Assembly (NCBI GenBank): GCA_021737145.1
Contig: JAIPEN010000008.1
Span: forward strand, 1-64,000
Direction of reading: 5' to 3'
Length of the DNA stretch: 64,000 nucleotides
Origin: Desulfarculaceae bacterium
Lineage (GTDB): Bacteria > Desulfobacterota > Desulfarculia > Desulfarculales > Desulfarculaceae
The translations under genes and the position numbers were made by a program. Of this stretch, positions 1 through 64,000 are shown in pieces. Position 1 is the stretch's first letter. The number at the start of each line of letters is the position of its first letter. A model generated the notes under the pieces. It had not been told where the DNA came from. It saw only the letters and a list, made by a program, of their open reading frames with translations, and searched no databases.

Positions 1-20
1 ACTCGTTATAGAATAAACCC

Positions 21-302
21 ATGATCAAGAGCTTCAAGGACAAAGAGACTGAGCGCTTATTTCATCGTGAGATTTCACGAAAGCTTCCCCAGGATATTCA
101 GCGGGTGGCTTTTCGAAAACTCAGGATGCTCCAGCGGGCTCGTTCCCTTGAAGATTTGAAGGCACCACCGGCCAACCGTCTTGAGGCTCTGAAAGGTGCC
201 CGCAAAGGCCAACACAGCATCAGGATCAACCATCAGTGGCGGGTTTGTTTCCTCTGGCAAGATGGGGATGCCCACGGCGTCGAGATCGTGGATTATCATT
301 AG
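21..302 (+). CDS. higB: HigB-type (RelE/ParE superfamily) toxin
   Basis: This 93-residue basic protein has the usual length and pattern of HigB toxins: an N-terminal KSFKDKETERLF segment, a central GARKGQHSIRINHQWRVCF strand-loop-strand and a C-terminal VEIVDYH ending. HigB proteins are ribosome-dependent mRNA endonucleases. The toxin gene comes first and the antitoxin gene follows after 9 bp, the order typical of higBA and opposite to most toxin-antitoxin modules. The ATG is preceded by an AT-rich stretch with a TATAGAAT hexamer-like element, but the promoter itself lies at the edge of the window. It sits in the accessory region left of the tRNA-Sec remnants, so it may stabilise that island. 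The family assignment is firm; toxicity is inferred. Confidence 0.9.
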   Translation: MIKSFKDKETERLFHREISRKLPQDIQRVAFRKLRMLQRARSLEDLKAPPANRLEALKGARKGQHSIRINHQWRVCFLWQDGDAHGVEIVDYH

Positions 303-311
303 GAGGCCGTC

Positions 312-644
312 ATGGCTGCGAAAAAACTGGCCCCTCTCCATCCCGGTGAGGTTTTGTACGAGGAGTTCATCAAGCCCCTGGAGCTGAGCCAAAACCAACT
401 CGCCCGCGAGCTGAAGGTACCGCCTCGCCGAATCAACGAGATCGTCCTCGGCAAGCGTGGCATTTCAGCAGACACGGCCCTACGCTTGGCCCGCCACTTT
501 GGCACCTCACCAGAGTTCTGGCTCGGCCTCCAGGCAGACTATGAACTTGACGTGGCCAGGGACCAGTCAGAGTCCCAGATAGCCGGAGAGGTAAGAGTGC
601 GGCCCCAAGACCAATCAGCGGTGGGAAGCGGCGCCAGCGCATAG
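312..644 (+). CDS. higA: HigA-type antitoxin, XRE-family HTH
   Basis: This 110-residue partner of the upstream HigB-like toxin opens with the HigA hallmark PLHPGEVLYEEFIKPL and continues with an XRE helix-turn-helix (LSQNQLARELKVPPRRINEI) and the segment RLARHFGTSPEFWLGLQ. HigA binds and neutralises HigB and represses its own operon. An AGGAGG sequence lies just upstream of the ATG. The last ~25 residues are hydrophilic and not part of the conserved fold. No antitoxin operator could be identified because the operon promoter is close to the window edge. The call rests on recognisable family motifs and on gene order. Confidence 0.92.
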   Translation: MAAKKLAPLHPGEVLYEEFIKPLELSQNQLARELKVPPRRINEIVLGKRGISADTALRLARHFGTSPEFWLGLQADYELDVARDQSESQIAGEVRVRPQDQSAVGSGASA

Positions 645-758
645 GCCCATCGATTCCCTGTATTGTCTTTGAGGCTATCGTACAAGTTTAGCCTAGATGA
701 GGAGCGTGTCCTTCATCCTGCCTGTGACATGGCTCGACACGCAGACGGCATTTGACTG

Positions 759-1322
759 ATGATGGCTACAAAACCTAGAATCAATAAAAACAAACAAACT
801 TGGAGCCACCTCAAGCGAAACCTGTCAGGGCTGGACCGGAACGCTCTACTTGGGCTGATCCATGACCTGTACGCGGCCAGCAAGGACAATCAATCGTTTC
901 TGCACGCCCGCTTCGGATCTGGTGACGATGTCCTCCAACCTTACAAGGCGAACATATCCCGCTGGGTTTGCCCCGATGTGATGCGGACTCAGGACATTTC
1001 CACGGCCAAAGCCAGCAGGGCCATCGCCGATTACAAAAAGGCCTGCGGCCGCCCCAATGGGATGGCTGAACTGTCTGTATTCTACTGCGAAGCCTGCATG
1101 AGGTTTCTCGGTTTCTGTGCCATGGATGACGAAGGGTATTTTGATGCCTTGGTTCGCATGTTCGAGCAGGCCCTGAAGGCTGTCGGGTCACTCGAACCTG
1201 ATCGGCAACTTCCATTTTTGGAACGCCTTGAACTGGTGCGGCGCGGGGGACACAATTATGGCTATTGGGTCGGTGACTACATGGACGAACTGATGGCGGA
1301 GTATGGGTTTGGCGAAGAATGA
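759..1322 (+). CDS. Hypothetical protein (DUF6155-like), gene upstream of primase-helicase
   Basis: This 187-residue soluble protein has no signal peptide or membrane segment. It resembles the DUF6155 family: an N-terminal motif LSGLDRNALLGLIHDLY followed by a helical region with cysteines (YCEACMRFLGFC). Its function is unknown. It ends 20 nt inside the next gene, the TOTE-type primase-helicase, so the two are probably co-transcribed and translationally coupled. This makes it a candidate partner of that putative defence enzyme. There are two possible adjacent start codons, ATG at 759 and 762, and neither has a strong ribosome binding site. The DUF assignment is from memory of the pattern and should be treated as moderate. 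Confidence 0.65.
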   Translation: MMATKPRINKNKQTWSHLKRNLSGLDRNALLGLIHDLYAASKDNQSFLHARFGSGDDVLQPYKANISRWVCPDVMRTQDISTAKASRAIADYKKACGRPNGMAELSVFYCEACMRFLGFCAMDDEGYFDALVRMFEQALKAVGSLEPDRQLPFLERLELVRRGGHNYGYWVGDYMDELMAEYGFGEE

Positions 1323-3741
1323 GCAGAACCGAAAACCCTTCGATGAGTTGCAACAACTGCGAGAGGAAAACGTCCGCCTTAAGGCCCTGTTGACCAGCCA
1401 TGACATTGCCTGGGAGGATAAACCAACCTCCGTTTCAGAACCTCCGACCAAAACCCCGGAGTCTGCCACAGCTCGATTTTCCGTCGCAGACAAAATCGCG
1501 CTCTTCCGCCGCCTGTTCCGGGGCCGCACCGATGTCTATTCCCTACGTTGGGAATCGGCCAAGGGCACAGCGGGCTATTCTCCCGCCTGCGCAAATGAGT
1601 GGCGCCCAGGCGTTTGCCATAAGCCAAGGGTTAAATGTGGTGATTGCAATCAACGCCTGCTGCTGCCGGTCACTGATCAGGTGATTTACGACCACTTGAC
1701 CGGGAAGCATATCGTTGGCGTCTATCCGCTGCTGGCCGATGAAAGCTGTCATTTCCTAGCTGCCGATTTTGATGAGGCCGACTGGGGCGAGGATGTCCGC
1801 GCCTTCATGCAGTCCTGTCACGAACTGAATGTTCCCGCCGCACTGGAGGTTTCCCGCTCAGGTAACGGGGCGCATATCTGGATTTTCTTCACGGAACCGG
1901 TTCCGGCCCGCGAAGCCCGGCGATTGGGAGCAGCCCTGATCAGCCACACCTGCGACCGCACCCGTCAACTTTCGCTCTCCAGTTATGATCGATTCTTTCC
2001 CAACCAGGACACACTGCCCAAGGGCGGGTTCGGTAATCTGATCGCGCTGCCCTTACAGAAAAAACCCCGTGAACAGGGGTGCAGTGTGTTTGCCGACGAG
2101 AACTTTAAACCCTATACGGACCAGTGGGCCCTTCTGTCCTCGATCCGAGCCCTGTCCAGATTGGAGTTAGAAGACGCCATCCTGCGGGCGAGTGGCGGCC
2201 GACATCCGCTGGATGTGGCCTTTGCCACCGAGGAAGATGACAGCAAGCCGTGGCATCGTCCAATGCCAATACCAAGCCTGATACCTGGGCCACTGCCGAA
2301 GTCGCTGACGCTGGTACTGGCCAATCAGATTTTTATCGCCAAGGCTGATCTGCCCCAATCCCTTGCCAACCGCTTGATCCGCCTGGCCGCCTTCCAAAAC
2401 CCGGAATTCTACAAGGCCCAGGCCATGCGCCTGCCAGTATGGAACAAGCCCCGAATCGTTGGCTGCGCCGAAAATTTTCCACAGCATATCGGCCTGCCAC
2501 GGGGCTGTCTCGATGCTGTGCTGGCACTGCTTGAGCAAAACAACATTCGTGCAGAGATGCAGGAGGAACGCATTTCGGGATGCAAAGTAGCCGTCAAATT
2601 CACCGGTACCCTAAGGCAAGGTCAAAATGCTGCGGTCAGGGCGATGTTGAAGCAAGAGACCGGGGTTCTTTGTGCACCGCCGGCCTTCGGCAAGACCGTC
2701 ACCGCCGCCGCGATCATCGCCCGTCGCAAGGTGAGCACGCTGGTGCTGGTGCATCGCACCGAATTGCTCCGTCAGTGGCAAGAGCGGTTAAATAGTTTTA
2801 TCGACTTCTCCAGGGATGGGCTAGGAGTGATTGGCGGTGGCAAGAAAAAGCCGAGTGGAAAGATCGATATAGCGGTGATGCAGTCTCTTTCGCGGTGGGA
2901 AGATCTCCCGGCACTGCTCGATGGCTACGGCCAGATCATCGTAGATGAATGCCACCACCTCTCGGCTTTTTCCTTCGAGGCGATTCTTAAACAGGCGAAG
3001 GCTCGATACGTGATTGGTCTCACCGCCACCCCGGTGCGGCGTGATGGACACCATCCGATCATTTTTATGCAGTGCGGCCCGATTCGTCACAGTGCCGCCA
3101 TATCTGATACGGCCCCGACGCAACTGGAAGTGTGGCCACAATATCCGCCTTCAACAGACATACCGCCAGATTCTTCCATTCAGGAGGTATTCCGCATCCT
3201 CACTAAAAGCAAAGTGCGAAACCGCTGTATTGCTGAGGATGTCCTAGCTGCTTACCGGGAAGGGCGTAAAATTCTGGTACTGACCGAGCGGACCGAGCAT
3301 CTGGAATTATTGCGTGAGGCTCTTGGGGAAGAAGTGGACCACTGCTTTGTTTTGCATGGTCGGTTACCCAAGAAACAACGGACTACCATTCTTAGTCAGC
3401 TTCATGAATTGGATGGTTCGACTTCGCGTGTTCTTCTGGCTACCGGTCGTCTGATAGGCGAGGGCTTTGATCATCCACCGCTGGATACCTTGGTGCTGGC
3501 CATGCCAATCTCGTGGAAGGGCACCCTTCAACAATACGCAGGCCGCCTACATAGGTGGCACGTCGACAAGCAGGATGTGCGCATCTACGACTACGTTGAA
3601 ACTTGTCAGCCGCAACTCGCCCGTATGTGGAACAAACGCCAGCGGGGCTACCGGGCCATGGGATATCAGATCCTGCCGGCGAATGAGCCTATTTTAGCAA
3701 TGCCCTCAGAACAGGCCAGCCCGGAAGGAAAATGTCCTTAA
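1303..3741 (+). CDS. TOTE-type archaeo-eukaryotic primase fused to SF2 helicase
   Basis: The 812-residue protein starts with a short leucine-rich coiled coil, continues with an archaeo-eukaryotic-primase (AEP) domain of the TOTE conflict-system type (about residues 60-330) and ends with a superfamily-2 helicase (about 440-770). In the AEP part the metal-binding pair is seen as D155-F-D157 and the SGNGAH motif ends at H191; cysteines around residues 95-120 could bind zinc. In the helicase, Walker A is AFGKT with K464 and motif II is DECHH starting at D548, followed by GLTATPVRRDG, and by QQYAGRLHR as motif VI. TOTE proteins were predicted computationally to act in defence against invading nucleic acid. 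The gene overlaps the upstream hypothetical gene by 20 nt and lies in an island with toxin-antitoxin modules, which fits such a role. The nuclease that often accompanies this family is not seen here. Confidence 0.85.
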   Translation: MGLAKNEQNRKPFDELQQLREENVRLKALLTSHDIAWEDKPTSVSEPPTKTPESATARFSVADKIALFRRLFRGRTDVYSLRWESAKGTAGYSPACANEWRPGVCHKPRVKCGDCNQRLLLPVTDQVIYDHLTGKHIVGVYPLLADESCHFLAADFDEADWGEDVRAFMQSCHELNVPAALEVSRSGNGAHIWIFFTEPVPAREARRLGAALISHTCDRTRQLSLSSYDRFFPNQDTLPKGGFGNLIALPLQKKPREQGCSVFADENFKPYTDQWALLSSIRALSRLELEDAILRASGGRHPLDVAFATEEDDSKPWHRPMPIPSLIPGPLPKSLTLVLANQIFIAKADLPQSLANRLIRLAAFQNPEFYKAQAMRLPVWNKPRIVGCAENFPQHIGLPRGCLDAVLALLEQNNIRAEMQEERISGCKVAVKFTGTLRQGQNAAVRAMLKQETGVLCAPPAFGKTVTAAAIIARRKVSTLVLVHRTELLRQWQERLNSFIDFSRDGLGVIGGGKKKPSGKIDIAVMQSLSRWEDLPALLDGYGQIIVDECHHLSAFSFEAILKQAKARYVIGLTATPVRRDGHHPIIFMQCGPIRHSAAISDTAPTQLEVWPQYPPSTDIPPDSSIQEVFRILTKSKVRNRCIAEDVLAAYREGRKILVLTERTEHLELLREALGEEVDHCFVLHGRLPKKQRTTILSQLHELDGSTSRVLLATGRLIGEGFDHPPLDTLVLAMPISWKGTLQQYAGRLHRWHVDKQDVRIYDYVETCQPQLARMWNKRQRGYRAMGYQILPANEPILAMPSEQASPEGKCP

Positions 3742-3891
3742 AGCCGTGAGAGTTTGGGTGTGGATTTGGGTGGGACTTTTTGTGGAATCCGTGCAAAAAT
3801 CTGCAAAAATTGGAAAAAGCTTGGAATTTGATTGGTCAATCATATTAAAGACTTCCAAATAATTGAGGAGGTTAGGAAGTCAGAGGAGCCT

Positions 3892-3969
3892 GTCTTCAAA
3901 TCCGGTGTACCGTCTGAGTAAGGCGGTAGGTGGGTTCGATTCCCATGCACTTCCGCCACAATGATTTCA
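3892..3969 (+). repeat. tRNA-Sec 3'-end copy 1 (att-like direct repeat)
   Basis: This 78-bp sequence is identical to 6023-6100. It reads as the 3' half of a selenocysteine tRNA: anticodon loop CTTCAAA (anticodon TCA), a long variable arm with 7-bp stem (TACCGTC/GGCGGTA), a T-arm (GTGGG TTCGATT CCCAT), an acceptor strand GCACTTCC, discriminator G and encoded CCA. The sequence to its left does not supply a matching anticodon 5' strand, D-arm or acceptor strand, so no complete tRNA can be formed here. The identity begins at the anticodon loop, which is a common crossover point for tyrosine integrases that target tRNA genes. Confidence 0.85.
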
Positions 3970-4009
3970 AGGGGTTAGCTGTCAGAGACTTGTTGGCGGC
4001 TAATCCCTT
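3969..4009 (+). terminator. Hairpin after tRNA-Sec 3' copy 1
   Basis: AAGGGGTTAGC pairs with GCTAATCCCTT (one G-T pair) across a 19-nt loop, followed by TTCCC. It could terminate transcription of the tRNA whose 3' end this repeat restores. The loop is long and the T-run is weak, so the call is tentative. Confidence 0.35.
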
Positions 4010-4028
4010 TTCCCTTCCAAAGCAGCCG

Positions 4029-4050
4029 ATGGAGTAGATATGGAGTAGAT
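4029..4050. repeat. Tandem 11-bp repeat, candidate integrase arm site (left)
   Basis: The unit ATGGAGTAGAT occurs twice head to tail, 60 bp inside the left end of the tRNA-Sec-bounded element. The same unit recurs near the right end (5764-5774, 5874-5894). Paired short direct repeats at this distance from the core are typical of arm-type binding sites of tyrosine integrases; that role is inferred. Confidence 0.55.
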
Positions 4051-4188
4051 GATTTCTGCCCATTTCTACCCCTGCATGCCTGCTAGACACTGGCAAGGAA
4101 AAATTAATCGTGCAACTTAAAGGCTTGTTACATAAAGCAATGACGGAACAATAAATGCTCCGTCATCATTCTTTAGGATTTAATATAA

Positions 4189-4413
4189 TCATTTATTGGT
4201 AAGCCACTTAATGTGCTTCCCTGTTTCTTCATTCTTGATAGAAACAAAACCTGAGCCTGTGTGGGTATGCGCACCAGAGCCTTTTTCACCAATCAATACA
4301 GTCCCGTCACTTAATCCTTTTTCCCAAAGGCCATTCCCATAGTCTTTTTTGCGGTTTGGATTGCAAAAAATACCGCCGCCAGCACAGCCAGGACCATGAA
4401 CTGGACATCCCAT
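4189..4413 (-). CDS. Small hypothetical protein, Cys-containing
   Basis: This 74-residue protein begins MGCPVHGPGCAGGGIFC and contains a KGSGAHTHTGSG segment; three cysteines lie in the first 17 residues. I do not recognise the family. A good ribosome binding site (AAAGGAG, 8 nt before the ATG) supports it as a real gene. It has no signal peptide or membrane segment. It is cargo of the small tRNA-Sec-associated element and is transcribed in the same direction as the HepT/MntA pair, but 450 bp separate them, so it is probably not in their operon. Confidence 0.55.
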   Translation of the reverse strand: MGCPVHGPGCAGGGIFCNPNRKKDYGNGLWEKGLSDGTVLIGEKGSGAHTHTGSGFVSIKNEETGKHIKWLTNK

Positions 4414-4859
4414 GACGTCGCTCCTTTCCTTAACTTGTTAAGGCTGGGTGATTACACAATGCAGCCACACCGGTGAGGAGCATCGGGCTGAAGAGTCTGG
4501 TGACTCCATTGCCTATTATCAGCTAAGTCAGACAAATCAGGAACTGTCAAGAAGAACTAAGTCACAAAAAATTACTTTATTGTACTTTTGGATATCTTTT
4601 AACTTTTCCAGACAGTTATCAACCAGTCTTGTCTCATCGTTTATCTCAATTGCTGGTTTTGGCATTTGCCAATGTTAAACTAGCAAAAAGAATCAAGTTG
4701 CATACTCTAATAAAAAATACAGTCCCCCACCCCCCCCCTTGGGATGAGTGAAATTAAGTTATATTGGTTTAAAAAGGTTGTAGCGGGAAAAGCAGTGATA
4801 GTCTTGCAAGTAAAAACTAACGCCGGTTGTCAAATCAGAACAAAAAGAGAAAGCCAGCC
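4414..4859. other. Gene-poor AT-rich stretch within element
   Basis: I see no convincing coding sequence here. There is a homopolymeric C tract interrupted once by A around 4724-4738. The small open frames lack ribosome binding sites and recognisable sequence. Confidence 0.4.
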
Positions 4860-5201
4860 TTATAAAATATCAGCAGCCATCTCCTCAATTTCTTCTATGA
4901 CCTTGGGAAGCTCGTCTTCTACAACAGCCCAGATTATAGCCAGGTCAACACCATGATATTCATGGATGAGCTTGTCCCTTGTGCCAGCCATTTGCTTCCA
5001 TGGAACAGATGGATATTTTTTCCTGATAGAGTCAGGAATCTTTTTTGCCGCCTCACCTAAGATTTCCAGGCTGCGAATTACTGCATACTGTGTCTTTTTA
5101 TCAGCCGAAAATTCGTCAAAGGTCATGCCCTTTGTAAAAGCCATGATATCTTTTGCTGATTCTGCCATATCCGCGATGTAATCAGCATAGTCTCTCTTCA
5201 T
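4860..5201 (-). CDS. hepT: HepT-type toxin (DUF86), RNase
   Basis: This 113-residue all-helical HEPN-family protein carries the catalytic motif R-x4-H-x-Y as RDKLIHEY near residue 79. HepT proteins are RNases, and their partner MntA inactivates them by AMPylating the tyrosine of this motif; that tyrosine is present here. The start codon overlaps the stop of the upstream nucleotidyltransferase gene by 4 nt (ATGA), so the two are translated together. Length and gene order (antitoxin first) match known HepT/MntA modules. In this window it is the main cargo of a small element bounded by tRNA-Sec repeats, where it could stabilise the element after integration. Confidence 0.93.
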   Translation of the reverse strand: MKRDYADYIADMAESAKDIMAFTKGMTFDEFSADKKTQYAVIRSLEILGEAAKKIPDSIRKKYPSVPWKQMAGTRDKLIHEYHGVDLAIIWAVVEDELPKVIEEIEEMAADIL

Positions 5202-5491
5202 ATCATGACCACTTCCTGCAAGATGCTTTTTCCTATGCGAGGCTTTAGCGCGTTTTTGGTGACAAGGTCAACTTTCACGCCAAGAAGTTCGCTGAGATGT
5301 TCTTCAAGCTCGATGTAACGGAACAAGCCAATAGGCTCATCGAACTCGACAAGCAGGTCAAGGTCACTGCCCTGCCGTTCTTCTCCTCTTACATACGACC
5401 CAAACACACCAATACTCTGCACATGAAATTCTTCTTTGAGCCGGTCTTTTTCCTTGGATAGTATGGTTTCAATATTGCGCATGGTTTTCAT
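5198..5491 (-). CDS. mntA: MntA-type minimal nucleotidyltransferase antitoxin
   Basis: This 97-residue protein has the minimal nucleotidyltransferase signature: GSYVRGE followed by SDLDLLVEF, giving the two metal-binding aspartates on one strand. MntA proteins transfer AMP from ATP to a tyrosine of the HEPN toxin HepT. The N-terminal helix (about residues 4-25) contains an alternative start at Met4 (5482). The gene is first in a two-gene operon and overlaps hepT by 4 nt. The upstream 530 bp up to the right tRNA-Sec repeat contain no gene and should hold its promoter. Confidence 0.93.
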   Translation of the reverse strand: MKTMRNIETILSKEKDRLKEEFHVQSIGVFGSYVRGEERQGSDLDLLVEFDEPIGLFRYIELEEHLSELLGVKVDLVTKNALKPRIGKSILQEVVMI

Positions 5492-5750
5492 GGTACACCA
5501 CCATCAGGACGTTAGGCTGTCCTATATGACTCATAATGTATGCAGATTATTTAAAGATTATGTTTTCCCCTGATCTCAAGAAGCCACTCTGCATGTCCAA
5601 ATCTAACTTTAGCATAAACCTTGCCGTTGCCAAAGCACCACAAGCTGACAAGTCTCTCATACCTCAATGGTCAGCGTATTAGCCAATTGGCTGTAATGCT
5701 TTCATAATTCCCCGCATTAATATTAATATCAGCAAGATAACCCTCGAACT

Positions 5751-5775
5751 ACTGGAGTAGGTTATGGAGTAGATA
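5751..5775. repeat. Paired GGAGTAG repeats, candidate arm site (right, distal)
   Basis: Two copies of (A/C)TGGAGTAG lie 12 bp apart; the second reads ATGGAGTAGATA, matching the left-end unit. They are part of the same repeat family as 4029-4050 and 5874-5894. Confidence 0.45.
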
Positions 5776-5873
5776 CCCCTGCTAAACCGCTCAGAACTAT
5801 CCCTAGGATGCTCATCCTCTACCCAAGCCCTCTTCAACCGCCTCCCTGAAAAACGCCGAATCCACGCCAAATC

Positions 5874-5894
5874 ATGGAGTAGATATGGAGTAGA
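5874..5894. repeat. Tandem 11-bp repeat, candidate integrase arm site (right)
   Basis: ATGGAGTAGAT is followed directly by ATGGAGTAGA, the same 21-bp string that occurs at 4029-4049 near the other end of the element. It is ~130 bp from the right tRNA-Sec repeat. Confidence 0.55.
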
Positions 5895-6022
5895 CAGCCT
5901 CCTCCTGGGAGTATTTCTACTCCATTTCAGGGTACTCTGAGGTACTTTGCCTGTTTCGGCATCATTCTGATATCACAAGAAAAAAGGTGAAATATCCTGC
6001 CGTTAGCGCTGGTTAGGTGTTC

Positions 6023-6100
6023 GTCTTCAAATCCGGTGTACCGTCTGAGTAAGGCGGTAGGTGGGTTCGATTCCCATGCACTTCCGCCACAATGATTTCA
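6023..6100 (+). repeat. tRNA-Sec 3'-end copy 2 (att-like direct repeat)
   Basis: This is the second perfect copy of the 78-bp tRNA-Sec 3' segment (anticodon loop to CCA plus 13 bp). The sequence to its left differs from that left of copy 1 right up to the anticodon-loop boundary, which marks the recombination point. No 5' half of a tRNA is present. A strong terminator-like hairpin follows at 6127-6152, as expected for the native end of the gene. Confidence 0.85.
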
Positions 6101-6126
6101 GCATGTTACGTGAGTAGCATCGAAAA

Positions 6127-6152
6127 GGCCCGTTCCCGGTCGGGGGCGGGCC
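6127..6152 (+). terminator. Terminator-like hairpin after tRNA-Sec 3' copy 2
   Basis: GGCCCGTTCCC pairs with GGGGGCGGGCC over 11 bp with a 4-nt GGTC loop, followed by GTTGCTTT. It lies 27 bp after the tRNA-Sec 3' end and is probably the original terminator of the chromosomal tRNA-Sec gene. Confidence 0.6.
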
Positions 6153-6169
6153 GTTGCTTTGGGAGTCGC

Positions 6170-6191
6170 TGTACCCCACATGTACCCCACA
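6170..6191. repeat. Tandem 11-bp repeat TGTACCCCACA x2
   Basis: Two perfect head-to-tail copies of TGTACCCCACA start 70 bp after the second tRNA-Sec repeat, nearly the same spacing as the pair after the first repeat, but with a different sequence. It may be an arm site of another integrase that used the same tRNA gene. Confidence 0.45.
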
Positions 6192-6277
6192 CTTTGACTT
6201 AAACTAGAGCCTTTCGGGTAACAGAAGAATCAAGTCGGCCCATGCTCTGGATGGGGAAAAGTCCCAGTGACAAACCG

Positions 6278-9200
6278 CTACTCTTTCCCCAAGACCTCCC
6301 CTATGATGCGAGCGATCTCTCTGGGCATGAGCGGCTTCATGGCCAGACGGGTCACTCCTATTTCTTGTGATGAAACAGAGGAGAGGCGCTCGGAGAAGCC
6401 CGTGCACATGATGATGGGCAGGTCCGGTTTGATGGCCAGGACCTCTCTGGTCAGTTGAACACCAGTCATCTTGGGCATGGTGTAGTCGGTGATCAATAGG
6501 TTGAAATCGTCTGGCGCGGCTTTGAAGGCTTCCAAGGCTTCCTGGGCCGAGGTAAAACCCCGCACCTGGTAGCCAAGGCGGGACAGCGTCTTTTTACCGA
6601 TATCCACCAGGGGAGGCTCATCATCGACGAATAATATGCTCTCGCTTCCCCGAGGCAGCTCCCGAGGCAAATTTGGCTGTTTTTGCTCCGACTCGCCGTT
6701 GGCCAGGGGCAGGTAAACATGGAAGTTGCTCCCTTGGTCGGGCTCGCTATAGACCGTGATAGTCCCGCCATAATTTTTAACGATGCCATGGACCACCGAT
6801 AGCCCCATGCCCGTGCCCTTGCCCACCTCCTTGGTGGTGTAGAAGGGCTCGAAGATGCGTTCCAACACTTCCTTATCCATGCCCACCCCGGTGTCGCTGA
6901 CCCTAAGCCGCTGATACCTGCCGGGGGCCAGGCCCACATATCCATTTGCGGTCAACTCGTCGATATCCACCACATCCAAATCCACGCTCAAGACCCCACC
7001 CGTTTTTTCCATGGCCTGGGCGGCGTTGGTGCACAGGTTCATGAGAATCTGGTGAATCTGCACTGGGTCGGCCATGACCTCGCCCGTACCGGCAGGGACG
7101 TTTTGCTTGATCTCGATGGTGCTGGGCAGGGTGGCCCGCAGCATTTTAAGAATTTCTTTTATAAGCGGCTCAAGGTCCAACGTGACCTGTTTATGCTCCG
7201 TCTGTCGGCTGAAAGAGAGTATCTGGTAGGTCAGGTCCTTGGCCCGGTTGGCGGCGGTGATAACCGTCTCGAGGTTTTGAGCCGCTTCGGAATCAGACGG
7301 CAATTCATCCAGGACCAGCTCACTGTAGCCCATGATGGCCGCCAGGATGTTATTGAAGTCGTGGGCTATGCCCCCGGCCAGGGTGCCGATGGCCTCCATT
7401 TTTTGGGTCTGGCGGAGCTGGGTTTCCAGTTTCTCCTTTTCCTGGCGTGCTTTTTTCATTTCAGTGATGACGTGGGCAATGGTGGCCGCGCCCACCACCT
7501 GGCCCGTGTCATCCCTAACCGGCGAAACCGATAGCGACACATCCACCAGGCCGCCGTCCTTGCGCCGCCGCACGGTCTCGTGGATTCTGAATGCCTCCCC
7601 CCGGCCTACGGCGGTGAGCACCTGCTCCAGCTCGCCGTGCTTGTCCTCGGGCACGATCAGGGAAATATGCTGGCCGATGGCCTCCTCGGCGCCGTAGCCG
7701 TATATGCGCTCGGCGGCATCGTTCCAGGAGGTGATGATACCTTGTATATCCTTGCCGGTGATGGCGTCTTGAGAGGATTCCACAATGGTCGCCAGGCGGT
7801 TGACAGCTTCCTGGGCGGCTTTGTATTCGGTGATATCCTCGCCCGAACTCAGGGTGCCGGTGATGTTGCCGTTGCTGTCGGTAAGCGCGGTGTTGAACCA
7901 ACGGACCTGCTTCTGTTGTCCATTGTTGATGATAATTGGGCATTCCTCATGGGTATGAGGCTTGGCAAGGCCGGCGATTATGTTGCGGTGTATGGTCTTT
8001 ATTTCGGGGCGTAAATCCTCGGGTATGAAGTTGTCGATCCAGTTCTGGCCCAGAAGGTCTTCAGTGAAGCAACCTATAATCTCGCAGCCCTTGCGGTTGA
8101 TCATTTCGATGCGGCCCTGCTTGTCCAAGGCCAAGAGAATCACCCCGGCGGTGTCCAGGTACTTCTGTGAAAGATCCCGTTCACGAATAAGGTCTTGTTG
8201 ATAATTTACGCGGGCGGTTATGTCATAAATATGGCTCAGGACATATTCAACTCCGCCTTGGTCATTACGAATTGCCGTGTTGCTGGCCACGCACCAAACA
8301 ATATTGCCGTTTTTGTGGATAAATCGTTTTTCGGTGCGATTTGTGTCATTGTTTTCTTCAAAAATTTCACGCCAACGCTCGCGGCCTGACTGCCTGTCAT
8401 CGGGGTGGGTGAACTGGTTGAATGATTTGCCCAGCAGTTCATCCTCCGAATAGCCAAAAATCTCGCAGACCCTTTTGTTGACGCGGATAAATTGCCTTTC
8501 CGCATCTATCAGAGCCATCCCTTCTGGCGCGCTTTCAAAGGCGGTGCGGAATCTATTTTCGCTTTCGAGCAGTGCCTGCTCATCGGCAATCTTTTGGGAA
8601 ACGTCGCGGATAATTCCGATGAAGCCGATCAACTCACCATCGTCGCTGTGGATATAGTGGACGCTGGTCTCTCCAGGGAAGATCTCGCCACTGTTCTTTT
8701 GGTAGTCGGCCACAATCTGGAAGCCTTGGTCCCCGCCATGCGCCCTGATCTCCTGGCCCATGCGGGAAAATTCGTCCAGGCTGGCATATATCGTGGAGGT
8801 TTCCTTACCTTTGATATCCTCAAGGGCATAACCGAACAATGCGGAAAAGGTAGGGTTGCAATCGATGATTTTTCGGTTGGAGTCGGCCACCAAGATGGCA
8901 TCGCGGATGCTGCTGTATAGGGAGCGGTATTTCTTTTCGCTTTCGACCAGGGCCAATTCCGCTTGTTTGCGCTCATCTATGTCTTGAACTGTTCCAGATA
9001 GGCTGAAGACCTCACCGGCTTCATTTCGATGAGCCTTTCCTATGGTCTCGGCCCAAATAGTGCTCCCGTCGCGGCGGATGATACGCGACCCTGCGCGAAA
9101 GGGCCGTCCCTTCTCAATAGCGTTGCGCACCGCCTGGTCGAGACGTTCCCAGTCCTCGGGATGAATAAACTCCTGGTGCTCCTGCCAAGGGGGTTCGCCC

Positions 9201-9487
9201 CGGGCGGGGTCGCGGTCGAAAATGTGAAACATTTCTTGCGACCAGGTGGGCTTGTCCTGGGCTACGTCATATTGCCAGCTCCCGATCTTGGCTATGGCCT
9301 GGGCCTCGACCAGGGCCGCCTCGCTTTCCCTTAGTTTTCGCTCCAACTCCCTAGGCCGCAGCACGATGGGATGTTCCTGGGCCAGCACCGCATCCACCTC
9401 GCCACGGCGAATGGCGTCGAGCATCTGCTCGGCTTCGGCCAGGCGCTGCCCAAGTTCTTCGTAGGTCGGCTTTTTGTTCCGAGGCAT
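6278..9487 (-). CDS. PAS-rich hybrid histidine kinase with receiver domain (Kai operon)
   Basis: The 1069-residue protein has no membrane segment. It has a short N-terminal coiled coil, then about five PAS/PAC domains (roughly 55-170, 180-300, 305-425, 430-555, 560-685), a HisKA domain with phospho-accepting H709 in GGIAHDFNN, a HATPase with N and G boxes (DTGVGMD, GTGMGLS), and a C-terminal receiver domain with D1001 in LLITDYTMPKMTG. The order predicts a cytoplasmic sensor that passes phosphate from H709 to its own receiver. Its start codon directly abuts the kaiB stop codon, so it is the third gene of a kaiC-kaiB-kinase operon, where it could play the output role that SasA has in cyanobacteria. 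Several PAS domains could bind heme, flavin or small ligands; none is identified. Confidence 0.9.
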   Translation of the reverse strand: MPRNKKPTYEELGQRLAEAEQMLDAIRRGEVDAVLAQEHPIVLRPRELERKLRESEAALVEAQAIAKIGSWQYDVAQDKPTWSQEMFHIFDRDPARGEPPWQEHQEFIHPEDWERLDQAVRNAIEKGRPFRAGSRIIRRDGSTIWAETIGKAHRNEAGEVFSLSGTVQDIDERKQAELALVESEKKYRSLYSSIRDAILVADSNRKIIDCNPTFSALFGYALEDIKGKETSTIYASLDEFSRMGQEIRAHGGDQGFQIVADYQKNSGEIFPGETSVHYIHSDDGELIGFIGIIRDVSQKIADEQALLESENRFRTAFESAPEGMALIDAERQFIRVNKRVCEIFGYSEDELLGKSFNQFTHPDDRQSGRERWREIFEENNDTNRTEKRFIHKNGNIVWCVASNTAIRNDQGGVEYVLSHIYDITARVNYQQDLIRERDLSQKYLDTAGVILLALDKQGRIEMINRKGCEIIGCFTEDLLGQNWIDNFIPEDLRPEIKTIHRNIIAGLAKPHTHEECPIIINNGQQKQVRWFNTALTDSNGNITGTLSSGEDITEYKAAQEAVNRLATIVESSQDAITGKDIQGIITSWNDAAERIYGYGAEEAIGQHISLIVPEDKHGELEQVLTAVGRGEAFRIHETVRRRKDGGLVDVSLSVSPVRDDTGQVVGAATIAHVITEMKKARQEKEKLETQLRQTQKMEAIGTLAGGIAHDFNNILAAIMGYSELVLDELPSDSEAAQNLETVITAANRAKDLTYQILSFSRQTEHKQVTLDLEPLIKEILKMLRATLPSTIEIKQNVPAGTGEVMADPVQIHQILMNLCTNAAQAMEKTGGVLSVDLDVVDIDELTANGYVGLAPGRYQRLRVSDTGVGMDKEVLERIFEPFYTTKEVGKGTGMGLSVVHGIVKNYGGTITVYSEPDQGSNFHVYLPLANGESEQKQPNLPRELPRGSESILFVDDEPPLVDIGKKTLSRLGYQVRGFTSAQEALEAFKAAPDDFNLLITDYTMPKMTGVQLTREVLAIKPDLPIIMCTGFSERLSSVSSQEIGVTRLAMKPLMPREIARIIGEVLGKE

Positions 9488-9784
9488 CTAGTCGGCTTCA
9501 ATTTGGTGGATCACGCTGTCCACGTCCTGCAGATTGCCCACCACCCTGGCCTCCCTGCCGGGCAGCCCGATCAACAAAGTGGGCGTGAGGAATATCTTGT
9601 TGTCCAGGGCGGTGCGGTGGTCCTCATATACGTCGACCACCTCCACCAAGGAGGGATCGATGGCGCTTTGTTTGACGATGCGCTCCAGGTTCTTCCTGGC
9701 CAGGGTCGAGTTGGACTCTTTGCCGGCCAAGAACAGCCTCAGGAACTGCAGTTGGCTTTGGCCAGGCTTGGTTTTTTTGGCCAT
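9488..9784 (-). CDS. kaiB: KaiB-like circadian clock family protein
   Basis: The 98-residue protein shows the KaiB pattern: LQFLRLFLAGKESNSTLARKNLERI, then VEVVDVYEDHRTALDNKI and FLTPTLLI. KaiB is a thioredoxin-like protein that switches fold and binds phosphorylated KaiC. I chose the ATG that overlaps the kaiC stop codon (ATGA) rather than a longer frame running back through kaiC, because the family begins here. It is followed without gap by the hybrid kinase gene. No kaiA-like gene is visible. Family membership is clear; participation in a timing mechanism is inferred. Confidence 0.9.
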   Translation of the reverse strand: MAKKTKPGQSQLQFLRLFLAGKESNSTLARKNLERIVKQSAIDPSLVEVVDVYEDHRTALDNKIFLTPTLLIGLPGREARVVGNLQDVDSVIHQIEAD

Positions 9785-11544
9785 CACGCACCGCCCTTCT
9801 TGCCCTTGCGGGTGGGCTTTTTGGCATTGGGTGGGTCGGCCCTGAGGCCCTGGCGTATCTCTCCCCGCTGTTGCCGCCCCTGATGCCATAGATCAAGCTC
9901 CAGGCGGGCCGCTTCAAGTTCAGCCTCGGCCAAGGCCAGCTCGCTGTCCTCCATATTGTGCTGAGTCTGGATGGCGGCCTGCTTTAAATTCACCGCCCGC
10001 TCCATTTGTCTTACCGCGGCCTCGCGAAGGCTAAGCTCAGCAGCCTCTCGCGCTTCCTGTTCCTGGCGGGCAGTGCCGGTCTTGACCCCACCCGTGCCCT
10101 TGTATAGGTCCAGGAACTCGACTCCCTGATCGCTCATGAGGTACTCGCGGTACTGGTTGGAGTGGGCCATGCCACGGGACTTGAGCACCAGCAGCATGCG
10201 GTTCATCTCGCCGCCGGATTCCATGTAACGCAGGAAAACCAGGGAGTCCAAGAGAGTTGAGATGCCCATGCCCGAAATCTGGTCGATGTTGGAAATCCCG
10301 TCGATCTGGTTCAGCAGCATGGCGGTGACCCCATGCGATTTCAGATGGGCGATCAGACGGGCCGCGAAGTTGAACCCCGCCATGGGACCGCCCAACCGCA
10401 AAAAGGCGCTGATGGCGTCCACGATGACATGATCTGGACGGAAGCTTTCCATCTGTTCCGCGATGTGAATGAGATGTTCCTCGGATCCCAGGGACTCGGG
10501 CATCGCGGTGTGGAACCTCAAGTTGCCCTTTTTGACCATGGGCTCCAGGTCCAAACCGGTGCTACGCATCTCGGCGATGACAGCCTGGCTAGCCTCCTCG
10601 AAGCCCACGTAAAGCACCTTTTCGCCCCGGCGGCAGGCGGCACCGGCGAAGACGCAAGCTAAGGTGGTCTTGCCGGTGCCGGTCTCGCCGGTCAAGAGCA
10701 CCGAGGAACCCCGTCGGTACCCGCCGCCCAGAATCTGGTCCAGCACCGGGTGACCGCTGGAAACCGTCTCGGTGAGCGGCCCCCGGTCAAGCTTGGTGTC
10801 GCTCAGGGCCATGAGCTTGATGCCGCCGGGGGCGATTATGAAGGGATACTCGTTGCGGCCCGTGTCCGAGCCGCGATACTTGATCACCCGCAAACGCCGG
10901 GTGGTCAATTCCCGTGCAACCCTTTGGTCCAAATAGATCAGGCAATCGCTCATGAACTCGATCTGGCCCAGGTTGGTTTGGCCCTCCGGCTGCGCCGTGG
11001 CTCGCGCGGTGATCAGGGAGGTGAAGTTGTTCTCCTCCAGCCAGACATGCAGCTCTTGCAAGGCCTGGATCTGCTGCTCGGGGTCGCTGAAAGATCGGAG
11101 CAGAACCTCCACCGCGTCCAGGACGACCAGTCCGGCCTTTTTCTCCCGGCTCAGGCCCTTGACGATGGCCAGCATTCCGCCCAGATCAAACTCGCCGCTC
11201 TTCCGAGACCCCAAAGCGGGCCGCCCGTCCACGAACACCAGGCTTCCCTGCTTTTCCAACGCGGGTAAGTCGAAACCCAGGGACGCAGCGTCCCGGGTGG
11301 TGGCCTGATGGCTCATCTCAAAAGAGAGATAAAGGCATGCGTCGCCCCGCTGGGCGCAGTTGGCCGCGATGTTGGTGCAAAGGGAGGTCTTGCCGCCCCC
11401 CGGCCCGCCCACCAGGGCGGTGGTCCGGCCTCGTGGCAGGCCGCCCCGCAGCACCACGTCCAATCCGGCGATGCCGGTGGGAAGCTTCTTCACGGCTTTG
11501 ATTTTAGGCCCGGGATTGCTGCTGGTCTTCTTCTTGGCGGCCAT
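9784..11544 (-). CDS. kaiC: KaiC-like double RecA ATPase
   Basis: The 586-residue protein has two RecA-like domains (CI about 20-250, CII about 260-490) and a ~85-residue C-terminal coiled coil rich in Ala, Glu and Arg. Walker A motifs are GGPGGGKT (K52) and GETGTGKT (K292). In CII the catalytic glutamate pair is intact (GFEEASQ near 317), and the autophosphorylation residues correspond to S429 and T430 in GISTLLDS, aligning with S431/T432 of Synechococcus KaiC. In CI the second glutamate of the pair is Met (SFEMSHQ, E76-M77). KaiC hydrolyses ATP and autophosphorylates; here it heads an operon with kaiB and a hybrid kinase. The divergent upstream 530 bp should hold the promoter. Confidence 0.92.
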   Translation of the reverse strand: MAAKKKTSSNPGPKIKAVKKLPTGIAGLDVVLRGGLPRGRTTALVGGPGGGKTSLCTNIAANCAQRGDACLYLSFEMSHQATTRDAASLGFDLPALEKQGSLVFVDGRPALGSRKSGEFDLGGMLAIVKGLSREKKAGLVVLDAVEVLLRSFSDPEQQIQALQELHVWLEENNFTSLITARATAQPEGQTNLGQIEFMSDCLIYLDQRVARELTTRRLRVIKYRGSDTGRNEYPFIIAPGGIKLMALSDTKLDRGPLTETVSSGHPVLDQILGGGYRRGSSVLLTGETGTGKTTLACVFAGAACRRGEKVLYVGFEEASQAVIAEMRSTGLDLEPMVKKGNLRFHTAMPESLGSEEHLIHIAEQMESFRPDHVIVDAISAFLRLGGPMAGFNFAARLIAHLKSHGVTAMLLNQIDGISNIDQISGMGISTLLDSLVFLRYMESGGEMNRMLLVLKSRGMAHSNQYREYLMSDQGVEFLDLYKGTGGVKTGTARQEQEAREAAELSLREAAVRQMERAVNLKQAAIQTQHNMEDSELALAEAELEAARLELDLWHQGRQQRGEIRQGLRADPPNAKKPTRKGKKGGA

Positions 11545-12076
11545 GGGACACTACCTTTCAGGTGATGCCGGATGATGGGCTGCGGGTTGGCAATCATCAC
11601 AGACGACGCTTGGGTGAGCACTGCTGCCCATCACGAAAATATCGGCCTGAATTTTGCCGGGAGGAATGTAAAGGAGGCGCTTGCGGTGATCAGAGATGTT
11701 TATCCCAACATAGAATCCGGTATCCCCGAACCATGTTGGTTTGTCGATACGCTCCGTTACTGGCAATTGGCAAGGGCAGGCCATAACCTCTGTCAATTCA
11801 GTTTAACATACTTAGATTATACCAGGGAAAGGGGGGTAAATATTTATTATCATTTGTACTTCGAGTTATATATACAGCCCATTGATTTCGTTCGGATAAA
11901 CCATAGTAAAGATGAGGGTGTTTTGGGAGCTTTTCATGGTTGGACCAAAAAACGCAACGTGCTCCGTTCGCCAGTGTGCCGGTCTAGGCCTCTGCATGGA
12001 AATCAGGGTGATATGAAAAAACGAGAGCATCGCATAATATAAGATTAATATGCCAAATCACCAGCAGGAGCCCATT
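11545..12076. other. Intergenic region between kaiC and flavin reductase
   Basis: I see no convincing gene. The part from about 11790 to 12050 is notably AT-rich for this chromosome, with TATATATA-like and TATAAG stretches, and should contain the divergent promoters of the kai operon and of the flavin reductase gene. A 156-codon open frame on the plus strand (11572-12042) has no family resemblance and an unlikely composition. Confidence 0.4.
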
Positions 12077-12652
12077 ATGAAAAAATCTTTAGGCCCCAAG
12101 ACACTCTTATGTCCAACTCCAGTAGTCCTGGTCGGCACTTATGACCAAGAAGGTAAGGCAAACATGATGACCGCCGCCTGGGCCGGCATCTGCTGCTCCA
12201 AGCCGGTATGTGTAAACGTCAGCCTACGTGCGGCCACCTACAGCCACAGGCAAATAGTCAATAATCAGGCGTTTACGCTCAATGTGCCCCGCGCCGCCCA
12301 GGCCAAGGAGGTTGATTTCGTGGGAATGGCCAGCGGCCGGGACCGGGACAAGTTCGCCGAATTGGGCTGGACCGCCATCAAAAGCGAACTGGTCAACGCT
12401 CCTATTGTGGCTGAGGTCCCGCTTAGCCTTGAATGCAAGGTAGTGGCGACCAACGAGTTGGGCCTGCACACCCAGTTCGTGGGCCAGGTGCTTGATGTGA
12501 AGCTTGACGAGTCCTGTCTGGACCAAGAGGGCAGAATTGATCCAGCCGAGTTTGATCCGATGGGATTCATACCCGAGAGTCGGCATTACGTAGGTCTGAG
12601 TCGAATTTTAGGCTCCGCCTTCGAAATGGGGAAGGAACTTCTTGGGAAGTAG
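12077..12652 (+). CDS. Flavin reductase / flavoredoxin family protein
   Basis: The 191-residue protein matches the FMN-binding split-barrel flavin reductase family: the N-terminal PTPVVLVGTYDQEGKANMMTAAWAG and the central SLRAATYSHRQI are typical, as is the C-terminal HYVGLSRILG. Flavoredoxins in sulfate reducers carry one FMN and take part in electron transfer, for example to thiosulfate reduction. I chose ATG 12077 because AGGAG lies 6 nt upstream and because the family begins there; a start 27 bp earlier lacks such a site. It stands alone between the kai operon and a catabolic cluster. Confidence 0.85.
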   Translation: MKKSLGPKTLLCPTPVVLVGTYDQEGKANMMTAAWAGICCSKPVCVNVSLRAATYSHRQIVNNQAFTLNVPRAAQAKEVDFVGMASGRDRDKFAELGWTAIKSELVNAPIVAEVPLSLECKVVATNELGLHTQFVGQVLDVKLDESCLDQEGRIDPAEFDPMGFIPESRHYVGLSRILGSAFEMGKELLGK

Positions 12653-13182
12653 GCGTGTTGTCAGCAAGGACGTTGTTCACAATTTTCCAGTCTTGAGATT
12701 GGCGGTTGCTAATTAAGGGCGGTGTGGGGCCTGCTCCGCCGGGGGACCAGCTCCGGCTCTTACCCAGACCGGAGGGGGCCCAAAGCTTCGTGCCGAGCCA
12801 GTTTCTTATTTGGCCCTCTGCGCCACGGTCCCCAGCGTAGGCCCTTTCAACCCGAGCCCACCTTTCGTCGAAATTATTTGGCCATAATTGAGCGCATGAG
12901 ATCACGTCGATGACCGTCCGGGAGCGGGGCAGGCTGCCCGATCCGTCGGTTATGGGAAGGTCTGGCCCTAAACTGTGTCTCCTTTGAAGGCAATGCCTTC
13001 AAGCATCATTCTCCTTCTTCCCCACCTAGGACAAACCCCACCACAGGCGTGGGCACTCGCCAAATAATTTAGGATCAGTTTGAAATAATTGACATTTTCC
13101 GGAGTGACCACCGGATTATAGGTCCGCTTGAATCTTCAGGAGCCGAGTTCGGATGGACTTTCCACGGGGGGGCGTTTTTGGG
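12653..13182. other. Intergenic region, no gene seen
   Basis: No supported coding sequence or RNA gene is visible in this GC-rich stretch of ~530 bp. Open frames on either strand lack ribosome binding sites and family resemblance. Confidence 0.4.
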
Positions 13183-13210
13183 TTGACAGCAAATCTCGCG
13201 TAAGTTTAAT
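13183..13210 (+). promoter_or_regulatory. Sigma70-type promoter of GntR gene
   Basis: TTGACA (13183-13188) and TTTAAT (13205-13210) are separated by 16 bp. Directly downstream lies TAGACAATAGACAA, a repeated AGACAA half-site that could be the operator of the GntR regulator encoded 30 bp further on. Confidence 0.6.
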
Positions 13211-13241
13211 GTAGACAATAGACAAAACATGAGAGGAAAGC

Positions 13242-13928
13242 ATGCAAGTTGTCGGGGTGACGGAAAGTGCAGTTCAGTATTTACGCGAGAAAATTATCAC
13301 TGGTGAATTGAAACCGGGCCAAAGGCTCAATGAGGTCGAGCTTTCGGAAGAATTGGGAATCAGCCGGCCACCTTTGCGCGAGGCCCTTCGCACCTTGACC
13401 AAAGACTACCTGGTGCAGGGCATACCCCGACGCGGAACCTTCGTGACGCCCTTATCCATAGAAGATCTCAAGGATATATATTCCGCGCGCACCATGGTGG
13501 AGACCCATTCCATCCAGGTCATTGGCGAAAACCGCATCCGGCAGGTCGATTCCTTGCGGGATTCGGTGAAAAACTCCCAGGAGCTATTGACCACCTCGCC
13601 ACAAGACGCGGGCGGCTGGCTCAAGTATTGGAAAGCGTTTTCCGACTTCCACTACAAGCTGGTTGAAATGGCCCAAAATATGTTCCTTTACCGCTTTTAC
13701 AAAGTTATCGGCTACAACCTGGCCCGGTATCAGGTCCTGTATCTGCGCTTGCCCGGCTCCAACAGCGAATCGGTGCACACCCACCTGGACATAGTGAATT
13801 TGTTGGAAAAGGGCAGCTGCGAGCAAGCCAAGGCGATCCTGGTGATGCACCTGGACCGCACCTACCAGGCTTTAGAGGAGAGCATCAAAAACCTGGACGA
13901 GCTTCAGGGCCAGACCACCCCGGCCTGA
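13242..13928 (+). CDS. GntR family regulator, FCD (FadR) subfamily
   Basis: The 228-residue protein has an N-terminal winged helix (about 10-75; IITGELKPGQRLNEVELSEELGI is split by the turn, and the recognition segment SRPPLREALRTL follows) and a C-terminal all-helical FCD ligand-binding domain. FCD domains bind organic acids, often through a metal held by Asp and His residues; DFHYKLVE and the paired HTHLDI/MHLDRT histidines fit that. It is encoded just upstream of, and in the same direction as, the UxaA/AcnX/TRAP genes, so it most likely controls them in response to their substrate. An AGAGGAAAG ribosome binding site precedes the ATG. Confidence 0.9.
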   Translation: MQVVGVTESAVQYLREKIITGELKPGQRLNEVELSEELGISRPPLREALRTLTKDYLVQGIPRRGTFVTPLSIEDLKDIYSARTMVETHSIQVIGENRIRQVDSLRDSVKNSQELLTTSPQDAGGWLKYWKAFSDFHYKLVEMAQNMFLYRFYKVIGYNLARYQVLYLRLPGSNSESVHTHLDIVNLLEKGSCEQAKAILVMHLDRTYQALEESIKNLDELQGQTTPA

Positions 13929-14002
13929 CCCCGGCCGCCCGGAAAGTCGGCCCCGGCACTGATCCGCCGGTATGGCATTTATAGTAAGTGAGGCAAAACC
14001 TT

Positions 14003-15163
14003 ATGGAATTCTACGGATACCCCCGACCAGACGGAAAAGTGGGCACCCGCAACTACGTGGCCCTGGTTCCCTCCACCGGCTGCGTCAACAACCTTTGTTC
14101 CGACCTGGAGCACCTGGTGCGCGGCACCAAGGCCCTGCGCCATGACCAGGGCTGCCTGCACCCCCCCCGCGACACCGAAACCGTCACCCAGACCCTAATC
14201 AACCTGGGCCTCAACCCCAACGTGGGCGGCGCCCTGGTGGTGGCCCTGGGTTGCGAGATGGTCAAGGCCGAAGAGATCTACGAGGGTATCAAGGCCAGCG
14301 GCAAGCCGGTGGAGATGGTGGTCATGCACGAGATCGGCGGCATGATCAACACCATGTCCACGGCCATGCACATGCTGGTGGACCTGGTCTCCTCGGTCAG
14401 TCACGCGCGCCGTGAAAAAGCGGACATCAGTAAGTTGGTCATGGGCACCAAGTGCGGCTCGTCCGACACTTCTTCGGGCCTGTCGGCCAACCTGGTAACC
14501 GGCGAGGTCTGCCGGATGCTCACCGAGCAGGGCGGACGCTTCATCCAAGGCGAGATCTGCGACATCATGGGCGGCGAATACGCCCTCAAGAAACTGGCGG
14601 TCAATCCCGAGGAAGGCGAAAAGATCGTGGATTACGTCCGCGACCTGTACATGCGGGGCCTGGCCATGGGCGCCGACACCCGGGGCTGCCAGATGACCGC
14701 GGGCAACGTGGCCGGCGGCCTCACCACCCTGGTGGAAAAGGCCCTGGGGGCCAACGCCAAGGGCGGCCAAGTGCCCATCCAGGGAGCCCTGGGCTACGGC
14801 CAACTGGTGCCCGACGCGCCCGGCCGCTACATCATGGACTTCCCGGGCCACGGCTTCGAGAACCTCACCGCCTCGGCCGCCGGCGGAGCCACCGTGCACC
14901 TGTTCACCACCGGGCGCGGGGCCGACACCGGCCATCCCATCATGCCCACCGTGAAGATCTGCGGCAACGCCAAGACCAACAAGACCATGGCCGAGCACAT
15001 CGACGTGGACGTGTCCGCGGTGATCGACGAGACCGAGACCCCGGACCAGGCCGGCGAGCGGGTGCTGGAGTACATGCTGGGGATCGCGAGTGGCCGTCTG
15101 ACCAAGTGCGAGATCCTGGGCACTGAGAGCATGGAAATACTGATTCGCGGCCCAGTCATCTAA
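14003..15163 (+). CDS. UxaA family hydro-lyase, large (C-terminal-type) subunit
   Basis: The 386-residue protein matches the catalytic part of the UxaA family (altronate dehydratase, galactarate dehydratase and D-threo-altronate-like lyases): the opening MEFYGYPRPDGKVGTRNYV, VALGCEMV, MGTKCGSSDTSSG and the GHPIMPTVKICGN segment are characteristic. These enzymes dehydrate sugar acids using a metal (Fe or Mn) site. I prefer ATG 14003 because GTGAGG lies 9 nt before it; a GTG start 15 nt earlier is possible. The small SAF-domain subunit is encoded 18 bp downstream. The substrate is unknown. Confidence 0.9.
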   Translation: MEFYGYPRPDGKVGTRNYVALVPSTGCVNNLCSDLEHLVRGTKALRHDQGCLHPPRDTETVTQTLINLGLNPNVGGALVVALGCEMVKAEEIYEGIKASGKPVEMVVMHEIGGMINTMSTAMHMLVDLVSSVSHARREKADISKLVMGTKCGSSDTSSGLSANLVTGEVCRMLTEQGGRFIQGEICDIMGGEYALKKLAVNPEEGEKIVDYVRDLYMRGLAMGADTRGCQMTAGNVAGGLTTLVEKALGANAKGGQVPIQGALGYGQLVPDAPGRYIMDFPGHGFENLTASAAGGATVHLFTTGRGADTGHPIMPTVKICGNAKTNKTMAEHIDVDVSAVIDETETPDQAGERVLEYMLGIASGRLTKCEILGTESMEILIRGPVI

Positions 15164-15181
15164 AGGGCGGGAGAGAGAGCA

Positions 15182-15499
15182 ATGGCAAAAAGCGCCAAGC
15201 AGATAAACCCAAAGGACAACGTGGCCACCCTGTTGGCCGACTGCGCCTCCGGCGAGGAGGTCACCGTGAACATGGACGGCAAGGTGAGCAACTACGCCTG
15301 CCTGGAAGACACCTCCTACGGCCACAAGATCGCCCTTGTGGAGATCGCCAAGGGCGAGCCCATCGTCAAGTACGGCGAGACCATCGGCAGCGCCACCAAG
15401 GACATCAAGGTTGGCGAGTGGGTGCACATCCACAACGTGCGCGACGACTATCTCTGCCTGGACAAGTACGGCAAGCCCTTGCCCGGCCAGAGCCTCTAG
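15182..15499 (+). CDS. UxaA family hydro-lyase, small SAF-domain subunit
   Basis: This 105-residue protein corresponds to the SAF domain that is the N-terminal part of full-length altronate dehydratase: INPKDNVATLL at the start and HKIALVEIAKGEPIVKYGE with VGEWVHIHNV in the middle, the last probably contributing histidines to the active site. In this organism the enzyme is split into two polypeptides encoded in the order large-small. The gene has a GGGAGAGAG ribosome binding site and lies between the large subunit and the AcnX genes. Confidence 0.9.
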   Translation: MAKSAKQINPKDNVATLLADCASGEEVTVNMDGKVSNYACLEDTSYGHKIALVEIAKGEPIVKYGETIGSATKDIKVGEWVHIHNVRDDYLCLDKYGKPLPGQSL

Positions 15500-15524
15500 A
15501 AAGACCAAAGGTAAAGACCGGACC

Positions 15525-16766
15525 ATGAAACTGGACCAACTGGAAAAAGACATGCTGGCCGGCCGTCAGGGCCCGGGCAAGCAGCGCTGCATGGAGATCC
15601 TGGTCAAGTTCGGCGAGGCCATGGGCGCTGAGAAGATGGTGCCCCTGTTCTCGGCCCACACTATGCCCAAGGAGCCCCTGGGCCTGCTGGCGGAACTCAC
15701 CGAGGGCGTGGACGAGCCCGGCGTCTTCACCACCCTGCACCCCACCATGAGCGCCTTCTGCCTGCGCAACTGGCGGGAAATGGGCATCCCCGAGGAGTTC
15801 GCCCAAAAGGAGTTGCCCATTCACCGCCAGCGGCAGGAGGTCTATGAGCGGGCCGGTTTTTACCAAACCTATACCTGCCTGCCCATGCTGGCCGGCAACC
15901 TGGCCCGCGCTGGAGACTGCGTCTCCTGGATCGGCACGGGCCTGCAACTGATGACCAACTCCGTATTGGGGGCGCGCACCAACCGCGACGGCACGGTGAT
16001 CAACCTGGCCAGCGCTATCGTTGGGCGCACCCCCTACTACGGACTGCTCAAGGACGAGAACCGCAAGGCCCAAGTCCTGGTGGAGCTCAAGGATATGGAC
16101 GTCGGCGCCATGGGCCCGGCCGAGCTTGGGGCCATCGGCTACTGGGTGGGGTTCAAGGCCCAGTCGCTCAACGTGGCCTTTAACAACGTGCCGGAGCTGA
16201 GCTTCGACCAACTCCGCTATCTGCTGCCGCCACTGTCGGTGAGCGGCTCGGTGCCCCTGTGCCATGTGGTGGGCCTCACCCCCGAGGCCCCCAACCTGGA
16301 GGCCGCCTTGGGCGGGGCCTCCCCGGAGATGGTTCTCACCGTGGGGCCGGACCAGCTGGCCGAGGCGCGAGCCATGTACGCCAGCGCCACGCCGGAGGCC
16401 GACCTGGCCGTGTTCGGCTGTTCCCACTGCACAATCAGCGAGATCAAGCTCATGGCCCATTACCTCAATGGCCGCCGTCTGGCCCCGGGCAAGCGGCTGT
16501 GGGTGGGCACCGGCTACCAGACCTCGGAGTTGGCCCGCCAGATGGGCTATGCCCAGACCATCGAGAAGGCCGGAGGCGTGTTCGCCAGCGCCTGCGTGGC
16601 CACCATTCCCGAGGCGCCCCTGCCCGGGGAGAGCAAGGTGGTCAGCACCAACTCCTTCAAGGCGGCCCACTACATCACCCACCTGTCCAAGGGCCGGGTG
16701 AAGGCGTGGGTGGACGAGATGCCGGCCGTGTTGGAGTCGGTGTTGGAACCAGAGGGGAGGGCCTGA
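15525..16766 (+). CDS. Aconitase X catalytic subunit (AcnX large)
   Basis: The 413-residue protein belongs to the AcnX (DUF521) family, relatives of aconitase that dehydrate compounds such as cis-3-hydroxy-L-proline in bacteria or phosphomevalonate in archaea. Visible landmarks are the N-terminal LEKDMLAGRQGPGKQRCMEILVKF pattern (split over helix 1), the SAHTMPKE motif, the cysteine-containing FGCSHCTISE and the ACVATIPEAP segment; cysteines of this kind hold the iron-sulfur cluster or metal. I start it at ATG 15525; a longer frame back into the previous gene is not supported. The small swivel-domain subunit follows after 3 bp, so this is a two-subunit AcnX. Together with the UxaA lyase it suggests two consecutive dehydrations in one pathway. 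Confidence 0.87.
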   Translation: MKLDQLEKDMLAGRQGPGKQRCMEILVKFGEAMGAEKMVPLFSAHTMPKEPLGLLAELTEGVDEPGVFTTLHPTMSAFCLRNWREMGIPEEFAQKELPIHRQRQEVYERAGFYQTYTCLPMLAGNLARAGDCVSWIGTGLQLMTNSVLGARTNRDGTVINLASAIVGRTPYYGLLKDENRKAQVLVELKDMDVGAMGPAELGAIGYWVGFKAQSLNVAFNNVPELSFDQLRYLLPPLSVSGSVPLCHVVGLTPEAPNLEAALGGASPEMVLTVGPDQLAEARAMYASATPEADLAVFGCSHCTISEIKLMAHYLNGRRLAPGKRLWVGTGYQTSELARQMGYAQTIEKAGGVFASACVATIPEAPLPGESKVVSTNSFKAAHYITHLSKGRVKAWVDEMPAVLESVLEPEGRA

Positions 16767-16769
16767 GCC

Positions 16770-17168
16770 GTGACCCTTAAAGGACGGATCATAAACCAGG
16801 GAGAGGTCACCGCCGAGGCGTTGGTGCTCAGCGAACCCTTTTCCTTCATCGGCGACTTCGACCCCCATACCGGTTGCCTCAACCTGCACGGCCCTGATTC
16901 GGGCGAGGTGGAGGTGGGCGGCAAGGTGCTGGTGATACCCACCGGCAAGGGGGGAACCATCGCCCCTTGGATCGCCTACGAGGCGGCCCAACGGGGCAAG
17001 GCCCCGGCAGCCATCCTGTGTCAGCATCCCGAGCCCATCACCTGCGAGGCGGCCATAACCATGGACATCCCCATGCTGGTGTCCTTTGACAAAGAGATAT
17101 GCAAGTGCCTGCGCACCGGCCAAAAGGTAACCATCTCCGGCGATCAGGTGATCACCGAAGGTGACTAG
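16770..17168 (+). CDS. Aconitase X swivel-domain subunit (DUF126, AcnX small)
   Basis: This 132-residue protein matches the small subunit of AcnX: KGRIINQGEVTAEALVLSEP at the start, GKVLVIPTGKGGT (the conserved phosphate/substrate loop) and the GQKVTISGD ending. It begins with GTG, 3 bp after the stop of the large-subunit gene and preceded by GAGGGGAGGG inside that gene, so the two are translationally coupled. In family members this domain closes over the active site of the large subunit. Confidence 0.88.
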   Translation: MTLKGRIINQGEVTAEALVLSEPFSFIGDFDPHTGCLNLHGPDSGEVEVGGKVLVIPTGKGGTIAPWIAYEAAQRGKAPAAILCQHPEPITCEAAITMDIPMLVSFDKEICKCLRTGQKVTISGDQVITEGD

Positions 17169-17246
17169 GCCAAGAGAGGGGTCGTGTGGGCCTTGCTCCC
17201 CGTGAGGGGGAGGAAAAAAGGCTACAAAAGAGAGGGAGGCTTGACG

Positions 17247-18371
17247 ATGAGTTTCAAGGGCAGATTCAAAAAGATGAGCCTGTGGCTGACCGTGCTGGTG
17301 GCCGCGGCTCTGCTCGTGCCCCTGTTCGGCGCGGGCGCGGCCTCGGCGGCCGACAAGGTCTACCGCATGAAGTACGACTTCTACAACGTGGAGAAGTGCG
17401 AACCCGCCGTGGTGGACCGTTGGGCCCTGGACGAGGTGATGAAGCGCAGCAAGGGCAAGATCAAGGTCAAGTACTACTGGATGGGCGCCTTGCACAAGAC
17501 CGGCGAGCACTGGGCCGCGGTGCGCGACGGCCTGTCCGAGATCAGCTTTATCAACTTCGGCTACTACATGCCCCAGACCCCCATCAGCCGCGGCGTCGAG
17601 TGGTCCTGGAAAAAGGGAGCCTATCATCCCGACGTGCACATGCGCATGATGAATAAGCTCTACGAGGAGTTCCCGGAGTGGCAGAAGGAGTTCGAGAGCC
17701 AGAATATGAAGGTGCTCTGGTTCACCAACTGGGGCCCGGCTCTGTTCTCCTTCAAGAAGCCCTACCTCACGGTGGACTCCCTCAAGGGCCTGCGCATCCG
17801 CTCCTACGGTGTGGCCGCCGACGCCCTTAAGGCCTTGGACGCGGTTCCGGTGCCCATCGCTGCGCCGGAGATCTACACCTCCCTGCAGCGGGGCATGATC
17901 GACGGCTTGCTAATGATCCCCGTGGGCTTCATCTGGGCCACCCACCTGGAGCGCATCGTCCCCGACGTGGTGGAAGCGGGCTACGGTGTCTGCGGCCCCA
18001 GCGCGGTGGTTATGAACAAGAAGCTGTGGGACTCCCTGCCGGCCGATCTCAAGAAGATCTTCATGGACGTGCGGGCCGAGCTGATCAACGGCAAGTGGAA
18101 CCAGATCATGCAGACCTTCGAGCACAAGGCCGTGGACAACCTGGTGAAAAAGGGCGCCAAGTTCTACAAGTGGAACGACGCCGAGATCGCCAAGGCCAAC
18201 AAGATCGTGCAGCCGGCCGAGGTGGACAGCTGGATCGCCGAGATGAACGGGCTGGGGTTCAAGCGGGCCAAGGAGTTCCAGGAGCGGGCCACCCAGCTCT
18301 TGCAGGAGATGGGGCCCTCCACCTTCATCGGCCCCTACGAGTATTACCAAAAGAAATACGGAAAGAAGTAA
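17247..18371 (+). CDS. dctP: TRAP transporter substrate-binding protein (DctP family)
   Basis: The 374-residue periplasmic protein has a signal peptide (positively charged start, then LWLTVLVAAALLVPLFGAGA, cleavage near ASAADK). DctP landmarks are the conserved RIRSYG substrate-binding arginine segment after SLKGL, and the VPIAAPEIYTSLQRGMIDG motif. TRAP binding proteins capture organic acids for uptake driven by sodium. I start at ATG 17247, where GAGGGAGG lies upstream and the signal peptide begins. It is the first of three transporter genes and is followed by a strong hairpin that probably favours its expression over the membrane subunits. The ligand is likely the acid metabolised by the UxaA/AcnX enzymes. 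Confidence 0.92.
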   Translation: MSFKGRFKKMSLWLTVLVAAALLVPLFGAGAASAADKVYRMKYDFYNVEKCEPAVVDRWALDEVMKRSKGKIKVKYYWMGALHKTGEHWAAVRDGLSEISFINFGYYMPQTPISRGVEWSWKKGAYHPDVHMRMMNKLYEEFPEWQKEFESQNMKVLWFTNWGPALFSFKKPYLTVDSLKGLRIRSYGVAADALKALDAVPVPIAAPEIYTSLQRGMIDGLLMIPVGFIWATHLERIVPDVVEAGYGVCGPSAVVMNKKLWDSLPADLKKIFMDVRAELINGKWNQIMQTFEHKAVDNLVKKGAKFYKWNDAEIAKANKIVQPAEVDSWIAEMNGLGFKRAKEFQERATQLLQEMGPSTFIGPYEYYQKKYGKK

Positions 18372-18380
18372 ACCCAACCT

Positions 18381-18420
18381 CCTCGCGGCGGAGTGGCGCT
18401 TGTGCCGCCCCGCCGCGAGG
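18381..18420 (+). terminator. Hairpin between dctP and dctQ (attenuator or mRNA stabiliser)
   Basis: CCTCGCGGCGG and CCGCCGCGAGG form a perfect 11-bp stem with an 18-nt loop, without a T-run. Such hairpins between binding-protein and membrane-subunit genes often protect the upstream mRNA or cause partial termination. Confidence 0.6.
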
Positions 18421-18497
18421 GGCATCAACCCACGTCATGCCTGGGGCGCGCCGGGCTTTCGGGATCATCCGCTTTTTTAGGCGACAGGGGATGGAAT

Positions 18498-19055
18498 ATG
18501 GCGGCTGAGAATTTGATGGTCACCAAGGTGGACCGGGCCTACGACAAAGTCGTGATGATCCTGGCCTGGATCGCCATGCTGGCGGTGGGACTGATGAGCG
18601 TGGCCACGACATTGGACGTAATCAAAAGGTGGATGACCGGCTGGCCCTTCGGCGGGGTGATGCAGTTGTCCGAATGTCTGATGGTGGTTCTGGTTTTCAT
18701 GGGGCTGCCCTTTGCCCAGCGTTTCCGCCGCCATATCCGCATCTCCTTCGTGGTCTCGCGCATGACCAGCCGCAAAGCGGTGGTGGCCGACATCATCGCC
18801 TGCTGCCTGGCCATCATCTGCCTGATCCTTCTGGGCATCATGACCACCGAGGAGGCGATCTACTCCTTTTCCATCCTGGAATATCGGGTTGGCGACGTGA
18901 GGCTGCCCATTTACTGGGCCCGCGCCCTGATCCCCCTGGGATGCTTCGTGTTCGTGGGCCAGCTGGTGATCGACATCTGGTTCAATCTGGAAAAACTCAA
19001 GGGCAACCTCCCCATGGAGGTGAGCGATATCCGCGCCATTCACGAAGACATCTGA
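18498..19055 (+). CDS. dctQ: TRAP transporter small permease (DctQ family)
   Basis: The 185-residue membrane protein has four predicted transmembrane helices (about residues 20-40, 52-75, 93-115, 133-155), as in DctQ proteins. The family motif region around GLPFAQRFRRHIRI is visible between helices 2 and 3. DctQ forms the small membrane subunit with DctM. I prefer ATG 18498 with CAGGGG upstream over a longer frame that would start inside the hairpin. It is the second gene of the DctPQM set. Confidence 0.9.
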   Translation: MAAENLMVTKVDRAYDKVVMILAWIAMLAVGLMSVATTLDVIKRWMTGWPFGGVMQLSECLMVVLVFMGLPFAQRFRRHIRISFVVSRMTSRKAVVADIIACCLAIICLILLGIMTTEEAIYSFSILEYRVGDVRLPIYWARALIPLGCFVFVGQLVIDIWFNLEKLKGNLPMEVSDIRAIHEDI

Positions 19056-19129
19056 TTTTTTTGCCGTCCGCCTTTAATCAAGGCGGAGCGCCGGGGCGCC
19101 CACCGCAAGATTCGCCGAGGTAACTAGTA

Positions 19130-20455
19130 ATGATTGAGCCAACGACAGCAGTACTGATCAGCGTGGCCTGGATTCTGCTCATGCTTGTGCTGGGTATGCC
19201 CGTGTGGGTCACCCTGTTCAGCGCGGGCCTTCTGGGGTTGATGATGGTGGAGGGCCTGGACATGGCCCTGGCCCAACTCAAGACCATGCCCTATGTGCAC
19301 ACCGCGGAATACACCTTGCTGGTGGTGCCCATGTTCATATTGATGGGGCACCTGGCCTTTGCCGCCGGGCTCAGCCACAACGCATACCGGGTTGGCCGCA
19401 TGTGGTTCTCGCGCTTCCCGGCCGGCCTGGGCCTGGCCACCATCCTGGGATGCGGCGCGTTTGCCGGGGCCTGCGGCTCATCCGTGGCCACCGCCGCCAC
19501 CATGGGCCGGGTGGCCATCCCGGAGATGAACGCCCTGGGTTATGACAAGAAGCTCTCGGCCGGCACCGTGGCCGCCGGCGGGGTGTTGGGCATCCTCATC
19601 CCGCCCAGCATCATCCTGGTCTTCTACGGCACCCTTACCGAGACCTCGGTGGGTGGGATGCTGGTCGGCGGCGTAATCCCCGGCCTGCTCACCATGGCCG
19701 TGTTCATGCTGGGCCTCATCTGGTTGAGCTGGCGCAACCCCTCGCTGTGCCCCGCCCCGGAGAGCTACACCTGGAAAGAGCGCTTTCAAAGCCTCAAATA
19801 TTTCTGGGGCATCGTGGTGCTGTTCATCATCGTCATGGGTGGCATCTGGGGCGGCATCGCCACGCCCAGCGAGTCGGCCGGCCTGGGCGCCTTCGCCTCC
19901 ATGATCATGATGATCATGGCCAACAAGGGCAGCTGGAACGACATCATGGCCAAGGTCTCCGAGGCCCTGCGCGAGACAGTGCACACCTGCGCCATGATCT
20001 TCCTGATCCTCCTGGGCTCCTACATGTACTCTTTTTTCATCACCTTGTGCGGGGTGCCCGAGGAGATCAACCAATGGGTGGCCGGCTTGCCCCTGCCTCC
20101 CTTCGCCATCGTGGTCATGTTCCTGTTGTTCCTGATTCCCCTGGGCTGCTTCCTGGACCCCTTCTCCATCCTGGTGATCACCCTGCCCATAAGCCACCCC
20201 GTGGTGGTGGAAACCCTGGGCTACAACTCGATCTGGTTCGGCATCCTTTGCACCAAGCTCATCGAGATCGGCTGCATCACGCCGCCGGTGGGGCTCAACG
20301 TTTTCGTCATCGCCGGCATCGCCCGCGACGTGCCCATGCAGGACATCTTTAAGGGGAGCTTGTGGTTCGTCTTGTTCGAGGCGGTGACCATCGCCCTGCT
20401 CATGCTTTTCCCCTTCTTGTCCTACTGGCTGCCCGACAACATGCCCGGGATATAG
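19130..20455 (+). CDS. dctM: TRAP transporter large permease (DctM family)
   Basis: The 441-residue protein has about 12 hydrophobic segments and DctM hallmarks: GCGAFAGACGSSVATAATMG, AAGGVLGILIPPSIILVFYG is split between loop and helix, and TPPVGLNVFVIAGIA near the C-terminus. DctM is the sodium-coupled translocation subunit. It starts at an ATG 74 bp after dctQ, completing the DctPQM system that sits between the AcnX genes and the URO-D-type methyltransferase. Confidence 0.93.
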   Translation: MIEPTTAVLISVAWILLMLVLGMPVWVTLFSAGLLGLMMVEGLDMALAQLKTMPYVHTAEYTLLVVPMFILMGHLAFAAGLSHNAYRVGRMWFSRFPAGLGLATILGCGAFAGACGSSVATAATMGRVAIPEMNALGYDKKLSAGTVAAGGVLGILIPPSIILVFYGTLTETSVGGMLVGGVIPGLLTMAVFMLGLIWLSWRNPSLCPAPESYTWKERFQSLKYFWGIVVLFIIVMGGIWGGIATPSESAGLGAFASMIMMIMANKGSWNDIMAKVSEALRETVHTCAMIFLILLGSYMYSFFITLCGVPEEINQWVAGLPLPPFAIVVMFLLFLIPLGCFLDPFSILVITLPISHPVVVETLGYNSIWFGILCTKLIEIGCITPPVGLNVFVIAGIARDVPMQDIFKGSLWFVLFEAVTIALLMLFPFLSYWLPDNMPGI

Positions 20456-20490
20456 ACCCGGACCGCAACAACTTGCTTTAGAGGAACCCG

Positions 20491-21513
20491 ATGAACTCTT
20501 ATGAACGAGTAATGAGTGTGCTCAACGGCGAGACGCCGGACCGCTGCCCGGTAGTGCCCATGGTGCGGGAGTGGTGCAGCAAACAGGCCGGCATCCCTTT
20601 CGTGGACGACCTGGAGGACCCGGACAAGCACATCGAGGCCCAGGTTTACTGCCAGGAGCACTTCGGCTACGACATCATCTGGGGCGAGTGCTACGCCTGC
20701 CATTCCGAGTCCCAGGCCATGGGCTCGGAGCTCAAGTACGGCGAGGGCATGCTGCCCAGCGTGATCGCCCCGGCGGTCAAGGACTACGCCGAGGACATGC
20801 CCAAGCTCAAGCTCTTCGACCCCTACCAGAATGAGCGCCTGTCGGGCTTCCTCTACAGCATCCGCGAGCTCAAAAAGAAGTACGACGGCCAGGTGGCGGT
20901 CACCGGCTACGTGCAGGCCCCCTTTAGGCACGCCTCCATGTTGCGCGGCTCGGAAAACATTATGCGCGACATGTTCAAGAACAAGGACAACCTTCGCCAG
21001 CTCTGCAAGCTGGCCCTGTACAGCCAGATTGTCTACGCCACCGCGGTGATCAGCGCGGGTGCGGACATCATATTCTTGTCCGACCCCACCTCCTCGGGCG
21101 ACGCGGTATCCAAGAAGTCTTGGGAGGAATGGGGCCTGCCCTACACCCAGGAGCTGGTGGACGTGATCAAGCGCCAGGGAGTGAAAACCATCCTGCACAT
21201 CTGCGGCAACACCCTGGACCGCCTGGAGAGTCTGGCCGCCACTGGCGTCGATTGCCTGAGCCTGGACATGGCGGTGGACTTTGCCAAGGCCCGCGAGATC
21301 CTGGGCCCCAAGTTCCCCCTGATGGGCAACGTGGACACCACCATGCTGGCTTTGGGCAAGGCCGAAAAGGTCACCGAGTCGGCCCAGAAGGTGGTGGCCG
21401 GGGCCGGCGCCTCGGGCGGCCTGCTCCTGTCCGGCGGCTGCCTGTTGGCCGACCTGTGCCCCGCGGAAAACGTCCAGGCCATGATTGAGGTGGGACAGCA
21501 ATACACCTATTAG
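20491..21513 (+). CDS. Uroporphyrinogen decarboxylase family (URO-D) methyltransferase-like protein
   Basis: The 340-residue TIM-barrel protein belongs to the URO-D superfamily branch that contains corrinoid methyltransferases such as MtaA and CmuA, not the heme enzyme HemE. Candidate zinc ligands are H236 and C238 (LHICGN) and C317 (SGGCLLA), the His-x-Cys...Cys pattern of the methyltransferases. Such enzymes move a methyl group between a corrinoid protein and an acceptor. No corrinoid protein gene is next to it. It is the last gene of the GntR-UxaA-AcnX-TRAP cluster, 35 bp after dctM with AGAGGAA before its ATG, which suggests that the imported compound carries a methyl or methoxy group. 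That last point is inference. Confidence 0.85.
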   Translation: MNSYERVMSVLNGETPDRCPVVPMVREWCSKQAGIPFVDDLEDPDKHIEAQVYCQEHFGYDIIWGECYACHSESQAMGSELKYGEGMLPSVIAPAVKDYAEDMPKLKLFDPYQNERLSGFLYSIRELKKKYDGQVAVTGYVQAPFRHASMLRGSENIMRDMFKNKDNLRQLCKLALYSQIVYATAVISAGADIIFLSDPTSSGDAVSKKSWEEWGLPYTQELVDVIKRQGVKTILHICGNTLDRLESLAATGVDCLSLDMAVDFAKAREILGPKFPLMGNVDTTMLALGKAEKVTESAQKVVAGAGASGGLLLSGGCLLADLCPAENVQAMIEVGQQYTY

Positions 21514-21687
21514 GCACTGCCCCGGGCTTTCCCAAGAAAAGGCGGCGCCGGTGGAAAGCTGCCAAGCCGACTTCAAGAAAGTGGTGGCGGCCTTGGGCCT
21601 GTCGCGCTATTTGGAGGTCGTTTTTCTCAGCGCCCCGGCCCTATTTTTTGGCCGTGTCCAGTTCTCACCATTTAAAGAGTACGCCGC

Positions 21688-22515
21688 TCAGCTCCAGGCC
21701 TTCTTGCTGCGCGCGATCTTCTTTTGCACCGTAGCCCAGGTCTTGGTGCTGAGGAACGACTCCTCATAGCGCGCCAACATGTCCTGGAACATGGCCAGGG
21801 GCACGGTGAAGGAGAGCTCGTCGGTGTTGAAGAACTTGCGGGCCGAGGGATCCCAGCCGCCGACCACCGCGCGGGTCTGGTTCTTGCCCAGGTAGTGCAG
21901 GGGCCAGGCCGCGATGCCGCCGCAGGCCGCGCCCCAGGGCGAGGCCACCACCTCGGGGTCGTTGGTGACAAAGGCGGCCAGCTGGTGCAGGCCGCTCATG
22001 GACTCGGGCCGGGCGAAGAAGATGATCAGCTCCGGGGTCTGCTCCGGGGTGAACAAGCTCAGCGGTTGGACCACGCAGTACTTGGCCGGCGCGGACCTGG
22101 GGTCCGCGTACTCGAAGATGCTCCGCAGCTCGTCCGGCGATTCGCAGTAAAACTCGCCCTCGAACACGCCCGGAATGCCGGAGGACACGTAGGCGATGAT
22201 GGCCTCGGTCTGGGGCTTGTTGAAGCCCAGCCAAAAGGACCCGCCCGGACAGCCGAACTGCCCGGCGCTGAAATAGGCGGGCCGCTTCTTCTTGCGGGCG
22301 CGCCAGATGTGGCCCATCACGCAGGAGAAGTTGCCGAACACCTCCTGCCAGTCGATCTGCTGGTCGATCTCCTTCTGCCGGGTGGGCAGGTCCAAGGGGC
22401 GGGGCGTGAACCCCTCGGCGGGCTCGGTGTCGGTGTAGAACAGGCCCAGGGGCTCCTCGTCCAGGCCCAGGGCCTGCAAAAAGCCGGTCAGCTTGGGGTA
22501 ACTATCGTCAGACAT
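21688..22515 (-). CDS. DUF169 family protein
   Basis: The 275-residue cytoplasmic protein matches DUF169, common in strict anaerobes: the N-terminal LGLDEEPLGLFYTDTEP, the cysteine-containing CVMGHIWRARKKKRPAYF followed by GQFGCPGGSFWLGF, and the C-terminal SLFTPEQTPELIIFFARPE pattern. Its function is not known; conserved cysteines suggest a metal or redox site. It is transcribed with the marR gene located 15 bp upstream, so a signal sensed by MarR controls it. No membrane segment is present. Confidence 0.85.
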   Translation of the reverse strand: MSDDSYPKLTGFLQALGLDEEPLGLFYTDTEPAEGFTPRPLDLPTRQKEIDQQIDWQEVFGNFSCVMGHIWRARKKKRPAYFSAGQFGCPGGSFWLGFNKPQTEAIIAYVSSGIPGVFEGEFYCESPDELRSIFEYADPRSAPAKYCVVQPLSLFTPEQTPELIIFFARPESMSGLHQLAAFVTNDPEVVASPWGAACGGIAAWPLHYLGKNQTRAVVGGWDPSARKFFNTDELSFTVPLAMFQDMLARYEESFLSTKTWATVQKKIARSKKAWS

Positions 22516-22530
22516 GGGATATCCTCGGGT

Positions 22531-22980
22531 TTATAGATTTTGCTCAAGGGTCCGCAGGGTCTCCACGGCCTTGGCCAGTTGGTTCGCGTCAAGGCCCTGG
22601 GTCAGGGCGTTGGCCCAGGCATTGTGACGCCGGTTCACCTCGTCCAGGACGCGGTGTCCCTTGGGGGTCGAGGCGATGAGCATGGCCCGCCGGTGGTCCG
22701 GGTTGTCCCGGGCCTCCACCATCCCCTTGCCCTCCAGCAGCTTCACGCTGCGCCGCACGCTCTGGCGGGTCCTGCCCATGTTGCGGCCGATCTGGGCCAT
22801 GGTCAGGGGCCCTTCTTCCAAAGACCCCAGCACCTGCAACAGGGCGCTGGTAAGGCCCAGGTCCTTGGTCAGCCGGTCGCCGGCGGCCAGGAGCATCCCG
22901 TGGAAACGGAAGCTCTCGAAAAGCAGTTCGGTGAAGGCCTCGGCGGCCGGGGTCGGCGCGGATTTCTTTTCTTGAGACAT
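22531..22980 (-). CDS. MarR family transcriptional regulator
   Basis: The 149-residue protein has the MarR winged helix: LGSLEEGPLTMAQIGRNMG, then TRQSVRRSVKLLEGKGMV, and the wing DNPDHRRAMLIASTPKG. MarR proteins usually repress their own operon and respond to small aromatic ligands or oxidants. A perfect 12-bp inverted repeat lies 13 bp upstream of its start codon and is the likely operator. It is co-transcribed with the DUF169 gene, which appears to be its main target. Confidence 0.92.
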   Translation of the reverse strand: MSQEKKSAPTPAAEAFTELLFESFRFHGMLLAAGDRLTKDLGLTSALLQVLGSLEEGPLTMAQIGRNMGRTRQSVRRSVKLLEGKGMVEARDNPDHRRAMLIASTPKGHRVLDEVNRRHNAWANALTQGLDANQLAKAVETLRTLEQNL

Positions 22981-22992
22981 GACAGCATATTG

Positions 22993-23020
22993 CCATATTG
23001 ACAGTGTCCTGTCAATATGG
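22993..23020 (-). promoter_or_regulatory. MarR operator palindrome overlapping promoter
   Basis: CCATATTGACAG and CTGTCAATATGG form a perfect 12-bp inverted repeat with a 4-bp spacer (TGTC). Read on the minus strand it contains TTGACA as a -35 candidate with CAATAT 17 bp downstream, so MarR binding would block transcription of its own operon. Confidence 0.75.
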
Positions 23021-23073
23021 CGCTGCCTGGTCCTGGGCCGGGCAACCGGCCCTGGGACCAGGTCTAAGTTATT

Positions 23074-23298
23074 TCAGCAGGTTGCCTGGGCGGCGGGAAT
23101 CAGGCCCGCCCCCGGCCGGGGGCGGCAGGGCATTGCGGGGGCCACGGTCTCGCGGGACTCGCGCTCCCGGCGGGAGCGGCAGGGGGAGGGGGCCGGCCGG
23201 GGCTGGGGCTCCAGCCGGTTGATGAGCAACTTGGTCACCCAGGTGGAACTGGGTTGACGGAGGCTGGCCCATGCCTGGTTTTGCTGCTTCTGGTCCAT
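23074..23298 (-). CDS. Possible small protein, unknown
   Basis: This 74-codon frame starts MDQKQQNQAWASLRQ, preceded by GGAAGGAAGG about 9 nt before the ATG. The rest is rich in Pro, Arg and Ala and resembles high-GC noise. It lies in the 440-bp gap between marR and the LysR gene. I do not recognise it, and it may not be a gene; the remaining part of this gap shows nothing else. Confidence 0.2.
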   Translation of the reverse strand: MDQKQQNQAWASLRQPSSTWVTKLLINRLEPQPRPAPSPCRSRRERESRETVAPAMPCRPRPGAGLIPAAQATC

Positions 23299-23461
23299 CT
23301 TGGCTGCCTTCCTTCCTCACTTGGGAGGGCTGGTCCGGGGCGGGGCAGGGCAAATTTCGCCTTTTCGGCGTCACGGCTTGCTTTGACCAAAAACATAGGG
23401 CAGGATTAACCATAAGACAAATGAATCTATTTTATGGAATACATCAAAGTTGGTGATGCAT

Positions 23462-24310
23462 ATGGAACTTCCCATCGACCTGCTGCAAACCTTCTCATCC
23501 ATTGCCGAAACCGGCAGCTTCACCCAGGCCGGAGAGGCGCAGCACATCACCCAGTCCGCGGTGAGCATGCAGATGAAACGCCTGGAGGGCATCGTGGGGC
23601 ACTCTCTTTTTCAGAAAAGGGGCCGCTCCCTGAACCTGACCTCCACCGGGGAAACCCTGCTGGAGCACACCCTCATGATCCTCAAGGCGCACAACGAGGC
23701 GGTGGCGGCCTTTGCCCGGCCGGATATGTTCGGCCGCATCCGCTTCGGCTGCCCCGAGGAATACGCCTCGCGCTTTTTGCCCACGGTGCTGGCCGATTTC
23801 CGCAAGGCCTTTCCCCGCATCAGGGTGGACCTCTACGGCGCGGAAAGCCCGGAGCTCAACCAGATGCTGATCCGGGAAGAGCTGGACCTGTGCCTGCTGG
23901 GCATAAAGGCGGAAGGCGGGCGGGTGATCCACCGGGAGCCGCTGGTCTGGGCCACCTCCAGCCAGGGCACCGCCCATGCCGAAGACCCGGTGCCCCTGGC
24001 GGTTTATCACGAGGGATGCTGCTGCCGGAAGGAGGCCATGGAGGTCCTGCGCCAGGCGGGCAAGCCCTTTTGGATAGCCTTTGTCAGCCACAGCATCTCC
24101 AGCATCCTGGCGGCGGTGAGGGCCGGCCTGGCCGTGGCGCCCATCAGCGCCGGCTCCCTGGAGGAATCCTTCCGCACCCTGGGGCCTGAAAACGGATTCC
24201 CCCTGCTGTCCATGTCCGAGCTGAGCCTGCACCAGTCGCCCAGCGCGGACAAGGAGCTGGTTTCCTGCTTTGCCGACTTCATCGAGGAATTTTTTCAGAG
24301 AAGAAACTGA
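23462..24310 (+). CDS. LysR family transcriptional regulator
   Basis: The 282-residue protein begins with a LysR winged helix (LLQTFSSIAETGSFTQAGE, then ITQSAVSMQMKRLE) and continues with a periplasmic-binding-protein-like effector domain. The ATG 23462 directly precedes the conserved helix; GTG 23450 and ATG 23456 are alternatives. A CYS-rich patch (EGCCCRKEAM near residue 183) is unusual for the effector domain and could sense metals or oxidants. No divergent gene starts directly next to it, so its target is unclear. Confidence 0.88.
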   Translation: MELPIDLLQTFSSIAETGSFTQAGEAQHITQSAVSMQMKRLEGIVGHSLFQKRGRSLNLTSTGETLLEHTLMILKAHNEAVAAFARPDMFGRIRFGCPEEYASRFLPTVLADFRKAFPRIRVDLYGAESPELNQMLIREELDLCLLGIKAEGGRVIHREPLVWATSSQGTAHAEDPVPLAVYHEGCCCRKEAMEVLRQAGKPFWIAFVSHSISSILAAVRAGLAVAPISAGSLEESFRTLGPENGFPLLSMSELSLHQSPSADKELVSCFADFIEEFFQRRN

Positions 24311-24550
24311 GGGAAAGAGCCGCCCGTCCGGTCCCCCAACACGGGCCGGGTGGGCCATCCCCCCAAAAAAACTGTACTTGGCCAGGTGCTGGTGTTATGG
24401 TCCGGGCCAACCGATCTGCCCCAATCCCGCAGGCCGCCCCATGCCGCGTCCCATCCGGACGCGGTCTTCTTTGGGCCGGCGGGAAAGTAGAAAGAACCGG
24501 CCTCGGCCGCCCCAGGCCCCCTGGCGGCCGATGAACCCTGGTGTACGGCC

Positions 24551-27500
24551 ATGCGCTTTTCAAACCAAAACTCGCCGCCTTCCCGCCTTTGGCTGTTGGC
24601 CCTGGCCGCGTGCCTGCTGCTGTTATGCGCCCCGGCCCCGGCTCCGGCCGCGGACGCGGTAAACCCGGCCGGCAGCACCATCAGCGGCAACTGGGACGGC
24701 ACCCCGGACAACGACAATTACGACAACCAGGGCACGGTCAACGGCGACGTGGACATGACCCAGGGCGGGCACGACCTGCTCACCAACTCGGGGGTGGTGA
24801 GCGGCGGTGTGATCATGAGCGCCGATGGCTACAACACGGTCAGCAACACCGGCTCGGTGTACGCCGGCTACATCCGCGGCAGCGAAAACACCGGGGCGGG
24901 CGACGCCGGCGGCAACAACTCCATCGAAAACCGGGGCGCGATCTACGGGGCCATCGCGGGCTCCTACAACACCGGCGCGGGCAGCAGCGGCGGCAACAAC
25001 AGCATAACCAACTCCGGCTATGTGGACTCCGGAATCGACGGCACCTGGAACAGCGCGGCCGGGGCCAGCGGCGGCGGCAACGAGATCAACAACAGCGGCA
25101 TGGTGAACGACGCCATCGAGGGCACCTACAACTCCGGGGCCGGGGCCAGCGGCGGGGGCAACACCATCGTCAACTCCGGCACCGTGGCCGCCTGGATAGA
25201 CGGCACCTGGAACGACGCGGCCGGGGCCAGCGGCGGGGAAAACACCATCATCAACACCATCGACGGCTACGTGGGGGTGGAGATGGTGGGCAGCAAGAAC
25301 GACGGCGCCAACACCACCGGGGGTTCCAACCACCTCGAGAACCGGGGGTCGGTATTCGGGGGGCTCTACGGCTCGGACAACGAGGGGTCTGGCAGCCAGG
25401 GCGGGAGCAACACGGTCATCAACTCGGGCATAGCCCTGGGCATAATCGCGGGCTCCTACAACGGCTGGGATTACACCAGCGGCAGCGGCAACCAGGTGAT
25501 CAACAGCGGCGCGGTCTTTTTCCCGGTGCTGGGCAGCTACAACATCGGCGACAACTCCAGCGGCGGCTCCAACCGGGTGAGCAACTCCGGGGAGATCTGG
25601 CTGAACCTCTACGGCAGCCTGAACGAGGGCGCGGCCTCCAGCGGGGGAGGCAACACCGTGACCAACAGCAGCGCGGTGCAGGGCTACGTGGTGGGCTCGG
25701 AAAACCGGGGCTCCGGGAGCAGCGGCGGAACCAACACCATCACCAACTCCGGCAGGGTGGACGGCAACATACACGGCAGCAAAAACCACGGCGCAAACTC
25801 CAGCGGCGGGTCCAACACCATCGTCAACTCCGGCGCCGTGGGCCTGGACCTCAGGGGCTCCACCAACTCGGGAAGCGGCTCCAGCAGCACAGGCAACAGC
25901 ATCACCAACTCCGGCACGGTGGGCCGCGACATATACGGCTCCTACAACTCCGGCGCGGGCAGCAGCGGCGGCGGCGACACCATCACCAACAGCGGCACGG
26001 TGGGCGGCAGCATATACGGCGCGGACGGCGACGACCGGGTCAACCTGAAGGGCGGCTCCTCGCTGGGCGGGGTGGCCGACGGCGGGACCGGCAACGACAT
26101 CCTGGGCCTGGCCGACATGGGCACCGTGGACGGCAGCCTGTGGGGCGGCACCTACATCAACTTTGAAAACCTGCACCTTTACGGCGGGACCACCACCCTC
26201 ACCGGAAGCTGGAACGTCAGCCAGGGCGTGGTGGTGGAGGCCGGGGGCGAGGCCAAGATCAGCGGCGAGCTGAGCGCCGCCACGGTGATCAACCGGGGCG
26301 TCCTCTCCGGCACCGGCAGGCTTAGCGCCCAGGTGACCAACCACGGGACCATCTCCCCGGGCAACAGCATCGGCACCCTGAGCATCAGCGGAGACTTCAC
26401 CAACAGCTCCAGCGGGGTGCTGGAGGTGGAGCTGGCCCGGGGAAAGAGCGACCTGCTGGCCATCAGCGGCACGGCCACCTTGAACGGCGGCACGGTGCGC
26501 GCCTCCCTGGCCCGGGCGGTCTACCTGGGCAACGAGACCTGGAAGGTGCTGAGCGCGGGCAACATCGTGGGGGCCTGCGACACCCTGGTGTTCACCACCA
26601 GCTCGGCCACCCTTTCCCTGAGCCTGGACACCGGGGCCCAGGCCCTAGCCCTGGCCCTGGCCCGCAAATCCTACGCCGACTTTGGCCAAGATTCGGCCGC
26701 CCGGGCCATGGGCAGGGCCCTGGACGGGCTGGTGCCCCAGGTCGTGGGCCGCACCGACGGCCTGGCCAGTCTGATCATAGCCATGGACTTCACCTACAGC
26801 GCGACCCAGATCAGCGACCTGCTGAACCGGCTGGTGCCCCGGATGTACACCGCCTATTCCTGGGCCTCCCTGCAAAGCACCCAGGCCTTCAGCCAGGCCA
26901 TCGGGCAGGAGCTGGACCAGGAGCGGGGCCCGCGCCCGGAGCCCGCGCCACGGCCGGACAAGGAGCAGGAGCGGGACATCAAGTTTTGGATGCGCCTGCT
27001 CGACGCCAAGGCCAGCCGCGAGGGCGGCTCCTCGGCCATGGGCTACGGCCAGGACCTGAGCGGCGTAGTGCTGGGGGGGCGGGGCCGCCCGGCCACCTGG
27101 CTGGACCTGGGCGGGGCCCTGGGCTTCACCCGGGGAGACCTGAGCTGGGACGCGCCGGCCAGCTGGGGCCGCATGGACAACCTGCACGCCGGGCTCTACG
27201 GCCGCGCCTCGCAAGGGGCCTGGCATGTCCGGGGCGATGTGGCGCTCACCTATCATGACGCCGAGGCCCACCGCCCCCTGGCCCTGTCGGGCAACGGGGC
27301 CACGGCCCAGGCCGACTTCTCCGGGCTGGGCTGGCTGGCCGGCCTGCGCGCGGGCTACGACTTCCGCCCCGGCGTCTGGCGTCTGGGGCCCGTGGCCGGG
27401 CTGCGCTACACCCGGGCCCAGCTGGACGGCTTCAACGAGTCGGGAAGCGATGAGCTGGGCATGGCCGTGGGCGGCCAGAGCGCCGACTCGCTGCAAAGCA

Positions 27501-27805
27501 GCCTGGGCCTGGAGGCCACGGCCGCCTGGGAGCTGGGCGGGGTGGGCCTGCGCCCCAGGGCCTCGGCCGCCTGGTGGCACGAGTTCATCACCGATCCCTA
27601 CACCACCGAGGCCAGCTTCCTGGGCTACGCCTCGGACCCCTTCACCATGGACGGCCTGGGCCCGCCGGCCGACTACCTGGCCCTGAGCGCCGGGTTGGAG
27701 GCCCAAATCACCGGCCGCCTACAGGCCGGCCTGGAGCTCTCCCTGGCCCTGGGCGACGATTACTACGCCCAGGCGGTGAATCTGGGCCTGCGCTTTTCCT
27801 TCTAG
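24551..27805 (+). CDS. Autotransporter (type V secretion) with 27-residue repeats
   Basis: The 1084-residue protein has a signal peptide (hydrophobic LWLLALAACLLLL, cleavage near APAADA), a passenger domain with about fifteen repeats of ~27 residues (about residues 95-490), an RTX-like DGDDRVNL transition, a beta-helix junction (GRLSAQVTNHGTISPGNSIG) and a C-terminal beta-barrel of about 280 residues ending in LGLRFSF with the terminal aromatic residue. The barrel inserts in the outer membrane and exports the passenger, which probably folds as a regular beta-solenoid with exposed Asn, Ser and Gly. Between them lies an Arg/Pro/Glu-rich linker (ERGPRPEPAPRPDKEQERD). Its role, probably adhesion, is inferred from the class. 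No strong ribosome binding site precedes the ATG. Confidence 0.9.
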   Translation: MRFSNQNSPPSRLWLLALAACLLLLCAPAPAPAADAVNPAGSTISGNWDGTPDNDNYDNQGTVNGDVDMTQGGHDLLTNSGVVSGGVIMSADGYNTVSNTGSVYAGYIRGSENTGAGDAGGNNSIENRGAIYGAIAGSYNTGAGSSGGNNSITNSGYVDSGIDGTWNSAAGASGGGNEINNSGMVNDAIEGTYNSGAGASGGGNTIVNSGTVAAWIDGTWNDAAGASGGENTIINTIDGYVGVEMVGSKNDGANTTGGSNHLENRGSVFGGLYGSDNEGSGSQGGSNTVINSGIALGIIAGSYNGWDYTSGSGNQVINSGAVFFPVLGSYNIGDNSSGGSNRVSNSGEIWLNLYGSLNEGAASSGGGNTVTNSSAVQGYVVGSENRGSGSSGGTNTITNSGRVDGNIHGSKNHGANSSGGSNTIVNSGAVGLDLRGSTNSGSGSSSTGNSITNSGTVGRDIYGSYNSGAGSSGGGDTITNSGTVGGSIYGADGDDRVNLKGGSSLGGVADGGTGNDILGLADMGTVDGSLWGGTYINFENLHLYGGTTTLTGSWNVSQGVVVEAGGEAKISGELSAATVINRGVLSGTGRLSAQVTNHGTISPGNSIGTLSISGDFTNSSSGVLEVELARGKSDLLAISGTATLNGGTVRASLARAVYLGNETWKVLSAGNIVGACDTLVFTTSSATLSLSLDTGAQALALALARKSYADFGQDSAARAMGRALDGLVPQVVGRTDGLASLIIAMDFTYSATQISDLLNRLVPRMYTAYSWASLQSTQAFSQAIGQELDQERGPRPEPAPRPDKEQERDIKFWMRLLDAKASREGGSSAMGYGQDLSGVVLGGRGRPATWLDLGGALGFTRGDLSWDAPASWGRMDNLHAGLYGRASQGAWHVRGDVALTYHDAEAHRPLALSGNGATAQADFSGLGWLAGLRAGYDFRPGVWRLGPVAGLRYTRAQLDGFNESGSDELGMAVGGQSADSLQSSLGLEATAAWELGGVGLRPRASAAWWHEFITDPYTTEASFLGYASDPFTMDGLGPPADYLALSAGLEAQITGRLQAGLELSLALGDDYYAQAVNLGLRFSF
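24833..26020 (+). repeat. Tandem ~81-bp coding repeats in autotransporter passenger
   Basis: About fifteen consecutive units of ~81 bp encode the degenerate pattern NTITNSGxVxxxIxGSxN followed by xGAxSSGGx. The units differ in sequence, so the array is old or diversified. Its regular length suggests one solenoid coil or two per unit. Confidence 0.85.
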
Positions 27806-27929
27806 CCCCGCGCGAGTGGCGCTTGCGGACCCGGCGGCAGCTGTCGTAAAAAGAAACGATCCGCCATCAATGCCGGCGGCCATGACATCCATGAGCCTAA
27901 ACACCAACCCTGGGGAGGGAACCACATCC

Positions 27930-28802
27930 ATGCCGGAAGAAAAAATCGTAGTCACCGTTTGCGTCACCGGAGCCTTTGGCGACGCGGGCACCCCCCATAT
28001 TCCCATCACCCCCGAGCAGATCGCCCAGAGCGCCATCGAGGCCGGCCAGGCCGGCGCGTCGGTGGCCCACATCCACGTGCGCAATCCCGAGGACGGCGTC
28101 GCGTGCATGGACTTCGAGCTGTACCAGGAGGTGGTGGAGCGCATCCGGGCCGGCTCGGATCTGATCATCAACCTGACCACCGGGGCCGGGGCCCGCATCA
28201 TCCCCACCGACACCGAACCGGTTGAGCTGGGCCAGGGCTCCACCCTTTCCACGCCCCAGCGGCGGGCCGAGCATGTGCTCAAGCTCAAGCCCGAGCTCTG
28301 TTCCCTGGACGTGGGCACCATGGACTTCGGCCCCCACATCTTCGCGGCCTACGGCCCTCACATCGAGGCCATGGCCGAGATGATCCGGGACGCGGGCATC
28401 GTCCCGGAGGTGGAGGTGTTCACCCTGGGGCACATCGAGATCGCCAAGCGGCTTATCAAGATGGGCCTGATCAAGAACCCGCCCCTGATCCAGCTGTGCA
28501 TGGGCATCCCCTGGGGCATCCCGGCCAACACCACCAACCTGCTGGCCATGATCCAGGCCCTGCCTGCGGACGCCCTCTGGACCGCCTTCGCCATCTCCAA
28601 GGACAGCTTCCCCCTGGTGGCCCAGTCGGCCATCCTGGGCGGCAACGTGAGGGTGGGCATGGAGGACAACCTCTATCTGGAGAAAGGGGTGCGGGCCACC
28701 AGCAACGCCCAGTTGGTGGAAAAGGCGGTGAACCTCGTCCGCATCCTGGGCAAGGAGCCCGCCACCCCGGACGAGGCCCGGGAGCTGTTGAAGCTCAAAT
28801 AG
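27930..28802 (+). CDS. BKACE family beta-keto acid cleavage enzyme (DUF849)
   Basis: The 290-residue TIM-barrel protein matches the BKACE family (3-keto-5-aminohexanoate cleavage enzyme and relatives), which split beta-keto acids with acetyl-CoA. Visible are the zinc ligands in VAHIHVRNPEDG (H47, H49), LITGAG-type LTTGAGA, the CSLDVGTMDFG segment, and GNVRVGMEDNLYLEKGV, where the conserved Glu binds zinc. I start at ATG 27930 because GGGGAGGG lies upstream and the family begins at EEKIVVTV; a longer frame into the upstream gap is not conserved-looking. The gene stands alone, so the substrate cannot be guessed. Confidence 0.9.
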   Translation: MPEEKIVVTVCVTGAFGDAGTPHIPITPEQIAQSAIEAGQAGASVAHIHVRNPEDGVACMDFELYQEVVERIRAGSDLIINLTTGAGARIIPTDTEPVELGQGSTLSTPQRRAEHVLKLKPELCSLDVGTMDFGPHIFAAYGPHIEAMAEMIRDAGIVPEVEVFTLGHIEIAKRLIKMGLIKNPPLIQLCMGIPWGIPANTTNLLAMIQALPADALWTAFAISKDSFPLVAQSAILGGNVRVGMEDNLYLEKGVRATSNAQLVEKAVNLVRILGKEPATPDEARELLKLK

Positions 28803-28992
28803 CGGCGCGGCGTTGATGGCCGCTGGAAATAATCAAGTGGGAGCTGGAGACGATCCGGCTCCCGCTTGTCTCTTGGGGGCCGGGTAGCGAGCTCAGTCAT
28901 AATAGTTATCAATTCCAGGGGCCGGAAGGCATAATTGGGAATAGGCCGCGAGCGGCCGGAGCAAGCCCCCTCAAATCACGGGACAGGAGCTT

Positions 28993-30405
28993 ATGAGCGG
29001 ACCGAAGTGCGACATCGGAGTGATCGGCCTGGGCAACATGGGCCGCAACCTGGCGCTGAACCTGGCGGACAAGGGCTTCAAGGTGGCGGTGTACAACCGC
29101 AGCCCGGACAAGACCGAGCAGTTCATGAGCCGGGAGGCGGGGGAGCGCGACATCAGCCCCGCCCGCGGCCCGGAGGAGCTGGCGGAGCTCTTGGCCCGGC
29201 CCCGGGCGGCGCTGCTCATGGTGTCGGCCGGCAAGGCGGTGGACGCGGTAATTGAAGACCTGGCCCCGCTCCTGGACCAGGACGACCTGATCATCGACGG
29301 GGGCAACTCCCACTTCAGCGACACCGAGCGCCGCGCGGGCGAGCTGGAAAAGCTGGGGCTGAACTTTCTGGGCATGGGCATCTCCGGGGGCGAGGAGGGG
29401 GCTCGCTTGGGCCCCAGCCTTATGCCCGGCGGCCAGCGGGCGGCCTATGAGCGGGTGGCCCCCCTGCTGGCCAAGGCCGCGGCCCAGGTGGATGGCGAGC
29501 CCTGCGTGGCCTATCTGGGCCGGGGCTCGGCCGGGCACTACGTGAAGATGGTGCACAACGGCATCGAGTACGCCTTCATGCAGCTAATCGCCGAGAGCTA
29601 CGACCTGCTGCACCGGGGCCTGGGCCTGGAGCCACCGGAGCTCAACGCCCTGTACCACGAATGGAACCAGGGCGAGCTGGGCGGCTATCTCATGGAGATC
29701 ACCGCCGAGATCTTCAAGGTCAAGGACCCGGACACGGGCGCCTATCTGGTGGACATGATCCGGGACCGGGCCAAGCAAAAGGGCACCGGCAAGTGGACCA
29801 CCGACGACGCCCTGGAGCTCCAGTCGCCCACCCCGGCCATCGACAGCGCGGTGATGATGCGCAACCTCTCCACCCAGGGCGGCCTGCGCTCCGGGCTGCA
29901 CCAGGCCCTGGGCTCGGCCACGGCCCTGGACCTGGCCCCCGCCGTCTTCGCGCCCCTGCTCAAGGACGCCCTCTACGCCGGGCTGATCCTGGCCTTCAGC
30001 CAAGGCCTGTCGCTTTTGGCCCGGGCCTCGGAGCATTACGGCTACGGCCTGGACCTGGAGCAGGTCTGCCGCATCTGGCGGGGCGGCTGCATCATCCGGG
30101 CCCGCCTGCTGGAGCGGCTGCGCCGGGCCTACGGCGACCGGCCCGGCCTGGAGTCCCTGCTGCTGGACCCGGAGCTCGGTCCCGAGGTGATGGCCCGCGC
30201 CCAGGGCCTCAGGGCCGTGGTGGCCGCCGCCGCCGCCGCCGGCCTGCCCGCGCCCGGGCTCATGGCCTCGCTGGGCTATCTGGACGCCATGCGCTCCGGC
30301 CGCCTGCCCTTCAATCTGGTGCAGGCCCAGCGTGATTTTTTCGGGGGCCACACCTTCGAGCGGGTGGACCGGGACGGGGTGTTCCATCACCTGTGGCAGG
30401 AGTGA
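28993..30405 (+). CDS. gnd: 6-phosphogluconate dehydrogenase, decarboxylating
   Basis: The 470-residue protein is of full family length. It has an N-terminal Rossmann fold with GLGNMGRNLALNLADKG and VAVYNRSPDK (the NRS pattern favours NADP), IIDGGNSHFSD, the active-site region GMGISGGEEGA, and GHYVKMVHNGIEY. It oxidatively decarboxylates 6-phosphogluconate to ribulose 5-phosphate, making NADPH and pentose precursors. It is monocistronic, preceded by ACAGGAG. A run of alanine codons near residue 415 is unusual but lies in a helical region. Confidence 0.95.
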   Translation: MSGPKCDIGVIGLGNMGRNLALNLADKGFKVAVYNRSPDKTEQFMSREAGERDISPARGPEELAELLARPRAALLMVSAGKAVDAVIEDLAPLLDQDDLIIDGGNSHFSDTERRAGELEKLGLNFLGMGISGGEEGARLGPSLMPGGQRAAYERVAPLLAKAAAQVDGEPCVAYLGRGSAGHYVKMVHNGIEYAFMQLIAESYDLLHRGLGLEPPELNALYHEWNQGELGGYLMEITAEIFKVKDPDTGAYLVDMIRDRAKQKGTGKWTTDDALELQSPTPAIDSAVMMRNLSTQGGLRSGLHQALGSATALDLAPAVFAPLLKDALYAGLILAFSQGLSLLARASEHYGYGLDLEQVCRIWRGGCIIRARLLERLRRAYGDRPGLESLLLDPELGPEVMARAQGLRAVVAAAAAAGLPAPGLMASLGYLDAMRSGRLPFNLVQAQRDFFGGHTFERVDRDGVFHHLWQE

Positions 30406-30515
30406 GCCGGGGTGGGCCGCGTTTTTTCCTTAGCCGCGCCCCTGGGGCCTGTTATAAGATTTCTGCGGGCAATGCCGGATTGCATCAAGACGCCACCGAT
30501 TTAGGGAGGGGCTTC

Positions 30516-31538
30516 ATGAAGGTTTCGCGCTGGATTATTTTGGCCGTGCTGCTGGCCGCCATGGCGGCCGCCGCCTGCGAGGGCTCGGTTTCGCTGACCA
30601 CCGCCAGCCTGAGCGAGCTGAAGATGGCCACCGCGGTGGACCCCGTGACCAAGGCCCCCACCCAGGTGGTGAGCCAGGTGCCGCCCGGCACCGGGGCGCT
30701 CTATGCCACGGCCAAGGTTTCGGCCGCCCCTCCGGGCACCAAGATCAAGGCGGTGTTCTTCTATCTGGAGGGCCAGCGCCGCCAGATCGCCGAGGACCAG
30801 ATCACCCTCAAGGAAGGGGCCTACGTGAGCTTCCAGCTCTCGCCCCCGGCCAGCGGCTGGCCCCTGGGCCAGTATGAGGTGGTGTTCTATCTGAACGACA
30901 AGGAAGAAAAGAAGCTGAGCTTCAGCGTGGCCGGAGACAAGGCCGCCGCCGCGCCCGCTCCGGCCCCGGCTCCGGCCCCCGCGCCAGCCCCCACCCCCGC
31001 GCCAGCGCCCACCCCCACGCCAGCCCCGGCGCCGGCCGCTCCGGCTCCGGGCGGGGCCGCTCCGGCCGTGGCCCCGGGCTACAAGATGCTCAACGAGCCC
31101 AACTTCGGGTTTGCCTTGCAGGTGCCCAAGGACTGGTCCTACCGCCTGACCAAGAGCAAGGACTACCTGATCAGCGGGCCCGAGGGCACTCCGGCCGGCG
31201 AGGTGTCGCTGATCATCCAGATAATCGCCAAGAGCCAGGGCGGGGCCACCCTCATGGGACAGATGAAGCGCCTGCTGGCCCAAATCTCCCAGGTGCCCCA
31301 GGGCAAGATCCTCAAAAAGAGCGAGGTGACCATGGCCGGGCAGCGGGCCCCCTTCTTCCTGGCCTCCTACGAGGCGCGGGACACCCGGGGCAAGGCGGTG
31401 GAGTACGGCCACGCCCAGGTGGGGGTGGAGAAGGGCAACCACCTGTTCCTGGTCAGCTACAGCGCGCCCACCGCGGTGTACCAGGCCAACCTGAGCGTGT
31501 TCCAGCGGGTGGTGGACTCCTGGCGCTTCACCAAGTAA
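30516..31538 (+). CDS. Lipoprotein with Pro/Ala linker and PsbP-like domain
   Basis: The 340-residue exported protein has a lipoprotein signal peptide with a cysteine at the end of MAAAAC (about residue 20). It has an N-terminal domain of ~130 residues, a Pro/Ala/Thr-rich linker of about 45 residues (PAPAPAPAPTPAPAP type) and a C-terminal domain of about 150 residues (NFGFALQVPKDWSYRL ... VVDSWRF) that resembles PsbP/DUF1795-type domains. The N-terminal part of the large protein encoded at 32749-36279 has a similar domain. The ATG 30516 has GGGAGGGG upstream. The role is unknown; the anchor suggests the periplasmic side of a membrane. Confidence 0.75.
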   Translation: MKVSRWIILAVLLAAMAAAACEGSVSLTTASLSELKMATAVDPVTKAPTQVVSQVPPGTGALYATAKVSAAPPGTKIKAVFFYLEGQRRQIAEDQITLKEGAYVSFQLSPPASGWPLGQYEVVFYLNDKEEKKLSFSVAGDKAAAAPAPAPAPAPAPAPTPAPAPTPTPAPAPAAPAPGGAAPAVAPGYKMLNEPNFGFALQVPKDWSYRLTKSKDYLISGPEGTPAGEVSLIIQIIAKSQGGATLMGQMKRLLAQISQVPQGKILKKSEVTMAGQRAPFFLASYEARDTRGKAVEYGHAQVGVEKGNHLFLVSYSAPTAVYQANLSVFQRVVDSWRFTK

Positions 31539-31544
31539 GGGGCG

Positions 31545-31970
31545 CTAATTGCCGTATTGCTCCTTGACCGGAGGCGGCACGCCGTCGGGCTTGCCCCATT
31601 GCTCCTTGGGCAGGGGGGGCGGCTCGCTGGCGCCCTTGGACCGGGGCGGCGGCTGGTTGGGGTCGCTGCCCAGATAGCGGGTGGCCACCCAGCCCCGCAC
31701 GTCCCCGGCGGCGGTCTCCACCTTGGACCATCCCCTGCGGTCGCCGGTGCTCAGCACGATGTCGCCGTGGTTGAGCACCGTGAGGATGGTGCAATCGGTG
31801 CGGGGGCACTGGCGCAGGTTCAGGCGGCTGGGCAGCACGTAGAGCTTGCTGCCATCCTTGAAGGCCGCGCTGACCTCCGGGGGCACGGTCTTGCTCACCT
31901 CGGCGCAGGCGGCCAGGCTCAACAGCAGGGCCCCCATCGCCAAAACAGCCCACAAACGCGTTTGGTTCAT
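31545..31970 (-). CDS. SH3-domain lipoprotein
   Basis: The 141-residue protein has a lipoprotein signal peptide (LLLSLAACAEV) and a bacterial SH3 domain: LYVLPSRLNLRQCPRTDC, then VLNHGDIVLSTGDRRGWSKV and WVATRYLG. Such domains often bind peptidoglycan or other periplasmic proteins. I chose the ATG five codons into the longest frame because GAGGG lies 9 nt before it. It is the last gene of a minus-strand set with the TPR protein and the 1176-residue exported protein, and converges with the neighbouring lipoprotein gene 6 bp away. Confidence 0.75.
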   Translation of the reverse strand: MNQTRLWAVLAMGALLLSLAACAEVSKTVPPEVSAAFKDGSKLYVLPSRLNLRQCPRTDCTILTVLNHGDIVLSTGDRRGWSKVETAAGDVRGWVATRYLGSDPNQPPPRSKGASEPPPLPKEQWGKPDGVPPPVKEQYGN

Positions 31971-31981
31971 CACGGCATCCC

Positions 31982-32752
31982 TCACTTGGCTGATTTGGCC
32001 CGGCTCTCCAGCCAGGCGGCGCGTTTGTTAACCGAGGCCGCGTCGGACGCGTCCGGGGCCAGCTTGGCGTAGCGGCGATAGGCCTTGGCGGCCATGGCCT
32101 TTTCCCCCGCCTTTTCCAGCAGCACCCCCAGGTTCTTGTAGGGCACCGCGTAGCTCCGGTCGGCCTCGATGGCCTTTTTGTAGGCCCCCATGGCCTGGTC
32201 CAGCTTGCCCTGCCGGCGCAGGGTGATCCCCAGGTTGTTCCAGGCCACCGCGTTGGTGGGGTCGCTCTGCACCGCCTTCCAAAAGGCGTCCTGGGCCTGG
32301 GTCAGTTTGCCCTGCTTGGCCAGGGCCACCCCTTGGTCCAAAAGCTTCTGGGCCGCGGCCCCGTTCTTTTTGGGTTGGGGCGTGGGCAGGGCCAGGGAGT
32401 TCCGGTCTTGCTCGGGGGCTTTGTTCTGGCTTTGCTTGCCCGGCAGGGCGAAGGGGCTCTTGCTGCCGCCGGCCTGCTCCTGGGAGGCGCCCGCCTTGCC
32501 GGGCAGGGCAAAGGGAGACTTGGCCTGGGGGGCCGCCGGGGCGGACCCGGCTTGGCCCTGCGGCAGGGCAAAGGGCGAGGCCTCCTGCTTGGCCGGAGCC
32601 TGCGGCTCGGCCTTGTCGGCGGACGGCTGGTCCTGCTGGGCGGCGGGCGCGCCGGGCGGGGCGCCCATGGGCCCGAACTGGGCCAGGGCCGGGGAGGCGA
32701 TCAGGGCCAGGGCCGCCGCGGCCAGGGCTGTAAGTACGACGAGGTTTCTCAT
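31982..32752 (-). CDS. Exported TPR protein with Pro/Gln-rich repeat region
   Basis: The 256-residue protein has a signal peptide (LVVLTALAAAALALIASPALAQ), a low-complexity region with several copies of SPFALPxG or KSPFALPGK (about residues 55-130), and two to three tetratricopeptide repeats in the C-terminal half (NAVAWNNLGITLRRQGKLDQA; YAVPYKNLGVLLEKAG). TPRs bind other proteins. The ATG overlaps the stop of the large upstream gene by 4 nt, so the pair is translationally coupled and probably forms one complex. No catalytic motif is visible. Confidence 0.75.
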   Translation of the reverse strand: MRNLVVLTALAAAALALIASPALAQFGPMGAPPGAPAAQQDQPSADKAEPQAPAKQEASPFALPQGQAGSAPAAPQAKSPFALPGKAGASQEQAGGSKSPFALPGKQSQNKAPEQDRNSLALPTPQPKKNGAAAQKLLDQGVALAKQGKLTQAQDAFWKAVQSDPTNAVAWNNLGITLRRQGKLDQAMGAYKKAIEADRSYAVPYKNLGVLLEKAGEKAMAAKAYRRYAKLAPDASDAASVNKRAAWLESRAKSAK

Positions 32753-35700
32753 TGCTCCTGCTTCTCCTCGGCTGCGGGCCGTTTGCGGATCTCCCATACG
32801 CCGATAGTGAGCTTGTTACGGTACTCGGCGGGGTAATTGGGGTCGTCCCAACTGAAGCTGTTGTCGTAGGTTCTGGTGGTGCCCGCTATATTTTTATAGC
32901 AGGTGGGTCCCCAGGTGGTGCTGCCATGGCTGGTGCCGCTCCAGGTCAACTCAACCCTACCGCTCATGCCCAGCTTGGCCTCGATGCGATAATTGGTGTT
33001 GGAAGTGGTGCTGTAGTTGCACCGACGCTGGTGGCTGGTGTACTTGCCGTCGCCGCCCTTGATGCTCTCGGTCCATATGTGCCAACACTGTTGGGTATGG
33101 TGTTTCATATTCCAGGTGCCGCTGATCACGTTGTTGATCAGGCTGCCGCTGAAAACCCCGGTGGTGCGCGGGCTGGAACAGCAGAACTTGTCGGTGCAGT
33201 GCTTGGAGTAGTCATAGGTGTAGCTGAAGGAGCCGCTCACCTGGCCGCCTCTTATGTAGAAGGTGCTCGGCCACTTGTCTTTTTCGTGCCCTTGGATCCA
33301 GGTGATCATGTCGATGGTGCAGGTGGAGGGGATCACCTTGGTGCCCTCCGTGCCCTGCTTGCCGTAGACTGACTCATCCCGGGCGGCAAGGCGCTTGGCC
33401 TTTTCCATGAGCGCCTTTTTGCGGGCCTTGCGCTCCTCCGGGGTCTCCTTGCGGCGCTTCACCTTCTTTTTGGCGGGCGGCTTCTTCTTTACCTCGGCCT
33501 TCTTTACCTCGGCCTTTTTCGCCTCGGCCGCCTTTTCGGCCTTTTGGTCCGGCGCGGCCCCCTTGGCATTGAAGCCGCCGGACTTCTTGGTGGCGGCCGG
33601 CTTGTTCAGGTGGTCCTCGGTGGTCTGCAAGGTTGGTTGCAGCACCTTGGAGGAAAAGGTGTCGTTGGCCCCGCCCTCGAGCAGGGCCTTGAAGCCAAAG
33701 TTGCCCGCGAAGGCCTTGAGCGCGGCGGTCCCGCTGGTGTTGACCATGTCCTTGCTCAGGGTGGTCCAGGCCGAGGTGATCATGCCCTTGGTCTCGGCGC
33801 CCATGGTGGCCAGCACCGGCTGGACGGCCATGTCCTTGATCTTGCTCACCCCCAGCTTGATGCCGTTGACCACGTAGGTGGCCGCCTGGCTCTCCAGGGG
33901 CCGGAGCACCGCCACCTCCCGGGCCACCTGCTTGCCGGCCGCCACCGCCGCCGGCTTGACCATCTGCACCGCCGCCTGGCCCGCGGCCTGGGCGCTCTTG
34001 GGCAGCAGGCGGCCCACCATCTTGCCGCCCATGGCCACCAGGCCCTTGCCCGCTGCCCCCAGCTTGGGGGCCACCTTGCCCACCACGGCCATGGCGGTGC
34101 CCTTGTAGCACATCACCGAGACCCCCACGTTGCTGGCCAGGCTCAGGGTGGCCACGGCCTTTTCGGAGTAGGAGGTCTTGGGGTTCATCAGGATCATGGG
34201 GTTCTTGGCCAGGTCCATGACCACGTTGTAGCCGGTGCCGGCCAGGAAGGTGGTCACTCCCTTGGCCACCGGGCTCACCACCCCGCCGATGGTGGGCCCC
34301 AGGGTCTCGGTGCTGAGCTTGCCGGCCACCCAGGCGGCGGCGGGCTTCACCTTCTTCTCGCCGACCTCCTCGATCCACTTGACCCCGGTCTGTAGGGCGC
34401 GCACCCCGTGCTCGCCCTTGGCATACTCGGACACCGCCGCGTCAATGGTCTGTTTCTTGAGGGTGTTGTAGTCCTGGACGTTTTCGGTCTTGTGGCGGGT
34501 GGCGATGCCCTTGAGCTGCTTGACCAGCTCGGGCCGGTGCTTGGCCATTTCGGGGTTCTTCTTGATGATCTCGTCGGCCGTGGCCAGGATGGCCTTGGGG
34601 TCCGAGGTCACCCGGAAGGGCGAATAGGTGCCATAGGCCAGCATCTGGGCGGCGCGCTGGGAGGAGGTGTCCACCCCGCTGACCACGAAGCGCCCCGCGT
34701 TTTGCACCGCCTTGCCGGCCAGGAGCACCGAATAGCCCACGTTGCTGGCGAAGCGCGAGGTGAAATTATTGAAATTCAAGAGCCCCCCCGCATGGGCCGG
34801 GGGCACCAAGGCGTCCGCCAGGCGTTGGCCCAGACTAGGTTGGGGCTCGGGCCCCACGGCCAGCTCCACCTGGGCGGCGGTGTGATCCAGGTTGTTCAGG
34901 ATCATCTTCACCGCGTCCACCGCCGGGTCGTCGGGGTTGGCGGCGGCCATCCTGCGGGCCTGCTCCTTGAGGCCGGGCAGGGCGCTGGCGATGGCCTTGC
35001 CGTAGGCCCGCGACACCTCGCCGTAGAACGCCTCCAAATTGCCGATGACCAGCACCGTGGCGGTCATGGCCCCGTTGGCCTTAATGGTGGCCCGGATAAG
35101 GCCCAGGGCCAACTCGCGCTGCTCTTGGTTTAGCTGGGCCAGCTCCAGGCGGAAGGCGGCGGGCAGGGCCGGGTCGGCGCTAATGGCCTCCCACAGCTTG
35201 AGCGAGGGGGACCAGAGCTGGTCGTTCTCCTTGAGCAGCAGGGCCAGCTGGTCGCTCACCGCCAGTTGCAGCTTGGCCAGCATCTGCACCCCGGCCAGGC
35301 TCAGGCTGGCTTCGCTGGGCTTGGCCTGGCCGATGAGCGCCCCCTCCACCGCGCCCCGCTGGGCGGAGCGCACCACGTCGTAGTCCATCTGCAGCTTGAA
35401 CAGGGCCTTGGCCTTGTCCCACCAGGGGGCGGCGGCCGGGGCCTGGGCCTTGGCCCCCTCCAACAGGGCCATCTGCTTTATCTGCAACTGCCCCAGCTTG
35501 TCCAGCCAGGCCAGGGCCGGTTTCTGGGCCACCGCCTGGGCGGCCAGGGTCTTGGCCAGCGCGGTGATTATGCGGTTGTGGGCGGTCGCCACCTCGTGGC
35601 CCTGGGGGGTGCCGTTTTCAAAGGTATGGGAATACAGGGGCCCCTGGAGCTGCTTGAGCAGGGTCGGGCCATAGGCGGCCACGGTCATCTGGTCCTGGCG

Positions 35701-36279
35701 CCGGGCCTGGGCCGGGTCCGGCGCGGCCGGCCAGGCCGGGGCTCCCGCGCCAGCGCTCAGGGGGATGAACCTGAAGCTGGCCAGGGCGCGGGCCATGTGC
35801 TTCATGCCCTGGTGAAAGATGTCCTCGGGCGCGGTGTAACCCAATAGGTAGTAGTAGGGGCGGCGCTGGATTATGACCTGTTCCTGGTGGAAGGCCCGGC
35901 CCCGGTGCTGGTAGCGGGCCGCGATCATGATGCCGGGCCTGCCGTCCAGCTTGCCGGTCTTGCGGGTCAACAGCTTATAGCCAGGATTGCGCGACCACTG
36001 GCCCAGGTAGTCGGCGGCCACCGCATCCAGGTTCGGATAGGTGTTCTGGTCCACCACCTGGAGGGTGATGGTGGTGCGGAACTCCGGGGTGCCCTTGGCC
36101 CCGGAAAAAACCAGGGCGTTGGCTTTTTTTTCGGACACCCATTTGGCGGGCAGCTCCAAACGGCAGCCCAGGCGGCTCAGGGACAGCCCGCGGTAGCCGG
36201 GCTGGGCCGCAAGGGCCGCCATGGGCAGGGCAAGGAGGATCGCCAAAACAAGGGCTGGAGCTGGCAGGCAAAGTTTCAT
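32749..36279 (-). CDS. Large exported protein of unknown function, 1176 residues
   Basis: The protein starts with a clear signal peptide (MKLCLPAPALVLAILLALPM, cleavage near ALAAQ); I chose this ATG over two upstream ones for that reason. Residues about 25-180 resemble a PsbP/DUF1795-like domain (LSRLGCRLELPAKWVSEKK). A long Ala- and Leu-rich helical region follows (about 190-850). A Lys/Ala/Glu-rich segment lies near residue 950-1000 (KKAEVKKAEVKKKPPAKKK), and the last ~170 residues are Cys- and Thr-rich and probably beta (YDYSKHCTDKFCC, SGTWNMKHHTQQCW). I do not recognise the whole protein. It is co-transcribed with the TPR and SH3 proteins. Confidence 0.7.
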   Translation of the reverse strand: MKLCLPAPALVLAILLALPMAALAAQPGYRGLSLSRLGCRLELPAKWVSEKKANALVFSGAKGTPEFRTTITLQVVDQNTYPNLDAVAADYLGQWSRNPGYKLLTRKTGKLDGRPGIMIAARYQHRGRAFHQEQVIIQRRPYYYLLGYTAPEDIFHQGMKHMARALASFRFIPLSAGAGAPAWPAAPDPAQARRQDQMTVAAYGPTLLKQLQGPLYSHTFENGTPQGHEVATAHNRIITALAKTLAAQAVAQKPALAWLDKLGQLQIKQMALLEGAKAQAPAAAPWWDKAKALFKLQMDYDVVRSAQRGAVEGALIGQAKPSEASLSLAGVQMLAKLQLAVSDQLALLLKENDQLWSPSLKLWEAISADPALPAAFRLELAQLNQEQRELALGLIRATIKANGAMTATVLVIGNLEAFYGEVSRAYGKAIASALPGLKEQARRMAAANPDDPAVDAVKMILNNLDHTAAQVELAVGPEPQPSLGQRLADALVPPAHAGGLLNFNNFTSRFASNVGYSVLLAGKAVQNAGRFVVSGVDTSSQRAAQMLAYGTYSPFRVTSDPKAILATADEIIKKNPEMAKHRPELVKQLKGIATRHKTENVQDYNTLKKQTIDAAVSEYAKGEHGVRALQTGVKWIEEVGEKKVKPAAAWVAGKLSTETLGPTIGGVVSPVAKGVTTFLAGTGYNVVMDLAKNPMILMNPKTSYSEKAVATLSLASNVGVSVMCYKGTAMAVVGKVAPKLGAAGKGLVAMGGKMVGRLLPKSAQAAGQAAVQMVKPAAVAAGKQVAREVAVLRPLESQAATYVVNGIKLGVSKIKDMAVQPVLATMGAETKGMITSAWTTLSKDMVNTSGTAALKAFAGNFGFKALLEGGANDTFSSKVLQPTLQTTEDHLNKPAATKKSGGFNAKGAAPDQKAEKAAEAKKAEVKKAEVKKKPPAKKKVKRRKETPEERKARKKALMEKAKRLAARDESVYGKQGTEGTKVIPSTCTIDMITWIQGHEKDKWPSTFYIRGGQVSGSFSYTYDYSKHCTDKFCCSSPRTTGVFSGSLINNVISGTWNMKHHTQQCWHIWTESIKGGDGKYTSHQRRCNYSTTSNTNYRIEAKLGMSGRVELTWSGTSHGSTTWGPTCYKNIAGTTRTYDNSFSWDDPNYPAEYRNKLTIGVWEIRKRPAAEEKQEQ

Positions 36280-36408
36280 AGATGTTATCCCCGGAATAGG
36301 CATTAAAAGGCCGCGGCGGGCGCGGACCCGGCCACCGGCGGAAAACAATTATAAAAAATCATTCTCGAAAAGGCAAAAGCACCCTCCGGAGAGGAGCGCT
36401 TTTTTTAT

Positions 36409-36438
36409 TTGACACATATTGGGGATCAGGGGTAAAAA
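36409..36438 (+). promoter_or_regulatory. Promoter of iclR operon with ACAATGT repeats
   Basis: TTGACA (36409-36414) and TAAAAA (36433-36438) are spaced by 18 bp. Immediately downstream ACAATGT occurs twice (36444-36450 and 36454-36460), a candidate binding site for the IclR regulator encoded 20 bp further on. Confidence 0.5.
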
Positions 36439-36479
36439 TAATCACAATGTAATACAATGTTTCACCAAGTGAGATAACC

Positions 36480-37265
36480 ATGGCCGTCAAAAAGGTCGAA
36501 GCCCTGAAAAAGGGGCTCCAGGTGCTTCATGTTCTGGCCACGCACGGGCCCAGCCTCAAGCTGCAAGAGATCACCCAACTCAGCGGGCTGCCCAAGGCCA
36601 CGGTGTACCGCCTGCTTCAGACCCTCATCGATCAGGAATATGTGCACTACTTCTCCGACACCACCACCTTCCGGCCCGGCCCCAAGGTGATGTCCCTGGG
36701 CTACGCCGCCCTGTCCGGCCTGGACCTGGCCGAGGTGAGCGAGCCCTATCTGCGCGAGCTGTCGGTGCGCATCGGCCAAAACGTCAACCTGGGCATCCTG
36801 GACGGGACCCAGGTGGTCTACATCATCCGGGTGAAGGCGCGGCGCATCCTGGGCATCGACCTGACCGTGGGCAGCCGCCTGAGCTCCCACAACTCGGCCA
36901 TCGGCCAGGCCCTTCTGGCCTATCTGGACCCCGAGAGCCTGGACCGGGTAGTCGCGGCCATGGCCGCCGACCCCCAGATGGCCGGCGAGATCGGCCCGGG
37001 CGGCGCGGCCCTGCGCCAAAAGCTGGCCGAGGTGCGCCAGCGGGGCTACGCCCTGAGCGAGGGCGAGTTCCAGACCGGGCTCAGCTCGGTGGCCGTGCCG
37101 GTTATCGGCGGCGGGGGCGTGGTGGAAGGGGCGCTCAACCTGCCGGTGTTCAGCCAGATGACCAGCCGCGAGGAGCTGTTGGACAAATACCTCCCCGAGC
37201 TGAGCAAGACCTCTCAAGTCATCTCCACCCTGCGGGGACACCGCCCCGCCGCGAGCAGCGAGTAG
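36480..37265 (+). CDS. IclR family transcriptional regulator
   Basis: The 261-residue protein has the IclR layout: an N-terminal winged helix (KKGLQVLHVLATHGPSLKLQ, then LSGLPKATVYRLLQTL) and a C-terminal GAF-like effector domain (about 90-255) with LGILDGTQVVYIIRV, SHNSAIGQALLAY and EFQTGLSSVAVPV. IclR proteins control catabolic genes for aromatic and organic acids. It is the first gene before the EPSP-synthase-like gene and the TAXI-TRAP transporter, all on the same strand, so these are its likely targets. A promoter and repeat elements lie directly upstream. Confidence 0.92.
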   Translation: MAVKKVEALKKGLQVLHVLATHGPSLKLQEITQLSGLPKATVYRLLQTLIDQEYVHYFSDTTTFRPGPKVMSLGYAALSGLDLAEVSEPYLRELSVRIGQNVNLGILDGTQVVYIIRVKARRILGIDLTVGSRLSSHNSAIGQALLAYLDPESLDRVVAAMAADPQMAGEIGPGGAALRQKLAEVRQRGYALSEGEFQTGLSSVAVPVIGGGGVVEGALNLPVFSQMTSREELLDKYLPELSKTSQVISTLRGHRPAASSE

Positions 37266-37314
37266 CATCACTGATCGGCGGAAAGACGCCCGCCGGAGCA
37301 ATAAGGAGCCAAGC

Positions 37315-38604
37315 ATGCACTTCATCGTCAACCGGTCGGCCCTGCAAGGCACAACCCGCATACCGGGCAACAAGTCGGCCTCGGCCCGGGCCATCGTTCT
37401 GGGCGGACTGGCCCAGGGCGCCAGCCGGGTGGGCAACTGCCTGCCGGGCATAGACAGCTTTTCCATCGTGGACATGATGCGCGCCCTGGGCGCTAAGATC
37501 GACACCAGCGACCCGGCCGCCTGGACCTTCCAGGGGGTGGGCAACCAGCCCCTGGCCCCGGCCTCGGTGTTGGACGCGGGCAACTCGGGCACCGGCTACT
37601 ACCTGCTGGCCGCCGTGGCCGCCCTGGTCAAGGGCTATTCGGTGATCAGCGGCGACTACCAGATCTGCCGCCGCCCGGCCCAGCCGCTCATCGACGCCCT
37701 CAACGACCTGGGGGCCGAGGTCTTCTCCACCCGGGGTTCGGGCACCGCGCCCCTGGTGATCAAGGGCCCCATGACCGGCGGCAAGACCAAGCTGCCCGGG
37801 GTCAACTCCCAGTGGCTCAGCCCCCTGCTCATCGCCGGGGCCCTGACCGAGGGCGGCATCACCGTGGTGGAGGACAACCTCATGGAGCGTCCCTACGTGG
37901 ACATGACCATGGGTTGGATCAAAACCGCCGGCGGCGAGGTAAGCCACGACAACTACGACGTGTTCACCGTGCCCGGCGGACAGCAATACCAGGGATTCGA
38001 CGCCGACATCCCGGCCGACTGGGGCACCTCGGGATATCCCATGGTGGCCGCGGCGGTCACCGAGAGCAAGGTGACCTTCAGCAACATGAACCCGGACGAC
38101 TACGCCGGGGAGCGGGCCTACCCCCACATCATCAAGGACATGGGCGGCAAGGTGACCTTCGAGGACGAGGGCCGCACCGTCACCGTGGAGGGCGGAGCCG
38201 AGCTCACCGGCATCGAGATCGACTGCTCCGGCACCCCGGACGCGGTGCCCGCCCTGGCCGTGCTGGGCTGCAAGGCCTCGGGAACCACCCGGCTGTACAA
38301 CATCGAGGCCAGCCGCCTCAAGGAGACCGACCGCACCCGCTCCATCATGGAGGAGCTGACCAAGATGGGCGGCCGCTTCGAGGAAACCCCGGACAGCCTG
38401 ACCATCCACCACTCCGAGCTCACCGGCACCAAGATCGACGGCCGCCACGACCATCGCATCGTAATGGCCACCGCCGTGGCCGGGCTAATGGCCTCGGGCG
38501 AGACGGAGATCAGCGACGCGGAGTACGTGGGGGTGTCTTTCCCCAACTTCTTCGAGCTGATGACCGCCCTGGGCGCTGACATCAAAAAGAGCGATAGCGT
38601 TTAG
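37315..38604 (+). CDS. EPSP synthase-like (AroA family) enolpyruvyl transferase paralogue
   Basis: The 429-residue protein has the AroA fold and most substrate residues: PGNKSASARA (K20, S21, R25, E. coli K22/S23/R27), the GNSGTGYY loop, CRRP, the catalytic aspartate in SGTPDAVP (D309) and KETDR (K336-R340), and DHRI. Two positions differ from classical EPSP synthase: the conserved S-K-S is N-K-S, and the lysine of the C-terminal KTFP motif, which contacts phosphoenolpyruvate, is replaced (VGVSFPNFF). It lies in an operon with IclR, a TAXI-TRAP transporter and an MFS carrier rather than with aromatic biosynthesis genes. It may therefore act on an imported compound, though housekeeping EPSP synthesis cannot be excluded. 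AAGGAG precedes the ATG. Confidence 0.8.
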   Translation: MHFIVNRSALQGTTRIPGNKSASARAIVLGGLAQGASRVGNCLPGIDSFSIVDMMRALGAKIDTSDPAAWTFQGVGNQPLAPASVLDAGNSGTGYYLLAAVAALVKGYSVISGDYQICRRPAQPLIDALNDLGAEVFSTRGSGTAPLVIKGPMTGGKTKLPGVNSQWLSPLLIAGALTEGGITVVEDNLMERPYVDMTMGWIKTAGGEVSHDNYDVFTVPGGQQYQGFDADIPADWGTSGYPMVAAAVTESKVTFSNMNPDDYAGERAYPHIIKDMGGKVTFEDEGRTVTVEGGAELTGIEIDCSGTPDAVPALAVLGCKASGTTRLYNIEASRLKETDRTRSIMEELTKMGGRFEETPDSLTIHHSELTGTKIDGRHDHRIVMATAVAGLMASGETEISDAEYVGVSFPNFFELMTALGADIKKSDSV

Positions 38605-38661
38605 AATAGTAATATGGTCCGGCCCGGCCGGACGCTTCCGTAGAGGTGAGGAGGAAAAGTA

Positions 38662-39633
38662 ATGAAAAAGCATCTGATCATGGTGGTGGCCATTATGGCC
38701 GTGCTGGTCATGGCCCTGCCCGCCGTGGCCGCGGACAAACGCATCAGCATCGGCACCGCCGGCACCGCCGGGGCCCTGTACCCCATGGGTGTGGCCATGG
38801 CCGAGACCATCAACCGCCACGCGCCCGGCTTCAAGGCCTCGGCCGAGGCCTCCAGCGCATCCCTGGAGAACATCCGCAACCTGGGCCAGGGCAACGTGGA
38901 CTGGGCCATCAGCCAGAACGAAGTGGCCTGGCTGGCCTACAAGGGCCAGGGCAAGTACAAGGGCCGCGCGGTGGACAGCCTGCAATCCCTTTTCGGAACC
39001 CTGCTTTCCTGGGCCCAGGTCTTCGCGGCCGGCGACAGCAAGATTAGCAGCATCAAGGACTTCAAGGGCAAGCGCATCGGCGTGGGCGCCCCGGGCAGCG
39101 GCGGCGAGCGCGCCGCCCAGAAGATCCTGAGCTACTACGGCCTGACCTACAAGGACATCAGGCCCGAGTTCATGTCCAACACCGAGATGGTGGCCGCCCT
39201 CAAGGACGGCACCCTGGACGCCTTCATCATCACCCACCCCCTGAAGTCGGCGGCCCTTTTGGACCTGACCACCAGCTTCAAGGTGAAGATGATCCCCGTG
39301 GGCGATGACGGCTTCTACAAGAAGTATCCCTTCTTCACCAAGCGCGAGGTGCCGGCCGGCACCTACCGCAACGTGGACAAGCCGGTGCCCACGCCCACCA
39401 GCCGCATCGTGATGTACACCAGCACCAAGGCCGGCCTGAGCGCCGACCAGGTCTACGTCCTGCTCAAGGGCGTGTGGGGCTTTGCCGACGAGTGGACCAA
39501 AACCCACCCGGCGGTGAAGAAGTACACCAAGCTGGCCGACGCCCTCAAGGGCCTCAACGTGCCCCTGCATCCCGGCGCGGTCAAGTATTACAAGGAAAAG
39601 GGCCTGAGCATTCCCGCGGCCCTTATCAAGTAA
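38662..39633 (+). CDS. TAXI family TRAP transporter substrate-binding protein
   Basis: The 323-residue periplasmic protein has a signal peptide (LIMVVAIMAVLVMALPAVAA) and the TAXI hallmark IGTAGTAGALYPMGVAMAE, followed by FKGKRIGVGAPGSGGE and the SVTREVP-like KREVPAGTY region. TAXI proteins deliver organic acids or amino acids to fused TRAP permeases. The gene has a GAGGAGG ribosome binding site and is followed by DUF1850 and a fused TRAP permease, the usual gene set. Confidence 0.93.
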   Translation: MKKHLIMVVAIMAVLVMALPAVAADKRISIGTAGTAGALYPMGVAMAETINRHAPGFKASAEASSASLENIRNLGQGNVDWAISQNEVAWLAYKGQGKYKGRAVDSLQSLFGTLLSWAQVFAAGDSKISSIKDFKGKRIGVGAPGSGGERAAQKILSYYGLTYKDIRPEFMSNTEMVAALKDGTLDAFIITHPLKSAALLDLTTSFKVKMIPVGDDGFYKKYPFFTKREVPAGTYRNVDKPVPTPTSRIVMYTSTKAGLSADQVYVLLKGVWGFADEWTKTHPAVKKYTKLADALKGLNVPLHPGAVKYYKEKGLSIPAALIK

Positions 39634-39637
39634 GGCT

Positions 39638-40138
39638 ATGACCCGAACCCTCCTCCGGCTGATCCTGAGCGCGGCCATTATGCTCCCGGCCGCGTTGCCG
39701 GCTCCCCCGCCCGCCGTGGCGGGGGAGACAGGGAGGGTCTTGGTGGTGATGAACCCCGCCACCGGCCTGGAGGCCAGGCTGCCCCTGGCCGGGGTGCGGC
39801 GGGTCACCATCCGCTTCTTTCATTCCTATGACCGCCACTGGGTCAGCGAGAGTTTCGCGGTGGCCGGGGGCCGTCTGGTGCCGGTGGAGGTAACCTACGC
39901 CGACGACACCTACGACTACCGCGACACCCGCTACCAGGCCCGGGCCACGGTGGAGCGCGAGAAGGTGGTGCTTAGCGACATCCACCCCGCGCCCTCCGAC
40001 TGCCTGAGCCGCATCGAGACCCGGGTGGCCTTTACCAAGCCCCAACGCCTGATTCTGGCCACGGGGCAAGGCGACCGTAGCATCCCTTTCACCCGCTGGG
40101 GCGCGCCGGGCCAAAAACTGATTTTCACCCTGGAGTAA
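39638..40138 (+). CDS. DUF1850 domain protein, TAXI-TRAP accessory
   Basis: The 166-residue exported protein has a signal peptide (LLRLILSAAIMLPAALPAPP) and the DUF1850 pattern: FFHSYDRHWVSESFAV, then TYADDTYDYRDTRYQARATVE. DUF1850 genes usually lie between TAXI binding-protein and permease genes, exactly as here, with 4 bp and 7 bp spacing. The molecular role is unknown; it is probably part of the transporter at the outer face of the membrane. Confidence 0.88.
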   Translation: MTRTLLRLILSAAIMLPAALPAPPPAVAGETGRVLVVMNPATGLEARLPLAGVRRVTIRFFHSYDRHWVSESFAVAGGRLVPVEVTYADDTYDYRDTRYQARATVEREKVVLSDIHPAPSDCLSRIETRVAFTKPQRLILATGQGDRSIPFTRWGAPGQKLIFTLE

Positions 40139-40145
40139 CTTCGCC

Positions 40146-42059
40146 GTGAGTCAGCCCGAGGAAAAAGCCGTCACACCCGCCCAGGCGCCCGCCCTGGCCC
40201 GCTGGCTGATCTTCGCCGTGGCGGTGGGTCTGTCCTGCTTCCATCTATACACCGCGGCCTTTGGCGTGCTCTCTCCCCTGTACCAACGGGGGGTGCACCT
40301 GCTGGGCCTGCTGTTCCTCTGCTTCATGATCAACCGCACCCGGAGCGCCTCCAAGGATCCCATCCCGGGCATCCTGGACTGGGGCCTCACCGCGGCGGTC
40401 ATCGCCCTGGCGGTGTTCATGATGCAGGCCCTGGCCCCGGAGATGGTCTTGGACCGGGGCATCATGGGACCCAGCCAGCTGGAGATCTGGGTGGGGGCCG
40501 GCCTGGTGGTGCTGATTCTGGAGGGCACCCGCCGCTCGGTGGGCATGCCCATCGTGCTGGTGGCCCTGGTCTTTTTGGCCTACGGCGTCCTGGGCCCCTA
40601 CATGCCCGACTTTTTGGCCCACAAGGGCTACGGCCCCGAGCGCCTGGTGAGCTACCTGGTGTGGACCACCGAGGGCGTGTTCGGCATACCCATCGCGGTG
40701 TCGGCCACCTTTGTCATCGTGTTCATCATCTTCGGGGCCTTTTTGGACAAGCTGGGCGCGGGCAACTTCTTCATCTCCCTGGCCCTGGCCCTCACCGGGC
40801 GGCGGCGGGGAGGCCCGGCGCTGACCTCGGTGGTGGCCAGCGGGCTCATGGGCTCCATCAGCGGCTCGTCGGTCTCCAACGTGGTCACCACCGGCACCTT
40901 CACCATCCCCCTGATGAAGCGCACCGGCTACAGCGCGGTCTTCGCCGGGGCGGTGGAGGCGGTGGCCTCCACCGGCGGGCAGATCATGCCCCCGGTGATG
41001 GGCGCGGGCGCCTTTGTCATGGCCGAGCTGCTGGGCACCTCCTATGCCCACATCGCCCTGGCCGCGGCCATCCCGGCGGTGCTCTACTTCGCCTCGGTGG
41101 GGCTGATGGTCTACTTCGAGGCCCACCGCAAGCAGCTCAAGGTGCTGGGACCGGGCGACGTGCCCAAGGCCCGCGAGAGCCTGAAAAAGGGCTGGCACCT
41201 GATCATCCCCCTGCTGGTGCTGGTCTACCTGTTGGTGGTGCGCCAGCTCTCGCCCATGCTGTCGGGCTTCTATGCCATCTGCACCCTGGTGATCACCGCC
41301 TCGGCCTTCATCCTCTGGCGCGAAAAGCGCTTCCCCTGGCGGGAGATCCTGGAGGCGCTCAAGTCCGGGGCCGTGACCGCGGTGCCGGTGGCCCTGGCCT
41401 GCGCCACGGCCGGGCTGGTCATCGGGGTGGTTTCGCTCACCGGTTTAGGCGTCCGCTTCACCCAGATGGTGATACACTTGTCCGGCGGCGTGCTCTGGCT
41501 GGGGGGCCTGTTGACCATGGTTGCCTGCATCATTCTGGGCATGGGACTGCCCACCACCGCCGCCTATATCATCACCGCGGTGCTGGGCGTGCCGGCCTTG
41601 ACCGACATGGGAGTGAGCCCCTTGCAGGCGCACATGTTCATCTTCTACTTCGCCATCATCTCCTTCATCACCCCGCCGGTGGCCATCAGCGCCTACGCGG
41701 CCAGCGGCATAGCGGGCACCAACGCCATGAAGACCGGCTTCGTGTCCTTCAAGCTGGGGCTGGCCGGGTTCATCGTGCCCTTCCTGTTCCTCTACAGCCC
41801 CTCCATCGTGCTCGAAGGCGACATCGGCCACATCATCCTCAACTCCTGCACCGCCCTCCTGGGCGTGACCGCCCTGGCCGGCGGCCTGGTGGGCTGGTTC
41901 GCCATTCCCTTGAAATGGTGGATGCGCCTGGTGCTGCTGGCCTCGGCCGTGGCCCTGATCGTGCCCAACCTCTGGGTCAGCGCGGCCGGCGCGGTGCCCC
42001 TGGCGGCGGCGGTGGTCATGGGCCTGTCCCGGCGGCGGGCCGCCGCGGAAGGGGCCTAG
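40146..42059 (+). CDS. TRAP transporter fused permease (DctQM-type, TAXI)
   Basis: The 637-residue membrane protein combines a four-helix DctQ-like N-terminal part (to about residue 150) with a DctM-like part. Hallmarks are MGSISGSSVSNVVTTGTFTIPLMKRTGYSA, of which the GSSVSNV loop is the most typical, ASTGGQIMPPVMGAGAF, and FITPPVAISAYAASGI. It starts with GTG. It is the translocation subunit for the TAXI protein encoded two genes upstream. The MFS gene follows 3 bp later. Confidence 0.93.
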   Translation: MSQPEEKAVTPAQAPALARWLIFAVAVGLSCFHLYTAAFGVLSPLYQRGVHLLGLLFLCFMINRTRSASKDPIPGILDWGLTAAVIALAVFMMQALAPEMVLDRGIMGPSQLEIWVGAGLVVLILEGTRRSVGMPIVLVALVFLAYGVLGPYMPDFLAHKGYGPERLVSYLVWTTEGVFGIPIAVSATFVIVFIIFGAFLDKLGAGNFFISLALALTGRRRGGPALTSVVASGLMGSISGSSVSNVVTTGTFTIPLMKRTGYSAVFAGAVEAVASTGGQIMPPVMGAGAFVMAELLGTSYAHIALAAAIPAVLYFASVGLMVYFEAHRKQLKVLGPGDVPKARESLKKGWHLIIPLLVLVYLLVVRQLSPMLSGFYAICTLVITASAFILWREKRFPWREILEALKSGAVTAVPVALACATAGLVIGVVSLTGLGVRFTQMVIHLSGGVLWLGGLLTMVACIILGMGLPTTAAYIITAVLGVPALTDMGVSPLQAHMFIFYFAIISFITPPVAISAYAASGIAGTNAMKTGFVSFKLGLAGFIVPFLFLYSPSIVLEGDIGHIILNSCTALLGVTALAGGLVGWFAIPLKWWMRLVLLASAVALIVPNLWVSAAGAVPLAAAVVMGLSRRRAAAEGA

Positions 42060-42062
42060 AAC

Positions 42063-43352
42063 TTGAGCGAAGCCAAGCAGGATCTGCTGGCCCAGGCCAA
42101 GCGCTACCGCTACCTGATCTGCCTGGTCATTTTCCTCAGCTATCTGCTGGTCTACTTCCACCGCCTCTGCCCGGCGGTGATCGCCCTGGACATCCAGGCC
42201 GACTTCGGGATGAGCGGCACGGTGCTGGGCCTGCTGGGCTCGGCCTACTTCTATCCCTACGCCCTGATGCAGATACCGGTCGGGGTGCTGGCCGACTCCT
42301 GGGGGCCGCGCAAGACCATCTTCGCCTTTTTCCTGGTGGCCGCGGCGGGCTCGGTCCTCATGGGCCTGGCCCCCTCCCTGGGCTGGGCGGTGCTGGGCCG
42401 GGTGATGGTGGGGGCCGGGGTGGCCACGGTGTTCGTGTGCAACTTCAAGCTCCTGTCCCAATGGTTCTGCGCGGAGCGCTTCTTGACCATGGGCGGGGTG
42501 TTCATGGCCGTGGGCGGGGTGGGGGCCCTGACCGCGGGCGCGCCCCTGGCCCTGCTCAGCGACGCCCTGGGCTGGCGGCTCAGCCTGGCCGCGGTGGGCG
42601 GCTTCACCGCCATCATGGCCGCCCTGGTGTGGCTGGTGGTGCGCGACAAGCCCCAGGACAAGGGCTGGCCGGCGGTGAACCCCGAGGCCCAGGACCCCCC
42701 GCCGGTAAAGGCCCCCCTGCTGGCGGGCATCAAGCAGGTGGTCACCTCCAAGCGCTTCTGGCCCCTGAGCCTGTGGGCCTTTTTCGCCACCGGCCTGTCG
42801 TTTGCAATGGGCGGCCTTTGGGGCGGCCCCTACCTCATGCAGGTGCACGGCCTGAGCAAGGCCATGGCCGGGGGGGTGCTCTCCACCTTCTCCCTGTCCC
42901 TGCTCATCGGCAGCCCGGCCATGGGGGTGATGGCCAACCGCTGGGGCCGCAAGCCCATCCTCATGGCCGCCAGCGCCCTGCTCTGCGTGTGCTTCGGTCT
43001 GCTCTACCTGTTCACCGCCAGCATGCCCCTGTGGTTCATCTACGTGGTGTTCTTCTGCCTGGGCGTGGGCGGCGCGGCCACCGGCCCGGTGATGGCCACC
43101 GTGTCCAAGGAGCTGTTCCCGGTGGAGATCGCCGGGACCTCGGTGGGCATGGTCAACCTCTTCCCCTTCCTGGGCGGGGCCCTGTTCCAGGTGGCCATGG
43201 GCGCGGTGCTCTCCTGGGGCGGCGAGGGCGCGGCCGGCGCGCCGGAGACGGCCTACCAGGCCATGTTCCTGTTCACCCTGGCCGGGGCCCTGGCCGCCCT
43301 GGGCATCTCTTTTCTGCTCACCGAGACCAAGCCTCGCGCGCGCTCCCTCTAG
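42063..43352 (+). CDS. MFS transporter
   Basis: The 429-residue protein has 12 predicted transmembrane helices and the MFS loop motif between helices 2 and 3 (GVLADSWGPRKTIF); a matching region in the second half is MANRWGRKPILM. It starts with TTG, with GGAAGGGG upstream inside the end of the TRAP gene. The helix-1 motif YLLVYFHRLCPAVIALDI resembles anion or phosphate-ester and organic-acid carriers. It probably exports or imports a compound related to the IclR operon. Confidence 0.87.
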   Translation: MSEAKQDLLAQAKRYRYLICLVIFLSYLLVYFHRLCPAVIALDIQADFGMSGTVLGLLGSAYFYPYALMQIPVGVLADSWGPRKTIFAFFLVAAAGSVLMGLAPSLGWAVLGRVMVGAGVATVFVCNFKLLSQWFCAERFLTMGGVFMAVGGVGALTAGAPLALLSDALGWRLSLAAVGGFTAIMAALVWLVVRDKPQDKGWPAVNPEAQDPPPVKAPLLAGIKQVVTSKRFWPLSLWAFFATGLSFAMGGLWGGPYLMQVHGLSKAMAGGVLSTFSLSLLIGSPAMGVMANRWGRKPILMAASALLCVCFGLLYLFTASMPLWFIYVVFFCLGVGGAATGPVMATVSKELFPVEIAGTSVGMVNLFPFLGGALFQVAMGAVLSWGGEGAAGAPETAYQAMFLFTLAGALAALGISFLLTETKPRARSL

Positions 43353-43450
43353 GCCCGCCGCACCTTTCGCTCCCGCCATGGCCTATAATTAGGTCAGGAG
43401 GCTGATCGCACCGCGGCGATCGGCCAAACCCGACGGGGAACCCGCGAGCC

Positions 43451-46400
43451 ATGACAGAGCAAAAAGCGCGCCGTTGGCCCTGGATAACGGCAATGGTGAT
43501 ATTGGTGGTGGCCGGATTTTACGCGGCCGCCGGTTTCTGGGGCCTGCCCTACCTGATCAAAAGCAAGCTGCCCGGCGCGGTGCGGGAGCAGACCGGCCAG
43601 GCGGCCAGCCTGGGCCGGGTGAGCTTCAATCCCTTCAGCCTGCGCCTGGAGGCCGAGGACTTCGTGCTGGGCCCGGCCCAGCCCAAGCCCCTGGCCTCGG
43701 TCAAGCGCCTGGTGGTGGATTTGTCGGCGGCCAGCCTGTGGCGCTGGGCCCTGATCTGCGAAGAGCTCACCCTGGATGAGCCCTTCCTCAAGGTCATCCT
43801 GCGGGCCGAAGGCTCCCTTAACCTGGCCCAACTGTCTTCCGCCCAGGCGGCCCCGGCCGTGGCCGACCCGGACAGAGAGCCCTTTCCCTTCCTGCTGAGG
43901 AAGCTCAAGATTCTCAAGGGCAGCTTGTGGTTCCTGCGCGAGCAACAGGGCCGGCCGGGCAAGCTCCGGGTCATTCCCATCGACCTGGAGCTGTCGGACC
44001 TCTCCACCATGCCCGAGCTCTGCGGCCTACCCGCCGAGTGCGGCCCCTTCAACCTCACCGCGGCCAGCCCCCAGGGCGAGCGCCTGATGTGGCGGGGCCG
44101 GCTCAGCCTGAGCCCCTTGGCCTCCAGCGGGCGGGTGAAGCTGGAGGGCTGGAAGCTGGCCACCCTCTACGAGGTGACCCCGGAGATCGCCTCCCTGGCC
44201 CCGCCCCGGGGAGTGCTCGACCTGAGCGCCGCCTATGAAATGGCCCTGAACGGCGGCGGCCTGGACCTGAAGCTGGACCCGGTGGAGCTCAAGCTGCGCC
44301 AGGTGGTGCTGGCCCAGGAAGGGGAGGGCGCCCGCTTGCAGGTGGAGGGGATGGACGCGGCCGGCAAGCTCAGGCTCGACCGGCCGGGCGAAAAATACCG
44401 GCTCCGCCTCGGCGGGCTCAAGGCCTCGCTGCAAAAGCTGAACCTGGGCCGAAAGGGCCAGCCCCCGCTGCTCACCCTGGACGATCTGACGGCCGAGGGC
44501 GGCAGCCTTGACCTGGAGCGGCGCAGCCTGAGTCTGGAGAGCCTCAAGCTGAGCGGCGGACGCGCTTTGGCCGCGTTGGGCAAGGACGGCAAGCTTAACT
44601 GGAACGGCCTGCTGCCCGCGAAAAAGGCCGCCCAACAGGCCAAGGCCCCGGCCGCCCCGGCCAAGGCGGGACCGGGCTGGAAGCTGAGCCTGAAGCGGGC
44701 CTCCCTGGACGGCTACGGCCTGCATTTCAGCGACCAGAGCGGAAGCGAGCCCGCCGAGCTGGAGCTGAACCAGCTCAAGTTGGGCCTGGACAACCTGGCC
44801 TGGCCCCTGGCCGAGCCCTGGCCCTTCAGCCTGGAGGGCAATCTGGCCAGCGGCGGCAAGGTTGCGGCCAAGGGCAAGCTGATCTCCCTGGCCCCGGACC
44901 TGGAGGCCGAGTACGCGCTGGAGGCCGTGAACCTCAAGCCCCTGCAGCCCTACCTGGCGCGGGTGGCCGAGGCCCGCCTGGCCGAGGGCGGATTCAGCAG
45001 CCGGGGGCGCCTGGCCCTGGGCAAGCCCGCCAAGGGCAAGGGCCTGACCCTGGAGGCGCGGGCCTCCCTGAGCGGGCTCAGCCTGCGGGAGCTGGACGGC
45101 GAAGACGAGTTGTTGGGCCTGGACACCCTCGCCACGCAGTCGCTCAGCTTCGAGCTCGAGCCGGCCAGCCTGAGCGTGGAGCGGGCCGACCTGTCCGGGC
45201 CGCGCTTCAAGGTGGTGATCGGCCCCAAGGGCGAGATCAACCTGGCCCAGAAGATCAAGGGCGGCGAGGGGAGCGGCCCGGCCCCGGCCGAGGACGGCAA
45301 GGCTGCAAAAAAGCCCGCCTTGGCCTTCCAGCTCGGGGTGCTCAACATCAGCGGGGGCAAGCTGGACTTTTCGGACCTGAGCCTGGAGCCCAAGTTTTCC
45401 TCCATCGTGCGCGACCTTCGGGGCAGCGCCCGCGACGTGGGCAACCAGGTGTCCTCGAGCATGCCCCTCAGGCTGCGGGGAAGGGTGGACCGCTACGGCC
45501 AGGCCAAGATCGCCGGCCGCCTGCTACCCCTGGACCCGGCCTCCCGCTCCCGCCTGAAAATGGACTTCGAGAACCTGGACCTGCACCACCTGAGCCCCTA
45601 TGCCGCCAAGTTCGCCGGATGGCGCATCAAGGAAGGCAAGCTCTACCTGGAGATGGACTACCGCCTGGAGAACCAGCGCCTGGTGGGGAGCAACCAGGTG
45701 CTCATCAAGGACCTGGTGCTGGGCGAAAAGATCGACGAGCCCGGCGCGCCCAACCTGCCCCTGGACCTGGCCGTGGCCCTGCTCAAGGACTCGCGGGGAC
45801 GCATCGAGATCGCGGTGCCCATCAGCGGCGACCTCAGCGACCCCCAGGTGTCGGTGAGCGGGCTCCTCGGCGCGGCCCTGGGCAACCTGGCGAGCAAGGT
45901 GATCACCGCGCCCTTCTCCCTGCTGGCCAACCTGGTGGGGGCAGGCGGCGAGGAGCTGGATCGGGTGGACTTCGATCCGGGCAGCCACCGGGTGGCCCCT
46001 CCCCAGGAGGAGAAGCTGGCCAAGCTGGCCCAGGCCATGAAAAAGCGGCCCCAGCTCAAGCTGGAGATATCCGGCGGCTTCAACCCCGGCCTGGACGGCC
46101 CGGCCCTCAAGCGGCGGTCCCTGGTGGCCGAGCTGACCAAGATGAGCGGCCAGGAGGTGGCGGGGCGCACCCAAAAGCGGGTGTCGCTGAGCAGCGCGGC
46201 GGCGGGGCGCTCCATCGAGGCCCTGTATCTCAAGCGCTACTCCCGGAGCGAGCTGGACCGGCTCAAGCGCGAGGTGGCGGCCACCCCCGGCCGCGACGGC
46301 AAAAAGCGCGGCGCAAAGCGCCTGGCCACGGCCCAGCGGCGGGCCATGTTCCGCGCCTTGCTCAAGAAACAGCCCCTGGACCCCGCCCGGCTCACCGAGC

Positions 46401-46552
46401 TGGCCGGGCAACGGGCCTCGGCGGCGGCCAAGCTGCTCACCGGCAGGTACGGGCTGCCTCCCGGCCGCCTGGCCGTGAGCCCGCCCAGGGAGCAGCCGCC
46501 CGGCGAGGACAAGACCGTGCCCAGCCCCCTGAGCCTGGCCAGCGGGGAATAG
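43451..46552 (+). CDS. AsmA-like protein (DUF748), 1033 residues
   Basis: The protein has one N-terminal membrane anchor (WITAMVILVVAGFYAAAGF) and a long periplasmic part of beta-rich repeats typical of AsmA/DUF748 proteins: SFNPFSLRLEAEDFVLG near the start, and LRGRVDRYGQAKIAGRLLPLDP and SGDLSDPQVSVSGL in the last third. The AsmA group is thought to form elongated bridges that move lipids between the two membranes. About 200 C-terminal residues are charged and helical. The gene is monocistronic and ends before a terminator shared with the convergent uraA gene. Confidence 0.85.
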   Translation: MTEQKARRWPWITAMVILVVAGFYAAAGFWGLPYLIKSKLPGAVREQTGQAASLGRVSFNPFSLRLEAEDFVLGPAQPKPLASVKRLVVDLSAASLWRWALICEELTLDEPFLKVILRAEGSLNLAQLSSAQAAPAVADPDREPFPFLLRKLKILKGSLWFLREQQGRPGKLRVIPIDLELSDLSTMPELCGLPAECGPFNLTAASPQGERLMWRGRLSLSPLASSGRVKLEGWKLATLYEVTPEIASLAPPRGVLDLSAAYEMALNGGGLDLKLDPVELKLRQVVLAQEGEGARLQVEGMDAAGKLRLDRPGEKYRLRLGGLKASLQKLNLGRKGQPPLLTLDDLTAEGGSLDLERRSLSLESLKLSGGRALAALGKDGKLNWNGLLPAKKAAQQAKAPAAPAKAGPGWKLSLKRASLDGYGLHFSDQSGSEPAELELNQLKLGLDNLAWPLAEPWPFSLEGNLASGGKVAAKGKLISLAPDLEAEYALEAVNLKPLQPYLARVAEARLAEGGFSSRGRLALGKPAKGKGLTLEARASLSGLSLRELDGEDELLGLDTLATQSLSFELEPASLSVERADLSGPRFKVVIGPKGEINLAQKIKGGEGSGPAPAEDGKAAKKPALAFQLGVLNISGGKLDFSDLSLEPKFSSIVRDLRGSARDVGNQVSSSMPLRLRGRVDRYGQAKIAGRLLPLDPASRSRLKMDFENLDLHHLSPYAAKFAGWRIKEGKLYLEMDYRLENQRLVGSNQVLIKDLVLGEKIDEPGAPNLPLDLAVALLKDSRGRIEIAVPISGDLSDPQVSVSGLLGAALGNLASKVITAPFSLLANLVGAGGEELDRVDFDPGSHRVAPPQEEKLAKLAQAMKKRPQLKLEISGGFNPGLDGPALKRRSLVAELTKMSGQEVAGRTQKRVSLSSAAAGRSIEALYLKRYSRSELDRLKREVAATPGRDGKKRGAKRLATAQRRAMFRALLKKQPLDPARLTELAGQRASAAAKLLTGRYGLPPGRLAVSPPREQPPGEDKTVPSPLSLASGE

Positions 46553-46567
46553 GCCGCGGCGCCAGCG

Positions 46568-46591
46568 AAAAAACGGGCCCCTCGGGGCCCG
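46568..46591 (-). terminator. Rho-independent terminator of upp-uraA
   Basis: On the minus strand CGGGCCCC and GGGGCCCG form an 8-bp stem with a GA loop, followed by TTTTTT. It lies 15 bp after the uraA stop codon. Confidence 0.8.
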
Positions 46592-46605
46592 GCTCGGGTG
46601 CACCG

Positions 46606-47907
46606 TCAGTCCATGAGCACCCTTTCGGGCTGCTTTTGGGCGTCGCGGTCGCACAGGGCCGCGTCGGCCTCCTTGCGTCCGGGCAACACCAGGTTGAGCA
46701 CCACCCCCAGCACCCCGGCCAGGCCGATGCCGGCCAGTTTGAAGCTGCCCAGGGGCAGGGCCATGCCGCCGGTGCCGAAGATGACGATCAGGGCCACGAT
46801 GGTCAGGTTGCGCGGGTTCATCAGGTCGTGGCCGGCCCGCACCAGGGTGTTGATGCCCACCACCATGATGGCCCCGAACAAGAGCACCATGATCCCCCCC
46901 ATGACCGGGGTGGGGATGGTGAGCAGAAAGGCGCCCAGCTTGCCCACAAAGGCCAGGGCCACGGCCACGATGGCCGCCCAGGTCATGATGGCCGGGTTGA
47001 AGGCCCGGGTCAGGGCCACCGCGCCGGTCACCTCGCTATAGGTGGTGTTGGGCGGGCCGCCCAAAAAGGCGGCCAGGCTGGTGGCCAGGCCGTCGCCCAG
47101 CATGGTGTTCTTGATGCCCGGATCCTTCAGGTAATCCCGCCCGGTTATGCCCCCGATGGCCAGCACGTCGCCGAAGTGCTCGATGGCCGGGGCGATGGCG
47201 ATGGGCACGATGTAGAGGATGGCCTCCAGGTTCCAGGCGGGCATCACGAACTCCGGCACCGCGATCCAGGGCGCGGCCTTGAGCTCCGCGAAGTCGACCA
47301 GGCCCAGGATGAGCGACAGGCCGTAGCCGGACCCGATGCCCACCAGGATGGGCACCAGCTTTAGCCAGCCCCTGCCCAGCAGGGACACCCCGATGGTCAC
47401 CGCCAGGGAGAACAGGCTGATGACCAGGGCCAGGTTCTGGGGGTAGAGGGCCTTGGCCCCGTCGCCGGTTTTGCCCAGGGCCATGTTCACCGCCACCGGG
47501 GCCAGGATCAGGCCGATGACCATGATCACCGGGCCGGTGACCACCGGAGGCAGCACCCGCTTGAGTATCTCCACCCCGCCGATGCGCACCACGAAGCTGA
47601 TGATCACGTAGAGCACGCCGGCCGCGGCCAGGCCGCAGAGGGTGCCCGGAACCCCCCAGGTCTGGGTGCCGTAGATGATCGGCGCGATGAAGGCGAAGGA
47701 CGAGGCCAGAAACACCGGCACCTTGCCCCGGGTGATCACCTGGAACAGCAGGGTGCCCACCCCGGCGGTGAACAGGGCCACGTTGGGGTTGAGGCCGGTG
47801 AGCAGAGGCACCAGCACCAGGGCCCCGAAGGCCACGAAAAGCATCTGGGCCCCCAGCACCGCCCCCTTGGCGGAAAAGCGATACTCAGGGGTGGAAAAGT
47901 GGCTCAT
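46606..47907 (-). CDS. uraA: Uracil permease (NCS2/UraA family)
   Basis: The 433-residue membrane protein has about 14 hydrophobic segments. NCS2 features are FVAFGALVLVPLLTGL in the first helix, PPVVTGPVIMVIGL, the substrate/proton-binding region AIEHFGDVLAIGGITGRDY, and FLGGPPNTTYSEVTGAVALTR. UraA imports uracil with protons. The gene follows upp by 33 bp, forming the classic uracil salvage operon, and ends in a strong terminator. Confidence 0.93.
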   Translation of the reverse strand: MSHFSTPEYRFSAKGAVLGAQMLFVAFGALVLVPLLTGLNPNVALFTAGVGTLLFQVITRGKVPVFLASSFAFIAPIIYGTQTWGVPGTLCGLAAAGVLYVIISFVVRIGGVEILKRVLPPVVTGPVIMVIGLILAPVAVNMALGKTGDGAKALYPQNLALVISLFSLAVTIGVSLLGRGWLKLVPILVGIGSGYGLSLILGLVDFAELKAAPWIAVPEFVMPAWNLEAILYIVPIAIAPAIEHFGDVLAIGGITGRDYLKDPGIKNTMLGDGLATSLAAFLGGPPNTTYSEVTGAVALTRAFNPAIMTWAAIVAVALAFVGKLGAFLLTIPTPVMGGIMVLLFGAIMVVGINTLVRAGHDLMNPRNLTIVALIVIFGTGGMALPLGSFKLAGIGLAGVLGVVLNLVLPGRKEADAALCDRDAQKQPERVLMD

Positions 47908-47940
47908 GCGCCCGCTCCCATATATAAGGTTGTCGCCGAC

Positions 47941-48567
47941 CTACTTGGTGCCGAAAATCTTGTCGCCCGCGTCGCCCAGGCCGGGCAGGATGTAGCCGTT
48001 TTCGTCCAGGCGCTCATCCACCGCCGCGGTGTATATCTCCACGTCCGGGTGGGCCGCCTCCACCGCGGCGATGCCCTCGGGCGCGGCCACCAGGAAGATG
48101 CCCCGGATCTGGTCCGCCCCGGCCTGTTTCAGCAGATCGATGGTGGCGATGAGGGTGCCGCCGGTGGCCAGCATGGGGTCCAGGATCAGGGCCATGCGGT
48201 GCTTCATCTGCTTGGCCAGCTTCACGTAGTACTGCACCGGCTTGAGGGTCTGCTCGTCGCGGAAAAAGCCCACCACGCTCACCTTGGCCCCGGGGATCAT
48301 TTCCAGCACCCCGTCCATGAGCCCCAGGCCGGCCCGGAGGATGGGCACCACGGTGATCTTCTTGCCCTTGATCTCCTCCACCTGAACCTTGCCCGCCCAG
48401 CCCCGGATGGTCTTGGGCTCGGTGGTCAGGTCCTTGGTGGCCTCGTAGGTGAGCAGCAGGCTGATCTCGCTGGCCAGGGCCCGGAAGCTGGAGGTGGACA
48501 GGTCGTGCTTGCGCAGGATGCCCAGCTTGTGACGCACCAGGGGGTGATCCACGACAAATACCGGCAA
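47941..48567 (-). CDS. upp: Uracil phosphoribosyltransferase
   Basis: The 208-residue protein has the full Upp pattern: [37 protein letters not shown], the PRPP loop [17 protein letters not shown] and the uracil-binding [16 protein letters not shown]. It makes UMP from uracil and PRPP. I start at TTG (48567) because AAAGGAGG lies 5 nt before it and because this gives the normal family length; an ATG 13 codons upstream would place that ribosome binding site inside the gene. It is the first gene of the upp-uraA operon. Confidence 0.95.
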
Positions 48568-48737
48568 GAGGGCCTCCTTTGGCAGGGAAACGAAGCAGCT
48601 ACCCATTTCTAATGGGCCGGGGCCGGGGGGTCAACCAAGTATTTGCGGCCCGGCCGGAGGCGGAGCCACAAAGGCCTTGCCCCGGGGGGCGCTCCCGTGC
48701 TTTGTAGGGGATGCCCTCAACCAGCGCGGGAGGCCTT

Positions 48738-49208
48738 ATGAGCATCAACAGCATCCTGGAGATAGTCCGCTGGGCCGGAGTGGGCCTGGGGGTGTTTTTG
48801 GCCAACCTCTGGGGCGGCACGCCCCAGGCCCAGTTCAGCCTGGTGTGCTTTTGGACCGTGGCGCCGGTGGCCGGGCTCACCGGCATCGAGAGCCTCTTCC
48901 TGGGCCAACGGGCCGCCGAGCAATCGGGCTACGGGGCCGGGGGCGCGGCCTACCAGCGCCAGTCCGGCCTGAACAACCTGGCCCTGGCCCTGGCCTGCCT
49001 GCTGGCCTATGCCCTGGGCTGGGGGCTCATGGCCCAGGCCGCCCTGATGAGCACGCTGCTGATCTTCCTGTGCCTGTCCGCGGCCAACCACGCCTACAGC
49101 GCCTTCAAGGAAAACAACCTCAGGCCCAAGAACCTGCTGCGCCCGTTGCTCACCGCCCTGCTCTTGGCCGTGACCCTGCCCTACATGATCGCCGCCCTGG
49201 CCGCCTAG
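48738..49208 (+). CDS. Small integral membrane protein, unknown
   Basis: The 156-residue protein has four predicted transmembrane helices (about 8-22, 37-53, 83-118 as two, and 135-153). A conserved-looking feature is AANHAYSAFKE in the loop before the last helix. It resembles DUF6790-type membrane proteins, but I am not certain. GGGAGG precedes the ATG. It has no operon partner: the upp gene is divergent and the next gene is 400 bp away. Confidence 0.65.
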   Translation: MSINSILEIVRWAGVGLGVFLANLWGGTPQAQFSLVCFWTVAPVAGLTGIESLFLGQRAAEQSGYGAGGAAYQRQSGLNNLALALACLLAYALGWGLMAQAALMSTLLIFLCLSAANHAYSAFKENNLRPKNLLRPLLTALLLAVTLPYMIAALAA

Positions 49209-49618
49209 AATAAAAAAGGCCGGCCAGCCCCCGCCGCCAGTGGGCCCTGGCCCCGGCCACGGTGCTTTTCGCCTTCCCGGCCCGCTATCCTTCCTCTTTC
49301 TGAGCCCCCTTTGCATCGGAAATACGGCGGGATAAGTTAATCCCCTAATAGTTATTACCTATTTGACACCAGCCTCCCTCAAGGCTAGCTTTGACTATCC
49401 CTAGAACCAGAAGGCGCCGTAGCATGAGATTTTATTTGGGATTCACCTGAGAAACGCCCCGGCAAGCCGCCCGGTCTTGGCGGGCAGGTGGGTTCCATGG
49501 AGTCTGAAGCCCTCGGTTTCCTTGACCATGCCCCCCCAGCCCCCACCCTTTCCCGAACCGGCCGGCAGGCAACGGGCGGTCCGCCCCTGAGGATGGGATC
49601 CCCCTGGGAGGTGGGTAT
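49209..49618. other. Intergenic region with possible structured leader
   Basis: No gene is visible. TTGACA at 49363-49368 with TAGCTT 17 bp downstream is a weak promoter candidate for the MvhD/HdrD operon. The stretch 49444-49490 can form a nested hairpin: CACCTG pairs with CAGGTG, and CCGCC with GGCGG inside it. It could be a 5' leader element, but matches no riboswitch class that I recognise. Confidence 0.3.
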
Positions 49619-50068
49619 ATGCCCGACAATTACGAGCCCAAGATCCTGGCTTATTGCTGCCAGTGGTGCTCCTATGCCGCCGCCGACCTGGCGGGCAGCA
49701 TGCGCCTGCAATACCCGGCCAACGTGCGCATCGTCCGGGTGCCCTGCACCGGGCGGGTGGACCTGCTGCACATGCTAAAGGCCTTCGAGGACGGAGCCGA
49801 CGGGGTGTTCCTCTCCGGCTGCCTGCTGGATGACTGCCACTACGTCAACGGCAACTACAAGGCCCAAAAGCGGGTGACCGAGGGCAAAAAGATCCTGGAG
49901 CAGATCGGGGTGGAGCCCGAGCGCCTTGAGATGTTTTTCAACTCCTCGGCCATGGGGCCCCAGTTCGCCACAACTTGCATCGACTTCACCGGGCGCATCC
50001 GGGAGCTGGGACCGCTCTACCCCCAGGCGCCGCCGGAGGCCCAGGTTCTGGAGGCCAGTCATGGCTGA
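49619..50068 (+). CDS. MvhD/FlpD-type iron-sulfur electron transfer subunit 1
   Basis: The 149-residue protein matches the MvhD family: CCQWCSYAAADLAG near the start, VRVPCTGRVDLLHML, and GVFLSGCLLDDCHYVNGN. Conserved cysteines bind a [2Fe-2S] cluster. In methanogens and sulfate reducers MvhD passes electrons from hydrogenase or formate dehydrogenase to heterodisulfide reductase. Here it is followed by a second MvhD-like gene overlapping by 8 nt and by an HdrD-like gene. Compared with its neighbour the motif GCHPGDCHY is altered to GCLLDDCHY. Confidence 0.88.
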   Translation: MPDNYEPKILAYCCQWCSYAAADLAGSMRLQYPANVRIVRVPCTGRVDLLHMLKAFEDGADGVFLSGCLLDDCHYVNGNYKAQKRVTEGKKILEQIGVEPERLEMFFNSSAMGPQFATTCIDFTGRIRELGPLYPQAPPEAQVLEASHG

Positions 50069-50519
50069 GTTCGAACCGCTGATCGCGGCCTTTTTCTGCA
50101 ACTGGTGCACCTACGGCGGGGCGGACCTGGCCGGGGTGAGCCGCCTGCAATATCCCCCCAACATCCGGGTGGTGCGCCTGCCCTGCACCGGCCGCCTGGA
50201 CCCCAAGTTCATCCTGGCCGCCTTCCGGCAGGGGGTGGACGGGGTGTGGGTGAGCGGCTGTCACCCCGGAGACTGCCACTACATCGAGGGCAACCTCTAC
50301 GCCCGCCGCCGTTTCACCATTTTCAAGAAACTTTTGGAATACATCGGCTTGGAGCCCGGCCGGCTGCACTTCTCCTGGATCTCCTCGGCCGAGGCCACCA
50401 AGTTCCAGCAGACGGTGATCGAGGTCACCGAGGCGGTCAAGGCCCTGGGCCCGGCCCGCCGTCTGAACAAAATGATAATCCCGGGGCCCAAGGCGGCCCT
50501 AGCCAAGGCAGGTGAATAA
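50061..50519 (+). CDS. MvhD/FlpD-type iron-sulfur electron transfer subunit 2
   Basis: This 152-residue paralogue of the preceding protein has FFCNWCTYGGADLAG, VVRLPCTGRLDPKFIL and the standard GCHPGDCHYIEGN. The ATG lies 8 nt inside the preceding gene, and its stop overlaps the next ATG (TAATG), so all three genes are translationally coupled. Two different MvhD subunits with one HdrD-like protein suggest an electron-transfer complex with two entry branches or a heterodimeric MvhD. Confidence 0.88.
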   Translation: MAEFEPLIAAFFCNWCTYGGADLAGVSRLQYPPNIRVVRLPCTGRLDPKFILAAFRQGVDGVWVSGCHPGDCHYIEGNLYARRRFTIFKKLLEYIGLEPGRLHFSWISSAEATKFQQTVIEVTEAVKALGPARRLNKMIIPGPKAALAKAGE

Positions 50520-51847
50520 TGACCCAAGCCATTCGACCCAAAAAGCTACCCCAAGAGGCCTTTGAAAAGCTCAACGGGGCCAATCTCAACCTCTGTCTCA
50601 CCTGCGGCACCTGCAGCGGCGGCTGCCCCATCACCGGCGACCCCGCCGAGGACATGCAGGGCTGGGACACCCGCAAGGTCATCCGCATGCTGGCCCTGGG
50701 CATGATCGACGAGGTGGTGGCCAGCCGCTTCCCCTGGCTGTGCACCGGCTGTGGCCGCTGCGCCGCAGCCTGTCCCATGGGCCTGGATATGCCGGCCATC
50801 TTCGGCTACATGAAGCATCTGCGCCCCCGCGACGAGGTGCCGGGCATCCTGCACAAGGGCGTGGAAAACGTGCTCAACACCGGCAACAACATGGCCATCC
50901 CCCGCGATGATTATCTTTTCACCATGGCCGACATGGGGGTGGAGATGGCCGATGACGAATGGCCCGGCTTCTACGTGCCGGTGGACCGCCAGGACGCGAG
51001 CGTCTTGTTCTTCCCCAACTCCAAGGAGGTCTTCGGCGACTTCGAGGACATGTACTGGTGGTGGAAGATCTTCTACGCGGCCCGCGAGAAGTGGACCATT
51101 CCCAGCGATAACTGGGAGGCGGTGGACTGGGGCCTGTTCACCGGCAACTACGAGGCCACCCGCATCCTGGCCCAGCGCAAGATCGACATGATGAAGAAGT
51201 TCAACATCGAGCGCATGATCATGCCCGACTGCGGGGGCGGCTCCTACGGCTGCCGCAACGGCATGAAGATGTGCGAGTTCGACGACCCGGACAACACCGT
51301 GAACTTCATCTACCTCTACGAGTACCTGATGGAGATCATCAAGCAGGGGCGCATCAAGCTGGACAAGAGCGTGTACGCGGACAAGACCTTCACCTGGCAC
51401 GACTCCTGTAAGCACGGCCGTGAGCTGCAGAGCCACTTCGGCCACGGCTTCTTCGAGGAGCCCCGCTGGATCGTCAACCAGTGCGTGGACAACTTCGTGG
51501 ATATGGAGCCCAACCGCATGAACGGCAACTGCTGCGGCGCCGGCGGCGGCATGTGGCCCATGCCCTATGAAGACGACAGCGCCTGGCACGGCCGCAAGAA
51601 GTACGAGTCCATCAAGGAGAGCGGGGCCGACGTGGTGGTGGTGGCCTGCTCCAATTGCCACGATCAGCTCATGAAGCGCATACCCAAGTATTACGAAGAC
51701 TACCCCTACGAGGTCATGTACCTCTGGCAGCTGGTGGCCGACTGCCTGGTGATCGATCCCTACACCGAGGAGGAGATCGCCCAGGCCGAGGCCGAGGCCG
51801 AGGCCCAATGGGAGCGCCTGGGAGTGGACCTGGACATGGAACTCTAG
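50519..51847 (+). CDS. HdrD/DsrK/TmcB-like iron-sulfur protein (HdrC-HdrB fusion type)
   Basis: The 442-residue cytoplasmic protein starts with two [4Fe-4S] motifs (CLTCGTCSGGCP near residue 26 and CTGCGRCAAACP near 78), as in HdrC, and continues with an HdrB-like part. The second CCG domain is complete (HDSCKHGR, NCCGAGGG, ACSNCHDQL), whereas the first is reduced to DCGGGSYGCRNG. CCG domains hold the cubane clusters that cleave disulfides or similar substrates. No HdrA and no membrane subunit is encoded nearby. With two MvhD subunits it likely forms a soluble disulfide- or thiol-linked oxidoreductase. Confidence 0.87.
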   Translation: MTQAIRPKKLPQEAFEKLNGANLNLCLTCGTCSGGCPITGDPAEDMQGWDTRKVIRMLALGMIDEVVASRFPWLCTGCGRCAAACPMGLDMPAIFGYMKHLRPRDEVPGILHKGVENVLNTGNNMAIPRDDYLFTMADMGVEMADDEWPGFYVPVDRQDASVLFFPNSKEVFGDFEDMYWWWKIFYAAREKWTIPSDNWEAVDWGLFTGNYEATRILAQRKIDMMKKFNIERMIMPDCGGGSYGCRNGMKMCEFDDPDNTVNFIYLYEYLMEIIKQGRIKLDKSVYADKTFTWHDSCKHGRELQSHFGHGFFEEPRWIVNQCVDNFVDMEPNRMNGNCCGAGGGMWPMPYEDDSAWHGRKKYESIKESGADVVVVACSNCHDQLMKRIPKYYEDYPYEVMYLWQLVADCLVIDPYTEEEIAQAEAEAEAQWERLGVDLDMEL

Positions 51848-51925
51848 CGGCCGGGTTGCATATATCGACTTTGGGCCTTATGTTTGTAGGACATAAGCAA
51901 CTCCTAACGAAAGGCATCTTTAGTC

Positions 51926-52267
51926 ATGATGGAAATGACCCCCGAGGCCAGCCAGGCCCTCAAAACGGTTATGGCCGAGAAAAAACTCGAGCCCCCCATC
52001 CGCATCTTCATGCAGAGCGGCTGCGGCGGCGCTCAGTTGGCCCTGGGTGTGGACGAGGCCCGGGACGGCGACGAGACCTTCGCGGTGGACGGCGTGGACT
52101 TCGTGGTCCAGAAGGAGCTGTCCGAGGTGGTGGGCGATATGAAGTTGGACTTCGTCAACCAGGACGGCCAGCAAGGATTCATGCTCTCCAGCTCCAAGCC
52201 CCTGCCCCAGCCCGATAGCTGCGGCACCGGCGGTGGTTGCGGCGACGGTTGCTGCGGCGCCTGCTAA
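51926..52267 (+). CDS. HesB/IscA-like protein with Cys/Gly-rich C-terminus
   Basis: The 113-residue protein matches the HesB-like group found in sulfate-reducing bacteria: MTPEASQALKTVM, RIFMQSGCGGAQLALGVDE and VDFVVQKELSEVVGD. Some family members have selenocysteine where this one has Cys in SGCGGAQ. The C-terminal CGTGGGCGDGCCGAC contains five cysteines and probably binds metal or an iron-sulfur cluster. It follows the HdrD-like gene by 78 bp and precedes a strong terminator; a role in cluster assembly for that complex is plausible. ATG 51929 is an alternative start. Confidence 0.85.
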   Translation: MMEMTPEASQALKTVMAEKKLEPPIRIFMQSGCGGAQLALGVDEARDGDETFAVDGVDFVVQKELSEVVGDMKLDFVNQDGQQGFMLSSSKPLPQPDSCGTGGGCGDGCCGAC

Positions 52268-52289
52268 CTACTCCTACCTAAACAGAACA

Positions 52290-52321
52290 GGGGAGAGGGC
52301 CTTGGCCCTCTCCCCTTCTTT
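52290..52321 (+). terminator. Rho-independent terminator after hesB-like gene
   Basis: GGGGAGAGGGC and GCCCTCTCCCC form an 11-bp stem with a CTTG loop, followed by TTCTTTT. It ends the MvhD-HdrD-HesB transcription unit. Confidence 0.9.
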
Positions 52322-52367
52322 TGGGCCCCATGCCGGGGCCCGGGTCTTTTTCGGATCCTTGGCCCGC

Positions 52368-52613
52368 CTAGTGGCAGTGGGCTCCCCCCTCGCCGAACTC
52401 CTTGTCATTGGCCTTGGCGATGCGCTCCAGCAGGCGGCCCCACCATCCCTGGGGCCGGTCGCAGCAGGGCTGGGCCAAAAACTTGTCGCGGCATCCCGGC
52501 GCGCAGAAGAAGTACAGCCGCCCCTCGCGCTGGGCCACCAGCTCGGTTCGCTGGGTGTCCACGGGCATGTGGCAGACGGGGCAGGGTTCCACCCGTTGAA
52601 TGGTCTGGGTCAT
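52368..52613 (-). CDS. Small Cys/His metal-binding protein (YHS/TRASH-like)
   Basis: The 81-residue protein has CPVCHMPVDTQ near the N-terminus and YFFCAPGCRDKFL in the middle, the pattern of YHS/TRASH domains, which bind metal through cysteines and histidines. The C-terminus ends GGAHCH, with another Cys-His pair. AAGGAGG lies just upstream of the ATG. It is in the same direction as the two small exported proteins upstream and might belong to a metal-related set. Confidence 0.75.
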   Translation of the reverse strand: MTQTIQRVEPCPVCHMPVDTQRTELVAQREGRLYFFCAPGCRDKFLAQPCCDRPQGWWGRLLERIAKANDKEFGEGGAHCH

Positions 52614-52682
52614 GGCGTACCTCCTTGGCCAAAGGGGAGGAGGAGGCCCGGACCCGAAGGCCCGGACCCCCGGGGGATAAGT

Positions 52683-53012
52683 TTATCGTTCCAGGTTGTC
52701 CGGCCGGGGAGCGGGGTTGCCCGGCGCAAAGCCCTGGTTGGGGGCCGGTCGGTAGCCGGGTCCGTAGCCTTGGGGCTGGCCGCTGTTCCAGGCCTGCCAG
52801 CCGGGGCAATTGGCCGGGCCGTAGCCGGGGCCTGCGCCGTTGGGGCCGTAGCCCTGGCCATAGCCCATGTGCTGGCCGGGCCGCATCATGTGGCCGCCCC
52901 AACCGGGGCCGTGGCCGCCGCCCGTCATGCCGTAACCGCCCCAGGCCATGGCGCCGGCGGCCAGTCCAAGGGTGAGCACTCCAGCCAGGATGAAAATCAT
53001 TGTGCGTCTCAT
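52683..53012 (-). CDS. Small exported Gly/Pro/Tyr-rich protein
   Basis: The 109-residue protein has a signal peptide (MIFILAGVLTLGLAAGAMA) followed by a mature part composed of Gly, Pro, His, Tyr and Asn (for example GGYGMTGGGHGPGWGG, and several GYGxG units). Such compositions occur in periplasmic metal-response proteins related to ZraP, but there is no clear family match. I start at MRRTM (53012); an upstream ATG adds 13 residues without improving the signal peptide. The 70 bp between it and the Cys/His protein gene contain that gene's ribosome binding site. Confidence 0.65.
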   Translation of the reverse strand: MRRTMIFILAGVLTLGLAAGAMAWGGYGMTGGGHGPGWGGHMMRPGQHMGYGQGYGPNGAGPGYGPANCPGWQAWNSGQPQGYGPGYRPAPNQGFAPGNPAPRPDNLER

Positions 53013-53254
53013 GTCGGGTCTCCAGTGAGGGTTGCGTTTGACCCTATTCAATGCAGACGGCGTGCCATCTACTTATAAAAGTAAGCATCCGGGGGGCTAA
53101 TTACCAGAAAAACAGTATGTTATAAATTAATCATTTAAATTGGCCTGGTTAGGCTGGCAGTTACGTGGTGGGAACAATTTTCGCGCCCCTGGGAAAGGGC
53201 GCGGAGATTTTTCGCGGCAGGGGCGGGGCCGCCGTATGGGCCCCGGCCCGTGGC

Positions 53255-53482
53255 CTAGCCCCTGGGGCGGCGGTTATCGTCCTGCCAGCGGCGCTGGCTG
53301 GGCCGGTGGGAGGGGCGGCGGTTGTGCCTGTGGCCACGGTTGTGGTCCGGGTTGACGTATGCGGGGCGGCCTACCCGGCGGTAATGGGGGCCTGGCCAGA
53401 TGCATCCGCTCAGGGCCATGGAAGCGGTGAGGAGTATCAACAGGAGGGCGAAAGGCAGGGTGATTCTGGGGAGGGGTGGCAT
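53255..53482 (-). CDS. Small His/Arg-rich lipoprotein
   Basis: The 75-residue protein has a lipoprotein signal peptide (LPFALLLILLTASMALSGC) and a mature part of about 47 residues rich in Arg, His, Asn and Pro (DHNRGHRHNRRPSHRP). A strong AAGGAGG ribosome binding site precedes the ATG. The histidines could bind metal. It lies near the other two small genes and strengthens the impression of a small envelope metal-response set, which is inference. Confidence 0.6.
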   Translation of the reverse strand: MPPLPRITLPFALLLILLTASMALSGCIWPGPHYRRVGRPAYVNPDHNRGHRHNRRPSHRPSQRRWQDDNRRPRG

Positions 53483-53773
53483 GGAGGGCCTCCTTGTAAG
53501 GCGGTTGGGAGTCCTGCCCTCTTTAGGATTGCAGCCGCCGTGCCACTTGGCAGTCGAATCGGACCAAGCGGGATAATGGCAATTAATTTAGCTGGTTGAG
53601 TAGTTTTTTCCGCCCGGGCCGAGCCGGGGCGGGGCCAAAGGCGGGAAGGAACTACCCGGCAGGGGGGCTGGGGGGAAGATTTTTCCCGGCCCGGCGGGCC
53701 AAAAGCGGCGCCCGAGCGGGCCGGGGCTGGCATAATATTAGGCACGTCATCAATCAACCGGGGAGAATGCGTC

Positions 53774-54121
53774 ATGAGCTCGGACAAGGACACCGTGGTC
53801 ATCATCTGGTCCAGCCGCGACCGGGAAGTGGCCAAGAACATGGTATTTATGTACGCCAAGAACTCGCGCCTCAAGGGCTGGTGGCCCAAGGTGCGCCTGG
53901 TGGTGTGGGGGCCCTCGGCCGCGCTCATCGCCGAGGACGCCGAGTTGCAGGCCGAGCTGGAAGAGGCCCGCCAGGCGGGAGTGGAGCTCTTGGCCTGCCG
54001 GGCCTGCGCCGACCGCTACGGGGTCGCCGAGCGCCTGGAGTCACTGGGCATCGAGGTGATCTACATGGGCCAGCCGCTTACCGAATATTTGCAAAGCGGC
54101 CTGCCGGTGCTAACTTTTTAG
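53774..54121 (+). CDS. DsrE family protein
   Basis: The 115-residue protein has the DsrE fold pattern: VVIIWSSRDREVAKNMVFMYA at the start, VRLVVWGPSAALIAED, and GVELLACRACADRYGV with two cysteines, the first a candidate sulfur-carrier position. DsrE-family proteins carry or transfer sulfur, or serve as small accessory proteins in redox metabolism. The gene has a GGGGAG ribosome binding site. It precedes the LUD-domain gene by 43 bp and may be co-transcribed with it. Confidence 0.85.
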   Translation: MSSDKDTVVIIWSSRDREVAKNMVFMYAKNSRLKGWWPKVRLVVWGPSAALIAEDAELQAELEEARQAGVELLACRACADRYGVAERLESLGIEVIYMGQPLTEYLQSGLPVLTF

Positions 54122-54163
54122 GGACAATCCTTATAACTTTGCCATCAGAACCAGGGAGAGAAC

Positions 54164-54808
54164 ATGGACACGCATCAGCAGGCCTGGAACGAAAAGATAG
54201 CCGCCGGCATCATCGAGTGGCTGGAAAAACGCCGCATGGAGGGCAGCTACGCCCCTGACGCCGAGGCGGCCAACGCCAAGGTGCTCGAGTTCATCAAGCC
54301 CGGCCAGGTGGTGTTCCGCTGCGGCTCCATGACCGCCGGCGAGCTGGGCCTGTGGGAGGCCATCGAGGCCGTGGACGGGGTGGAGGTGCTAAACCCCTAC
54401 CAGCCCGGCCTGGAGCCCGCCGAGGGCATGGCCCTTCGCCGCCGTGGCCTCGCCGCTGACGTGATGGTGGCTTCCAGTAACGCCATCACCCTGGACGGCC
54501 GTCTGGTGAACCTGGACGGCATGGGCAACCGGGTGGCGGCCATGACCTTCGGGCCGGCCAAGGTGGTCTTGGTGGTGGGCATGAACAAGGTGGCCCCGGA
54601 CCTGGAAAGCGCCATGGCCCGGGTGAAGCACTACGCCGCGCCGGTGAACGCGGCGCGCATCAACTGCGAGACCCCCTGCACGGTCAACGGCCTGTGCGCC
54701 GACTGTAGGGCGCCCAAGCGCATCTGCAACTTCTGGAGCATCATCGAAGGCTCCATGGTGCCGGGCCGTTTGCACGTGGTGCTGGTAGGCGAAAACCTGG
54801 GCTACTAG
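54164..54808 (+). CDS. LUD domain protein (LutC/YkgG-like)
   Basis: The 214-residue protein has the LUD (DUF162) domain: RRMEGSYAPDAEAANAKVLEFI, FRCGSMTAGELGLWE, VASSNAITLDGRLVNLDGMGNRVA and VLVVGMNKVA. In LutABC the LUD subunit takes part in lactate oxidation; standalone LUD proteins of this length are common in anaerobes and usually lack an assigned function. A C-terminal cysteine cluster (CETPCTVNGLCADCRAPKRIC) with five Cys suggests an iron-sulfur cluster or zinc. AGGGAGAG precedes the ATG. Confidence 0.88.
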   Translation: MDTHQQAWNEKIAAGIIEWLEKRRMEGSYAPDAEAANAKVLEFIKPGQVVFRCGSMTAGELGLWEAIEAVDGVEVLNPYQPGLEPAEGMALRRRGLAADVMVASSNAITLDGRLVNLDGMGNRVAAMTFGPAKVVLVVGMNKVAPDLESAMARVKHYAAPVNAARINCETPCTVNGLCADCRAPKRICNFWSIIEGSMVPGRLHVVLVGENLGY

Positions 54809-54814
54809 ATCCTG

Positions 54815-55504
54815 CTAGGCGGCTGGGGCGGCCATCCGTCCCAGCCGCTCCAATACCAAAGGCAGCCGGGCCTGGCTGGCCGGGTCTGGCGGCAAATGGC
54901 CGGGCAGGGCATCCACGAAACGGCGGTCGTCCAGCAGGGCCCGGAAGCGCTGGGCCAGGAAGCGCCGCACCTCGGTTTCGGCCTGTTCCACCTCGGCGGC
55001 CAGCTCCTCGCGGCCGTCGACCACCGCCACCACGTCCTCCAGGTCATGGCTGGCGGTGTAGTCGTTTTTACCCCGCCCCGCCAGGGCCTCCAGCTTGGTG
55101 GCCAGGAAGCAGGGAGGGGAGATCAGCTTGAGGCTCATCCCTTCCAGCTCATATTCTTGGGCCGAGCGTATCGCGGCCACGTACCAGGGGTTGGTGAAGC
55201 CCAGGGCCTTGATGCCCGAAGGCATCACGTCCACCCGCAGGCCCTCCACCCTCCAGCGGCAGATGACCCCGTCCTCGCTGTCCTCCCTGAAGCCCAAAGC
55301 GCGCAGCTTTTCCTGAAACCGGTGCAACTCGCCCCAGGAGCCGGCCCACACCACCAGATCCACGTCCAGGGTGGGGCGGGGAGGCGCGGCGGCCGGGTCG
55401 GTAGTGAGCAGCTCCAAGACCGACCCACCCACAAAGACCACCTCGCGGCGAAGCTCTCCCAGGCGGCGGGCCACATGGGACAGGTTGTCCAGGTTGCCGC
55501 TCAT
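54815..55504 (-). CDS. Nucleotidyltransferase-like protein (AbiEii/DUF6036-type)
   Basis: The 229-residue protein has a nucleotidyltransferase core: VVFVGGSVLELL followed by TLDVDLVVWAGSW, where the GGS and DxD positions fit metal-dependent NMP transfer, then ATKLEALAGRGKNDYTASHDLEDV, a helix pattern seen in AbiEii and related toxins. I start at ATG 55504, 4 bp after the stop of the HTH gene; an ATG 16 codons upstream would overlap that gene. It is the second gene of a two-gene operon with an HTH protein, the layout of AbiE-like type IV toxin-antitoxin systems. The toxin role is inferred. Confidence 0.75.
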   Translation of the reverse strand: MSGNLDNLSHVARRLGELRREVVFVGGSVLELLTTDPAAAPPRPTLDVDLVVWAGSWGELHRFQEKLRALGFREDSEDGVICRWRVEGLRVDVMPSGIKALGFTNPWYVAAIRSAQEYELEGMSLKLISPPCFLATKLEALAGRGKNDYTASHDLEDVVAVVDGREELAAEVEQAETEVRRFLAQRFRALLDDRRFVDALPGHLPPDPASQARLPLVLERLGRMAAPAA

Positions 55505-55508
55505 TTCA

Positions 55509-56027
55509 CTAACGGCTTCCCCTGATCCACCTGATGAGCCTGTTTCGGGCAAAGCTGTTCTCGCGTTTGCGGCCCAAACGCAGGGCGTCCACCAAAGCCA
55601 AGGCGAGGTAGAGTTGGGAGTCGTTGCGGGCAGCCTCGGGAGCGGATTTGTACAAAGGTGAAAAGCTCATGCCCCTTGCATCTCCTTCAGCCCAAGGCCA
55701 GACGTAACTCTCCTCCGGATTTGGAGGAAATTTATCTAAAAAAGCCGGATGGCTGTGGGCGGTAGGCATCCCTCGAGTTATGCGGCCTATCTCGGCGGGA
55801 AAAGAGTACTTCACCCCGTGGATCAGAAACTCCTCCACACTATCCAAGATAGGCCGCCGCAGTTCCTGGGAGAAAAGCCGGGAATCCGTGGCTCGGGTCA
55901 CGGAGGCATGGACCTGGGAGGGGCTTAGGCCCAGCGAATGGGATATCTCGGCGTAGGTCCAGTAATCACCTGGCTGAAGCACCAGCTTCAGCAACACCAT
56001 TATGTCTTGCGGCAACAACATGATCAT
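55509..56027 (-). CDS. HTH protein paired with nucleotidyltransferase
   Basis: The 172-residue protein begins with a winged-helix-like domain (MVLLKLVLQPGDYWTYAEIS, then LGLSPSQVHASVTRATDS), followed by a region with FSFPAEIGRITRGMPTAHS-like sequence (YSFPAEIGRITRG) that resembles the C-terminal part of AbiEi-type or similar antitoxins. It precedes the nucleotidyltransferase gene and probably represses the operon. Repeats of ATTCTA, one pair forming a 17-bp palindrome, lie directly at its start codon. Met3 is an alternative start. No ribosome binding site is obvious, so the mRNA may be leaderless. Confidence 0.7.
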   Translation of the reverse strand: MIMLLPQDIMVLLKLVLQPGDYWTYAEISHSLGLSPSQVHASVTRATDSRLFSQELRRPILDSVEEFLIHGVKYSFPAEIGRITRGMPTAHSHPAFLDKFPPNPEESYVWPWAEGDARGMSFSPLYKSAPEAARNDSQLYLALALVDALRLGRKRENSFARNRLIRWIRGSR

Positions 56028-56032
56028 TCTAT

Positions 56033-56049
56033 ATTCTAGATTCTAGAAT
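56033..56049 (-). promoter_or_regulatory. Palindromic operator at start of HTH gene
   Basis: ATTCTAGA-T-TCTAGAAT is a perfect 8-bp inverted repeat with one central base, 6 bp upstream of the HTH gene's start codon. ATTCTA also occurs three times with a 7-bp period (56026, 56033, 56040). It is a likely autoregulatory site. Confidence 0.65.
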
Positions 56050-56147
56050 AATGCAATATGTTTTTCGCCTGGCTATCCGCCACCGGTTTGCTCCGGCTCA
56101 CTTATCGCGATACATTATTAAATAGACTCTCACCCATCGGAGGCCCC

Positions 56148-56771
56148 ATGCCTGAACCGCTGACCGTCGAGGTTTTCTCGGACTACATCTGACCCTGGTG
56201 CTACTTCTGTACCGGGCGTATAGAACGGTTGCAGGCCGAGGAGGGGGTGGCCATCAAGTGGGTGGCCTTTCCCCTGCATCCCGAAACTCCGCCCCAGGGC
56301 CAGACCCTGGAGCAGCTCTTCGCCGGCTCGGGCAAGGACATCCCGGCCATGATGGAGCGCCTGAGGGCCGCGGCCAACGCCGAGGGCCTGCCCCTGGGCA
56401 ACCGCAGCATGACCTACAACAGCCGCCGCTCCCAGGAGTTGGCCAAGTGGGCCGAAGAGCAGGGGGCTGGCCCCGCCTTTCACGCCGCCGCCTTCAGGGC
56501 CTATTTTGCCGATGGCCAGAACCTCTGGGAGTCCGATGTGTTGGCCGGGCTGGCCGTCAAGGCGGGCCTGGACGGACAAAAGGCCATTGAGGTTGTGGAA
56601 TCGGGGGCTTACGCCGAGGCGGTGGACGCGGACTGGGCCTATGCCCGCTCCCTGGGGGTCAGCGCGGTGCCCACCTTCGCGGCCGGAGGCCGGGGCTTGG
56701 TGGGGGCCCAGCCTTATCCCGAGCTCAAGCGCCTGGTCCAGGCCGCCCGCGACGGAGGCATCTTCCTCTAA
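56148..56771 (+). CDS. FrnE/DsbA-like thiol oxidoreductase, selenoprotein (Sec at codon 15)
   Basis: The reading frame from ATG 56148 (GGAGG 4 nt upstream) to TAA 56771 contains one in-frame TGA at 56190-56192 and is otherwise open for 207 codons. Translated with Sec it begins MPEPLTVEVFSDYI-U-PWCYFC, so the TGA replaces the first cysteine of the CPWC active site of FrnE/DsbA-like proteins; C18 is the second active residue. The rest fits the family: KWVAFPLHPETP, the helical insert, and the cis-proline motif GVSAVPTF. A hairpin at 56205-56225 is a likely SECIS. The enzyme would be a cytoplasmic or peripheral disulfide/thiol oxidoreductase, as no signal peptide is visible. A simple nonsense mutation is possible, but the position and hairpin argue against it. 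Confidence 0.88.
56205..56225 (+). promoter_or_regulatory. Candidate bacterial SECIS hairpin
   Basis: TTCTGTAC and GTATAGAA form an 8-bp stem (one G-U pair) with a 5-nt loop CGGGC. The stem starts 12 nt after the in-frame TGA and the loop lies 20-24 nt after it. Bacterial SECIS elements lie inside the coding region right after UGA, with guanines in the apical loop, which matches. Confidence 0.75.
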
Positions 56772-56898
56772 AAGTTGTTTGGGATCTCCTTCTTAATGAG
56801 AATATAGAGATAGGGAATATGGCGAATATCTTTTTTCTTGCATATATTAATATTGTCATATAAAAATAGTAGAAAATTAAGATTTGGGAGAGGGGTTG

Positions 56899-57213
56899 AT
56901 GGACGAAGCATTTCTCAGCGAGGCGGCCGAGATGCTCAAGGTGATGGGACATCCCCTTCGCATACGCATCGCGCATTGCCTGGAGCCGGGTGAACTCAAC
57001 GTGGGCGACATCAGCCAGGCCATCGGGGCCACCCAATCGGCCACCAGCCAGCATCTCAAGGCCATGCGCATGCGGGGCCTGCTGGACGCCCGCCGCGACG
57101 GCGCCTGCATGTACTACCGCATCGCCCGGCCCGAGGTTTACAAGATAATCCAGTGCGTCCGCGAGAGCGCGGCCCGCGCCCAAGATGGCAACCAGGTGGT
57201 GGGCGGCCACTGA
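56899..57213 (+). CDS. ArsR family winged-helix regulator
   Basis: The 104-residue protein has the ArsR fold: LKVMGHPLRIRIAHCLEPGELNV, then ISQAIGATQSATSQHLKAM and the wing LDARRDGACMYYRI. Cysteines lie at the end of the third helix (IAHC), in the wing (GAC) and in the last helix (IIQC). Such cysteines occur in thiol- or persulfide-sensing relatives (BigR/SqrR) as well as in metal sensors; the ligand here is not known. I choose ATG 56899 with GAGAGGGG upstream. It is followed by a DsrE-family gene, which supports a role in sulfur sensing. Confidence 0.85.
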   Translation: MDEAFLSEAAEMLKVMGHPLRIRIAHCLEPGELNVGDISQAIGATQSATSQHLKAMRMRGLLDARRDGACMYYRIARPEVYKIIQCVRESAARAQDGNQVVGGH

Positions 57214-57241
57214 GCCGCCTACGCGAGGGGAGGCAGCTAAC

Positions 57242-57784
57242 ATGGATCAGGAGACCCAGGCATACATAGACCAGGCGGTGGAAAAGGCAGTGGGCTCGGG
57301 GCTGGAAGCGGCTCTGAAGAAAAACTCCAAGGCGGCGATCATCGCCTCCAAGGGCAGCCTGGACATGGCCTACCCGCCGCTGATTCTGGCCACCACCTGC
57401 GCGGCCCTGGACATCCCCTGTCAGGTCTTTTTCACCTTCTACGGTCTGGACATCCTCAACAAGAAGAAGAACCAGAGCCTGGGAGTGCCCCCGGTGGGCA
57501 ACCCGGCCATGCCCGTGCCGGTGCCCAACATCATCGGCATGCTGCCGGGCATGACCGCCATGGCCACCTCCATGATGAAGGGCTGGATGGGCAAGGTCGG
57601 CGTGCCCACCATTCCCGAGCTGCTGGAGATGTGCGTTGAGAGCGATATCAGCATCATCGCCTGCCAGATGACCATGGACGTCATGGGGGTCAAGCGCGAA
57701 GAGCTCATCGACGACATCGAGCTGGGCGGCGCGGCCACCTTCTTGAACTACGCCACCGGCTGCAACATCACCCTGTTCGTCTAA
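57242..57784 (+). CDS. DsrE/DsrF-like family protein (DsrE2 type)
   Basis: The 180-residue protein matches the longer DsrE/F/DrsH-like family: AAIIASKGSLDMAYPPLILATTCAALDI at the start of the fold, VFFTFYGLDIL, and SIIACQMTMDVMGV, in which the cysteine is the usual sulfur-carrier residue. A Pro/Met-rich middle segment (VPPVGNPAMPVPVPNIIGMLPGM) is typical and may contact membranes or partners. DsrE2 proteins transfer sulfur in cytoplasmic sulfur oxidation or persulfide handling. It is co-transcribed with the ArsR gene 28 bp upstream. Confidence 0.88.
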   Translation: MDQETQAYIDQAVEKAVGSGLEAALKKNSKAAIIASKGSLDMAYPPLILATTCAALDIPCQVFFTFYGLDILNKKKNQSLGVPPVGNPAMPVPVPNIIGMLPGMTAMATSMMKGWMGKVGVPTIPELLEMCVESDISIIACQMTMDVMGVKREELIDDIELGGAATFLNYATGCNITLFV

Positions 57785-57792
57785 GTCTCCTA

Positions 57793-57820
57793 CGGGCGGC
57801 CCGCCGTTTTGGGCCGCCCG
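57793..57820 (+). terminator. Hairpin after dsrE2-like gene
   Basis: CGGGCGGCCC and GGGCCGCCCG form a perfect 10-bp stem with an 8-nt loop, 8 bp after the stop codon. No T-run follows, so it may be an imperfect terminator. Confidence 0.6.
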
Positions 57821-57936
57821 CCAAAGCAAAAACAAGGGCCCGGCGGCTAGGCCGGGTTCGGGGAGCCGGAGGGGGTCACCAGAGCGGTTCCTGTAAGTCG
57901 AGTTAACTCATGGGAGTAGTTCGGGAAGGAGTCGTC

Positions 57937-59193
57937 ATGAAAAAGGTTTTGGGAGCCCTCTTGGCCATGGCCCTGGTGATGGCCGCGCCTGGCCTGGCCC
58001 TGGCCACCAACGGCATGAACATGATCGGCACCGGCGCGGTGTCTTCGGGCATGGGCGGGGCCGACGTGGCCGTGCCCGCAGGGTGCACCGCCATCGCCGG
58101 CAACCCGGCCCAGTTGGCCACCACCTGCAACCGGGTGGTGAGCGTGGGCGGGGCCCTTTTGAATCCCCAGATGGATGTAACCATGCCCGGCCAGAGCGGG
58201 GTGGACAACGAGTTCCAGCTCTTCCCCCTGCCCTTTGCCGGTTATGCCCAGCGCATCGGCACCAGCCGCTGGTCCTGGGGCGTGGGCATCTTCGCCCAGG
58301 GCGGCATGGGCGTGGACTTCCAGAACGTGAAGAACTTCAGCGGCGCCGACGACAGCCTGTACTCCCAGGTGGCCTTCATGCGCCTGGCCCCCACCGTGGC
58401 CTACAACGTGACCAACCACCTGACCCTGGGCGTGACCGCCTTTGCCGGCTACGCCACCATTGACTACGACTTCTTCCCCAACGGGGTGCAGGGCCAGAAC
58501 GTCACCGGCCTGAGCTCCTTCACCATCGCCGGCCGCTTCGGGGCCAACTACCAGATCAACGACCAATGGTCCGTGGGCGCCACCTACACCAGCGAGAGCT
58601 CCCTGGACTTCGACGACGGCGAGATGCGCTTCAACTTCGGTCCCGGCCTGGGCAAGGTGACCTACCGCGACGCCAAGATGGACAACTTCACCTGGCCCCG
58701 CCAGGTGGAGTTCGGGGTTAGCTTCCGGCCCACCACCAAGTGGCTGCTGGCCTTTGACGTGAGCTGGGTCAACTGGGCCGCGGCCATCCAGACCGTCACC
58801 GTGACCGCCTCCAACCCGTCCACTCCGGTGCCCGCGGGCTACGAGAACCTGAGCGTGCCCTTTATCATGGACTGGAAAGACCAGTGGGTCTTCGCCCTGG
58901 GCGCCCAGTACGAGATCAACGACATGTGGACCGTGCGCGGCGGCTACAACTACGGCCAGAACCCGGTGCCCGACAACACCCTGAACCCCCTGTTCCCGGC
59001 CATCGTGGAGCACCACCTCACCGCCGGCTTCACCTTCACCTATGGCGACTGGGACTTCGACTTCGCCCTGGAGCACGCCTTCAGCAACAGCCAGACCAAC
59101 ACCGGCGCGCCCAGCCCCACCAACCCCTTCGCTGGCACCGAGGTGAGCCACTACCAGAACACGGCGCACTTCATGGTCAGCTGGCGCTTTTAA
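57937..59193 (+). CDS. OmpP1/FadL family outer membrane protein
   Basis: The 418-residue protein has a signal peptide (LGALLAMALVMAAPGLALA) and the FadL N-terminal hatch signature TNGMNMIGTGAVSSGMGGADVA, followed by a beta-barrel sequence with alternating hydrophobic residues and ending in MVSWRF, the terminal Phe typical of outer membrane proteins. FadL-family channels take up hydrophobic compounds such as fatty acids or aromatics. I start at ATG 57937, where GGAAGGA is upstream. It is followed by two genes for thioredoxin-fold proteins. Confidence 0.92.
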   Translation: MKKVLGALLAMALVMAAPGLALATNGMNMIGTGAVSSGMGGADVAVPAGCTAIAGNPAQLATTCNRVVSVGGALLNPQMDVTMPGQSGVDNEFQLFPLPFAGYAQRIGTSRWSWGVGIFAQGGMGVDFQNVKNFSGADDSLYSQVAFMRLAPTVAYNVTNHLTLGVTAFAGYATIDYDFFPNGVQGQNVTGLSSFTIAGRFGANYQINDQWSVGATYTSESSLDFDDGEMRFNFGPGLGKVTYRDAKMDNFTWPRQVEFGVSFRPTTKWLLAFDVSWVNWAAAIQTVTVTASNPSTPVPAGYENLSVPFIMDWKDQWVFALGAQYEINDMWTVRGGYNYGQNPVPDNTLNPLFPAIVEHHLTAGFTFTYGDWDFDFALEHAFSNSQTNTGAPSPTNPFAGTEVSHYQNTAHFMVSWRF

Positions 59194-59217
59194 AAAAGGC
59201 GCTGTCGAGGAGAGGCG

Positions 59218-59676
59218 ATGAGACGGTTGAAGATTTTTGGGTTGATGCTGGCCCTGGTCCTGGCCGCCGGCCTGTGGGCCGGCCCGGCCCTGGCCGGGGG
59301 CGTGAAGTGGTTGGATTATCCCGCCGCGGTGGCGGCCCAGCAAAAGCAGGCCAAGCCCATGCTGGTCTATTTCCACCTGCCCTACTGCTACCGCTGCAAG
59401 GACATGAAACGCAAGACCTACAGCCAGCCGGAGGTCATCAGCCGTCTTAACACCGATTTCCTGGCCGCCAAGGTCGACCTGGAACAGGAGTCCGCGGTGG
59501 GCGAGAAGTTTCAGGCCGAATACACCCCCAGCTACGTTTTTCTGGACGCCGGGGGCAAAGAGGTCTTCCGGACCAAGGGAGTTTTCGGCCCCCAGCGGTT
59601 TTTGAAGCTGCTCTCCTACGTATCCAGCAAGGCTTACCAGGGTAAAACCTGGGACCAATACCAACAGGGCGACTGA
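59218..59676 (+). CDS. Periplasmic thioredoxin-fold protein (CYRC)
   Basis: The 152-residue protein has a signal peptide (KIFGLMLALVLAAGLWAGPALA) and a thioredoxin fold of the DsbD-gamma/thioredoxin_7 type with active-site C57-Y-R-C60 in YFHLPYCYRCKDM. A Pro-containing TPSYVFLDAGG motif corresponds to the cis-proline loop. It would reduce or exchange disulfides in the periplasm. It lies 24 bp after the FadL-like gene and 4 bp (or 82 bp, depending on the start) before a similar gene. Confidence 0.87.
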   Translation: MRRLKIFGLMLALVLAAGLWAGPALAGGVKWLDYPAAVAAQQKQAKPMLVYFHLPYCYRCKDMKRKTYSQPEVISRLNTDFLAAKVDLEQESAVGEKFQAEYTPSYVFLDAGGKEVFRTKGVFGPQRFLKLLSYVSSKAYQGKTWDQYQQGD

Positions 59677-59758
59677 GCCGGTGCCTGTCTCCGCCTGTCT
59701 CCTTGCCCCCCCGGTCCCTTTCGGCACACCCCCCCTCGCTGTCGGAAGGGGCCGGCGG

Positions 59759-60205
59759 GTGGCTTTATGCCTGCTGATCCTCTGCCTGCTCTGCGGCTCC
59801 GGCCCGGCCCTGGCCGGGGAGCCCGCGCCCCTGAAGTGGATGGGCCCCGCCCAGCTGACCGACCCCGGCCGGGCGGCCGGGCGGCCGGCGCTCGTCTACT
59901 TCTCGGCCCCCTGGTGCTATCTGTGCCGCAAGATGCAGCGCCTGGTATTTCCGGACCCCGAGGTGTCGGCCATGATGAGCCGGGAGTTCGACCTGGTCAT
60001 GGTGGACATAAGCGCCGCCGAGAAGGTGGCCGAGCAATACGCCATCAAGCAGGTGCCCACCGTCATCTTCCTGAGCCCGGCGGGCAAGCAGGTGCTGCGC
60101 CTGACCGGCTATCTGGACCGCAAGCGCCTCACCCAGGCCATGCGCTTCGTGGCCGGCGGGGCCTGGCGCACCCAGGACTGGGAGTCCTTCCGGTCCAGCC
60201 AATAG
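59759..60205 (+). CDS. Periplasmic thioredoxin-fold protein (CYLC)
   Basis: The 148-residue protein is a paralogue of its neighbour. It has a signal peptide (LCLLILCLLCGSGPALAG) and active-site C53-Y-L-C56 in SAPWCYLCRKM, with the cis-proline loop VPTVIFLSP. I prefer the GTG at 59759, which directly precedes the signal peptide and has GGAAGGGG upstream; the frame could also begin at GTG 59681, but that adds a proline-rich stretch without a signal. Two such proteins in tandem may be reduced by a DsbD-like membrane protein not seen in this window. Confidence 0.82.
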   Translation: MALCLLILCLLCGSGPALAGEPAPLKWMGPAQLTDPGRAAGRPALVYFSAPWCYLCRKMQRLVFPDPEVSAMMSREFDLVMVDISAAEKVAEQYAIKQVPTVIFLSPAGKQVLRLTGYLDRKRLTQAMRFVAGGAWRTQDWESFRSSQ

Positions 60206-60279
60206 CCTGACGCCTGTCGCGGCGCTCCCGCCTCTGCTAAGATTGAACAAAACCGGGATCACCCCGGCCGGGAGCGGTC

Positions 60280-61101
60280 ATGGACGACATCACCTTTCGT
60301 TTGCGCGTATTTCTGCTGGTCATGCTGGCGGTGCTCATCGTGGGCACGGTGGGCTTCACCCTGGCCGAAAACCTGCCCCTGGCCGACGCGGTCTACTTTT
60401 CCATCGTCACCATCACCACCGTGGGCTACGGCGACATCTCGCCCCACACCGTGCTGGGCAAAATCCTGGCCGTCTTTTTGATCGTCGGCGGAGTGGGCAC
60501 CTTCATGGGGGTGGTGGCCAACGCCACCGAGATGCTGCTCAGCCGCCGGGAGCGGGCCGCCCAGTTGGCCAAACTCTACGTGGTGGAGGGCATCTTCTTC
60601 TCCGAGCTGGGCTCGGAGCTCTTGCTGGCCATCATAGCCGGAGACCCGCGCAGCGACGGGCTGGGCGAGGAGCTGAGGCTCAAGGCCGACTGGAAGCCCG
60701 CCGACTTCAAGCACCTGGAGGCCAAGCTGGCCGCCCACGAGTATGAGGTGGACCCGGATCAAGTTGATCTGGAGGGGCTCAGCAACCTGCTGCGCTCCCA
60801 CAACAACCTGCTGCTGAGGCTTTTGGAAAACCCATTCATCACCGAACAGGACTCCTTCACCGAGTGCCTGCGCGCGGTGTTCCACCTGAAGGACGAGCTC
60901 TACCACCGGCCGCGCCTGCATCCCCTTTTGCCCACCGACCGGGCCCACCTGGGCGGCGACCTCAAGCGGGTCTACCAGCTATTGGTCATGCAATGGCTTA
61001 TCTACGTGAAGCACCTGAGCCAGCGCCACCCCTATCTCTTTTCCCTGGCAGTGCGCCTCAACCCCTTTGACCCGGAGCGCGACCCGGTGGTGCGTTCCTA
61101 G
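60280..61101 (+). CDS. Two-TM potassium channel with unknown C-terminal domain
   Basis: The 273-residue protein has a first transmembrane helix (about 9-27), a pore loop with the potassium selectivity filter TVGYGD (47-52) and a second helix (about 60-82). The cytoplasmic remainder of about 190 residues is helical and does not show the Rossmann GxGxxG of an RCK domain. I do not recognise it. The channel probably forms a tetramer in the inner membrane. Spacing to both neighbours suggests it is monocistronic. Confidence 0.85.
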   Translation: MDDITFRLRVFLLVMLAVLIVGTVGFTLAENLPLADAVYFSIVTITTVGYGDISPHTVLGKILAVFLIVGGVGTFMGVVANATEMLLSRRERAAQLAKLYVVEGIFFSELGSELLLAIIAGDPRSDGLGEELRLKADWKPADFKHLEAKLAAHEYEVDPDQVDLEGLSNLLRSHNNLLLRLLENPFITEQDSFTECLRAVFHLKDELYHRPRLHPLLPTDRAHLGGDLKRVYQLLVMQWLIYVKHLSQRHPYLFSLAVRLNPFDPERDPVVRS

Positions 61102-61168
61102 GCTGGCCCCGGCCGCCGCTTGCGCTACAATAGGGGCCAAACCCCAATCCATCCAGGAGACAACCACC

Positions 61169-61696
61169 TTGCGTTACCGCATGGGCGAAATGGGCGAGTC
61201 CCCCAAACGGCCGGTCATCGAGGTCCGCACCATGGAGATCGACGACCTGGCCCCGGTGTTCCATCTGGGCGAGGAGCTGTTCACCGCCGAGGAGGTGCCC
61301 AACCTATACCGCACCTGGGACGAGTTCGAGGTGGTGGGGCTCTACACCGCGGACACCGAATACTGCCTGGTGGCCGAGGCCGAACAGGACGGCGCCCTGG
61401 TGGGCTTCGCCCTGGGCACCACCATCACCAAGAGCGGCTCGGCCTGGAAGTACGGCCACCTGGTGTGGATGGGGGTGGACCCGGCCTGGCAGGAGCACCA
61501 TGTGGGCACCCGTCTGTTCAACGCCCTCAGGGAACGCTACCTGGAGGCCGGGGTGCGCATCATGATGGTGGACACCGAGGCCGACAACCTGGCGGCCATC
61601 CGCTTTTTCCGCAAGCTGGGCTTCGGCAAGCCCTCGGAGCACCTTTACATGAGCCTTAACCTCTCCAACCAGCGCCCGGGGGGGCGGGAGGACTGA
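61169..61696 (+). CDS. GNAT family N-acetyltransferase
   Basis: The 175-residue protein has the GNAT core: VRTMEIDDLAPVFHLGEELF at the start, LVWMGVDPAWQEHHVGTRLF as the acetyl-CoA-binding motif A, and EADNLAAIRFFRKLGFG as motif B. I prefer a TTG start at 61169 because AGGAG lies 9 nt before it; ATG 61181 would be too far from that site. The stop codon overlaps the start of the M20 peptidase gene (ATGA), so the two are coupled and may modify and hydrolyse related compounds. Confidence 0.85.
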   Translation: MRYRMGEMGESPKRPVIEVRTMEIDDLAPVFHLGEELFTAEEVPNLYRTWDEFEVVGLYTADTEYCLVAEAEQDGALVGFALGTTITKSGSAWKYGHLVWMGVDPAWQEHHVGTRLFNALRERYLEAGVRIMMVDTEADNLAAIRFFRKLGFGKPSEHLYMSLNLSNQRPGGRED

Positions 61697-62808
61697 TGAG
61701 CCGCACCCCGGTGAACCCCGAGCGCCTGCGCGAACTGCTCAGAGACATGCTCGACATCTACAGCCCCTCGGGCAAGGAGGAGGACCTCACCGAGTTCTTG
61801 CAGGGGTGGCTGGCCAAGCGGGGCCTGCCGGTGGAGCGCCAGGAAGTGGACGAGGAGCGCGACAACCTGGTGGTGGCCCTGGGCGGCGGGGAGGCCGAGT
61901 TGGCCCTGATCGGCCACATCGACACGGTGAGTGCCCACGAGCTGGAGGACTTCGGCTATGCCCAGGAAGGCGACCGGGTCACCGGCCTGGGCGCGGCGGA
62001 CATGAAGGGCGGCTGCGCGGCCATGATCGAGGCGGTGGCCTGCCTGTGGGAGCAGGGGGTGCGGGACCTGCCGCTCACCCTGGCCCTGGTGGTGGGCGAG
62101 GAAGAGGCCGGCGACGGGGCCGAGGCCCTGGTCAACCAGCACCGCTTCCCCTGGGCGGTGGTGGGCGAGCCCACCCGGCTGCAACCCTGCCTGAACAATT
62201 ACGGCTATCTGGAGCTGAACCTAAACACCAAGGGCGAGCGCCGCCACGCCTCCCTGGGCGGGGGCCGCCAGGCGGTGGAGGACATGCTGCGCCTGCTGCT
62301 GAGCCTCACCGCCTTTTTGCAGAACAAGCGGCCCGAGCTCATCTACAACATCCGCGACCTCTACAGCTCGGGCGGCGGCTTCGTGGTGCCCGAGGGCTGC
62401 GAGGCTTGGCTGGACCTGCACCTGCCGCCCGCCTCGGGGGTGAGCGAGGTGGCGGTGGAGATCGAGGAGCTGGTGGCCCGGGAGCGGGCCTCGGACGAGG
62501 GCCTGGAGGCCCGCCTGGACTTCGAGACCATGCAGGCCGGCTACGAGCTGCCCGAGCGCGGGCCGGTGGTGGAGGCGCTCAAGCAGTCCCTGGCCGCCAT
62601 GGGCCGCCCCTGGATGCCCGGCGCCTTCCGCAGCCACTCCGACGCCAACCAGCTCTGGGCCGCGGGGGTCAAGCCCATCATCCTGGGGCCCGGCACCCTG
62701 GAGGCGGCCCACCGCCCCGAAGAGTGGGTCTCCTTCGGACAGGTGCTGGCCGCGGCCGAGCTCTACTACCGCCTGGGCCTGGCCCTGTCCGGCCGGGAGG
62801 CGGCCTGA
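61696..62808 (+). CDS. M20 family metallopeptidase (ArgE/DapE/LysK-like)
   Basis: The 370-residue protein shows all M20 zinc-site motifs: LIGHIDTV, GLGAADMKGG, the catalytic GEEEAGDGA, VVGEPT and, near the C-terminus, RSHSDANQLW. Family members cleave N-acyl bonds of amino acids (N-acetylornithine, succinyl-diaminopimelate or LysW-lysine); the motifs do not settle which. It overlaps the preceding acetyltransferase gene by 1 nt. No arginine or lysine biosynthesis gene is adjacent. Confidence 0.9.
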   Translation: MSRTPVNPERLRELLRDMLDIYSPSGKEEDLTEFLQGWLAKRGLPVERQEVDEERDNLVVALGGGEAELALIGHIDTVSAHELEDFGYAQEGDRVTGLGAADMKGGCAAMIEAVACLWEQGVRDLPLTLALVVGEEEAGDGAEALVNQHRFPWAVVGEPTRLQPCLNNYGYLELNLNTKGERRHASLGGGRQAVEDMLRLLLSLTAFLQNKRPELIYNIRDLYSSGGGFVVPEGCEAWLDLHLPPASGVSEVAVEIEELVARERASDEGLEARLDFETMQAGYELPERGPVVEALKQSLAAMGRPWMPGAFRSHSDANQLWAAGVKPIILGPGTLEAAHRPEEWVSFGQVLAAAELYYRLGLALSGREAA

Positions 62809-63021
62809 GCGTTGGCCCCGGGCGCTGCGGGAATTTCCTTGGGCCGCGCCCCCGGCCTGAGCTATTATTGCAAAAGCAGATAACCGAAATGATTATCATC
62901 CGCCGGCCCTCGTCTGCATCGCGCAGTCAGGCCCCGGAAAGGCAAGCCATGTTTTGACAGGTGACATGAAACCGCCTCTGCTCATCGCCCCAAGCCATGC
63001 CCGCCCCTTCCGGGTGAGCGC

Positions 63022-64000
63022 ATGAGCGATTCCCACACCACCATAGAGCGGCTCCAGGCCCAGGTGGCGGAGTTGCGCTCTCAGCTCAAGCAACTCTCCC
63101 GCTCCAAGGAGCGGCAGCGCCGCCTGTACCAGGACACCCCGGCCATGCTGCACTCCATCAGCCCGGAAGGGCGTCTGGTGGAGGTGAACAACCATTGGCT
63201 GCGGGTGATGGGCTACCAGCGCCACGAGGTGCTGGGACGCTACATCCTGGACTTCTGGCCCCCGGAACACCGGGCCCGGGTGGAGCAGCACTACATGCCG
63301 CGCTTCATGGAGCAGGGACACATCGACAACGTGCCCGGCCAGATGATCACCAAGAGCGGCAAGCTCATCGACATAGTGCTCTCGGCCATCACCGAGCGCG
63401 ACGGCCAGGGCAACATGATCCGCTCCCTGAGCGTCACCCAGGTGGTCACCGACCGCAAGCAGGCCGAGGCGGCGCTCAAGGCCAGCGAGGCCCGCTTCCG
63501 CCGCATTATCGAGACCGCCATGGAGGGGGTGTGGGAGGTGGACGACCAGGGCATGACCTCCCTGGTCAACCAGCGCCTGGCCGCCATGCTGGGCTATGAG
63601 CCCGAAGAGATAATAGGCCGCCCCTTTTTGGAATTCCTGGCTCCGGACCAGGTGGCTTCGGCCAAGGAGATGTTCAGGCGCCACTGCCGGGGGGCCCAGG
63701 AGCACCGCGAGTTCCGCCTCTTGAGCAAGGACGGCCAGGACCGCTGGGCCATTGTCTCGGCCACGCCCTATCTGGGCGAGCAGGGCGAGTATCTGGGCGG
63801 CACCGCCCTGATCACCGACATCAGCGAGCTCAAGAACAAGGAGAGCGAGCTGCGCCGGGAGCGGGACCGGGCCCAGCAATACCTGGACACCGCCCAGGTG
63901 ATCCTGCTGGCCCTGGACAGCCGGGGCCGGGTGCTTTTGATCAACCGGGCGGGCTCGGCCATCCTGGGGTATTCCGTCACGGAGCTGACCGGCAAGGACT
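63022..64000 (+). CDS. PAS-domain sensor protein, truncated by window end
   Basis: The frame is open from ATG 63022 to the end of the window (326 residues visible). It starts with a short coiled coil (TIERLQAQVAELRSQLKQL), then has three PAS domains: about 35-155 (LYQDTPAMLHSISPEGRLVEVNN), 160-280 (IIETAMEGVWEVDDQGMTSLVNQ) and one starting near 290 (YLDTAQVILLALDSRGRVLLINR). Linkers such as TDRKQAEAALKASEARF are typical for histidine kinases or diguanylate cyclases. The output domain is beyond the window, so the class cannot be given. Confidence 0.85.
   Translation, partial: MSDSHTTIERLQAQVAELRSQLKQLSRSKERQRRLYQDTPAMLHSISPEGRLVEVNNHWLRVMGYQRHEVLGRYILDFWPPEHRARVEQHYMPRFMEQGHIDNVPGQMITKSGKLIDIVLSAITERDGQGNMIRSLSVTQVVTDRKQAEAALKASEARFRRIIETAMEGVWEVDDQGMTSLVNQRLAAMLGYEPEEIIGRPFLEFLAPDQVASAKEMFRRHCRGAQEHREFRLLSKDGQDRWAIVSATPYLGEQGEYLGGTALITDISELKNKESELRRERDRAQQYLDTAQVILLALDSRGRVLLINRAGSAILGYSVTELTGKD

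Follow-up and report, generated by a model that had tools for sequence, protein, structure and literature searches.

A FrnE/DsbA-like gene in a Desulfarculaceae genome with an in-frame TGA that is very probably read as selenocysteine at the redox site

Does a TGA triplet at codon 15 of a disulfide oxidoreductase gene end the reading frame, or is it translated as selenocysteine (Sec)? This question is raised by a FrnE/DsbA-like gene in the window, i.e., the whole stretch of 64,000 nucleotides analyzed here, which covers positions 1-64000 of one contig of a Desulfarculaceae genome assembly (4.03 Mb, 29 contigs). The gene very probably reads the stop codon as selenocysteine, which would lie in the active centre of an enzyme acting on disulfides. 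Judged from the comparison with related genomes, the TGA was shown to be conserved where homologues have Cys or Sec, with a covarying hairpin behind it and with the Sec machinery encoded in the genome. Taken as a whole, the explanation of a FrnE-branch selenoprotein within the DsbA family, with Sec insertion and a thiol-disulfide mechanism as proposed below, is highly likely.

Reading frame and conservation of the in-frame TGA

The selenoprotein gene (56148-56771, plus strand), encoding a FrnE/DsbA-like (PF01323) disulfide oxidoreductase, consists of 207 codons plus the TAA at 56769-56771. A Shine-Dalgarno-like sequence, ATCGGAGG (56136-56143), is located upstream of the ATG at 56148, with GGAGG shortly 5' of this start codon. 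A sequence-only reading of the locus had described a frame that is open for 207 codons with a single in-frame TGA, and this is what the sequence holds: translation with TGA as Sec yields 207 residues without a further stop. It had also expected gene callers to retain a fragment starting at 56229 that lacks the active site, and the standard ORF list indeed gives 180 aa from a TTG at that position. The TGA (56190-56192) encodes residue 15, i.e., position 1 of a UPWC redox site, for which the resolving cysteine is Cys18 (TGC, 56199-56201); every row of alignments A2 (23) and A3 (32) has this cysteine. Cys18 and Cys21 are the sole cysteines besides Sec15. Equally invariant in both alignments is Pro175 (56670-56672) within SAVPTF, which we take to be the cis-proline expected next to this site; in thioredoxin folds the cis-proline packs on the redox site. 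As the redox site starts as early as residue 15 and inspection by eye revealed no signal peptide, the protein is probably cytoplasmic.

Within the taxonomic family, 20 genomes were searched and a match was obtained in 13, the window's own genome among them. Exactly one TGA is present in the window gene and in all 12 other full-length members (13/13), aligned at codon 15 in those of the 12 that were re-read. A 14th place in the family is a weak and partial match (31% identity, residues 61-172) carrying TAG in place of TGA, and seven of the 20 genomes, including one assembled as a single contig (G001), have no match. A degenerate frame in close relatives, which had been named as an observation that would speak against selenocysteine, was not found among the seven other genomes of the same genus searched, all of which show one TGA in an intact frame.

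Moreover, a phylum sample of 395 genomes gave a match in 112. The 95 better-scoring places from the family and phylum searches together with the window make up 96, with two places each from G245 and G053; residue 15 can be aligned in 94 of them, all except L080 and L111. The codon at this position is TGA in 76 of the aligned places (window included), TGC or TGT in 17 and TCC in one, so that the proposed alignment of homologues places Cys or Sec at residue 15 in 93/94 and Ser in the remaining one. The in-frame UGA is aligned with the conserved Cys/Sec of homologues, as is characteristic of bacterial selenoproteins, and the sequence is conserved on both of its sides (A2). Among the named genomes, the best 80 of at least 556 confirmed loci comprise 79 with TGA and one with TGC, a share that is a biased frequency because these loci are ranked by similarity to the window's Sec protein and overlap in part with the 94 places (e.g., L147-L150 and L183). 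Desulfobacteria, Desulfobulbia and Alpha-, Beta- and Gammaproteobacteria are among the record titles of these 80 loci, many of which are metagenome bins with uncertain names.

The downstream hairpin and the selenocysteine machinery

The hairpin that had been described 12 nt after the TGA is present as TTCTGTAC-CGGGC-GTATAGAA at 56205-56225 (plus strand), with an 8-bp stem (56205-56212/56218-56225; one of the eight pairs is G.U) and the loop CGGGC at 56213-56217. The available part of a 2026 review gives for the bacterial SECIS (bSECIS) an apical loop of 3-9 nt, an upper stem of 4-16 bp, a G within the first two loop positions and a distance of 16-37 nt from UGA to loop (PMC13188914). The upper stem-loop of the window lies within these limits, having a loop of 5 nt with G in second place, followed by a further G, a stem of 8 bp and a spacing of 20 nt. 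The energy limit of -7.5 kcal/mol or lower is reached by the 45 nt following the UGA (-14.0 kcal/mol), a value that depends on length as the bare hairpin has -6.9 kcal/mol. Folded freely, these 45 nt adopt the SECIS stem plus two stems below it as their minimum. When 33, 36 or 40 nt following the UGA are folded, the minimum-energy structure is another hairpin and not the SECIS stem, and for 45 nt starting with the UGA itself the best fold is also another hairpin (-14.2 kcal/mol). Pairs of the competing helix are present in 84.3% of cells, and this helix covaries (score 0.194 vs 0.128 in shuffles, 0/500 as high), more weakly than the SECIS helix and with both-sided changes at 3/10 pairs; the decoding ribosome should block it. 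No Rfam family matched the window at gathering thresholds, which is uninformative for this SECIS.

The hairpin of the single sequence is weak evidence alone. The bare 29-nt stretch folds into the hairpin with an energy equalled by 24 of 200 shuffles, the hairpins of four relatives are matched by one to 10 of 200 shuffles, and random synonymous codons produce all eight pairs in 0.7% (codon usage of the gene) to 2.8% (uniform usage) of 100,000 draws each. Single-sequence folding, which by itself is not significant, was therefore rejected as proof of a SECIS, and the covariation of the helix was examined instead. In an alignment of the window and the other Sec members, 76 in all and giving 75 distinct rows, pairing of the 8-bp helix holds in 86.5% of 600 cells. 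Double changes number 107, and none of 500 shuffles (0.194 +/- 0.016) reached the covariation score of 0.490. Sliding the helix partner by one to three columns lowers the score to only 0.065 to 0.258, and RNAalifold recovered five of the eight pairs unprompted. Two of the five covariation measures are less striking, i.e., how many pairs show double changes (reached by 61/500 shuffles) and how many further pair types occur (24/500). Seven or eight of the eight pairs are formed in 56/76 Sec and 0/18 non-Sec sequences, and at least six in 51/54 close Sec members, 16/22 more distant Sec members and 1/18 non-Sec sequences, leaving six of the 22 distant ones with fewer than six. Furthermore, in codons 20-27, which span the hairpin and one codon beyond, identical amino acids are identically encoded within the genus in 45/48 cases compared to 564/813 downstream (Fisher p 1.1e-4). 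As far as sequence comparison can tell, TGA conservation and helix covariation are beyond chance.

The genome also encodes the machinery for Sec that had been suggested as a check: selA (E 6.0e-159), selB (402 bits), selD and a tRNA-SeC with anticodon TCA, i.e., the selA, selB, selC and selD set of bacteria that make selenoproteins. SelD is itself a selenoprotein in this genome (L013, C19:137897-138823, minus strand), with its in-frame TGA at residue 11 of the matched stretch. SelB was searched in 80 of the 93 genomes that supplied places, with a cut-off of 242.25 bits, and was found over this cut-off in 72/80, comprising 58/63 genomes with a Sec form and 14/17 with a Cys form; these proportions led us to reject SelB presence as a discriminator between the two forms. 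Four of the five Sec-form genomes without SelB over the cut-off are incomplete (76-85%): G007 (82% complete) carries a fragment of SelB at a contig end that scores just under the cut-off (237.8 bits), and the others are G343, G028 and G129. The fifth, G211 (L063), is rated 100% complete, and an assembly gap is the sole explanation offered for the absence of SelB over the cut-off.

Two readings would leave the gene without selenocysteine. The TGA could be a true stop in a degraded or truncated gene with the 180-aa product from TTG 56229, the only form that appears in the standard ORF list. This fragment would lose the whole active site, and one TGA is present in each of the 12 other full-length members of the family, with conserved sequence on both of its sides and a covarying hairpin, so that the probability of a truncated gene is close to nil. 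A sequencing error would likewise turn an ordinary FrnE into an apparent selenoprotein, for which the true codon would be TGC or TGT; the codons differ by a single base, and Cys forms do occur in the phylum (17/94 aligned places). An error in the window is extremely improbable given that all seven other genomes of the genus searched carry one TGA, and hairpins with seven or eight of eight pairs, as in the window, accompany the TGA codon specifically (56/76 vs none of the 18 non-TGA sequences). The selenocysteine reading, which had been proposed from the window alone, is borne out by the conservation of the TGA, the covariation of the hairpin and the presence of the Sec machinery.

Family, fold and proposed reaction

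The assignment to the FrnE/DsbA-like proteins made from the sequence alone is supported by a Pfam DSBA match (PF01323, E 4.8e-37, 128 bits vs a cut-off of 25.6), by FrnE chains in the PDB matched at E 3.9e-25 in a sequence search and by a FrnE-like predicted fold. Residue 15 is aligned with the first Cys of the CPWC of these PDB chains, in agreement with the position originally ascribed to the TGA. An AlphaFold model, obtained from 32 sequences with Cys replacing Sec, has a mean pLDDT of 94.4 and a pTM of 0.89. Ranked by E-value, its top six hits in the PDB comprise five Deinococcus radiodurans FrnE (drFrnE) entries and SCO1869 (TMq 0.86-0.90), with drFrnE as top fold match (TMq 0.90), and YjbH, 2-hydroxychromene-2-carboxylate (HCCA) isomerase and kappa glutathione S-transferase (GST) rank below these. 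The FrnE fold together with UXXC in place of CXXC near the N-terminus places the protein in the FrnE subfamily, and the DSBA domain with UPWC places it in the DsbA-like selenoprotein family (COG2761/PF01323, UxxC); COG2761 is presumably FrnE. Compared to drFrnE (DR_0659; 5cnw, 5cp1 and 5xwh), which has the same fold and CPWC at the same place, the window protein has Sec for the first Cys, shows 31-33% identity and, with all cysteines counted, does not contain the C-terminal CX4C.

From established knowledge on bacterial selenoproteins, SelB and Sec-tRNA would almost certainly bind the hairpin, and Sec would be inserted at the UGA at 56190. The product would likely be a cytoplasmic thiol-disulfide enzyme, in which the Sec15 selenolate would attack a substrate disulfide and Cys18 would resolve the mixed selenosulfide. 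This proposal of Sec15 attack, Cys18 resolution and net reduction or isomerization is based on the FrnE fold, the biochemistry of drFrnE and the presence of only Cys18 and Cys21 besides Sec15. For drFrnE, the part of PMC8945050 drawn on here reports disulfide isomerase and insulin reduction activity and a mutant that is sensitive to both cadmium and diamide. A C-terminal CX4C, proposed there to regenerate the site, occurs in many but not all FrnE proteins, and FrnE proteins are predicted to be cytoplasmic. By analogy, it is somewhat probable that the window protein acts mainly as a disulfide reductase/isomerase in the reducing cytoplasm, being re-reduced by thioredoxin or a low-molecular-weight thiol and protecting against oxidative or metal-induced thiol stress like drFrnE. 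The Sec form would be expected to be more reactive than a Cys enzyme.

A selenoprotein of this fold might also catalyze a different reaction, as a kappa-GST- or HCCA-isomerase-like enzyme or as a disulfide-forming oxidase. The predicted structure does match those of HCCA isomerase and kappa GST (TMq 0.69-0.77). The FrnE entries and SCO1869 fit better, both in structure and, for FrnE, in sequence; HCCA isomerase and kappa GST use a single Ser, and neither redox residue of the window protein varies among the 23 and 32 aligned proteins, which makes a different reaction improbable.

The type of enzyme is already known, and the window gene adds a new member and not a new kind of system. Nine DsbA-like UXXC selenoproteins are listed under COG2761 among Sargasso Sea sequences in the part seen of Zhang et al., 2005 (PMC1088965), excerpts of PMC1794560 name Anaeromyxobacter dehalogenans, Desulfovibrio desulfuricans and Desulfotomaculum reducens as carriers of the family, and a table taken from PMC5029168 gives 41 and 45 for it, in columns read as organisms and genes. 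The family appears under PF01323 with UxxC in the portions available of PMC13188914, where a "DsbA-like protein form 1" is found, and of PMC9312934. Compared by such partial descriptions, the window protein shares with these DsbA-like selenoproteins UxxC, the Pfam DSBA domain and a bSECIS downstream of the UGA. It differs in coming from a Desulfarculia-type genome and in having UPWCYFC.

Eukaryotic selenoproteins use a different kind of SECIS. In the sections consulted, SelenoDB 2.0 (PMC3965025) has FrnE (DsbA) among its named selenoprotein families, and a Sec-containing FrnE oxidoreductase of green algae is mentioned in PMC6627142, which repeats the disulfide isomerase role; compared by description, the likeness is that of a FrnE (DsbA) selenoprotein by name, and these are eukaryotic, unlike the window protein. 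A thioredoxin fold and UxxC are also shared with the Rcas_1661/DsbG-like thioredoxin-like (seleno)lipoprotein NF041057, as described in an extract of PMC13188914. Membership in NF041057 was rejected, as the window protein matches at residues 91-199 only and reaches 44.4 bits vs a cut-off of 190. No NCBIfam 20.0 model scored over its cut-off on the window protein, suggesting that automatic annotation may truncate it. Among the titles of a literature search that covered mainly open papers, none concerned an assayed FrnE selenoprotein.

Relatives, gene neighbourhood and biological meaning

A quick tree was calculated from 92 rows, leaving out the fragment L072, L110 (no active-site Cys/Sec) and the unaligned L080 and L111. 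The window is placed in a clade of 56 rows (SH-aLRT 99) comprising 54 Sec and two Cys proteins, and the whole tree needs seven Sec/Cys changes, at least four of which are forced by the starred branches. The two Cys proteins are nested within the Sec clade beside L059, with a support of only 86, and this position hints that they may have lost Sec. dN/dS after the hairpin is 0.33-0.70 in comparison with the seven same-genus genomes; on these values the gene is under purifying selection that is not extreme, the 0.70 against one relative being not very low. Sec forms also occur in two other FrnE-like groups, L074-L101 and L104-L109, which are about 25-35% identical to the window protein. In the former the Sec forms have UPFC or UPYC, and most of them keep the SECIS register with different letters; in the latter they have UPWC after DVL or DYL.

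For the gene neighbourhood, 125 loci were surveyed by clustering similar ORFs. The window contains at 53774-59193 a genus-level block of a DsrE-like gene, LUD, the selenoprotein, an ArsR/SmtB regulator, a DsrE2-like sulfur carrier and a FadL-like porin, possibly a sulfur or redox-stress neighbourhood. The order DsrE-like, LUD, Sec gene, ArsR, DsrE2-like is found in L112, L114, L116 and L147 of the genus, all but L147 also having the FadL-like gene. No neighbour family is shared by more than 11/125 loci, the one reaching 11 occurring on both strands at varying distance, and apart from the genus block, a small downstream block recurs in five or six other loci. The neighbourhood was rejected as a clue to function, the genus order being too narrow and a widespread neighbour family being absent from the survey. 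In the window, the LUD gene and the selenoprotein gene are separated by a stretch (54815-56027, minus strand) that holds an AbiEii-like nucleotidyltransferase gene (PF08843, E 3e-7) and a 172-aa ORF that has no Pfam match. In five relatives of the same genus (L112, L114, L116, L147 and L148) LUD ends 177-187 nt ahead of the Sec codon, and about 1.2 kb therefore seems to have been inserted in the window lineage, possibly as a toxin-antitoxin-like pair.

Reading the TGA as Sec recovers an active site that is lost in the standard ORF list. It adds to a thinly documented bacterial selenoprotein family with a strongly covarying SECIS and mostly Sec in the sampled clade (54/56 rows), for which the alignments and the hairpin could seed a new NCBIfam model. 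Moreover, the presence of Sec and Cys forms in one clade offers a natural test of the benefit of selenium to a disulfide enzyme. Tentatively, and with less than even confidence, Sec may be the default of cytoplasmic FrnE in the window clade and the Cys forms derived losses. If this is true, a selenium-dependent FrnE would be a core cytoplasmic disulfide reductase of sulfate reducers and of many uncultured Proteobacteria, one that would often be truncated in annotation and would not depend on a C-terminal CX4C for its recycling.
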